Of a DNA stretch of 64,000 nucleotides, positions 1 through 64,000 are shown one piece after another. Positions within the stretch are counted from its first letter, which is position 1. Each line of letters starts with the position of its first letter. The stretch is from Polytrichum commune (lineage: Eukaryota; Streptophyta; Polytrichopsida; Polytrichales; Polytrichaceae): NCBI GenBank assembly GCA_950295325.1, contig OX485804.1, forward strand, positions 43,524,001 through 43,588,000. Reading direction: 5' to 3'. The position numbers and the translations under genes were made by a program. The notes below the pieces were generated by a model. The model had not been told where the DNA came from. It did not search any database and saw only the letters and a list, made by a program, of their open reading frames with translations.

Positions 1-779
1 TCACACAATCAAATATGTATAATTAAGATTTGAAATGTAATTCATTTAGAGTGACCAAGTCAAACTAGATAACATTTGTAGGCAGCATCTGTGATCCACA
101 CTAATTGTAGCTTCTTGAGGTGCTTTGAAACCTCCACACACGGGTAGATCACTTAGTGCATTTTAAAAACGACGTGCGGCATAATATAGAGAGGATTAAA
201 ATCATAAAATCATTTGAAATAAAAATTATAAAGGAATTCCAAATAATGAAGGGGCCATTAAATGTAGACAATCCCATTATAAGTAAGTTAGATGGACATA
301 AAATGTGGGCCATTATTTTTTTGTAAAATTAATATAGGGGCTGAAGACAAGGATCCTAGAAGGATCCTATGTGTTTTCATCATAACAGTGTTTGCAATGA
401 TATTACTTTGCTATGGTCTCCTATGTGCTTTTTTCATAACTCTATTTGCAATGATATTATTGTTTGCACCCTTCTTTGTTTCCATGCTTTCCCTCAACAC
501 TCGTCAATTGCGTTAGGAAGTAGATTAGCTTTTATTACTTAAAAGGAATATAGAGTACAAAAAATTGCAGTGACTTGGACAATATAAGTAATGGAAGGGT
601 GCAAACAAATGGGCCATTTTTGAAATTTAAGTAATTATAGGGAGGCTTTAATTCAACCCTTGAAGGTAAATAGCCCCAAAACAAAACAAAATCCCCAGCC
701 GCACGTGGTGCACAAAATGGCCTTAGAGTGATCTACCCGTGCCTCCACATCATCTGCGCTCACTTATTTACTCTATCCG
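1..779. other. No gene recognised
   Basis: AT-rich sequence without a convincing reading frame. The short open frames are hydrophobic or low-complexity and share nothing with known families that I can recognise. Confidence 0.5.
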
Positions 780-945
780 TAACACTATTAAGGTCCATAG
801 CAATTTTCTTTGGGCTTGACAATATTCCATGTAGTATTCTCGGATATTTCCCACATTCTGAAGGAATGTGGGGAATATCCGGGAACACTACATGGAATAT
901 TGTCAGTCTCACATAACATTGTTATAAATATGAATAATGTTATGT
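780..945. mobile_element. Hairpin MITE (copy 1)
   Basis: The core at about 818-905 is a near-perfect inverted repeat: the segment beginning gacaatattccatgtagt returns in reverse complement as actacatggaatattgtc, with a loop of only a few bases around 862. The outer flanks, ending in ataatgtta near 940, resemble the ends of the second hairpin at 1390-1534. No coding capacity. A small non-autonomous DNA transposon is the simplest reading; the superfamily is not determined. Confidence 0.6.
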
Positions 946-974
946 CCATTCTACATAGTTACTTGATTATGTCG

Positions 975-1260
975 CATGTGGTGTGCTTGCCTTATTACAC
1001 TAAATATTGTATTTAGTATCACCAATTCGTTTTGCCTTGCTCAATACTGCCCATGTAGTGTCACCAACACTGATTGTAAGCCTAACATTATTTGTCATTC
1101 CTTTGTAAAAAAATTTGGGCATTATGGATTCACATAGTTCCAACTAAGTGATTTGTCATGCAAATTTCAATCATACATGACAATTTCTCATCATATAAAT
1201 GTTAGGATACAGAATGTACCCAACTTTATTGCAATAATTGGCATTTGGATGAGCTTAAAT
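975..1260 (+). repeat. Third, partial copy of the 10-18 kb LTR-like repeat
   Basis: Shares the blocks ctaaatattgtatttagt, ccttgctcaatact, catgtagtgtcaccaacac and cctaacatt in the same order as 18,610-18,745, and in inverted order as 10,085-10,150 plus 11,130-11,150. It then continues with sequence resembling the reverse complement of about 9,950-10,080. No gene. Confidence 0.55.
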
Positions 1261-1389
1261 GTAAGTTGGGAGACAGTATTTGTCAACTTATACATAAAAG
1301 GCGTCATTAGAAAAGCTATCACAATGACATAAAATACCATATTACACTAAATACAATAATATTCAATGTACTAGGTTTCTAATGCTTTC

Positions 1390-1534
1390 TCATAACATCA
1401 TTGATATCCATAACATTATTCTATGGGACTAACAATATTTCTTAAAAGATTCCCCCACATTCAGATTGAATGTGCAAAATATTGTCAGTCCCACGGAACA
1501 CTTATATGGATCTCAATAATGTTATGCTAGTACG
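1390..1534. mobile_element. Hairpin MITE (copy 2)
   Basis: Begins cataacatcattgatatccat and ends with the matching reverse complement atggatctcaataatgttatg, about 145 bp in total. The inner part (caatattt...aaatattg around cccacattca) repeats the design of copy 1 at 780-945. Non-coding. Confidence 0.55.
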
Positions 1535-2491
1535 TAGGTTATAACTAATAATATTTTATTGGAGTCTCACCACAATGCACCCAGTCTCAAAGTTGATAAA
1601 GGTGCATTGGGTAACTTATTTTATGCCAAAAGAATCACAAAGAGCAACAAAGTATGTAAGTTCTAGACAAGGTAACCCTTCAAGGCTCAAGAGGGCTGAG
1701 AGGGGTTACTAAACATAACCAATTCGGCATCCTTTTCTTTGGACTTTCTAATTGTGAAGATCAACACCCTAGATTGAGAGTATGGGATTGAGAGGTTACA
1801 TTATGTCGAAGGTATCGTCTTTCCAAATCTTGAATTGCCCCTCATGTGTCAAATGGTTATAAAACAATGTACATGATTACAGTCATGACAAGCCAAACTC
1901 CTCATAAAAAAAAATTTAGTGTCATGGGGGGGGGGGGGGCTCCTTGGAGAGGATTGTATATCACGTACAACTAAGGGGTATTATTGGAGGAGGTATTTTG
2001 ATGGCCTGGACTAATGAAAAGCACCATAATCTATTTCATGGTGTTTTAAGGTTCCATATAATTACTTACAAGGTGTGCCGATGAAGGGTCCTATTTTTTT
2101 AGCCCTTTGATTGATTCTTAAAATTTAAAGTAAATCAAGAAAGTGAAATCTAAAGATTAAAGACATAGATGCTTCTAAAAATTTGAGTGTCAAAACTACG
2201 ACTTACTCAAATTCCAATGGTAAGGATGTTTGTTTGCAAAAAGAACCCAACACATCCCAGGCACACCAAAAACGAGGCTGAGAATGACTATGAGAACAAT
2301 GTGTAACATAAACATTTCATCCATGCCTCCATTGCCACTATGCATACCCTATCTTACTTCTAATTATAATTCAAATATATATTGGATTTATGCATCAATT
2401 TGGATAATAATAACCATCAATATGATGCACACTAGATCACAAAACTACATAATTTATGGTGGTTAGCGAACATAGAATACAAACATTCGAA
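1535..2491. other. No gene recognised; includes a G14 run
   Basis: Contains an uninterrupted run of 14 G at 1926-1939. I see no conserved protein or RNA feature. Confidence 0.45.
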
Positions 2492-2492
2492 G

Positions 2493-2553
<61 letters not shown>
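2492..2553 (+). repeat. (GTT)n microsatellite
   Basis: About 20 uninterrupted GTT triplets. The poly-leucine reading frame across it is a by-product of the repeat. Confidence 0.95.
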
Positions 2554-5500
2554 ATACTAGGGTTTGTTATAATAAGAATTGGACATCTTATATAGGACCT
2601 TATATTGGTTATACTCCAATACACCATTTTTTTATCCATCATATGTTACCCCTAAACAAATTTCAAAATTGTTGGTATAAATAATAAAATACACCATATC
2701 TTTGGTTGCACCATCCTAGCTAAAATTTTCTAAGTCACCCCTCCCCCCCCCCTCCCGCGCGGTATACCCTTTAGCACTTGAATACTACTTTAAAATATTT
2801 TAAAAGTTGAAGAACATGAAAAGTAAATCGAAACGTCCCAACTTGCCCTACAATGAGGTCGCTTATAAAAGGGTATAGGCATTTAAAGACTAGGGGATGG
2901 GGCCTATTCGTGCAGGTGTCTATTCCTACAGGCAACTATTCATTGAACGAACCCAAACCCTAGTTCATTTTCTCTCATTTTCTTTCTTGTTCCCCTCTGC
3001 CTCCGCATAGCTTTGGTCCACTGCATTGTTTGAGGGAGAGCAAGAGAGAAGAGAGAGAGAGTAGAAAACAAAACAAATTGAGGGAGATATTGAAATTGAG
3101 AGAACAAAGAGTGGGAGAGAAAGAGGAGTTTTGGGGTCATTTGATAGAGATGGGTTTGAGGTGTGTTGTTTAAAGTTGAAAGACATGAGAAATAGGGGTT
3201 TGAAGGTTTGTAGTTCAAAGTTGAAAGGTTTGGGAGAGAAGGTATAAACTCAATTTTTTTGGCTATAGCCTGACTTGTAGGCTAAAGTTCTAAAATTAAT
3301 AAGAATAAGAAGACAATGGAAGTTAGATTCTCATCCGTAGTGGGAACAAGAGGCGATAGTTGGTGAGTTAGGCCACCTTCTTCCACCCTTGAGAAGACGG
3401 CAACCGGAAGAAAATGGAGGCTATTGTCTTAACTCAAAATCTTGCATAGTCTCAACATAGAGTAACAATAGCCAGTAGGTGTTGAAACTCGATGATTGAG
3501 TTTGGCCACAAACGCTAACTCAAGCATGTAGCTTGAAAGGCAATGGAACAAGATGAGTTGTGTGATATGAACTCAAGTATGTTACATAAACTTTGATAGT
3601 GACGGGTTAAAAAAAAACTTTAGGTAATTGTCTTGGTATCTATGAAATGGAAGTGTGAATGTTATTGCAATATTCTTGGAAGTAAGAGTAATATCTTGTG
3701 TCATTGTTGGAAATGGCCATAAGCATGTGAGTCAGTTCACTCAATTTGAGACAAATAGTGAAGGATGATTGCCAAAGAAAAATGCAATAGCCTTGTGAAG
3801 GACAAATAATCGAATACTAGTAAGGCAAATATGTGATCAAAGGATGTGAGAGAAAAGGTCAGTGAAGGCGGATAGCCTTTTGCAAGAAACTAATAAAACA
3901 AGAGTCCAATATTGAGTCCAAGTGAGGCCAGTGATTGGCGGAGTCAAGTTGCCTAAGGAATTGGTAGTTAAGAAGAGTATGAGAGAAAGAAGTCGTGAGA
4001 TTAAGTTATTAGGCAATAATCTTAGAGTACGACACTTAGCTAAGAACATGTCAGTGAGAGCAATAATCCCGGGATAATTAATCAAGAGGACAATGATCCA
4101 TAATTATTCAAGAAGGTAATTAGTCCAAAAGAGCCCATTGTTTATTGAAGTGAGAAGGAACCGAGGGGCTTGTGAAAAGGCCATAGCCTATGAGATAGAG
4201 AAATCGTCAAGTGTGAAGCGAGAGAGAATGAGGCGTGGGATGGGCAATTAGGAATTGAAGAGTCAATAGAGATTGAGAAAGGCGATTAGCTCAAGTGGGA
4301 CGCAAAGAGGAGTAAGGGTATGATTGTGAGCAAGAATCCTCCCCACCCTTGATTGCATCCTAGTCCGGGTGGAGGGTTCAACTTCACACTGGTGTTTGCA
4401 TCCTACTTTTTAATTGGACATTCCATTCAATTTCAAAAGAAAGGCGGGGTGGTAAGTGGAGTTGCACCACACCACTAATAATTGCAAGAATAAATACTTA
4501 AATCACCTTACAATATCCATAAGTGCAAAATCCAACACCTTCACTCAATGTTCTCGGTTTCTTTGCTAACAACTCAAACTCTACATCTAACCAAGCTTGA
4601 AATCATTCCAGCAAATGTGGTTGAACTTTGTTGCCGCATGTGTAACTTCAGACTCGGACCTTGAATTCATGGCATACTTCCCTTTCTTCATTTATGCTCG
4701 GCCTTATTTAAGATACCTTCTTATTCCCATTAAATCCCATCCTTCCAATACCGCAGCTGGAATGGCTCCACCGCCGCAGACCACTTTCGGAAGTATTGCC
4801 CACCATTGATCTGTCCAATGCCAAAGACACATTTCCCATCATGGCTCCCAACACCAAAAACCAATTCCCCAGCTGCAGCTACTGCATCCAAAGACAACAC
4901 CAAAATCAACGCAAAAAATCCCCAGAGCATTCCACAACCTCAACAGAATTGAAGTGAGTTCACAATCTCTCAAACTTCCATGCAATAGAAAAAAAAGTAA
5001 TAAAAAAAAATGAATTGTGTGGATCCTTGATCATACTTCCACAACACTAAGTCAAGACCTCTGGAGTGCCGTGTTGCCCAACCTAAAACAAGTCATCACC
5101 TACCACATAACACAACTAGTGCATAATTTGTTAGTTAGCAAGAACCACTGCTTCAACCTGTGCATTTCGAGCCTTGCAAAGTCACTTCTCTAACTAAAGA
5201 ACAAGGAAAATCATGCCTCTCACAACAACACACAACCTGCGGCAACCTGCAGCAATCTTCAGAACATCTCTTCTGAACTGAAGCCAGGTTTCAGCCCAAA
5301 TCATCATATGAATCTCATTGACAATCCTTTATTAAGCAATTGAATCCTGACGATGCAATAGCAGTTGACAACAGTCACCCGGTGCCACTTGAGCAATTGG
5401 AATTTGGTTGTGAGGTTTGCTCCTCCCTCAAAGCTCCTCCGAATTAGAGCCGTACGTGGTGTGCATCTCCAACCCCACAGCCCCAAGGTTAGCATTTCTA

Positions 5501-6356
5501 TGGCATCCACTCAGTTCCTTGCACACACACTACCAATTGATCTACTCCAAGGTTAAATTCAAGCACTTAGAGATGATCCAAATGAAATCCCAAAAATTAT
5601 GAGTGAACACTATTTCTTCGTTGATTGATATATGATAAGCAAACGCCGTTGTTGCTAATCTGCGGTCTAATTGGATGTTCTGTCTATGAATTGTGGTTTG
5701 TGGTGCTTTTGGGCACCCCCCTCCAAGGGAGCCTAAAAGTACCGCACAAGCCCTTCGGTGAGGGTGGCCTACTTTGGCAAGTGCCCAAGCCGAACCCGAG
5801 TGTTATGATATTTCATAAGTGCTTCGGTTTGTGGAAGCATTTGGTAATCGCGTCATATTCTTTCAATAGGTTGTACCTAGATCTTAAGTACCTCACGTAA
5901 TTATCTAAGCTACATCAATTTTCCTAACCTAATGCCTAATCTATCATAGTCTACGCACAAATGCACCATCCTTGGGATTAAGGCAACCTAGCTCTAATGA
6001 ATGAAATAACCTAGCCTACATCTTCTATGTATGGCTTTTAGTTATTTCTTGCTCGAATTGACGGATAACAAGTGGATTTGCTTAATCAATTGGCCACATC
6101 TACTCCTTTACTTCTTATGAATTAAAATTCTCTAAAAGGGGGGACCGTAATTAAGTCCCACCCTCTCAACCTTCTCTCTTAATTTGTGATTGATTGAACA
6201 AAGCCTATATTATTACGTTCATAAATTATGGCATTACCACCTACATGTTTGGTGCACACCCTAGCCCGAACCCTTTAATGTTGCGCACCTCTCCATAAAG
6301 TGCTTGAAACACCATGGACACAAGGGGGACCCTGGAATGACACCTGGGACTTGTGG
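2554..6356. other. Gene-poor stretch, nothing assignable
   Basis: Contains a C-rich run near 2,741-2,755, a purine-rich GAGAGA tract at about 3,030-3,125, and many short open frames that I could not link to a family. A region with gggcacccccc near 5,710 may belong to an old transposon, but I cannot place it. Confidence 0.35.
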
Positions 6357-6640
6357 CGCCGTTGGTGAGAGGGCCCAAGTAATCCTAGTGTAGGTGGGGG
6401 CCCGAGCGTTGGGAACGTCTTCCATCCACGGAGATTAGGAAACACGAGGGTAAGGCCATAATCTATAAATAGATTATGATGTGTGAATTCTAGAATGCTC
6501 AAGAACACCTCAATCGCAAGTGTGAGCTAGGAGATATGGCAATTTGAGTGGGGCGTTGTTCCGAGACAACGCCTTGGAACAGCAGTGGCCTGGGAGTGGC
6601 TTCCTTGATTGCCAAGGTTTGAAAAAGTATAACTTCCTCA
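6357..6640 (+). repeat. LTR-like repeat, inverted partner at 45.1-45.4 kb
   Basis: Aligns by eye, at roughly four bases in five, with the reverse complement of 45,074-45,354. Shared blocks include gttggtgagagggcccaagt, attctagaatgctcaagaac and gcagtggcctgggagtg. It contains a TATA-like ctataaatag near 6,463, as expected inside an LTR promoter. No retroelement genes are recognisable beside it, so it may be a solo or truncated LTR. Confidence 0.5.
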
Positions 6641-9628
6641 ATACTTGCCCAAATGGGACAAATGATGAATTCATCGGCATTTACATGAAACGTAGATGAC
6701 GATGGAGTGGTTGCTTGTTAGCATTAAACATCATACAACAAAATTATGATGTTCTGAAGTTGCTAGGGGTTCTAGCCTCAGCGGCTAAAGGAAAATGTCT
6801 ACTCGGTCCCAACTCTTGGTAGAGATACAAAAAGTTTATTGACGGTGAGGTAGAGCCCTACAAAATGTCCTAGAGGCTTATATGAGTGAGGTGGTGTGGC
6901 CTCACCCACCTGCGGCCGAACGGCACGGCCTTCATGGGCATTGGCCCAATGTGAGGGCATAGTTGCCTAGTATGATTCGGGTTGTTATAGTGTTGCTCCG
7001 GCAACGCAATGATCAACATAAGATTGGACTTCCATGAATGAAAGTCCACATCTAAGAATTGGTTACCGATTAAGGGATGAGTCCTGAAAGTAAAGTAGGA
7101 GGGTTGTTTCCCCTCTTATGAACTATAAGGTCCGGAGTAGGAGGAACTAACCATTGGCATGGCGGAATGCGAAGGGTTAGCGCTCGTGACCTTTGCAAAA
7201 AATGAAAATGGTTAAGATTATTAAGGGAGCTAGCAACGGTGGCGATATTTAAGGCCATGTGCGGGTCTCTTGAAGGTTGGTTGACACAAATGCCCTCCGA
7301 TCTTTGGTGCCGGAAGGGGTAGTGTCAACCCTCCAAGTTAAGGTCATAGTTGGTTTTTTTTGCCCATGGGGATTGTACAAATTTTGTTGGTTGTTAATTA
7401 ATTTAACACGGTTTGACCACGAAAATTTAACTTAATGAGACCGGAGAATAAAAGAAAAAGGTTTTGATTAAAAAAACAATCTTATAAAATATAGTTGTCT
7501 ATTGAAAACTATATATTACACAGCATGAATGCTCCCCATACGCATGGAATAAGGGTATTGAAGGACATTTATACTTGCATGATACTTGGTCCCACGAAAC
7601 GTAGCCGAGGAGCTAAATAATGGTACAATAGTTCAATCTCTTAAAACATCTATCTTTATGGTGTTTGTCCTTTGATATTCACCTAACCACACACCAATCA
7701 AATATAGTAGGTTTCCATTTAAGAAAAGTAACTGAATAACACATGTGTAACCCTTAACTTGGCCCACCTACCATTAGCATATGCACTAAATCTATAGGTG
7801 ATCCACTTGAAACCCACAAACCATGTACATGTGAATGAGCCCTTATCATGTTAGTATTGAGAAAACCATGTTCTCTTGAGTCTTTCATTATTTTATTCAA
7901 TAAATTGATTTATTGGGTTGCAAAAGGTGCCATTCATAAGGTATGTGGGTGTTAATTGGTTTGTTTTTCATGTTGTCCAATTTCTACCGATTAAATTACA
8001 CAACAAAAACCATGTTGCATTAGCAAATTCATGTTGAAACATCTGCAAAAACCAGATTGAAACTCAGACCTCCCTTGATTTAGTTATGCTTATCGGAAGT
8101 GTATGTTTGGTGATTTCTCAACTGGATATATAGGTCATCGCAATTGTGTTCATTGTTGCGTATAGTGTAGTTGATATTTGAAAACATAGTCCAATCTCTT
8201 ATAAACATGAGTCTTTATGGTGTTCGCTCTTTGATCCTCACGAAACCACATACCCATCAAAACTAGGGTTCCGATGAAGAAAACAAGCCGCATAAGACCC
8301 TTTTACCTTAGTGCACAATCTGGTGAAGGACTTTGCAAGTACCATCCATAAGATTAGAAAGATGATATCTCGGTTGTTGAGGATGTTTGCTTGATTTGGT
8401 GCCTTCAATATGCCAATTTGATTTGCTTAAATCCGCTAATTTTTCCAAGTGTCCTTCAAAATTCTCCTCTTCAATTAGAGACAAGGTGTGTGGGCATTGT
8501 GTGGGCATTGTGTGGGCACTCTTTGTTTTTGGACGTTTATATTTGAGTGTTGCAGTACAAGGAAAATCTTGAAACTCTTAACTCTCAACAATGGAAGTCT
8601 TCCCGCAATAGGAATTCCTAAAGTTCATGAACCATGCGTTAGGCAACTATTACATCCACACGAGGGTGATTGTGTTGGCTACACTATATAATTAACCTAG
8701 TGTGGCATTTCGTTGATGTGGCTATGTTGATTCGAGTGGTCTCCATGGTTTATCATGTAGCATGATTCTGGTATGAGATGACCCTAAACTACCGGGTGAT
8801 AGTGGAGAGGTACCCATTTCCAAATGAAGTGATTGGCAGTTCGATTTCCGCTGTGAAATTTTCTCGCTACTTGACGGAAAAAAAACTAGGTAAGTAGGTA
8901 GGGAGCCAAGAGCCCATACACTCCAAGGTAGGCAATATACCTCACTTTGCATTAAGAGAATTGTTGAACATGATAGGGTCAACATGCTCAAATTCATGTT
9001 TTCAAATGCCCAATGTTGGTTATTTATTTATTTATTTAGCATGATTCAATGTCCCAGGTCACCGTCTACGGTTTCCTCCTAGGGATTACAAGACCATTGA
9101 CATGGGTTGATGGTAAGCAAATATGTGATGTTATAAGGTAATTGGATCTCCAAGGCTTTCCTTTTTTCCTTCTTCTGAAATACCCACTTCTCCTTCACAT
9201 ATTACACATGTGACTAGAGCAAGATGATTAGCAAAAATTGAAATCAAAGCCACATCCGCAACTTTTTGAAACTCATACATCAAATGTCTTATGCACTATC
9301 ACAACGACGATTTCTGTCTTTTAAACATTCATATAGCCTCCCCTTCCCCCCAACCCCCATCCTCACCAATTATGTTGACTATTGAACCTAAAATAGAAAC
9401 GTTCCAAACACATAGCCGAAACCCTTTTGGACTTTTATGATGTCTATTCTTAGATCCACACCTACACTAATCACACACCATTCAAATATTATATAGATTA
9501 GTAACCTAATTAGCCCCTGTATATCTTAGTGTACCTAAGGTACATGGGTCTTGAATGGTTACTTTTCCCAACTAGCACACTTCTCTTAGGGTAAGGAACG
9601 TATGATTAGTACAAGATGGTTACACCCA
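6641..9628. other. Gene-poor stretch, nothing assignable
   Basis: No recognisable domain on either strand. It includes a small direct repeat (tgtgtgggcattg) near 8,490-8,515 and a tatt/attt run near 9,020-9,038. The first few hundred bases may be the rest of the LTR-like repeat. Confidence 0.35.
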
Positions 9629-9845
9629 ATATAATATTTAGTGTCACTTACTTTCGGGGTTCCACAAGCTATATCTTTTCACTGTTGATGTATTTTTTGA
9701 CCAAGTAAAGTTGTCAATGTTCTACAATGTCCAAACAACCCATTTGACATTGGTTGGTAAAATATGAGATATACAACCATATAGATATAGCATTGCGTAA
9801 TTCCAAATAATCAGTGACACTAAATACAATATTTAGTGTAGTGAA
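9629..9845. mobile_element. MITE, relative of 47.2-47.4 kb
   Basis: About 217 bp ending in inverted forms of an ATATTTAGTGTCACTT motif (tataatatttagtgtcactt on the left, gtgacactaaatacaatatt on the right). The interior, including accaagtaaagttgt and agatatagcattgc, matches 47,213-47,440. No coding capacity. Confidence 0.6.
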
Positions 9846-10148
9846 TCTAAACCGAGGTCGTAGCCACTTTCCTCTTATTTATTGGTGCTCATATAAATAT
9901 CATGTTCATTATCAAAGTGAAGATTCTTGTGCTCATTAAATGGTCAAAATTTGGTATATGTTGCATCCAAACATTCTTGTAGTGAAATATTGAGATGGAG
10001 TATTTGAATTTGGATGAAAAATAACTTAATAAGTGATTGTAACTGCAACTTTGTGAATCTATAAGGCCCGATTATGTTTACAAGGAGTGACAAATAATGT
10101 TAGGTCTACATTGGAGTGTTGGTGACAATACACGGGCAGGTTACAATT

Positions 10149-11130
10149 AGGGCCATTTCACACACGTGACTAAGAGCCCACAACCATTACAGTTCAGGCA
10201 CTCTCGTTGGTGGAAAAGGCGGAGCCGGTCCAAGTTCGCTTCCCAGTACACTTGAGGGACCAACGGAGTTTATGACTGCAAGATGGATGTAAAAGTCTGC
10301 ATGGATTCCTACGTGGCATCGAATGGATCATGTTTCATGGTCACTTGGATTATTTTCAAAAACCACCTCCTAGAGGTAGGCCTAACACAAAACCAGGAGA
10401 CCATGGCACTCCGAATGCTCACAACCATTAATTTATTCTATTTTATCATGTGTGAGGACCTGCATGAATAGAAATTTATTGAAATAGCATTTGGTTGAGG
10501 GCCCGGTCACATATGGCTTCACACTACACTTGAGAATCCATGACCACACTACATGATTTTGGAGGTGTGTTGGGACGGACTTGGACACTTTCTTTTGGGC
10601 TCTCACAATCTCATGGAAACGGCTCTTGGCTTGTGTGTGTGAAGAGCCCATACATGAGCCAAGAGTTGTGACCACGAGATTGTGAGAGCCCAAAAAAAAG
10701 TGTCCAAAGGCCGTCTCAAAAACACCTCCAAAATCATGTAGTGTGGTCACGGATCCTCAAGTGTAGTGTGACGCCATATGTGACCGGGCCCTCAACCAAA
10801 TGCTACTTCAATGAATTTCTATTCATGTAGGTCCTCACACATGACAACCAACGGTTGCGAGCGTTCAGAGTGCCATGGTCTCCCAGTTCCGTGTTAGGCC
10901 TACTTCCAAGAGGTCGTTTTTGAAAATAATCCAAGTGACCATGAAACATGATCCATTCAATGCCACGTAAGAATCCATGCAGACTTTTACATCCATCTTG
11001 CAGTCACGTACTCCGTTGGTCCCTCAAGCGTAGTGGGAAGCGAACTTGGACCGGCTCCGCCTTTTCCACCAATGAGAGTGCGTGAAGTGCAATGGTCACG
11101 GGCTGTCAGTCTCGTGTGTGAAGTGGCCCT
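10149..11130. mobile_element. Foldback element FB3
   Basis: Two arms of roughly 490 bp form one inverted repeat centred near 10,640. It begins agggccatttcacacacg and ends with the matching cgtgtgtgaagtggccct. Shared inner blocks include tggaaaaggcggagccggtc and atggatgtaaaagtctgcat. The arms differ at scattered positions. Against the uninterrupted right copy of R1, about 35 bp of R1 is missing at the insertion point, and I see no target duplication. The open frames in the arms are mirror images without a recognisable product. Confidence 0.75.
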
Positions 11131-11445
11131 AAATACAATATCTGGTGGTGTATCTTAATTAGGAAGATCCTACCTTACCTACTTCACTACAAATATGCCA
11201 GTACGGAATAGTCCTGCCCAGGACAGCTCCCTGTCTTATATATTAACACCACACCCCCAGGCCCATTATTGATTCACTTCGCCCCTTTATTCTATGTGGG
11301 CGGCCTTCTCTGAATGGTTCTTTAGTAGAGGATAAACGACCAATCTTTGGTTGCCACGTGGGCTGGGGGGGGGGGGTCCATTTGTTGTTGTTTACTTTGA
11401 TTAAAACATAAAATGATCATTGATGACTTTAATTGCCATGGGAAA

Positions 11446-12555
11446 CAGTGCTCAAAATTGAAGCCCTCATATGAATTTCATTTTGAAGGGCTCTGAAATT
11501 TCAGCATTGCAATTGAAGGGCATATCTAAATCTAGGACGTCAATGGAAAATTTTCAAAGAAATATAAAACTTAAATTAAAATTATGCATGATTTGCATGG
11601 TACATGCTTCTAGTACAATGAAATAATGGAGAATCAACTATCTAACTCCACCTCTTGAAGTGACAATGCCCTACGCTTGTTGGTTACTGTAGCAGTTTTC
11701 CAAGTGTCAAAAATGCCATTCCAATCCATGAATTCAACTCCCAAACTGTTTAGGCTAACCCTCATCAATGCATCAAGTGTGTCAAGGTTTAGGCATGTTC
11801 TCCTTTCGCTCTTAACCCAATTCTGCTTTGAAAAACCACGCTCACAAACAACAGTGCTAGTAGGGATCACAAGTATGGCTTGCCATAGCGACATTAGGGT
11901 TGGCCAATTGATCTTAAACTCTCGGTCACGGCCACAAAAAACCCAATTTTCATGCATACTTCGGTGTTGACAAGCTGAAGATAACATCTCCACAAATTCG
12001 AGCAACTCCGCATTGGCTTGATTGATCAACAAGAACAGAGCTCCACTTGAAATGTGTCACCAACCGGTTCAACCATTGCTCAGTTAAAGTGCCTCGATCC
12101 AATGCATCCATGGGATAGTGTTTTAGGCTGAAAAACCTGGCCGCATTAAAAATGAGCAAGTCGGGGAAGCGATCATTTAGTGAGTCAATAACCTTTTGGA
12201 CGTATAGTCTACCAAGGGTGATGCAATCCTCCAACGAGCCCCCTACATCACACCCGGGCATAGAGTCATAGTGCAAAGTATGCACTTTCTCACAACCAAA
12301 CCTATCAACATACAATTCCCATCTGGACTAATTCCCATCTGGATCTGAGATCTGGAGCCCAAAGTTAGACAGCCGGAGTTAAACGGCTACTTGACATGAT
12401 GAACAATACTTGAAGGGTACTATTTATCTAGCACTTCAAGTGAAGGGAGCACTTAGACATGAGGATTATGTTTTGAAGGGTTGTTTTCCTTGAGGTATTT
12501 TTTGAAGTCCCAAAACCCATTTGAAGGGCACTGAAGACTTCAATTTTGAGCACTG
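11446..12555 (-). mobile_element. hAT-family transposon, truncated
   Basis: Left end cagtgctcaaaattgaag and right end cttcaattttgagcactg form perfect terminal inverted repeats of the CAGTG...CACTG hAT type. The 8-bp sequence atgggaaa stands directly outside both ends (11,438-11,445 and 12,556-12,563), which is the target duplication length known for hAT. Removing the element restores an R1 sequence matching the right-hand copy. At 1,110 bp it is too short for a full transposase and carries only a C-terminal fragment. Confidence 0.9.
11634..12315 (-). pseudogene. hAT transposase C-terminal fragment
   Basis: Two overlapping minus-strand frames, 12,315-11,950 and 12,032-11,634, together cover the end of a hAT transposase. 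The second holds the hAT dimerisation block: WPTLMSLWQAILVIPTST, then CERGFS, then LDTLDALMRVSL. The first reads like the region just upstream, with a FPDLLIF block. The frame changes near 12,030-12,045, so the reading frame is broken. The catalytic N-terminal part is absent. It lies wholly inside the hAT element at 11,446-12,555 and is not expected to be active. Confidence 0.8.
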
Positions 12556-13156
12556 ATGGGAAACCATGGTGAAGGTGTACACCTATATATGTCTGGGGAG
12601 AACCGGCAGTGAGTTCCAGATGAACCGGTTGAGTTTGAGAAATAACTGGTTGAAGTTGAAGACTTTAGGAGAGTTACCGATCATTTTAGAGGAATTTATA
12701 GAATTTTATACCTCAAATGAATGAAAGCAAAACGGGATTATACTGGGATTTGTATCATGATAGGAGTTGCTTGCCTAACGACTGGAGGGGAAAAACACAT
12801 AAGGTACTGGCGTGGAAATAAAACTTTCTTTACAAAAACAACTGTACAAAGGAAATTTGGAAAAGCCTCCTCTATGCACCTCAACCTTTGTAATGTCATT
12901 ACCTCTCTTATATCTTGATACACTAGGGAATAGATATGCTCAATTTAAATCTCCCCTCCTTGTTGTCACATTTCCCTCCCATATATCACATGTTTGAGCA
13001 TTGAAGCGACCTACGAAAGAATTAAAAAATGCCGGTATGAAATAGTACTTGCTCATGATAGCTTGACACCCAAGCTCATTCTTGATTCACCTTGACCATT
13101 TATGGAACATCAAAGGCAAATTGAAGCAATCGAGTTGCCACTAAAGCATTAAGAGG

Positions 13157-14419
13157 AGGGGGGGGGAGGGACGCTAAGTCCCCCCCCCCACGAACTTTTC
13201 GGGGGAGGAATATTCGGGCAGGGGCAGCCGCCCATCGGATTTTCTAGGAACCAATTGAAAATTGTTGCCCGCCTGCCCGACTTCGAAAAAATCATTGCCC
13301 TTGCATTCTTGAAGGCCACTTATCCACAAATCCCATATTGAGTGCACTTCATTTTCAAGGTCCCAAATCCAATATATATGTTCACTTCCATTCAGTATGT
13401 AAGCAATTGACTTGGATTTCATTTTCAAAGTGAAACTGCCAATAAAGCATGTAATTAACTTGGAAGTCAAAAATATTACAAAATCCTCATAAGCACTGAG
13501 GTTATAATTTTTGTGACTTACCATTGAAAGGGACTTTGTCATTCTGAAATGAAACTAAAATGAATGATTTATTTTTAATATGTAAAATATTTTATATTTT
13601 ATATTTTATAGTTAGTACCTTCTACTATCACAAAGCTTTCATACGCACTTAAACTAATAAGTGTGGTTGAATACAAATAAGTCTAATAAAATTTGATTTA
13701 TCCTGATTAATTCTAATTAAGCCCAATTAAATCAGAAAGCATGCTAACCAAAATAATTAAACCTACTTAACTATAAAATGTACTTACTGGGATTAATTAT
13801 GACTTAATGGAATTAACTCCAGTAAATATTTTTTTAATTAATTAGGATTGATTAATTTGGTAAGCATATTTTCTGATTTAATTGGGATTAATTGGGATTA
13901 ATCAGAATTAGTTAGACTTAGTTACATTCAATTAGACTTAATTAATTTACGTGCATATGAATACTTTGTGAAAGTAGAAGGTATTAACTAGACTATAATA
14001 TTTAACATATTAAAAATAAATCATTCATTTTAGTTCCATTTTAGGATGACAAAGTCCCTTTCAATGGTAAGTCACAAAAATTATAACCTCAGTGCTAATG
14101 AGGATTTTGCAATATTTTTGACTTCCAAGTTAATTACATGCTTTATTGGCGGTTTCACTTTGAAAATGAAATCCAAGTCAATTGCTTACTTACTGAATGG
14201 AAGTGAACATATAGATTGGATTTGGGACCGTGAAGATGAAGTGCACTCAATATGGGATTTGTGGATATGTGACCTTCAAGAATGCAAGGACAATGATTTT
14301 TTCGAAGTCGGGCGGACGGGCAATAGTTTTCGGTCGGGTCCAAAAAATCCGACAAGCGGCTGCCCTTGCCCAAATATTCCTCCCCCGAAAAGTTCGTGGG
14401 GGGGAACTTAACGTCCCCC
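13157..14419. mobile_element. Foldback element FB1 inside gag
   Basis: About 1.26 kb that folds back on itself almost throughout, with its axis near 13,790. The outer ends carry G/C-rich inverted ends (acgctaagtccccc on the left, cttaacgtcccc on the right) followed by cgaacttttcggggg. The 9-mers attaagagg (13,148-13,156) and attgagagg (14,420-14,428) flank it and look like a target duplication with one change. Nine bases is the length typical of Mutator-like elements, so a MULE-type foldback is possible, but no transposase is present. Each arm contains an open frame of about 120 codons in mirror orientation, related to one in FB2. Confidence 0.75.
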
Positions 14420-15260
14420 ATTGAGAGGTGTGATTGACAAATTTGGAAGGCTCGATCGCAAGGATGCCACCAAGTTCCTTAAAACTTACATTTGTGAGAT
14501 GGAGGTCAAGCAACTACCCAAAGAGAAGAAATTGGAGGATTTTGAGCTAGTAGTTGTGCCGGAGATGTAGGAAAGAGTGCGTGGATTGCATATAATGGAT
14601 AATCCGAATATGTGAGCAAGATTTGAAGAAAGGTTCATACATGAGTATTTTGATGAAGACACATAGAGGGCTACCAAGAGGGCATTTTGGGATTGGGTTG
14701 AATGACCATCATGTAAGCATACGGGTCCAAATGAACCTCTTAGGGAATTTCTGAAGAAATTTGGACAACTTTCACGAACAGAGTGGTTGCTTTTGGAGAC
14801 TAGAAAGTCAAAATTGTTCCTTCAAGCTATTGATGATGTTGTGGAACACAATATGCTCATCGTACTCCAAGATAGAGCATATGAGGGAGGATTCATCAAT
14901 AATTGGAGAAGAATGAAGGAGATTGTGAATTTGGTAGCAAAATAAGAACACATAAAATGTTGGATCCATAATAGAGGTGGTGATGATGGCAACTCCCAAG
15001 GCTCCAATGATCCATTCAGGACCTCCAACTCAAACAACTACACCTAAAGGTAAATTTGTTACCGATGATACTCTTGGTGAATTGATTAAAGGTTTTAGAT
15101 AGTTGAAAGTGGAGATGAGTGCCTTTAAGAAGAACCAAAGACCGACGGAAGGATCTAAGGGATTTGTGGTGAGGTGCATTTGGTGCAATGATCTAGATCA
15201 CACTCTTGGATGTATGATAATAGAGAATTAGTGCAGCCTATGACATTATGTAAGTACACA
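14420..15260 (+). pseudogene. Ty3/gypsy-like gag remnant
   Basis: Plus-strand translation gives a gag-like protein: IDKFGRLDRKDATKFLKTY at the start, ARFEERFIHEYFDEDT near 14,610-14,665, a FLKKFGQLSR block near 14,750, and a degenerate CCHC-like CIWCNDLDHT near 15,178. Several in-frame stops (for example after VVVPEM and after DEDT) show it is dead. The few codons before FB1 (13,100-13,147) continue the same frame when the foldback and one 9-bp repeat are ignored, so FB1 inserted into this gag. No protease or reverse transcriptase follows; the LTR-like right copy begins about 80 bp downstream. Confidence 0.6.
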
Positions 15261-15617
15261 AAGTTAACATTGCAATAATGACAATGATGACAACGTGACG
15301 AGTGCAAGCGTGTGGTTTAATTTCTTTGGTGGGTTATTTTTATGTCAAAACATGTGATATATGCGAAGGAATGTAACAAAAAGGAGGAAGATTTAAATTG
15401 AGCACATCTATTCCCTAGGGTTTCAAGATATAAGAGAGGGAGTGACATTACAGAGGTTAGGGTGTGTAGAGGAGACTTTTAAATTTTCTTTGTACAGTTG
15501 TTTCCGTAAATAAAGTTTCATTTCCGTGGCAGTACCTGACATGTTTTTTTGTTTCCTGCAACCAACATTTTGGCAGTTGTTGGGCAAGCAACTGCTATTC
15601 TGATGCAAATCCCAGTA

Positions 15618-16364
15618 AGACCCCTTAACCGGGCAGACGCTAAAGGGACCCCAACGAGCTCTGTCCGGCGTGACAGACGCTGGTGGGGCCCACCACCGCC
15701 TCTGCCCCCGAAACTTTTCGCGTCCCTACCCACGCAGTTCGGGCAACGCTGCCCGACATCTCTTCCCAAATGCTTCTCTTCCTTGATGTCTGCCACTTCA
15801 ATAAAATAACAATTGCCTTTTAGCAAAAAAAATTCAATACCATGGTATTGTCCTTCACTACAATTGTCCTTCAGTAGGATTGAAGGCCGCTTCTCCATAT
15901 AACCCATATTGAATGCACTTCATCTTCAAGGTCCAAAATCCAATATATATGTTCACTTCCAGTGAATAAATAAGCAATTGATTGGGATTTCCTTTTCAAG
16001 GTGAAACCGACAATAAAGCAGGTAATTAACTTGGAAGTCAAAAACATTACAAAAGCCTCATTAACATTGAGGCAATATCTATTGAGACTTACCATTGAAA
16101 GGGACATTGTCATTCTAAAATGAAACTAAAATTAACGTTTCTATTTTTAATATGTTTATTTTATAATAATCTAGTTAATGCCTTCTATTTGCGCAAGTAT
16201 TTATACATATTGTCCTTCGGGACCGATTGTCTTTCATCACTCTTGTCCTTCACTGCGATTGTCCTTCATCGCTATTGTCCTTCACTGCAATTGTCCTTCA
16301 CAGTAGGATTCAAGGCTGCTTCTCCACATAACCCATATTAATTGCACTTCATTTTCAAGGTCCA

Positions 16365-16395
<31 letters not shown>

Positions 16396-18305
16396 GTTCA
16401 CTTCCATTGAATAAATAAGCAATTGATTGGGACTTCCTTTTGCGAAGTTAAACCGTCAATAAAACATGTAATTAAATTGGAAGTCAAAAACATTTCAAAA
16501 GTCTCATTAGCACCAAGGTTGTGTTTATTGTGACTTATTATTGAAAATGATTTTGTCATTCTAAAATGGAACTAAAATTAATGTTTATTTTTTAGTGTGT
16601 TTAATTTAGTTAATAATTTTTACTTTTACACAAGTATTCATACCGTACTATCAATGTGTACGAATACTTTTATGTATCCTAATTAATCATATAATACATA
16701 TTTGAGTTGATTTTAATAACAAGATTTTTCTTCATTATTTTTTTTTCAATTGTTTTAAGCAAGTTTGTCTTTCCGTTAGTTTTATAAGAGTTTGTCTTTC
16801 AATTAGTTTCATTAAAGGTTTGTTCATTAGTTATTTTATTAGAAGTTTGTCCTTTAATTAGTTTCCATTAAATGTTTGTCTTTCAGTTAGTTTTATTGAA
16901 ATGTTGTCATTCAATTAGTTTCATTAAAGGTTTGTCCTTCAATTAGTTTCACTAGAAATTTGTCTTTCAGTTAGTTTTATTAAAGATTTGTTCTTTCTTT
17001 AGGTTCATTATAAGTTTGTTCTTCAGTTAGTTTGATTAGTTCCTTTAGTTAGTTTAATTTATGGGTTGTCCTTCATTTAGTTTCATTAAAGGTTTTTCTT
17101 TTAATTAGTTTCATTGGAATTTTGTCCTTCATTTAGTTTCATTGAAACTTTGTCCTTTAGTTAGTTTTATTAAGCTTTGTCTTTCACTTAAGTTTATTAT
17201 AAATTAGTTTCTTAAATTAGTTTCATTAACCTTTGTCCTTCAATTAGTTTCATTATGCTTTGTCTTTCACTTAGTTTTATTATAAATTTGTTTTTTGAAT
17301 TAGTCTCATTAAGCTTTATCCTTTAGTTAGTTTCATTATAAGTTTATTTTCTTAAATTATTTTCATTAAAGTTTTATCCTTTAATTAATTTTATTTAAAA
17401 AAATTCTTCATTTAGTTTTATTAACAATATGTCATTCATTTAGTTTCAGCTTAAGTAGGATTAACTTGACGGTTTAACTTCGCAAAAGGAAGTCCCAATC
17501 AATTGCTTATTTATTCAATGGAAGTGAACATATATATATATATATATATATTCAATTTTGGACCTTGAAAATGAAGTGCAATTAATATGGGTTATGTGGA
17601 GAAGCAGCCTTGAATCCTACTGTGAAGGACAATTGCAGTGAAGGACAATAGCGATGAAGGACAATCGCAGTGAAGGACAAGAGTGATGAAAGACAATCGG
17701 TCCCGAAGGACAATATGTATAAATACTTGCGCAAATAGAAGGCATTAACTAGATTATTATAAAATAAACATATTAAAAATAGAAACGTTAATTTTAGTTT
17801 CATTTTAGAATGACAATGTCCCTTTCAATGGTAAGTCTCAATAGATATTGCCTCAATGTTAATGAGGCTTTTGTAATGTTTTTGACTTCCAAGTTAATTA
17901 CCTGCTTTATTGTCGGTTTCACCTTGAAAAGGAAATCCCAATCAATTGCTTATTTATTCACTGGAAGTGAACATATATATTGGATTTTGGACCTTGAAGA
18001 TGAAGTGCATTCAATATGGGTTATATGGAGAAGCGGCCTTCAATCCTACTGAAGGACAATTGTAGTGAAGGACAATACCATGGTATTGAATTTTTTTTGC
18101 TAAAAGGCAATTGTTATTTTATTGAAGTGGCAGACATCAAGGAAGAGAAGCATTTGGGAAGAGATGTCGGGCAGCGTTGCCCGAACTGCGTGGGTAGGGA
18201 CGCGAAAAGTTTCGGGGGCAGAGGCGGTGGTGGGCCCCACCAGCGTCTGTCACGCCGGACAGAGCTCGTTGGGGTCCCTTTAGCGTCTGCCCGGTTAAGG
18301 GGTCT
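15618..18305. mobile_element. Foldback element FB2 with near-identical 840-bp arms
   Basis: Arms 15,618-16,459 and 17,464-18,305 are inverted copies. The only difference I found is the length of a TA run (near 16,372-16,395 and 17,530-17,552). The tips read agaccccttaaccgggcaga and its complement. Mirror open frames of 80 and 73 codons are identical between arms. A roughly 280-bp unit (accattgaaaggga...tgcacttcat) occurs twice in the left half, near 15,880-16,140 and 16,330-16,590, and also forms the arms of FB1, so FB1 and FB2 are one family. No clear target duplication flanks FB2, and about 165 bp of R1 present in the left copy is missing here. Such high arm identity means recent formation, gene conversion or an assembly effect. 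Confidence 0.85.
16740..17455 (+). repeat. Degenerate tandem array in FB2 spacer
   Basis: About 25 imperfect units of 25-31 bp with consensus close to gtttgtccttcaattagttt followed by cattaaag. Not coding. Related short gtccttcactgcaatt units appear in the FB2 arms (16,210-16,305), so the array may have grown from arm sequence. Confidence 0.75.
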
Positions 18306-18750
18306 CTACCTTAACCATGGTTTCCCATGGCAATGAGAGTCATCATCCATGATCATTTTATTTTTTAATCCAAGCAAACAACAACAATGTACCCACCAGC
18401 TCCCATGGCAACCAAAGATTGACAGTTTATCCTCTTCTAAGGAACCATTCAGCAAAGGCTGCCCACATAGCATAAAAGGTCAAAGTGAATCAATAATGAG
18501 CCCAGATGTGTGATGTTAATATATAAGACATGGAGCTGTCCTGAGCAGGTACTATTCCACACTAGCATTCTTGTAGTGAGGTAGGTAAGGTAGGATCTTG
18601 CTAATTAAGATTCTACACCAAATATTGTACTTCGTGTCACCAATTCTATTTGTCTTGCTCAATACTAATTGTAGCCCACCCATGTAGTGTCACCAACACT
18701 CAAATGTAGACCTAACATTGTTTGGCACTCCTAAGCTACTGGCATAAAAT

Positions 18751-19645
18751 AGCCTTGTCAGTATTGTGTAAACATGAACCAGGGTCGAGGAGAAGGTTGT
18801 AAGAGCTTTGAACTCAAGGCCACCAACAAAGTGATGAACATGAATTGTATAAAAAAGAAAAAAGCATGCAGCATGAATGAAATGGTCGCAGATTATTTAC
18901 TCAAAGGCCATCCTTTTACAAATTTGTCACATTCGAGAACATAACTCCTGACTTCATCAGTTCCCGACAACGGATCCTGCTACATCTCCAGAGGTGATTG
19001 GTGTAAGATGATGAGGTTGACATGGGAAAACCACTTAGCTAATCAGGTTCTCTCTGCCATGGCATTTTCAACAAAATCTGGCCAATAGGACTGGAAATTC
19101 AAGAGGGAATTGTCGAAGGTTGCACATGATGTTGAACAGAATCAGCATCCTGCAAATCAAGAGGTGTCTCGCATCAATCTGACAGTGACATCAAAAATAG
19201 AGTCGGATTGCCTGGTGCCTTTAAAAGAAGAACATTATGGGTTGAGTGTCATTGTTAGTTCTTACATTCAGCTGTTTCTTCAATACCATGATCTCTCAAG
19301 GCAAGGTATCCTGCTGTTGTGGATCAAAAGACTACTGCTTCCAATCACAAAAGAGGTGAAATTGGATTTGCCACTCAGCCTTTTGTTTCCAAGTCCACCT
19401 GTGCTCCACCTTAATTTAAGGTCATCCGTGGAATAGATAATAAGTGATGGAACTGCACCTTCCTTCCGGCCTGTTCAGACCCACACTAATATGTGATCGG
19501 TTAGTCCTCATTTGCCATATGCAGTAGCTTCTCTGAGCCTGGAGGTGGTAGTCCATGGTAACATGTGCCTTGGATCAGGAGGAGAAATGCCACTTTGGGG
19601 ACAGTGGCTAGTATGAAGGATGAGTGCCACTTTGGAGTAACAGAC
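18751..19645. other. Downstream flank of the helicase gene
   Basis: Between the R1 repeat and the helicase stop codon. On the minus strand this is where its 3' untranslated region should lie. I see no clear AATAAA close to the stop and no second gene; the plus-strand open frame at 19,110-19,436 has no recognisable domain. Confidence 0.4.
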
Positions 19646-29309
<9,664 letters not shown>

Positions 29310-29384
29310 GTTCAAGATTGTTAGTACTTCCAACTCAAAAATTTCTTCGTGCAATTTTTTGCACGGCAAAGAGGAGAAGACTGC

Positions 29385-29393
29385 TTAAATATA
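29385..29393 (-). promoter_or_regulatory. Possible TATA box of the helicase gene
   Basis: The minus strand reads tatatttaa about 76 nt before the start codon. Initiation about 30 nt downstream would give a leader of roughly 45 nt, which would contain the small palindrome gtgcaaaaaattgcac (29,349-29,364). Position and sequence fit, but no expression evidence is available. Confidence 0.35.
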
Positions 29394-29505
29394 GACCACT
29401 TTCAGCTGTAGATACTCAATGTCTGCTCCCTCCTCCTCGCCCGGCCAAAGATAGGCCCTCACTGGTACATCTTTCATAGATATCAACTTGTAGGCAGATA
29501 TCTGT

Positions 29506-30112
29506 CCAATACCAAATTGTCCTGATCAGCGTTCTCAGGCTCTTCAATTAGAAGAGCCAACAAATCCTCAATGCTACTCAAAGAATTAGCACATTTTTCC
29601 CCTTCTCCTAATGCAGACAAGCCAATTAAAAGACAATTCAGCGCCCTTTCTCACTGTACAACGACAACCTACCTACAGCTGCTCTTGCTACTTCTTCACT
29701 TGTCTAATCCAAGCTCCTCTTCCCTCTCCAATACTCCACACTAACAATGCAGCCATCAAAGATACATCCTCCAACGCTGTAAACCCAGGGCTCCAGGGTA
29801 ACTGTCCAATTCCAAGTGTCCTGATGATGTGCTCTCCAATTAGGAGCTCCAGCGAACAGACATTTCAATTTTCCGTACTACTGAAAATATTAGCACTCTT
29901 TTTGGCAGAAAATACAAAGCCACGCAATCCTACACAATATACACCGCAATTCAGCTGACAACACAATTCAGTGCCTTTGCTCCCAGTACAATGATTACCT
30001 GCCTACCGCTACTTCTCTAACTACTTCTCTCAACCGAGTTCCTCTTGCACTAACAATGTAGCCAACGAGATCAAGTCTCCAACATCGCACACCTAGGGTT
30101 CCAGCAAAGCAA
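29506..30112. repeat. Imperfect 300-bp tandem duplication upstream of the helicase
   Basis: 29,506-29,803 and 29,804-30,112 share blocks in the same order: gtccaat.cca, tgtcctgat, aattag, attagcac, acaattcagcgcc / acaattcagtgcc, tgtacaacgacaacctacct / agtacaatgattacctgcct, and cactaacaatg.agcca. No protein is evident. It may be duplicated promoter or leader sequence of the minus-strand helicase gene, or a repeat of unknown origin. Confidence 0.6.
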
Positions 30113-31319
30113 AGCAAGAAACAAGAAAAGACCAAGCCATCCGGGGAAGACTATTGAACAAGTGTTGAACAACAACTGCGGAATGCGAGAATGACATACA
30201 TCTCAAAATGCGACTGCGAGAATGACGTCCGGTTTGTGGATGATGATGATGAGCACAATCACGAGATACTTAGTGAAATTTAACAGTGTACAGCGAAGGC
30301 GTCCAGGAAAGAAGAACAGAGGCAAACATCATCACAATTGCGGAGCGACGGGGACTGTGAGTGGTGCAAGAATGGCGTCCAGTGATGGGGGTTGATGAGC
30401 GCAAGTATAATGCGATGCGAGGGTTGCGAACGAGGCGATAGATGGCCCCATTTTGACAATGTGAAATCGATGAGAGCGCAATTCGGCGACGACAACGACG
30501 AAGAAGCAGAACCTAAAGCCCTGAGCCCTCGAGGTGACCGTCCAGGACGGTCGTTTTGCTAAGGTGACTGGGATCGCTGGTTACTCAAGTGTTGAAAACA
30601 CGAATGGCGGGAAGAGGCTTGACGGCTGGCATGTGGAAGGCCGTGATTGGAAGTCTTTCTAGAGCAGACTCTCATCCATCCAAATATAACCTGTTTCTCA
30701 TCCAAGTGGAGGGCACTTCCAACACCTCTCCTTGCACTTTTCTATCCACGTCGAAGGATGTTCCGTCTATAACCTTAGTGTACATCCATAAGGAGATTGC
30801 TTATACAGTATCTCATAACAGCAAGGGTCGATGGATGTCTCATTGCTTTCACAACTTGTCATCCACTTCTCTTCTTATTCGTTATGTAGTTCATAAACAC
30901 CTAAAATAGTATGTAGTCCGGAGATTATTCACTTTAGTCCATTTGACATCATAATTAGCTATAGTCGACCTCAATCCTAATCATCTTATTGAGGTTGGCC
31001 ACCTCAATCCATATATTGTCATCCAATATTGAGATATTGAGGTGTTGAGTGTTAGGTTTAAAGTTGGGGTGGGAATGTGGCCCTTCCCCAACCTATATTG
31101 TCATCCCAACCTGTGAGGTTTTGGATTTGGGGTTGAGGTTCGGGTGGTTTTGCTCTTGTAAGAAAAAGAAAAAGAAAAAGAAAAAGTCACACATTTGTTG
31201 ATGTGAGCCCTTTAGTTTTATATTCATCATGTTTACACATGATGCAGTATGAGGTGTTATGCGTCCTTTCAGGAGGTGGGCCTGAAGGAGTGTAGGTAGC
31301 AATAAAGTTGTCAATTTTT
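30113..31319. other. No gene recognised; AAAAG microsatellite
   Basis: Contains a small palindrome at about 30,537-30,551 (accgtccaggacggt) and an (AAAAG)n tract at 31,158-31,187. The short open frames here carry no recognisable domain. Confidence 0.4.
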
Positions 31320-34300
31320 AGACAGGGGGGGGGGGACAAGTCTTTTGATTGTTGTCTAGTTTTATTTTGTTTAGGACTAGGTATGTAAGATATTATATCG
31401 TGCTTTGGTGGATGTTCTTCATCATGAGGATTTTAATGTTTGGTTTGGGTATGATGAGTTTATTAAGTTTTAGCATGGAGTGTTCATGTATGGCTCCACA
31501 TACACTGGTTGTGATGGTTATGACGGGGTTTATTTTCCATCCCTTGTTTTGTAGTGTGTTGATTAGTGGATCGTATTTAGTGTGTTTTTGTCCAAGGGTT
31601 TGTTTGGGGAATTTGTCGGGGCAATATGTAAATTCGATGAATTGGAGTGTGTGGGCAAGGGAATGATTTATTGGTATTTAGGTTTGGTTGGGGGCTCCTA
31701 GTATACATTGGATATCCAATCTTAGTTTTGCTATGCATGGCACATTGGCTACGTTCAAGTGCAACTTAGTATCCATTTTGGGATTGTTGGATCAGGTGAT
31801 TTGTTATTATGGGTGCATGCATTACTTAAAGTGCAGAACCAAGTAGATTTATGGGCTTGTAATGTTTGGACAATAAAGAGTAGTGCATTATTGTGTTAAT
31901 TATCGCATGTGGATAAGAGGTATGGCCATCTATCTATGGTGTTGATGGGCATAGTGTGCAATTGGGATTGGGGTGGGTGATGGGCCAAAAGATGTGTTTC
32001 ATGTGGTTGTCCATGTATTGTGTGTACAAGATTTCAAAGTTTGTGTGATTTGGGCATTATATTTATTATTAGACTTCCATAAGTAGTTGGTTAGTTTGTG
32101 GTTGATTTGGTAGTTTGACAATCACTTGTCAATGTATGGGGGTTTGCTTTTGGAGGTGTTGATTTATTTGTTTCAATGTTCTTTGTTGATGAATGTGTGG
32201 AGGTTGCATCGTGTGTGGCAGTCGAGTAGCTAGCTAAACCAGTAAGGGATGGAGGTGGGCAATGCGGATACATGGTGTGGTGGTAGGTTTATCTTTGTGT
32301 GCTTTGTTGTTTGCTAGTGCATTTGCGAGTTCATTTATGGTTATGCCAGTGTGTGCTAGGACTTTATGTATGGAGATTTTGTGTGGGGTCCAGTGCATTT
32401 GATGTATTATTGCTATTATGAGTAGTTTGTTTGGGTGGTTGTGTTGTGAGGATGGGTGTCGGATGTGATTGTTTATTAAGAATATGTTATTTAGGTTGTT
32501 GGTGAATATATATGTGTCTATTTGAGTGGTGTGTGTGGATTTTATGGCTATTAATATCACATTGAGTTCCACACGGAAGATGTTTTGGTGTCCAAATAGC
32601 CTTTCGGCTATTTGGGTATTGTTGTTGGGGTTGTGTACTTGTGACCTTGCAATGTTGCATTCTTTGTGTCCTTTGGAGTTTTTGGTAGGTGGTATGAAGG
32701 AGCCATTTGTGTATATGTATTGTTGTGGATGAAATTTAGGGGGGGGGGATGTAATAGTATTTGTTTGGTAGGGGAAATGTGCAGTGGGTTCAAAGGGGGT
32801 TTATTTTGGGGGTGGTTCTCCATTTTTTAATTTGAGAAATTGATGTTATGTTGTGTGCAGGTAGGTTTAATTTGGTAGGTGTCTACCTTGATATTGCAGG
32901 TTCTTTGTATGATGCGTTGGAGTCTTTGTGTGATTTTTATGTTTTGTATTTGAATGTCGACTTTGAGATTATTTTGATTCTTTTTTGTGTCTTCGGCTCG
33001 AAGTTTTTCACCATTGTGATTGGTTTACACCTTAGATTTTATATCAATTCATTATCCCTCAGTATCATAGCCATCTTTAGTTTAAATTCAACTATAATGA
33101 TGTTATTCTTATGGTTTGAGTTTGGACATCTAGTGATGGCACAATTCAAAAGGTTAAGGTCCATGTGTGATCATTTAGTGAATTTTTGGAGTTTGTGTAT
33201 ATGGGGGTTGAATATGTTGGATGTTGGCTATGATTATTGCGAGGTCATCGGCATATGTAGTGGTAGTGCATGTGGCATGGGATGTGCTATAGTGGTATCC
33301 TAGGCCATCTTTTTCTAGCTATCTCAAGAGCGGTACTAGATATATGATGAATAGGTAGGGTCTTAGGGTTTCTCCTTGTATGGTTCCTCCACTTACTTGT
33401 GTTGGGGGTGTTGTTCCAAAGTGTTTTTTTGGAGAAGGAGGTGGTGGAGTTTGTGTAAATGCTCCCAACTAGCTCTACTTCGTCCTTCGGGAAGCTTAGG
33501 TCTTCCATGAGGGCTAGCAACACAATTTATGCTATTTTGGCTAGTTTTTCTATCCATTGGGTGCAGTTTGTGGGGTCATGGGGAAAGGGGGGTTGTTAGT
33601 ATTGTTTATAGGGCTAGTGTGTAAGGATTGCGGAGTAGGTGGGCGAGGGGGGGGGGGGGGTGAGTACATGTGACACAAATTGATTTACAAATGCTATGGT
33701 GTTTTTAATTTTGATTTTAATTTTTTGCTTTATGGGGAGGAAGTTGCCTTAGTTTTTTGCTTGAGCTGGCAGGGGGGGTTGTGGTCATGCATGTTTGTTC
33801 AATGTAGTGGCTAAGAGAGTTTATGATCTCCTGGAGTTGTTCTTGTGCATTTTCCCATTGTGTGGGGGTAAGTTGTTTGCATTATAGAATGTTTGTGAGG
33901 CTGGATATTTCTAGGCTTTGTCTTTGAGGAACATCGTTTGAAGTTTCTTTATGTTTATTGGGGGGAGATGGGATATGTGATGTGGGGAGTTTTGGTCAGT
34001 GGTTGTTTTCATTTGGTGGTGATGATGCTATTGGGGCTAATTGGAGGTAGACTAGGTAGTGATTAGAGTTTTGGTTGTGGTTGATGAGGGTGTGATTTGA
34101 AAAATTGGTGTAGTAGTTGTGGCCCCTTGGCGTGAGATGTTGTCTTGGTTATATTTGCAGTGGAGTCCTATGGTGTGCATGAATTGGGCCCATTTGTGGT
34201 CTTTTTGGTTTGGTATGGATGTTATGCCATTAGTTGTTTGTCCTTTGAGTGATGTATCTCTGACAAAGTTGTTGATTGTGATGATTTGATGGCACGAGTG

Positions 34301-35640
34301 TTGGTGTGTGAGTGTTTGGATTTTGTTTTGGATTTTTATTAAGAGTTGTAATTATTCTTAGTGGGCGGGCATGTATAGGTGGACGATGAGTACGGTGTAA
34401 TGGATTTATAGATGATTTTGATGGCTTGGGGGTCCGGCAAGATTGTGGCGGGGGTTGGGATTATCGTGACCTTCTCACTAGAGTAGATGGATTTGTGGAT
34501 CATAGATAGTATATTGCCTTTACATGGGGTGTAAATTGTATATTTGTTGTGTCAATGTGGTGTGATGTTATTGGAATTGTTGTATATGTTTTGTGATGGG
34601 CTTTGGATTAGGGTAGATGTCTCCACTTTGAAGAAGTTTTTGGCCATCTATGATGTAAATGATATGTTTAGTGTATTCGGGGGTGCTTGTAGTGTGTGTG
34701 TGTGTGTGTGTGTTGGGGGGGGGGGGGGGGGAGATAGTAGTGTGATATGTGTCTATATGTTTGGATGTATATGGATGTTATTTTTGTTGTGTGGATGAGA
34801 TATGAAGTGATTGGGGGTAGGGAGGGGTGGACGTTGGGTTTGTGCATGAAATGTGGGGATTTTGTGTCATGTGGGTAAAGAATATGGGTTTTATCGTGCT
34901 TGTTGATGGAATTAATTTGATTTTGTTGGGGTTATTTGATAGGAGTTTTGATAGGTGGTATGAAGGGGCCTTGATGGGATGTCATCTGGTTGTAATTTGT
35001 TGAGCATGATACATTGTGGGAGAATTGTTATAATCCATAGAAATAATTTTGGCTCTATATTGATAACTAAATAAGTGAGACAAAGAAGAAGGATGGTGTA
35101 CTAGTTGTGTCATATTCATTAGGATAGTTGAAGACTTGGGGCTGTGGGTATGTTGGTGCAATGGAGAAGCTAGGTGGTCATGCCAACGAGAGTGGTGGTG
35201 TTGTTCGGAGAAGATTTATTGGGGCGGGTGGGAGTTGATGTGTGCTCATCAGGGTGGGGGGGGTGTGGGTGTGCCTCATGGAGAGCAATGGTGAGAAATT
35301 GGATTATGTTCAATATGTGTTGTTGAGAGAGTTGGAACTCATGTGGCATTGCACTTACCATTTGGTGAGCATGTAAAGTATGGTGCTTGAGGGTTTTAGT
35401 GGAGGCTTCCACTTGCCGGTTGGCATTGAGGTTAATGCATGATATGAGTGTGGCAAGTTTGTTGTTCAATTTCTCTTCCCACTCTAGCATGGCTTTGTTG
35501 AAAGTTTTATCCGTGATGGTGAGATTGTTGATAGCGGTGTTGGATATTGCTTGAAGTTTCTTTGCAATAGCTTCTCTTGCTAGAGCTTGGGCAAGGTGCA
35601 TGGTAATGTAGTCGGGCTTCGTGCTGTCAATGCTCCCTTT
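31320..35640 (-). pseudogene. Decayed LINE (non-LTR retrotransposon)
   Basis: Minus-strand fragments follow LINE order. An ORF1-like charged protein occupies about 35,640-35,170, containing ALAREAIAKKLQAISNTA and a pro/his-rich tail. An endonuclease-like region (about 34,300-33,600) is too broken to define. Reverse transcriptase is at 33,523-33,230, with LVGSIYTNST and the catalytic motif TYADDLAI (Tyr-Ala-Asp-Asp at 33,255-33,244). RNase H is at 32,572-32,234, with AIKSTHTTQIDTYIFTNN and HTGITINELANALA, as in plant L1-type elements with a C-terminal RNase H. Several frameshifts and stops separate the parts, so it is inactive. Runs of G on the plus strand (C on the coding strand) account for some frame breaks. 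Confidence 0.75.
34697..34733 (+). repeat. (GT)n plus poly-G tract
   Basis: A gtgtgtgtgtgtgtgtg run followed by a run of about 14 G, inside the decayed LINE. Confidence 0.85.
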
Positions 35641-35989
35641 GTGGGGGATGAAGAATACCCATCTTCCAAGCATAATGGCGGATTGGTGGAGGCATTCCAT
35701 ATACACAACCGCATTAAGATAATGAATGTGGCACCTCCCGGTTTGTCGTGTAAATAGCGATCGTGTGTCACTGCAACTCGAATACCAACCAGCACTAACA
35801 AATAAAACAAAAACATAGCAAAGGCACACATAAACAACACACCTCCACATGCCCCCCCCCTAAACTGACTATGGAGTCCCGCCAAGCAGCTAGGACCAAT
35901 GCCAATCCAAAGGGCATGGATAATGAATAATTGCTCCGCAACCAATTAATGTGGTGAATGTCATTCCAAGGAACTATAAATTGGGCGTA

Positions 35990-38262
35990 CTATGAGCTCC
36001 ACCCTCAATCGCCTCTAATGTTTGGCCATCAGATTCCAAAGAATTAATTCCACCATCTCATGTTTGATTGCGTCTCTAAACCATAACTCTTCGTTTTCCA
36101 TTTGGGCAGACACAACACGGTGAAAACCACACAAGATCATTGACTACGACTGGTGGGAACACCAAGTACCGAAGATTCTCGACAACGATGACAACTCCAC
36201 TATCCAGATGGTAGAGAAGTCAAAGGTGACCTTAGGCATGCCATGTGCCAATCATGTTGACACTAGTTATACAAGAGCATAGTAGCCACTCATTTCTTTT
36301 ATCCACAAACAAAACATGGAAGACCCTCTAGCACGACGGCCAATTCTGGATGAATTGTACTTTTAATGGGTAGATGACATGGGGCACAATTTTTGGAATA
36401 CTCATGACATTCCTTGCCATCATTGCCTTCCAACAACAACAAATCACTTGGCAACACCTTCACCCGAAGGTTAGTGCGCCCCGTCCTGACATTTAATGTC
36501 GTAGGGGCCTTACGTTGGAGATAAACATAGTTCACATGCCGGAATCTCCGCAACTGAGGTTGGCAAACACCACTGCGAATGTGTGCATAACGCAATGTGT
36601 CACGATGTTGAGCAATGGACAAATTTTCCATAGCCATAGACATGGCCCTCTAAAAGAATTGAGTCCGCTTCTGTAAACACTTTGCCCAAATGTTTGGGTC
36701 ATCCAAGTCCACAACATGAGCAAATTTTTTTCTAAATAGAACTTGGGAGTATAGGCTCACGTCCACACAACAATTGATACAGGTTGTAGAACGCCAATGA
36801 GGCATGCCTATTAAATCAATAGCCCATAGCAATCCAAGGCAACATAAGGTCCCAATCCCGGTGGCTCCCCCGAAGTAATCCATACTTCCTCAAGTCACGT
36901 TTGGTTGTCTAAACAACATGTTCAGTAAAGCCATCCGCCTCCGGATGATCCCGCGAGGTGGTACGGTAATCTATAAGAGCCTTAATGCACAACTCCTCAA
37001 AAGCACCGAGGAACTCCCTCCCTTAGTCCGTCAATACCTCATCCGATGTTCCAAAATATGTCAACACATGATCGAAAAAGGCAGCCGCGGCCAATTTCTG
37101 CACAGTTTTAGGGTAAAACAACAAGCTCAATCCACTTGCTAAAATTCTCCATCATCACCATTACGTACTTTGCTTTACGTGGTGTGACAACCAACGGTCA
37201 TGTAAAGTCCAGTGACCAACGGTAGCCCAGTCCCATGATAGGTAAGGCCTACAATTGAGGTGTCAAGGTGTTGAAGCTAGACTTGACCCGGTCATAAACT
37301 TGACACCTCCCGACATAAGTAGCCACCTACTGATACATGCCAGTCCACCAATATTGACCACGCAACATCGAATGTGTCATGCGTATGCCAAAATGGCCAA
37401 GTTCCTTGTGCACTTGTCGCACCAAGGAGGCCTTCTGATTCGGTCTAGGGACAATATGCCTTGTCCCATCCGACCACAATCAAAATATAAACCTTCTCGT
37501 AACATAATCTTGTTATTCGATATCCAATCCGATCCCTTTTCATCGCCGCCATAGACAAGGGAAAGGTCCTATTGAAGTCTCTGTAATACGGGAAGATCCT
37601 CCCATATATCCGCAATAGCTTGAGGTCGATCAATCTCATCATCCGACCTTTGTATCGGAATCTCAACAACAACGCCAGAAAACAAAGTGATGTAAGTAGT
37701 CGCGTGCCAACCTAGAACCGCCTCTCGATCACAATCCCAATGCCACCTGGCCCTAATCAAGTCTCATTCGAAGGACTTGGATTGCGTGAAAGTCCATCTA
37801 CATCCAAGTTAGTAATCCCAGCACAATGTACCACCTCAAAGTTATACTCCTAGAGCAATAAAACCCACCTGGCGAGCTTGCAAGTAAGCTTATCCGACTT
37901 CATGAGCCACCGTAAAGGTTGATGGTCAGTTACAAAAATAAAACGTTGACCATAGATATATGGCCAGAAATGGACAATAGCCTAGACCGCTGCCAACGTT
38001 TCTCCTTCAAAGGACGAATAATTGGCCTCCGCAGTGTTGTTGCTTTGCAAAGCATAAGCAACAACATACTCCTGGCTAGAGTCATCATTCTGAGTGAGAA
38101 TTGCTTCCAAACCCAATGAACTCCAGTTCATATGCAACTGGAAGTATTTGGAGACATCCGGACGTCGAAGCATTGGAGCCGCACCCAAATTTTGCTTCAA
38201 TGTCTCAATGCCTATTGGTGCTCACGACCCCAAGGCTACATTATTGGCCATGCCGCCATGCC
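35990..38262 (-). pseudogene. Decayed Ty3/gypsy pol fragment
   Basis: The minus strand starts abruptly near 38,262 within the end of reverse transcriptase. It then gives RNase H (YFQLHMNWSSLGLEAILTQ, then VVAYALQSNNTAEANYSS near 38,050 and VTDHQPLRWLMKSDKL near 37,910) and the tether ending in DGLSRNPSP (about 37,780). An integrase zinc-binding block follows: HFGIRMTHSMLRGQYWW, with the last cysteine changed to tyrosine. Core fragments come next (about 37,250-36,800), then a PHD-like piece. In-frame stops, many from TGG to TAG, and frameshifts are frequent, so it is dead. Both ends abut LINE-like sequence, suggesting insertion into the LINE or a later rearrangement. Confidence 0.8.
36182..36280 (-). 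pseudogene. PHD-finger remnant in the retroelement
   Basis: The minus strand reads MLLYN, a stop, CQHDWHMACL, RSPLTSLPSG, a stop, then WSCHRC. This is the second half of a PHD finger (consensus MLLCDxCxxxWHxxCLxPPLxxLPxGxWxCxxC), with Cys-Asp changed to Tyr-Asn and two stop codons. It sits just downstream of the integrase region, so the intact ancestor probably carried a PHD finger at the end of pol or in the next frame. PHD fingers read histone tails; a role in choosing insertion sites is inference. Confidence 0.65.
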
Positions 38263-38264
38263 AG

Positions 38265-39090
38265 GTGAGTTTATTTTTTCAGTGAGTCTTTGGTGGGATT
38301 GTGATGCGTGGGTTTGTCCGTGGGTGGGTGTTGGGTGTAGGTGTTTGGAGTGTCATTGATGTTTGTGGGAGGTTGTTGTTGCTGCCAAGTGAGTGTTTTG
38401 GTGTTTTTTTTTCACATTTTTTTTTATGGATTCTTGTTGTAGTTGAGGTGTGAGGTTATTTTTGTGGGTTGGAGGTGATGCCATGTGCTTCGGGTGCGTG
38501 GTTGTTTTTCATAGGAGGTTGTCAATTTTGTTAGGTAGGATGATGGTTTTAGCACATTTGTGTGTGTGGTGTGTTTTGTTTGGGGCTTTGCTATTGGCAA
38601 GTTGATGTTGATGGGGCACGAGTGCAATGTTATTGGAGGTGTGGAAATGTGGGAGAGTGTTGCTCGGTTCTTTAGTTGAGGCCTTGTTTGTGTTTTTTTG
38701 GTCCTTGCTTGTTGGTGAGGTTTTCTTGCAAGGTTTTTTTGAATCTTCACCCTTGTGGTATATTTCTATTCTTTAGACTCAATTGCTCTTCTGATCTACC
38801 AGTTTTAATTCTCTAGTTTAGTAGTTTGTTTGTTTGTTTGCTTCGTTGAGTTTGGGTGTAGGTGGAGTGTTCTCTGTCCGGAGTTGGAGTTGGAGCCCTC
38901 CCTTGAATCATGTCATATCCATCTTTATAGATTTGTGCTATGCAAATTGTTATTGGGATGCTTGTTGGCTTGTGTGCATTTCCTTTTGAGTGATGGATTT
39001 GTGCTCTTTGGTTTGCATTGGTCTCGTGCGCTTTGCCGATTTCTAAATTTGTTTTTGGGTCTCTTGCTCTAGTAACATCCAACTCATTTG
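38265..39090 (-). pseudogene. Possible 5' part of the decayed LINE
   Basis: The minus strand has low-complexity, Thr/His/Pro/Lys-rich frames (38,750-38,424 and 39,082-38,813) of the same composition as the LINE ORF1 region at 35.2-35.6 kb. I read this as the LINE portion upstream of the Ty3 fragment. The assignment rests on composition and position, not on a recognisable domain. Confidence 0.3.
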
Positions 39091-42000
39091 AGATAAATTG
39101 GCTACAAACTTATAGAGAGAAAATTTCTATGTTAAATGAATGAGAGGTACTTGAGAGGTACATTTGTGTGTGATAATTTCCTCTCTATCTTCTTAGGATT
39201 AAAAGTGGCAAACCTTTGTGAAGAAGGTTAAATAATTAACTAAGGTATGTGAACCTTATGTGGTGACCACCCTTTGTAATTGGACACCTACTCGAGTGGT
39301 ATATGGCAAGGTTTGTTATTAAGAGCATACACCAAAAAAATACATGTGTTAAGATGAGATTGATATGTGCTCAAAATCTAATTGACAATATAAGATTAAT
39401 ATTCAACACACTTGAGAGGGCCTATATGATTACATGCCGAGAGTAAGAATTACTTTCAAGCCTTCTTATCAAATTTTCACAATCTTGCCTTCAAGTAGGA
39501 TTTAAGTAAAGATGGACAAAACGCTTGTCCAAATTTAATTATACATTTGAGAGTATTTGTTGCACAATTGAAACATGTAGATTGCAAAACAATTGTTTTG
39601 GGGGATGAAACTAGAAGAGTATGATGAAAACCCCAAATGTACATACTTTGAGCAATATGATCAAATAATTCCTCTACTTATGTATACCCCACAAATATCA
39701 CCGTATGCATGTAACTAACATGTGCTACAATAGGGATTGCAGTCCACTTCTACAATTAGTTGCAGCCATTTCTATCATAAAGTCCGCCGATAGAAGTTCA
39801 CATATAGACTTTCATTTTGTCCATAACTCATGCATGTGCCTAGATTTAATTAAAATATATATCTTACCAAAATAGCATAAATAGGTAGCATCCTATGCGT
39901 GGATCATGTAAGGAGTAAATTAATCATCGTTTGCAACAACAACAAAAAGGGACACCTGTCGTTGCATGATTCATTGGAACTTAAGAGGTGGCATACAAAT
40001 AATAAAAGGTGTAGTCCGTCGTAAATTCATCCATTAACTATCATCCTCGACTAATTAAACGTTCATCCATAACTTCGTTTTCAAACAGTCATCAGCTAGG
40101 AGTCGCTGAGATGTCATCGCGACAACGGGATAAATATTGAGTTGGCATTTTCAATTTATGCTGACATGGACAATACACATGTCAGATTTTGAACTATAAT
40201 AATTATGTTCAACACTGACCTGTATTTCGCATCTGGGATTCCTGCGCTATTTCGTGTGGCGCTGTGTGTTTAGAGTTTTTTTCCTTGATCGCACCGCACG
40301 CTCTCCGACTTCGCATACTTATTGAAGACAACAATGCAAGTCTTCATGCTTGGAGATGAATGCAAACGGATTCTAGGCTGTTTGAAATATCTCAATAATG
40401 CTCTGCGCGCGCAGTTCTCTCCAATACTTTTCTAGTAATTCGCACCATAGTTACTACATATCTTCGTCTTCAGCTTCGTGTTGGTTGCCGCTTACTTTGA
40501 TTTTGGATATCTTGTTCTGGAAGTAACTGGACAACATAGTTTGAGTACATAGTGTCGTCAATAAAATTAAGCTCGTGCCATCGCACAATGTTCAGACAGA
40601 TTACACAGCTATACGAATATACGCCTCAAGAGTCGTTTGCAAGAATAGGTTTACTCCAGTGGATAGATCAAACCGTGATAGTATTAACCATACTACCTCC
40701 GTATGTAGTGATCAGTGTTACTGGTTGTTGATTGGTATTTGGAAAGATAAAGTGCAAAAGTTGAAAACGGCGCTCCTAAGGAATATCCAGTCACCTACAT
40801 TCTCATCAAGCAAACCTTCAGGAAGAATGGTTGAATATTGATCTCGCGCCTCCGTACAATGTTCAGTTAGATAGGTTAACCCGCACCATACGCCTGAAGA
40901 GTTATTTGCGTGGATTAACTTCTTCCGATGACTCCCTTGGATGTGGCGGTACTCGCGTTAGCATTTTGTGCTTTAGCTTTTCTTTTCGTCTGGGTCTTCC
41001 TGTGCAAGAGAACGGTTCCAACTTCAGCTCAAGACCTCCCCCCTCATAATATTGAAATGGCCCCTCTGTAGTCATGCTGGAAGGTGGTTCCAAGAGTGGC
41101 TTATCGGCCTTGTACGTATATCCGTATAATATGCAGTAGATGATATACTAGGAATATCAGATTAAGCAGCGCCATACGCCTCAAGAGTCATCTGCTGGGA
41201 TTTTTTATTCCGATGTGTCAAACCATGATGATTGTCCCCATCTTAGTTTCTTGAGTATATGTTGGTGTCTCTGGATTTTTCCTCGTATTTGTCAGGATAA
41301 ATACCTCATCCGACGTGCAACATCTCAGATTGACAACTTGCAATCAAGAAGGTTATCGCCAAAATGGCATCTAAGTAGTTTTGCTTGATGGCCATTTATA
41401 AAAGAGTCGTATATATTGCTCTCAGCATTGAACTTACGCAACGTGCATTCAGATCGATATACACGGTGAGATTAACAATGAATCCCAAGCAGATTGGCGT
41501 CACAGTAGTTTGTAGCGTAGCCGGAGGATTCATCCTTTTTATGATAACTATCAGGTGGGCTATCATGAGATTTATGCGACCTCTGGGTGGCCCTGAAAAC
41601 AATCCCGATGGTCATGAAATAGGACGCATCCCCGATGCCTCCCGACGCCTATAAGTGGTTTGGCTTAAGTGACACATTGATGATCTACTTGTTCGTTAGA
41701 GTTTGCATTCAGAATTTGTTCAGATTACACACAACAAGTATTAGAGTCAAACACATGCATCATATGTCCCTCCCATAATATTTGTGATGGGAACTTTTTC
41801 AACCAAACTCTGTTAGTCTGGTACTACAACAGGAAGACCTTGAAGTTCATTTTGTAAGCGGAATCATGTCTACTTTTTGAAACGATCGCGGGTTGAACAG
41901 ACACAGCATGTTGCATTTGGATTGAGGCTGGACGATGTTGCAGTGGTGGATGTCGTTCGTCCCAAGCAGAGGCAATCGACTACTTATGGTCAGACACAAG

Positions 42001-45000
42001 AATTTCATCGTTTGCATGGCGCGTCTCACTCTCTTGTACAATTGCCTCACACAATGCAAACTAATTAGTTGAAGGGCGTGTTCCTGGCGAATGTGAGACA
42101 GCCACAAGCAGTGGTGAGGTTTATGTAATTTTCATGAAGAATACAATGATTGTCACCCGTTTTCACTGGAGAATGGGCATACTAAAGTCCATGAAAATAC
42201 AATTTCTCCGAGCAAATCGGCTGAATTTGCTGCAAAGCGGACACACAATGTGCAAGGCATCACGACGCATCAAACCTGCTAACTGTTAACTTGGAATCCA
42301 ATCAGGTTCTTAAAATTTTAATGGAATTGCTGGAAATTTTGTAATATTCTTCTAGCATATCCTTATCATGCTCACACTGAGATGAAATATCGCCAGTGAA
42401 TCACCAGGGCTTCATGTGCGGTGTGATCTGCGAATCCTCATAATCTACAATGAGTTCTAGTTTCTGTCTAATTTCCATAAGAATCTGATGAGGCAGATGT
42501 CCGATTTGTTTATATAACTTGACGCTTAGTTAATTCTCTTGCAATTACTGACGATTCCGAGACGTTGCCTTATGGCACCGAAATTATAAATTTCTCTATC
42601 GCATTGTTGTTGTCACAATGCGCTGAGGAGGAAGAATTGTCTGACATTCTTCCACATAGAGAAGTAGTAAATCATGCATTATACTCCATTATGTTCCATT
42701 ATGGACAGATAAACTCAATATTGTTTTTATATTTGATATGTTCCATAGATCCATGAAGTTCCAGATCTGACATTGTAATCATCATGTATTGGGTACAATA
42801 TCAGGTGCCTGCACCTCGGCGGGACTTCGGGTTCGATAAATCTACCCCTGAGCTACAAATCAATGGTGAGTACACTCAAGTGGTTTCGAATGCATGGATT
42901 GAAATGTAGTCATGGCATGAAATGAGGGAGTGCATTTGACGAATACAAGGTCGACATGATCATTGAGAATTTCTTTGTTTGAATTCTCGCAGATGTTGTT
43001 ATTGGGCAAGCTAGTGATTGACAACAACAAACATGTTCATGAGGGCCACAACAGTGCCTATGAACTCGTTGCAATGATCACATAATCATCAACACCAGCT
43101 TGCATTTCAGCAATAATCTCGCACTATGTGAGCATCGATGGGTTATCCGATCGTGACACCACTCGTAGATGCGGACATGACAATTTTCCCAGATTTCCAC
43201 CTCTTGAATGGTGCTTCAATTTATACCCAGCATGTTCAATCAGAATATGTGTCACTATGTTCAGATGATTCTTCATCGAGGCTTGATGTCACAATTGGAG
43301 TTACACTTTGCTGCGGTGCTAATTTCAGCTGACATAAAGATGGCCTTAGTGTGGAAACATTGCAATAATGCAACTATGGGCTTATACCAACATACTCATG
43401 GTATGCCCTTTATATGATAATTCCAATTTTAGCATGAATAAGTTGACGATCAGCAAGTCTGCTTTATTCTTGCAATTACAGGTCCGTATCAATTCTCGTG
43501 GAGTTTTTTTTATAGTTACAATGGACGATCTACAGAGTCGTTGTTTGATTTGAACTTCAAATTCTCCTATATACTCTCTATACACCTGCTTACATTGGTC
43601 AAAAAAACGATTTGCGAGTATAAGAGATAATAATGATAATAATCACAATCTATAATATGAACGTTGTCTTCGTGAGGAAGCCGTGCTAGAACTTAGAGGG
43701 CCATTTGTACGGCAATGATTTCATTTTGGCCATTTGAGTGGTAGAGTCTAGGTGGCAAGTCTGAATTCATATGGAGAGGTCTTCGTTAACATTCAAAAGG
43801 TAATTTGGGCTTAGTTTAGTTTTCTAATATCCTATTATAGCAACAATAAGACTCAAACTAGCTTTTAATTTGAGTCATGGAGAAGCCCATGAACAATATA
43901 TTATGGGTACATAATATGGTCAACATGCTCTCAAATGATACAAAGCACTCATGTTAAGGTAATCATGTGGCCTTATTATGGGCACTTCCAACTTCAGTAA
44001 CAATATTGACCATTGGATGATCGGACGCCACCTCACAAAGTCTTACATTCATCTTTGTTATATTTATGGTTTTGAAACTTTATTGAGTGCGCTATCTTGT
44101 GTCAAAGGAAAAATAAAAATCTACTCATACATGACATTGATAATCAAAATATTATGTATCTATTTGTATCCGAGGGCATCCGGGTTGTGTATTTGAACCC
44201 AAATCTCAAGTAACATCAAAATATTAAAGCAATTTAAAATACACTTGAAGAATGAGTTAGGCTAAGAAGGATACTTATGACACAATTAGCTCAATATGAA
44301 AATAACTATGTTTTAAGTAAAACTAGACATACGCATGAAATTTTTTACGTCACTTCTATCAATGGACCCTATGATAGAAATGATTGCAAGCAATCTTAGA
44401 AAGCATACTAAATATGATATAAATGTTAACATGTTAAAATTTGATAAATAAAAGAAAATGAAAATATGGGCATAAACTTACATTGTACAAACAATCCAAG
44501 AAAATGTCCTTGGTAAATGAACACCATGTTGCAATAGTTTTAGTCATACATTTTTTGTATTGATCATGTGTCAATAAACTCTTGATTGGCAAGTTTCCAA
44601 TAACTTATACCCGATAAAGTTAATCAATGAAATTTGTCTTGAGATGCAAATGTTCAACATGATTGAAACATATAAACATGATCAATATACATCAAGTAAG
44701 AAACTGAACAAATATTAGACCAAAAAAAATCAAAACAAAAATCAAAATCAAAACAAAAACCAAATCAAAAAAACCAAAAGACATAATTAAAAATGATAAA
44801 AATTACCTATTGAGGTCATGCATAGCAATGAGGAGGACAACAATATCAATAGATGGCTTCAGCAAGATCGAATCCACAGAAATACGGCAACCAAGATCTT
44901 CTAGAGTTTGCAAATTTTTAAGGCTAGAAGGGATATAAAATGTGCATCTCTCTCGGATTTTGGTGGACACTATGGTTTTGGAAAATGTTTGGTCCACGTT

Positions 45001-45073
45001 GGTGAGATAAGCATGTGACTTTAAAAATAACCCAAGAAACCAATTTTTGATAGACCAACAGTGAAGTCAAGCT
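39091..45073. other. Gene-poor stretch, nothing assignable
   Basis: Six kilobases with no recognisable protein family on either strand. Open frames such as 41,385-41,654 (one membrane-like segment) and 42,565-42,756 lack family signals. An A-rich tract with caaaa and tcaaaa units lies at 44,720-44,780. Old, unrecognised transposon relics are likely but not shown. Confidence 0.35.
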
Positions 45074-45354
45074 GGAAATTATGCCTGTTCAAACCTTGGC
45101 AGTCCCGGGAAGCACTCCCAGGCCACTGCTATACCAAGACGTTGTTCCAGGTAGAACCCCACTCAAATTGCCATAATTCCTAGCTCACACCTCCAATTGA
45201 GTTGTTCTTGAGCATTCTAGAATCTACACGCCATAATCTACGCATAGTTCATGGCCTAACCCTCGTGCCTCCTAGTCTCTGTGGGTGGGAGGTGTTCCCA
45301 AAGCCCGGGCCCTCACCCACACTAGGATCACTTGGGCCCTCTCACCAACGGATC
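45074..45354 (-). repeat. LTR-like repeat, inverted partner of 6.4-6.6 kb
   Basis: The reverse complement aligns with 6,357-6,640 through several long shared blocks (see that entry). The TATA-like site of the other copy is changed here (gcgtagattatg). No retroelement genes flank it. Confidence 0.5.
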
Positions 45355-47212
45355 TACTACTAAATATGATATTTAGCACTACACTGCAGTTTACAATTTG
45401 TATTGAGCAAGACAATTAGAATCGATGGCACTGAATTTTGTATACAGTGTGGTAGTCGGAGGATGGCAGATGCAACTAGGCCTGCAGACAACTATTTCCC
45501 CACTCGGTGCCTTGGGACATGATCAGTAAACTCCAATTTCTAAGAGCTTTTGGCGGCCCTCCTTGCACGCCAGCCACAATTCCCGCATACACATGATTAA
45601 ATATGTATAAGTTACACAATCACGTAGTTCACTACATTATTCAATCATCTGGGTCGGTTCCAATGACCCCGGACTATGTCAATTGGATTCCATAGGCCCC
45701 CGGACAAAGTGGATGAATTCTACTATTATTCGTACATTTAGGATGAACTTCAAAACTTGGGTGGAGTTATACTCTTGGCACTATGTGCAGGGTTCACTAT
45801 TCATCCTAGTAGTATTTGCAAGAAACATTGTTCATCTCAATATTATTCCCTAAAATTACTATTCGTAGGTGAGCTATCATTGAAAATATTGACACTATTC
45901 ACAATGTACCTCATATTGAGATTGGCACTGTTCATGTTGACACTATACGTTATTCGTTCCGGCGCTAGTTTCTTCCTAAGTTTTGAAGTTTCTTCCCATC
46001 AAGGTAAGATAGTGGAGGTCCATTGTTAGATGATAAATATAGAATGGAATACAACCATGCAATTGAATAATGAGCAATTAGGAGTTTTTGCATGATCTAA
46101 TTTTGACCCAAGAAATGTTACAGGGGTAAAGAGGCAACCTATACACAAAGGCAACCTTATTGCACATATCAATGTGCACAAAATAGTCTTACTACACTAG
46201 TGTGGGTGGAGAATTAGAATGGAAATAATAAGTATGGGCCACTCTAATTGTCTAGTGGGGTTGGAAATAATGTGGGTTCACCTCCGCCACACCAGGAATC
46301 ACTACTATGGAAAGGTGGGTCAAGGGGACACCGGAATGACATTTAGATGACAACCTTCTAGCCAATCTAATGCCCCCTCCCCACTTGACTTTAGCTAAGC
46401 CTAACAATTGGTTCTAAAAACACGGCCTTCACACCATCGACGTTATCTAGTGCCGAGCCTAGTTGGCAAGTGATGTGGCATGGTTTAAAAGTGGAGGTTT
46501 TTAGCCTCGAGCACCGACCCTCCCATCGGAACCTAGACATGAGGCAAGAATGTAGGACCTTTAAAAGTGTTGCCTCCCGCCCTTGTGATGGGTTGCTCTT
46601 AGTCTTAGCTATGAGGGCATGAGGAGCTTCATTAACAAAAACGGATGGCAAGAAAGATGAATAGTAAGGCGTTTGGGGATGGGACCAAAACTATCCAACA
46701 TTCATTGCTTGGTAGATAAAACAATGACCATGTGTGATAGCTACGTAACTAAAAGCTACTTTACAATCTCCGGAGCAAGTTCTTGTAGGTGCATTGGGAG
46801 CTTTACCCGGTTTTTAGGAAAGACTTTGGTTATTTGGTAAAGTCGGGTGGGGAGGGGGCATAACAAATATTAGATTTGAAGTGGGGGTGGGGGTGGCCTT
46901 GTCCATCTATGTCAAACCCATGTCATCTTGGACGCAGTCTGTTGCCAAGGTGGGGATAAGTTTACGCTTAAATCATGGTGCATTCATCTAAGTTAAGAGG
47001 ACTACAAGGCCGATAAGTGTTAGAGTCCTATGGGCACTTGTCCGGGCCATTGCTTTTCCATTCACTGTGGACAAACCTATTTCTACCAACAAGTATTCTT
47101 CAAGACTCACAATTACCTTTGACAGTAACTTGCATGGAGCTTAAAAAAATTGACCGCTGGTCAGGTAACACGATCGTGCGTTAATACATGTCTCCCTCGG
47201 GTAAAAACATTC
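45355..47212. other. No gene recognised; contains MITE-end-like palindrome
   Basis: Near 45,360-45,380 is taaatatgatatttagcactac, close to the end motif of the 9.6-kb and 47.2-kb MITEs, then attgagcaagacaattagaat, resembling the R1 repeat. Otherwise nothing is recognisable. Confidence 0.4.
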
Positions 47213-47440
47213 ACTATATATGATATTTATTGTCACTTGTTGTTTGGAATTGTGCAATATATGCTATATCTCTCCATTGCTAATGTAGCTTTCTACCAAG
47301 TAAAGTTGTTACTGTTCTGTAATGTCCAAACCACCAATTTGACATTTGTTAGTAAAGTACGGAATATACAGTAAATAGATATAGCATTGCATGATTCCAA
47401 ATAGTAAGTGACACCAAATATCATATTTAGTGCAGTAATC
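47213..47440. mobile_element. MITE, relative of 9.6-9.8 kb
   Basis: Ends tatatgatatttattgtcact and gtgacaccaaatatcatattt are inverted versions of each other. The interior shares accaagtaaagttgt, aatgtccaaac, atttgacatt and agatatagcattgc with 9,629-9,845. Non-coding. Confidence 0.6.
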
Positions 47441-48373
47441 GCTTGCATCCGGTGTTGAGGGTTGTCATTTCCTTCCTTGCAAGCGCCAACCCGACTGTTT
47501 GCATCAAGTTGTGTGCAGAAAACGAAGCCACACTGCATTTACACATGGATATTGTACTTATAAGGGCATCCCCAGGAGAGATAGTAAGCAACCCGCCAAA
47601 AATAATATATTATATGGTGTTTAGGGTGTTTGGGGAGCCCTCCATCTTGGGCGGGGCCGCTCATCTTGAGTCAGAGCCCACCAAAGCCTAGGCATACCCC
47701 CGGTATAATTAGGAAGCAATCAATAAGACAACGACACCTATTATTTGACATGGGATAAAGTAGGATATCGGAGTATTTGATATTAAAGTAATCTCTTGGC
47801 GGGCCGGAGGAGGGCCGCCATATGAACCATTTATGGCGTTGGAAGGCCTTTACTATACCCGGGCCGCTTCTAAATTATGCCGGACCGGACATTGGTGGGG
47901 ATCAATTTATGCCGGTACCGCCACCTAAGAACCCGGGATGCCCCATTTTTGGCGTTGGCATGCCCTATGGCGAGGCTGCTGGGGACGCCCTAAGTGGTTG
48001 TATCCAGGTATAAACACGCAAAACACATATTTCCTTCCATCCATGCAAGAGACCGAATCCGCAATACACAGCATGCACCATAAGTTAAGCACATAACTTA
48101 TTATATAGTTCACATCGATAATGCAATCCATGTAGGGGTGGTGGATGTAGGTTATAAAGGTCAATGATGGCCTCCAGTCCATGGGCATAAGATGATGACG
48201 AGGACAACCACAAACTTCCAAAAGGCATATTCCCTCTTTCAATCCGATCCGAATTAATTCAACATCCTCCACCCAATGTTTTGCTGTGCATTCATATGGT
48301 GGCATCGTACGTATCGTTTTTATTTACTGGCATGGTGAACAAGTTTTGTACCCTAATTACGTAGAAGTGTTTC
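47441..48373. other. No gene recognised
   Basis: GC-richer than its surroundings between 47,600 and 48,000 (gggccgg.., cccgggcc..). No protein family is recognised. Confidence 0.4.
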
Positions 48374-48376
48374 TTA

Positions 48377-48946
48377 GGGCGGCTTTATATTAGGGGCCAT
48401 TTCTAGGGGCCATTTCCAAACCCTAGGCATCAACCAATGGGAGTGCTTAGATTGCCCAAATGGACTCTAATATGGCCCCGAGGGCTTTATATTGAGAGTC
48501 GGCCCACTTCTCCTAAAGCTTGCGTGGCGGGTGACATGGCGGCGTTTTGGAGGGAAAAAAGTGGGCCGCCGGCAAAAAATGGGTGGAGGGTTTATGGAGA
48601 CCCACTTCGCATCTACGGGCCACTTCACCCAACTTCCGTCATATAGTCATTTATGACTTTATGACTTTAGTTCAAGAAAGGGCATAATTCATTTAAGACA
48701 AAGTGGGCCGTGGATTGGGCCTTACAATATAAAGTCCCTAGGCCCATTTGGAAGGCCCACTTTAAAGCGGAATTTCCAATTTGGACCCTACAAGTGGTCC
48801 TATGGACTTTATATTGCAAGGTCCACTCAACGGCCCACTTTGTAAAGTAGGGCTAAAGTTAGAGTAAAGTAAGGCCCACTTCAAGTCCAAGTGGACTCTA
48901 CTCAAAATGGGCCGGCCGCCAAATGGCCCCTAATATAAAGCCGCCC
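48377..48946. mobile_element. Harbinger-like MITE, 570 bp
   Basis: Starts gggcggctttatattagggg and ends with its reverse complement cccctaatataaagccgccc. The trinucleotide tta stands on both sides (48,374-48,376 and 48,947-48,949), the target duplication typical of PIF/Harbinger (Tourist-like) elements. The interior contains repeated ggcccactt, atataaag and aagtgggcc words in both orientations. No transposase. Confidence 0.75.
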
Positions 48947-50016
48947 TTAAGCTTGACCACTACAGAACGATAGGTTGAGTCTACAATCACTCATGTTATT
49001 CCTATCACAGGTGATAATCCTATCACTCGTCTTTGGCTCTCAGCTGGAATAAAATTTAATATTTTGTAATTTAGTTGCTTATCTATTTCCATCTCATGTG
49101 TATAGCCTCTTGCTGTTATACAACTTATTGCCAAACCGTCCTCATTGGAAAGTTGCCTCCTTGCTACCGCATGCAATAGTCTGTTATCCTCGTCTCTAGT
49201 AGACAGTTATAACCTCTATCTTGTGCCTATTGTTGCCACAATTGGTTGTAAATGAAATTCCGCCGACTATAGCCAAACTTTCATCTTAATTCCGAAAGAC
49301 AAACTCAAAAACTTCTATTCATACTATAGCCTGAAGTTTTTGTTCTAGACAATGCTTGGGGAGTTTTTTGAGCATAATCTATCAAAACCCTTGTGTTTCC
49401 AAGTCCCACTAGTTACATTTTGTGATCTTTCGGGTATTTCTTTATCAAATTGAGGCATATTCCATAGATTCTTATAATACGATCGGTAGTTATTCTAAAG
49501 CCTTGAATTTCAACCAGTTATTTCTCAAACTCAGCAGGTTCATTTATGACTAGCGGTCAGATTTCCCTGTTCATTGGATCAAATGCTCCAATATTTATAG
49601 ATTTGCTCCTCAAAAGCAATTTGAATAAATTGTACTCATACCCACATACGTCATTTTATTGGTTGATCCGCCTAAGAACTCATGCACGGTGTAATTCCAA
49701 GTAACATTTTGGCCCACTTTTGGTTTGTATAAAAGACCAAATTTGAAGTAGCATGTTTTTCTCAAGGACCTAATAACCTCCATCATATGCTCCAGTAATT
49801 ATCTATAAATGTTTTGTTAATGGTTGTGTATAGAGAATATGTCAGACCTTTGAATCTATTATGAGCATTTTACTTCAATTTAGAGGTTTCTCAGCTCTTA
49901 TGAAAAACATTCATAATGAAAAGACGATAGTAATCTATTTCAAGATAGAAAGCTTTATCATAGTCCATATTTGAACAGTCATTCATGATAATGGGTACAT
50001 GGCTAAATGGGCCTCC
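48947..50016. other. No gene recognised
   Basis: Flank between the Harbinger-like MITE and the CACTA end. The minus strand yields broken peptide stretches around 49,000-49,550 that could be an old retroelement, but no motif is clear enough to name. Confidence 0.35.
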
Positions 50017-50021
50017 CACTA

Positions 50022-50700
50022 CAACAGATTGGGTATTTTGTGACTGAAATTTATGACTGCCTTAAGTCATAAAATCCCAAAATATGACTAACGAGGCTCC
50101 GGATGAGGATGACGCGTGCGGTGACTGGGTCTAGTCATTACCGACGAGTCGCTTCGGACATGAGTCATATGAATATATACGGTTGTGGAGGCGTATAAAA
50201 GGACAGTTTCTACGATCCCCACTGCACGTGGGACATACCTTGACTAGCCTTGGAGTCAGTGCCCTTTTTTGACCTGCCCGGGCAAAAAAAATACCAAACC
50301 GACGTGGAATGTAACTCCATGTGATCATGTTCTCTGCTGACGTGTAATATGACTTCCATGCGTCATAATTTTGCCGACGTGGCAGACCACGTGGAATGTG
50401 ACTGCTAGTTTTTTGACTGCTTGTAGTCATGTTTTTTGGGGCGTTAGTCACATTTTCTGCGGGGATAACATTGTTATATAACGTTCTGTAGTCATATTCT
50501 TAGTAACATGTTTTGCACAATGTGACATGATGGAGTGATATTCGCGTAGATGGAGAGTCACATTGCGTAGTTCTTTGTGCGTTGTGATAACTGTATTGAG
50601 TTAGATTCGTATTACTTATAATTATGATTGTCAGTCACATTTCGTGCCACATCCCAAGCAATGACGACATATTCAAGTCATGCGCTACATGACTGGGCCA
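50022..50700. repeat. CACTA subterminal repeat zone
   Basis: Dense copies of gtgactg, atgactg, agtcata and gagtcatatg in both orientations directly inside the terminus. In CACTA elements such zones are the binding sites for the TNPA-type protein; that role here is inferred from position. A TATA-like gtataaaagg lies at 50,190-50,201 with no gene directly downstream. Confidence 0.65.
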
Positions 50701-50835
50701 AGTAAGAAATTGAGCACACAAATTGAATACATAAATTTCAATAACTTGAACGACTTTATGTAGTCCATGTCTCCAAGCATATCCAAATGTGTTCATCTTT
50801 CCTACATGACCCCTAAATGCGTAAACTACCGAAAT

Positions 50836-53800
50836 CTAAGTAGCTTGTTGAGGTTCCAGCGGGATAGCCTTCAGTGCTTCCACTGGCCACTTGGTGATGG
50901 ACTTCAGTGCATCGCCCAAACGCAACATCGGAGGATCGTCGTCGTTGTTGCCCTCGTACACCAATACGGACTCTGCTCCCGACTCGATCGAGGACACGCT
51001 AACTGATACGTTGCCCTCCTCAATGAGGCGCCCGTGGAGTGAGCCTCCTGCAAGGCTCACGATGATGCCTTGCGCCACTACGTTCGCCTTGGCCTTGTTC
51101 TCCTCGTCCAGGTCAAACAATGCGACATTGGACCCCGTGGCCAACGGCAAGGGTGCGTCCTCCACCATCGCATTAGCCGTCTCCGACAATACGGCGGTGA
51201 CCTCTTCTGCTTGTGTCTGCAGCAGAAAAAATAATTATCAACAATCAAAACAATCCGCGTGGAGTTACTGGAGCTTCAATACTCAATATATGACCTCACA
51301 CTAGGCCATGATTGCATAATATGATAGGATATACTCATATACCGTACCGCAGTCATCAGATATGACAACAATGAGTAATATAATTGCGACCTATAATTGA
51401 ACATAGTCATATGACTGGACATAGTCATATAACCCATGACTAGCCATATTCATGTGACTGAACATAGTCATATTGCCTATGACTGACCATAGTCATATGA
51501 CTGGACATATTCATATTGCCTATGACTGACCATAGTCATATGACTGGACATAGTCATATTAGAATGACCACAAAAAGTAACACATTCGCCTAAGGTCCTC
51601 ATATTGCTTCGTGGAGTGACATACCTATGCGGACATGTGTTATCAGCATTTTCCTTATTTGCGATTGGAGTTAGAACCAAATAGAAACAAAAAATATCCA
51701 AGAGCAGCTTACTTGTGTCGATGAACCTACCAGGTTCGCAGGTACCGACGCTAGATGGACCTCCTTAGTCAGATACGCCAAGCAATATTCAATGTCGGAT
51801 TGCTTGCAGGCCAATCCTTCGAATGGCCCGCAAATTCTGCCCAGGAAGTCATCGTTGGGGTTTAGGGGATCCCAGCGCGGAAAGTTTAGGACATTTGAGG
51901 GGGGGGGGAACGCGCCGTCGCCGTTGTATCCCAATCGATTTGGAGACACCGTGTTGAGCCGTGCGTGGGGTCCGGAATCATATCAAATAGATTGCGGAGG
52001 TCTCTTATTGGGTTCTGGAGGGGGTAAGTCCTCCCCCACAGAAAGCTCCATTGAGCTGTCGTTCCCGATGCAAGAAATGCGCCTACAACCTCTAGTACGT
52101 TCTGCTCTACGGGGGACCATATCCCGACATCAAAATTAGAGAACAACATCGACAAAAACTTGTCGCAGTCGGTCCTTTTTTTATTTTTACATTCAGGTCC
52201 TTTGCGTGGTGGATGACTAGATCCGGGCCCCACTCTCTCCTATCGTGCAGAGGTCTGATATCGCAAAGAAGTCCTACAACATTCAACACTATAATTTTCC
52301 TACGCCCGGAGTCCGACACTCTTACCGAGGGGACCTTCGGGGGTAACAGCTGAATCTTCGGAGCATTGCCAGCCTTCTTCTTCTTCTTCTGTGGACTGCC
52401 TCCTTTATGTGCCCGTTTTGCCGGCCTCTTCGTCGCAGGCGCCTCATGGTCCTCGTCCTCCTGCAAGTCCACGGGTTGATCTTCACTCGCTCCAACCGTC
52501 ATAACCTGGGAGGCCACGACCCAATAACACTCTAGCGTTAGAGTATGACTCGGCCCTGTCATACACGACTGCTTGTGATAACCTCATGTCATGTTATATG
52601 ACTGCCACTTGTCATGTTTATGACTGCATTGAGTCATATACTATGACCGCCTATAGGCGTATAACATGACTGCCTAGAGTCATGTGATATGACTGCCTTC
52701 AGTCATATCATGTGACATAATCATATGACTGTCCAATGTTGAGGCCACATCAAAGACACAAAGCTTACACGTAAGTATAACTATCGGACAAGTATAATGT
52801 GCATATGACATGAATGCCAACCTCTTTCTGTCGAGCCATTGCACGCCGGGTAGGCCGTGCATCGTGTTCCGCCAATAGCTTCTCCGCTTCGCCCTTCCTC
52901 TTCTTGGCTATGGGTTTCTTCTTTTCAATGATGGGTTGGCAACCCATATCTGCTAGGGTGTTACGCAGGGGCTCCGATGCCGCGGTCGACCCAGTATGCC
53001 CGGATTCCGCCGACCTCCCAGTTGCCTGCATGTTCTAATGATCCACATGAGGCGTGTATTAGTGAACGATCCTAATGCAAGACATACAACATTGCTGAAG
53101 CAAAGGTGTTCCATACATGTATTCGACTGGAGTACTAGAGGGTATACAGACGCAACCTTTTCGGCGGTTACTTGGATCACGTCGACTCCCGCTTCCGCCG
53201 TGGCTGGCGGTTCCATGTCCGTGGCCGTCGTTCGCTTCTGCACCTCCAGCAGAAGCTGCTTCATCATAGCCTTCACATCTTCCATCTCCCCCTTCATGCT
53301 ATCCTGGAAGTCGTGCAGCTCTGTCCGCGTAACAAAGAGGGCTCTATCTCCCGCTCTTGCATTTGGGAGTGGCCCTCTGGATGACGATGACCGGCCCCGT
53401 TCTGATTTCCCGGGTGTCGCTAGCTCGGTTTCCACCTCCAGCTGCGTGGGGGGCCGCTCTAAATCTGCGGCCTGTGAAAGGAGCAACTGTGGATCCATGA
53501 AAAATACGTAAACATACTAAATATGACTATGGAAAGTCATATTACTTAGAATATGACTAGCTGAAGTCATATTACTCAACGTATGGCTAAGTGAAGTCAT
53601 ATGACTCACAATATGACTAGGTGAAGTCATATTACTCAACAAATGACTAGGTGAAGTCATATGACTCACAATATGACTAGGTGAAGTCATATGTCTCTAA
53701 ATATGACTATGTGAAGTCATATTCAGGCAGCGTGTGACTATCTATGGTCATACGACTTCCGGTGTGACTATGTAAAGTGATATCATTCATTATATGACTG

Positions 53801-56501
53801 AATTATATGACTGCAGGTTGTCACATATTTATGTTTGAATGACTTGCACACAAAATCACTTACCAGTCTAGAGCGCACTTCCCCTTCGGACCTTCCAGAA
53901 TACGACAAGGTCTGCACGGTCTGCCGTGCGGCTTTCATGCGCGTGGCTTCCGCGATTTTGTCCGTCCGGGCAATTAACCTCTTGAAGTTGTCGACGTGCG
54001 CCTTCTTCACATACGGTGGGAGCGGGCCACAACTCTCTATGAGTTTCTTCATGTTCGACCTGCGAGTGCGCATCTGCTGCCGCAAAATCTGGAAAAAAAT
54101 AGCTTCAGGCACGTCTCCGAGTCCACCACGGTACTCGAACTGTGCGGCCATCTTGTCTTTAATTGCCAACAACAAGGGCCGTGGGTGTGCCCTGAAGTTG
54201 TCGACGCTCCAGTCGAGGTCGCGAGAATACCCGCGTAGTCGCGTCAGCCAGTTAGGCCGTGTATCCCTGTCGGGCACCCGGCCTCGTCGACCTCGACCCA
54301 CAAACGCTGACCACCACTGGAACTGTGCAGCTCGTCACTCTTCTTCAAGGACCGCCTAAGGTTCTTCAACTTCGACTGTCGAAGCCGCGCGCTTCCGTCG
54401 CCGCCTTCAACCTCTGCCGTCCGGCCAAGGCAACGCACCTTCTCCCGAAGTTCCGTCGGATCGGCTCCTTTTTGAGCCATACGCTGCAAAATGCTTACTT
54501 CCCGGAGCTCCAGCTCGTCAAGGAGCTCGTTATGATGCCCTACGCCTATGTCTGCCTCCTCGCTGTCCGCCGATGCTTCGTCGGCGTCCATCTCACAAGC
54601 CCGGAGAGTATCTTGCATGTCTTGGGACAGCAGGATATCCTCCTCCTCGACCGCCTTGCCCTTCTTTCCGCTAGATTGCAACGGCCATGACCTGGGTTCA
54701 TTTGCATTACCCTACACACCCAGTCGTACAGTATGCTATATGAAACCGTGGAGTCACCCTACATGACTGTAGTAAGTTACATGATTGCATCGAGTCACAC
54801 TACATGGCCGAGTGGAAGGATATTATTGTATAATATGACTGGACAAAGTCATATGACTACCTATAGTCATATTACATGACTGCACTAAGTATCATGTTCG
54901 GGGTCAGATTATGACCTCCTGGAGTGATATGCATATACGGACATATGTTATCAACATTTTTTCTATATGTGTTTGGAATGAGACCCAAGTAACGCGAACG
55001 ACTAAATGCGTTTCCAAGTGCAAGAAACTACGGAGATTTATGTTTTTACCTTCCGCCTCCTTGGTCTGGGCCGCTCGTCCTCGGAAGTCTCCTCTTCGTC
55101 CTCTTCGTCCTCATCATCATCGAGGTCCGTTTCAGGAAGTTGTTTTTTTCCTTTCGCTCTAGTGGTCACACCCCAGCCACCACCCTGCTCTACAGATGGG
55201 CCCGGCTCTCCCACAGGCATGCCACGGCTACTCTCAAAAACACGCGCAACCTCATTCGAAGTCATTTCCAAAACCGGCAATGTAATTGCCGGGAAACTAG
55301 CAATTGTGCGAAAAACTTCCACTTGCATGCCATCAGGCATATTAGCTATTTTTGTTATCAAATTGACAAGTACATTGTTCATTTCGGCATTTTTGGTGGA
55401 AGTCGCGGGAACCACACTGTTCAGTACGAGCGTGAGTTATTAGACGGACATTACATCCCACAAAAATTGTAAGGTAAACAACTGCCAATGCTGAAACATG
55501 ACTCAAATGAGTCATGTGGTCTCCACATTTTTTTGACTGGGAGGAGTCATAATCATGAAATTGTTCACAACATGGATTGAGGATGGTTGAAAATAAAAAT
55601 TGAAATTGAATGTTATGAATCTATTGCAGAGTTGACAACACATACACATTGTCAACACATACACAACACATACACCACACATACACCACACATACATGTT
55701 GTCAACACATACACAACACATACACGTACACATACACATTGTCAACACATAAAATTGAGTTTGAACCTTTGTGAATTCATCTTACGAAAGGAATATGTAA
55801 CAAACACATACACGTGCTCTAGCTAGTAATAATTGAGTTCCAATGATTCAAACTTTCATTATCATCACGGGCACCAACCAATCATGCATGTGGGCAGCTT
55901 AGTTAGCCCTCACTACATTGTTACTCAATATGACACCCGAAATATTTAGCCTATGCATTATGGTTTCAATTCCCTTTCAAATTTGGTAACTCTGGACTGT
56001 TGGGTAGTATGGAATTATTCATTCATTATGTGATGTCAAACAAAAACATTGTTCATACACATGATCATAAATGCACGATCATAGACAACCAATAGAAGCC
56101 ACATATGATGCACAACAACATGGATGTTCGAAGAAGTTACAATATGTTTAGGACTGGGAAGACTCACACTCACAAAAATGTGACTGGACTGTGTCATACA
56201 GACCTTAAAGTATGACTACAGGGAGTCATAATACTATGAACTATGACTGCAAACAATCGTGTCTTCAGCAAGTTGTATGCAATTTATGACTACAAAGATT
56301 CATAAAAGTTTCAAACTTCATAAGCAAAGCTAGCGGTAGCAGGTCCGTTGTATTAGGGTTTGGGGTTACATACCCGGGGTCCTCAGGCCTCTTGAAATGA
56401 GAGGTCCCAATTGGTGTCAGACCGAGTTCCCTCAGCTTCTGGTTGTTGGCCTCGATGTTTTTCTTCCGTATCCTCTCATACTCCGGAATTTCTTCCTCCA
56501 T
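50836..56501 (-). CDS. CACTA accessory protein, TNPA-like role, multi-exon
   Basis: Minus-strand gene with exons read by eye: 56501-56374, 55416-55050, 54711-54439, 54322-53864, 53471-53157, 53034-52822, 52505-52326, an unresolved exon ending at 51713, and 51216-50836 (stop TAG at 50838-50836). Introns are GT-AG with agreeing phases except at the 52.3/52.1-kb junction. In order it shows YERIRKKNIEANNQKLREL at the N-terminus (a block common in plant transposon proteins), an acidic run (DLDDDEDEEDEEETSEDE) followed by basic RPRPRRRK, a region with AIKDKMAAQFEY and KAARQTVQTLSYSGRSEGEVR weakly recalling the Transposase_24 family, a coiled-coil-like segment (FQDSMKGEMEDVKAMMKQLL), and basic NLS-like runs (EKKKPIAKKRK; SPQKKKKKAG). 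I infer a DNA-binding regulator or helper. A TGA at 51,985-51,983 falls inside the eighth exon's best frame (PPQSI-stop-YDSG, probably from TGG), so this copy may be defective. Confidence 0.6.
51398..51560. repeat. ATGACT/AGTCAT array in the last intron of the accessory gene
   Basis: Successive units of the type tatgactggacatagtcata, each a short imperfect palindrome. They lie within the inferred intron 51,217-51,712. Confidence 0.8.
52560..52735. repeat. ATGACT/AGTCAT array in the 52.5-52.8 kb intron
   Basis: Several hairpin-like units such as atgactgcctagagtcat and atgactgccttcagtcat, inside the inferred intron 52,506-52,821 of the accessory gene. Confidence 0.8.
53521..53730. repeat. 30-bp tandem array, 7 units
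   Basis: Units start at 53,521, 53,551, 53,581, 53,611, 53,641, 53,671 and 53,701, exactly 30 bp apart. The common core is atatgactaggtgaagtcat, then a variable tail like attactcaac or atgactcaca. Each core can fold (atgact pairs with agtcat). The array lies in the inferred intron 53,472-53,863 of the accessory gene. Confidence 0.95.
54740..54905. repeat. ATGACT/AGTCAT repeats in the 54.7-55.0 kb intron
   Basis: Diverged units including atatgactggacaaagtcat and atgactacctatagtcat, within the inferred intron 54,712-55,049. Confidence 0.7.
55637..55750 (+). repeat. ACACATACAC minisatellite
   Basis: Repeated acacatacac words separated by attgtcaa or gttgtcaa, inside the inferred first intron (55,417-56,373) of the accessory gene. 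The Cys/Val-rich open frames across it are artefacts. Confidence 0.85.
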
Positions 56502-57080
56502 GATTCTGCAAAACCATAATCCACATTAGTGTTCACTAGAATACAAACAGGTTGTATACATTTTTTATGTTTGTTTTGTATTCCCTACCAGTCCTCATCG
56601 ATGTTTTGTGGATGCTACAGGTTAGCGGATAAGGGATTGAACAACCAGCTCCTACTCAACAAATGCCAAGGGAGTTGCGAATATAGGTGAGGTCAACTTT
56701 CTCCACAGGTATTCGATTGTGTGTGCGGGGTTTTAGCATGATATTTAGGTGTTTGACTAAGATAAGTGACCGGATTAGAATAACTTTCATTCGTGACATG
56801 TAGAATAATACATAGAGACCCGATTTTGTGTCCGAAATAGGGTTCATCATTTTTCAATTTAGATGTCGTCTTTCAAAGCACAAGTTTTGAAGTTTTTGAA
56901 GTATTATGAAATATTTAAACTAAAATTACTCTCCTTGGAGATGGGAGAGTGCACAACCTTGGAGGGTGAGTGGAAGTGGTGGAGAGAGGGAAAACCCTGA
57001 AAAGTTTAGGAGAGAGGTCTGCCTCTGAAAACCCTGCTGCCACGTTACCTCCCGAAATAAATTCAAATGTGGTGCCGAGG

Positions 57081-57150
57081 TGCACCCACCACCGAAGTCG
57101 GGGGGTGGAGGAAGCTGCACCCACCACCGAAGTCGGGGGGTGGAGGAAGC
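57081..57150 (+). repeat. 35-bp direct duplication
   Basis: 57,081-57,115 is repeated exactly at 57,116-57,150 (begins tgcacccaccaccgaagtcg), and a third copy starts at 57,151 but breaks off after about ten bases. Confidence 0.95.
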
Positions 57151-57724
57151 TGCACCCACCAGCCAGCAGCTCCGACACCGAATCTGGTGTCGATTTAAAC
57201 TCAGAAATGGCCAATGTATACCTGTCTCCCGAAACCCACCTGCTGCCGCAAAATCCACTCCCTCTCTCGAAACCCACTCCCTCTCGGCACCCACCACCCA
57301 CCACCTCACACAACCAGCTCTCTAGATACATGCACTCTCACCCACCACCCACCACCCACCACCTCACCCAACACAACTCTCACAAAACCCTATCACCCAC
57401 CACCTCACCTGAATGAGCCAAATGTATCGAGGCTGCAGAGATTTCGAGGCAGGTGCCGAATCCTTCGAGTCTGCCACCGAAATCCAAAGAGTCTGCCACC
57501 CTAAACCACATCAAATTTCGCGATCCCTAAACCATGTCTTCGACACTGAATCTGCCTCTCACCTGAATCAGCTATAAATTAAATCTGAATCCTCAAAGTT
57601 GTGACAGATGAGGGAGGAGGAGAGCGAGGGATGGAGGGCGGGGGAGGGTAGGAGGCACGAGTGAGGGACTGCGGCCGAGGGAGCGCGTGCGGGGGAGGGG
57701 ACGAGGAGGGCGAGGCAGGGACAG

Positions 57725-57838
57725 GGAGGGGGGGAGGGACAGAGAGAGAGGGAGGGAGGGAGGGAGGGAGGGAGGGAGGGAGGGAGGGGAGGGAGGGGAG
57801 GGGAGGGGAGGGAGGGAGGGAGGGAGAGAGAGAGAGAG
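57725..57838 (+). repeat. (GGGA)n array with G-quadruplex potential
   Basis: Near-continuous GGGA and GGGGA units ending in a GA run. Closely spaced G-triplets could form G-quadruplexes on the plus strand. The proline/serine-rich minus-strand frame is a by-product. Confidence 0.9.
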
Positions 57839-59277
57839 GTAAATTATAAAAATAGACCTCTTTAAAATAGATCAGCAACTTTGATTTGCACGTAAATAGT
57901 GAAATTTTACATTTTTTTATAGTAACAATTATTGGGCTATGAAAAAGTCATCAAACATTGTCGTGGATGGATGAGTTCATCCATCAACCAAATTAAAGCC
58001 CAACATTCTCTTTACTTTTACATCCTCAACATTCTCTTTACTTTTACATTCTCAACATTTGAAATTACTTTTACATTCTCAACATTCGAAATACTTTTAC
58101 CAAAAAAATATATATGGGCTTCATGACACTTACTTATAACCGGGGTATACGACTCCCCTGGAATCGATTACGATATATTTACGGTATATATCATAGGTCC
58201 ACACTTATCCATGTGATCTTTTATACCAATATAAGTTTATCTCTATCAAATGAAGAATTGTCCAGTAGGTCAAATATTCATTTTTTGTAAGGGGATTCTA
58301 GCTCTTCTCCCTAATTTACTTTATAAGGCATGAACTTGACGAGGGATTCGTGGTGTCTATGTAAACTCATCCATTATGAAATTGACATCAAATTACACAT
58401 CAAAGTCCCTAAATTAATCTTATGGAGTCTAGTTGGAATAAATCGACCCTCAACCTTAACGGGGACCTTTTTTAAACTAAATCCCCTTCATCCACATTGG
58501 ATCACTTGACATTATACGGACATAATAGTGGTCAATTATTGCTTAATATAATACCTATTCACCCTTTGAGATTGTATTTGGTACCTTCTTAATATTCAAG
58601 TGTTTTGTTAACAAATGAAACCCATCCTTCAGGTCGGTGTTCATTGAGTCTGCTTTGCACTTCTAGGACGAGTTTTCATTTAGGAGCGAAAAGAACTGTT
58701 GATGTTGAAATGGTCCCTTGGTACCACCTTTTCTAAGTATGTAAGGTAGATGGGCTTAAGTGGCTCCCTTCTTTAATCGGACCCCTAGATATGATTGATA
58801 ATTGGTTCGGTGAGGATCATCAAAAAGAAAATATCATAAAGAAATATGTTTAGAAAAGATTGGAATACGTCTTCAAAATTCAAAGAACTACTCTACATTG
58901 AACAATGAACACAATTGGGAGAACCCGCGTATTTAGTTAAGAAATCAACAAATGTTATGCATTTCTCATGACTATAATTAAATCAAATGAAAGTAATGCT
59001 TGGTGTTTGCTCGGCTTTGAAAATAGGAAACTTTAGCTCACTATGTGTGAGCTCCCATATATAATTGTGTACACTCAATGACCAAGAAGATACATATTGT
59101 GCACAATGGTCATATCATACAATCATATGCCACGATTTATCAAACACGTTCATGAATGTTGTAAAAGAAGATTCATACAAAGTGGATTGGGTTCATGATG
59201 TTTCATAATATTCCTTCAAGTTGCTTCACGGCTTCGGTTAGAATATTTTCACGCCTTCTAGTCATGGGCTGATGACT

Positions 59278-59510
59278 GTCATGTCTTATATGACTGACAT
59301 GTGTTATATGACCCCCGTGTGTTCTATGATAACCAGTCATATGACTACCCTGTGTCATATGACTGTCATGTCTTATATGACTGACATGTGTTATATGACC
59401 CCCGTGTGTTCTATGACAGCCAGTCATATGACTACCCTGTGTCATATGACTGTCATGTCTTATATGACTCCCCTGTGTTATATGACTGCCTCGATATATT
59501 TGACTTCCCT
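59278..59510 (+). repeat. 87-bp higher-order array before the SET unit
   Basis: An approximately 18-bp unit (atgactgacatgtgttat and variants) is organised in an 87-bp block: the copy starting at 59,278 is repeated at 59,365 and a third begins at 59,452 and diverges. It ends about 115 bp before the first coding exon of the SET/transposase unit, where a promoter or leader would be. Confidence 0.9.
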
Positions 59511-59623
59511 TAGACCATATTAAGCCACATAGATAGGTGACTGCGTGCATACGAGCACTTCCTCCTTGTAAGGTATTCCCATATCACAAATTGACCCAGC
59601 GCGTATGCCGTGCACACCACAGG

Positions 59624-60522
59624 ATGGCAGGAGGGGAGGTCGAAAGCTTGAAGCATCTACAGTTATGGCAAGAAGAAGAGGTCCAAGCAGATGCAATGCG
59701 GCTATCCAAGTACCCATGCCCCTGCATGGAGTGTGCAGGAGGGAAAGTCCTCGATCGAGCCACAATTCGAAAGCATCTTCGCAGCAAAAAAAGGGACCCC
59801 GTGTTTACAGCCTCTATCTTGGTGAGTCATTCCATGAAACGACTTGTGAATGAGCGTCAGCGGGTGGTCCTGCTTTGAGCGAGTTTTCATCTTTGTGTAC
59901 ATGAATTTTGTAGGCCCGATGGAGACCCATTGTAAAAGCTGCTTGCAAGACATCCCTGAGAAAGTTTCTAGGAGGACACGAAATGCCTTCACAGTCAATG
60001 CCAAACACTGCGTCTGCAAGAGTACGAGCCTTGCAGTCATGGGGGTCAAACGTGTATGACGGACAGTGGTGTGACGGGCCCATCCCAAAACTTATAAAGT
60101 TTTCATACTGGAATAGAGAATGGGAAGTAAGGGTGTCCAACTTCCCATTCATGGGCTGGGGTCTCTTTGCACTTCAACCCGCCAAAGAGGGAGAGGAACT
60201 GCTTCCATTCGTAGGACCACAATACACCAAGGGAGAATACAGTGCCTTGAAGAAGGCACATCCTCGAGTGAAGTCATATGCGATGCAAGTTGAGCCGGAC
60301 TTGTACATCGATGGAGATGTAATGAAAGGGAATGTCGCAGGCTTCATAAATAGTTCCATAGGACGCAAAGAAATAGGAAATGTGGTGTGGGAATTTCGCA
60401 TGTTGCCAAAACCCTGGAACAAACAGGAATGGGGGTATGTAATCACCATGGCCACAAAGGACATTATGGTCGGAGAAGAGTTGTATGCACATTACTCTTT
60501 GAACCCGCACACCACATTGTAG
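59624..60522 (+). CDS. SET-domain protein with transposase-associated N-terminus, in CACTA
   Basis: Two exons: 59,624-59,821 (66 codons, donor GTGAGT) and 59,914-60,522 (acceptor ttttgtag, stop TAG). Both junction sides are phase 0, giving 268 residues. Residues 28-50 carry YPCPCMECAGGKVLDRATIRKH, a CxCxxC...H motif like the transposase-associated domain at the start of plant TNP2 proteins. Residues about 125-262 form a SET domain: GWGLFAL, GEELLPFVGPQYT, YAMQVEPDLYIDG, GNVAGFINSS with a later Asn, ATKDIMVGEELYAHYS. SET domains methylate lysine, usually on histones, using S-adenosylmethionine. The usual FINHS histidine is Ser here, so activity is not assured; the GEEL and final Tyr blocks are kept. 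It lies just upstream of the transposase in the same direction. A captured host gene or a regular CACTA accessory gene are both possible. Confidence 0.75.
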
Positions 60523-61052
60523 GCTGACACCCATTAGTCCACATTCGGAATGACTAAAGTGTGCCATGTGTTCACTAACATGACTACACGAAGTCATATT
60601 TTGTTTTGACAAAATTTTGTATACATGTCCAAACCACGGTATACATGTGTACGTGGAACATGACCAATTTTTTACATCCAATGCTTGTATTTGTATGGTG
60701 CATGAAATTTCTTTTACCTAACACACTTTTGTCTTCATAATCGATGAACATCCCCCCCCCCCCACGCATGTTACAAGTTCATGTTATATTCGGCGTTTCA
60801 TGATTGCCCCTCGTAGATACATTGTTCATTTTATGACAGAATCATGTAACACAGAAGTCACAAATTTATGACTCATCCATGTGATACAATGTTACTTGTG
60901 ATTGCTCCTTGTCGTTTTTATACATTTGTATATAATATGTGCACGTTATATACAGTCCGTGTTCTATGATCGTCATTGTTATGAGTCCTTGTCGTATGTT
61001 TCTGCCAAAGCGAAAATATATAACGTGCGAACAAATTTATCACTATCTGCAG
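60523..61052 (+). other. Spacer between SET exon and transposase exon
   Basis: Non-coding, with scattered atgact/agtcat words (for example 60,584-60,598) and a C11-like run at about 60,752-60,763. It would be 3' untranslated for the SET transcript and intron for a transcript joining 59,821 to 61,053. The acceptor at 61,052 follows tatctgcag. Confidence 0.55.
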
Positions 61053-64000
61053 GACGAGTACAGCCCGATTGACTTGTTCTCCCATGCACCCCGGATTGGG
61101 CAAAGAAGCCAGACATACCCTAACACAAACGATGGACAAGAAGGAGAAGTTGAGGTTCTACGTATGGTGGCAGAGTGCTTTGGCAAGTACGATGACCTCA
61201 AATTTGATGGACATGAAACCGAAGCCACCATACATGAGGGACTCGGGGATGCATTGGTTGAAGACGATGAAAGGGAGGATGGTTTCACAACGAAGGACAG
61301 TGAAGGTAGCGAGGGGGAAATGGAAGAAACGAATGACCCCATGGAAACAAGAGGGAGTACGATGAACAGTGAGGACCCCACTGGGGTAGACCACCAGAAG
61401 CTCTTATGCGAAGCTGGAACTCCACTGTATGAGGGAAGCCCCTCGAACCGTCTCACATCGACACTCTTGATACTATTGTGTTGCACCACATTCGCTGTAC
61501 CAAACAACTTTGTGGATGAGTTGTTGAAGTTGTTGAAGGAGACAATTTTACCCAAGGACAACACAATACCGAAATCATTTAACGAGGCGAAAGGCTTGTT
61601 GATGAAGTTGGGGTTGTCCTACAACTCAATACATGCGTGTAGAGATGGATGTTGTTTGTTTCGGAAAGAATTGGAGAATGCAACGGAGTGCCCAACATGC
61701 CACAAATCGCGCTTTGTAGAGAACTCCGATACAATTCCAGTCAAAGTTTTGAGACATTTTCCCTTAATTCCTCGTTTGCGAAGGATGTACAGCTGCACAC
61801 GGATCGCGGGCCTAATGAAGTGGCATGTAGGTGGGAAAAGTAAGGACAAGGTGATGAGGTCCGTGGTGGACTCGAAGGCTTGGGACCACGTAAATAATAG
61901 GTGGCCATGGTTTGCGGAAGATGAACGGAACGTTAGGCTTGGCCTTGCACTGGATGGCGTAAATCCATTTAGGAACCAAAGTCTCAGCCACTCTACTTGG
62001 CCCGTGGTCATGCTAAACTACAATCTCCCCCCTTGGTTAGTGACCAAAAACTTCTTCATGATGCTTGCGCTAATCATACCAGGAAAAGAGAGTGTAAGGG
62101 ACAGGAACGTGGATGTGTACATGGCACCGTTGATTGAGGAGCTCCAAGAGCTTTGGAAAGGGATCGATTGCTTGGACGGATCGCAAGGAAACCCCAAAGA
62201 GAAAACATTTAAGCTACATGGCATGCTTTTGTGGACGGTGAATGACTTCCCGGCGTACGGTTTGATTTCGGGGCAAGTAACAAAAGGACATAGGGCTTGC
62301 CCCGTGTGTGGCCCCAACGTGGCAACACGGCGTTCCAAAGCACTGAAAAAAAATGTTTACCTTGGGCATAGACGACAACTGCCAATGACCCACCAATGGA
62401 GACGACAAAGGTCCAATTTTGACGGGCAGCCGGAGATGAGACCACCGCCAAGAAGGATGAGTGGTCGAGAGCAATTGCGATATGCGAATGAGCGAGAAGA
62501 GTGGACGAAAAAACACTACAGAAACCAAACTGGGCAGACGACAGACCCCGTACACGAACATGGAGTGAAGAGGAGGACATGTCTATATGACCTTCCATAC
62601 TGGAAAGTACGTGTTTCTTATTATGAGAATTAAGGGAGTGGACGTAGTCACATGATTGCATATAGTAATATTGTTTATGAGTATTATGTGAGTGGACGTA
62701 GTCATGTACAGTCACATGATTGCACGTAGTGATATTGTGATTCGCTCCGGAGCATTTCTCACTGGGTCGAGTCATTGTGCAGGATCTTCTAATTCGACAC
62801 ACGTTGGATGTTATGCACTGTGAGAAAAATATCGCTGAGAATGTGATGAAAACCATATTTGGAGAGAAGGATACACTTGGAGTTCGTCTGGACATGAAGG
62901 AGGCGGGTATACGCCCGCATCTTTGGCCCGTAGCAGGAACAAAACCCGGTAGCGTGATTCTACCTCGATCATCGTACGTTATGACGAAAGAAGAGCGTGA
63001 AGTCTTTGTGGAGCAAGTTCGTGCACTGCGAACCCCCACTCACTATGTGGGACAGTTGAAGAAGCGCGTAAACGTGGATGGGCAAATTAAAGGCCTGAAA
63101 TCCCACGACTACCATGTCCTCATGCAGAAAGTGTTGGCACTATGTGTGCGCTGCACAATGGAAAAGGAAGTGCGGACATCAATAATAATGTTGAGCCGTG
63201 TATTCAGGAGGGTGTGTGCTAAGTCCATTGATCCTGCAACAATACAGGAGATGAGGTGTGAAGAGGCCATAGCACTATGCATGTTGGAAAAAGAATTCCC
63301 GCCATTATTTTTTGACATCATGAGCCATTTGGTCCTGCATCTCGTGGAGGAAGTGGAAATTTGTGGACCCGTACATACACGTTGGATGTACCCTATTGAG
63401 AGGTACCTGAAGACTCTAAAAGGGTATGTCCGAAACCGTACTCGCCCAGAGGGTTGCATGGCTGAAGGCTACGCCATAGTAGAGGCATTGGGATTCTGTA
63501 CGGAGTATATGCAAGAATATACAGTCACCACTCGAAGAGTGTGGGATGACAAAGAAGACCCATCAATGTATGATGAGATCCTCGAAGGTGGCGGGCGGGC
63601 GCGTCATCTCCCATCCGACCTTCGACAATGGATACATGAGTTCGTGGTGAACAATGCGGCACCACTGGAGGAGTGGAGGAGGTGAGTTCACATTTTAGTG
63701 GAAGAACCTTAAATGCACCACCTTTCTTAGAACAACAGTGCAGACCATACGAACTATAACAAAACACATCTTTTGTGACCAAAAAATATGACTGCAGTCA
63801 ATCATATTTTGGGATTTATGACTGAGTACAATCACAAAATGTAGTCGTAAAATATGCATTTCGTTGTAGTTATCGCAACACAGTACGACTACTGTTGTAT
63901 GCAAATATGACTACCCTTAGTGATTTCAGCAAGTCACGGGTAATGATGTGTTGGGTTGTATCCAAAATGCAGGAAACACGAGGATGACATGTCACGGCGG
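61053..64000 (+). CDS. TNP2-type CACTA transposase, 3' end outside the window
   Basis: Catalyses excision and integration of the element. Exons read by eye: 61,053-62,606, 62,783-63,681 and 63,973 to beyond 64,000, with GT-AG introns and matching phases; exon 59,624-59,821 probably supplies the start. An acidic N-terminal stretch is followed by the Transposase_21 region: DGCCLFRKEL, CPTCHKSRF, the conserved LALDGVNPF, YNLPPWL, DRNVDVYMAPLIEELQELW, LLWTVNDFPAYG and GHRACPVCG. The second exon has the usual TNP2 sequel: RHTLDVMHCEKNIAENV, then the DUF4218-type LKSHDYHVLMQ and WMYPIERYLKTLKGYVRN. No stop or frameshift is visible in these blocks, so the transposase may be functional. Both introns contain the element's ATGACT/AGTCAT repeats. 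The ATG at 60,939 in the same frame is an alternative but less likely start. Confidence 0.88.
62607..62782 (+). repeat. Transposase intron made of subterminal-type repeats
   Basis: The intron gtacgt...ttgtgcag contains two copies of gtggacgtagtcac(atg) and paired cacatgattgca words, variants of the element's repeat motif. Confidence 0.65.
63682..63972 (+). repeat. Transposase intron carrying ATGACT repeats
   Basis: Contains tatgactgcagtcaatcata, tttatgactgagtacaatca and atatgactacccttagtgat. The intron begins gtgagt and ends atgcag, and joins AG to GAAACAC (Arg-Lys-His) in phase. Confidence 0.65.

Follow-up and report, generated by a model that had tools for sequence, protein, structure and literature searches.

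A predicted SET-domain exon between the transposase-associated and TNP2 exons of a CACTA transposon family in Polytrichum commune

The TNPA protein of the En/Spm element binds the subterminal repeats and has a Suppressor function (PMC2613891, in excerpt). In Phytophthora, HarbingerS and MuDR elements carry a SET methyltransferase gene (PMC12730594, in excerpt), and the transposon proto-Helentron-Pi of Phytophthora infestans contains a short open frame for SET (~153 aa; PMC4067079, in excerpt). SET genes have thus been described before in elements of the Harbinger, MuDR and Helitron-like types, while the CACTA case was not found in the literature searched; that search covered open-licence sources with Repbase outside its scope, and an earlier report of a CACTA element with a SET domain is possible.

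Within the window, that is, the whole 64,000-nucleotide stretch of P. commune DNA analysed here, we identified an apparently complete 15,498-bp CACTA (EnSpm) element, with its left end at 50017 and its right end 1,514 bases beyond the window. Its features are as follows, with TA denoting the transposase-associated exon.

50014..50016, no strand: left target-site duplication TCC, whose right-hand counterpart lies beyond the window at 65515-65517
50017..50044, plus strand: left terminal inverted repeat CACTACAACAGATTGGGTATTTTGTGAC, 28 bp, paired with a perfect inverted copy beyond the window at 65487-65514
50134..56525, minus strand: open frames with ATGACT-rich introns between them, a probable divergent accessory gene
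51390-51560, 52588-52716 and 53519-53723: other ATGACT-rich tandem arrays of the element
59272..59490, no strand: ATGACT-rich tandem array, one of several within the element
59624..59821, plus strand: TA exon with a CPCxxC...H motif, ending in phase 0
59822..59913, plus strand: proposed intron 1, GTGAGT...GTAG, predicted from sequence
59914..60522, plus strand: SET exon, 202 codons and a TAG stop
61053..62606, plus strand: TNP2 exon with Transposase_21, acceptor CAG/GAC, in phase 0 with the TA exon
62783..63681, plus strand: TNP2 exon with DUF4218
63973..64000 in the window, continuing to 64849 outside it, plus strand: last TNP2 exon

When the left ends of six other copies were fetched, five of the six started at the same base with differing flanks, and L049 had no match. 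As to possible mobility, near-identical copies were seen at separate loci whose flanking sequences differ. The ATGACT sites are concentrated in the element, which holds 53 of the 63 found in the window. Nine frames of the minus-strand stretch at 50134-56525 were scanned against Pfam and none scored above cut-off, and a relative of the frame at 55041-55436 occurs on the same side, in orientation opposite to TA, in L037, L038 and L043. The minus-strand frame at 50134-50499 also has a 37% relative (E=2e-18) at L031:6639-7046, about 5 kb past the right end of the element, which possibly belongs to another element nearby.

Elsewhere in the window, a second element was observed at 15846-18080. Its long inverted ends are identical over at least 47 bases (CACTACAATTGTCCTTCAG...) and lie ~2.2 kb apart, with tandem arrays of a TTGTCCTTCA-type unit between them, and this inversion may reach past the letters CACTA. 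An open frame on the minus strand at 11637-12056 matches the dimerisation region of hAT transposases (E=3.8e-8), and a 188-residue minus-strand frame at 32237-32800 is, by sight, retroelement RNase H-like. The Rfam scan of the window returned no family at its cut-off.

The transposase was identified as TNP2-type from its Pfam matches (Transposase_21, E=1.9e-73; DUF4218, E=2.2e-36), and its exons as drawn (61053-62606, 62783-63681 and 63973-64849) are open as far as the stop. The first exon is called TA-like by alignment only, with PF13963 (transposase-associated domain) scoring 19.1-22.6 bits in seven TA exons, below the curated cut-off of 27.7. A U-box reading of this exon was considered and set aside as a chance match, because only the window copy exceeded the cut-off (23.1 versus 21.4 bits); four relatives scored 12.5-16.2 bits and no match was listed for L042. 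The sequence-only reading had placed a TA module joined in frame to a SET domain inside a CACTA element, upstream of TNP2 and in its direction, and mapping of the ends and exons bore this out, with two in-frame exons.

The SET identity proposed in that reading was also upheld, since the exon matched Pfam PF00856 at E=1.2e-9 and 39 bits, against a curated cut-off of 22.4, and 21 of 24 family members matched the same profile. A SET fold was found by structure comparison in the predicted structure of the exon product, based on the deeper of two structure models, and this comparison left the SET class tied, with EZH2 and SETD8 fitting as well as MLL or ASH1L. The profile search was topped by H3K4 (COMPASS) and ASH1L enzymes, not SUVH or EZH, at low, non-decisive scores. 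The GxG, NH and Tyr residues of SET domains have roles in cofactor binding and catalysis. In a 62-row alignment of the family, the GWG residues were near-constant (52, 56 and 56 of 57), Asn146 was present in 56/60 and Tyr194 in 48/49, while the position of the canonical NHS histidine was occupied by serine in 54 and asparagine in 5 of 60; the profile alignment placed the Asn on the N of the NH motif and the Tyr region on TYDY. The exon is predicted to encode a SET-domain protein with putative lysine methyltransferase activity. As a separate observation, the N-terminal part of a subfamily B SET exon (L032:3191-3784, minus strand) gave a sub-threshold Ntox17 match (20 versus 25 bits), which is probably chance.

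The genome from which the window comes (408 Mb in 64 contigs) was then found to hold at least 150 matches to the SET exon (150 of 206 candidates scored), the weakest of which were counted by score alone, and at least 79 matches to TNP2 (77 of 738 candidates scored). Among the SET matches listed, two besides the window copy were identical to it in protein. A SET match lay upstream of TNP2, on the same strand and within 4 kb, in 57 of the 77 TNP2 matches examined, and reciprocally TNP2 lay downstream in 57 of 64 SET places compared (64 of the at least 150). In the 30 fetched loci of the window copy's subfamily, designated A, the TA exon was found upstream in 30/30 (one partial) and TNP2 in 29/30. 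These counts confirmed the prediction that other CACTA copies carry the SET exon. Of the 20 TNP2 matches without SET, 16 clustered into a single group with 58-60% identity and another, C4:48122552, had a SET fragment among the genome SET matches. In L041 and L042, two fetched members of the group of 16, TA was followed directly by TNP2, and a search for a SET remnant between the two exons yielded no convincing match, with hits of E 0.03-7.6 that lay elsewhere or were tiny. A distant CACTA lineage with TA, SET and TNP2 was seen at L039 (C3) and L040 (C5), which are identical across a 326-residue SET frame, with a third copy at 96-97% (C1:31042826-31043897).

By eye, 90 of the 119 PF00856 matches listed for the genome overlap transposon SET places, and the other 29 resemble host or unassigned SETs. 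Counting domains would therefore overstate how many host methyltransferase genes this genome has.

Four subfamilies (A, B, C and D) retain the order TA-SET-TNP2, with SET identity of 57-61% for B, 46-49% for C and down to 36% for D, in which TNP2 segments share 29-41% and the TA exon was located by its CPCxxC motif. A phase-0 GT at the end of TA and a phase-0 SET acceptor were found in all four, the exception being one copy of subfamily C (L044), which has AT where the acceptor AG is expected. The TNP2 acceptor is likewise in phase 0, as read in A, where the homology of six relatives starts at the same residue (DEYSP), and as taken from translation in B, C and the SET-less loci. The SET exon closes with a stop in all four subfamilies. 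A single fused TA-SET-TNP2 protein was set aside on account of this stop, ahead of which visual inspection revealed no shared phase-0 donor. The tree of TNP2 places the two SET-less loci within a well-supported group that also holds SET-labelled rows, where the nearest SET labels (P0053, P0044) rest only on a presumed common source and D is a long, unreliable branch. As the SET-less subfamily nests among SET-bearing ones, this suggests that it arose through loss of SET.

Comparison between subfamilies gave dN of ~0.36-0.5 with synonymous sites near saturation; pN and pS were 0.28-0.35 and 0.74-0.90 for A against B or C, and 0.37 and 0.73 for B against C. Such low nonsynonymous and near-saturated synonymous change indicates that the SET exon is kept under selection, and this between-subfamily comparison constitutes the strong evidence. 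Within subfamilies, a codon model gave SET omega values of 0.506 (A), 0.389 (B) and 0.606 (C), calculated from 18/30, 19/20 and 8/8 copies, respectively, after stop-bearing copies were dropped. Fixing omega at 1, with kappa fixed at its free estimate, was worse by 2dlnL of 10.7 (A), 50.1 (B) and 9.2 (C). In subfamily A, TNP2 gave 0.506 (18/29 copies used) and TA 0.398 (24/30), which indicates that SET is constrained about as firmly as the transposase; the Nei-Gojobori means were 0.15, 0.43 and 0.33 for TA, SET and TNP2, respectively. Changes private to one copy are expected to be mostly neutral decay. In this control, private and shared changes gave 0.47 versus 0.36 in SET and 0.47 for both in TNP2. 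By this control, mutation bias alone may lower within-family omega, and the within-family values are weak ground. In each of the three subfamilies, variable sites fell preferentially at codon position 3.

Outside this genome, 83 proteins matched the SET family profile. One of these from another source, P0201, has TA reading via an in-frame intron into SET; SET and TNP2 proteins seemingly of common source were also found (P0174 and P0185 with P0034; P0168 with P0044), and the one named relative is a protein of the liverwort Riccia sorocarpa (P0204, 32%). No SET relatives were found in phage, viral or prokaryote sources. Seven host-type SET regions (L070-L076), by sight of COMPASS, SUVH and EZH kinds, all scored low against the family profile (-1.8 to 16.5 bits), and no close host donor was found among them. 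The sequence-only reading had offered selection or recent capture as the reason for the open frame; the comparison of pN with pS between subfamilies favours selection, and recent capture is not supported, as the association is older than subfamilies sharing 36-61% SET identity. A recent one-off capture is ruled out by the number of SET matches, the four subfamilies, the 57/77 linkage and the between-subfamily selection, and other members of the family carry the exon as well.

Because the TA donor and both acceptors are in phase 0 wherever read, and SET ends at its own stop, the simplest model from the sequences is one gene with two products, a TA-TNP2 transposase and a TA-SET enzyme with its own stop. 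One transcription unit would be spliced two ways: TA joined to TNP2 would give the transposase, and TA joined to SET would yield a small enzyme that shares its N-terminal module with the transposase. If TA recognises element DNA, the enzyme would be brought to copies of the element, where its likeliest use would be anti-silencing, through a histone mark under which promoter and ends stay accessible. The H3K4 and ASH1L enzymes at the top of the profile search tip the balance slightly towards active marks, but the fold comparison is tied and the host-type SETs all score low. For the whole of this explanation, comprising a conserved SET cassette exon, two-way splicing, a TA-guided enzyme and anti-silencing as the likeliest use, we estimate a probability of about 0.5. 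The statement that a single DNA-recognition exon would serve both TA-TNP2, the cutting enzyme, and TA-SET, a targeted histone methyltransferase that would mark the element's own copies, with selection maintaining the arrangement from before these CACTA lineages split, is advanced tentatively, at somewhat less than even odds.

The rival readings differ mainly in what TA-SET would act on and in whether it exists as a joined product. An unlikely reading, to which we still give the most weight among the rivals, is that TA-SET methylates something other than a histone, be it the transposase, the product of the divergent accessory gene or a factor of the host, and would tune transposition, not chromatin; the common TA exon would take both products to the same DNA and the departure from the canonical NHS motif leaves room for an unusual substrate, but the nearest solved relatives are histone enzymes. 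A little more doubtful is self-restraint, in which TA-SET would put a repressive mark on element copies or competitors and limit transposition. The Suppressor role of TNPA, the protein that binds the subterminal repeats of En/Spm, offers a loose parallel (PMC2613891, in excerpt), and the EZH2 and SETD8 structures match the predicted model equally to those of MLL or ASH1L; against this, the profile search is led by H3K4 and ASH1L enzymes and not by SUVH or EZH, with low scores that are not decisive.

It is less probable again that SET is a separate small gene inside the element, with its own start and promoter and without TA, such that the phase match would be incidental. Several relatives (P0002-P0004, P0009 and P0020) do have a methionine near the start of the SET exon, but SET homology extends upstream of these methionines to the phase-0 acceptor in A, B, C and D, the TA of P0201 adjoins SET, and at the corresponding alignment position the window exon lacks a methionine. 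Capture of host exons by CACTA elements is known (PMC13317346, in excerpt), and SET could on this precedent be a functionless passenger, a host fragment gained by transduplication; this is very improbable and is contradicted by the comparison between subfamilies, given that SET is kept in four subfamilies in fixed order and phase, with low pN and near-saturated pS, and that the seven host-type regions compared include no close donor.

If the two-product, TA-guided reading is true, whether transposons write their own histone marks to escape or enforce silencing becomes directly testable, with the SET-less sister subfamily of this genome serving as an internal control. Like En/Spm of maize and Tgmt* of soybean (PMC2613891, in excerpt), the element has CACTA ends, a 3-bp target duplication, Transposase_21, DUF4218 and repeated subterminal motifs, and more than one product is expected by alternative splicing, here predicted from phase. 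Unlike elements of the TNP2 (TNPD)/TNPA type, it carries a SET exon between TA and TNP2, and its accessory gene is divergent, with no Pfam match above cut-off. The HarbingerS and MuDR elements of Phytophthora, as described in the excerpted source, are likewise DNA transposons with a SET gene, but they differ in transposase superfamily and in their oomycete host; the transposase here is TNP2 (Transposase_21) and not of the Harbinger or MuDR type. Proto-Helentron-Pi (PMC4067079, in excerpt) differs in being a rolling-circle element with a separate intronless SET frame, similar to Clr4 (H3K9 type). In SETMAR/Metnase, SET is likewise joined to a transposase-derived module, but in a single host gene that combines a host SET with a domesticated mariner transposase and is not a mobile family. 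The VANC proteins of Arabidopsis VANDAL elements (PMC10398659, in excerpt) provide a case in which a protein encoded by a transposon acts on the epigenetic state of the element that encodes it; they belong to another protein family, and anti-silencing is shown there, whereas we only infer it here. Set beside these systems, the present family appears to be a naturally occurring example of a transposon that joined its own DNA-recognition module to a chromatin-modifying domain through exon sharing.
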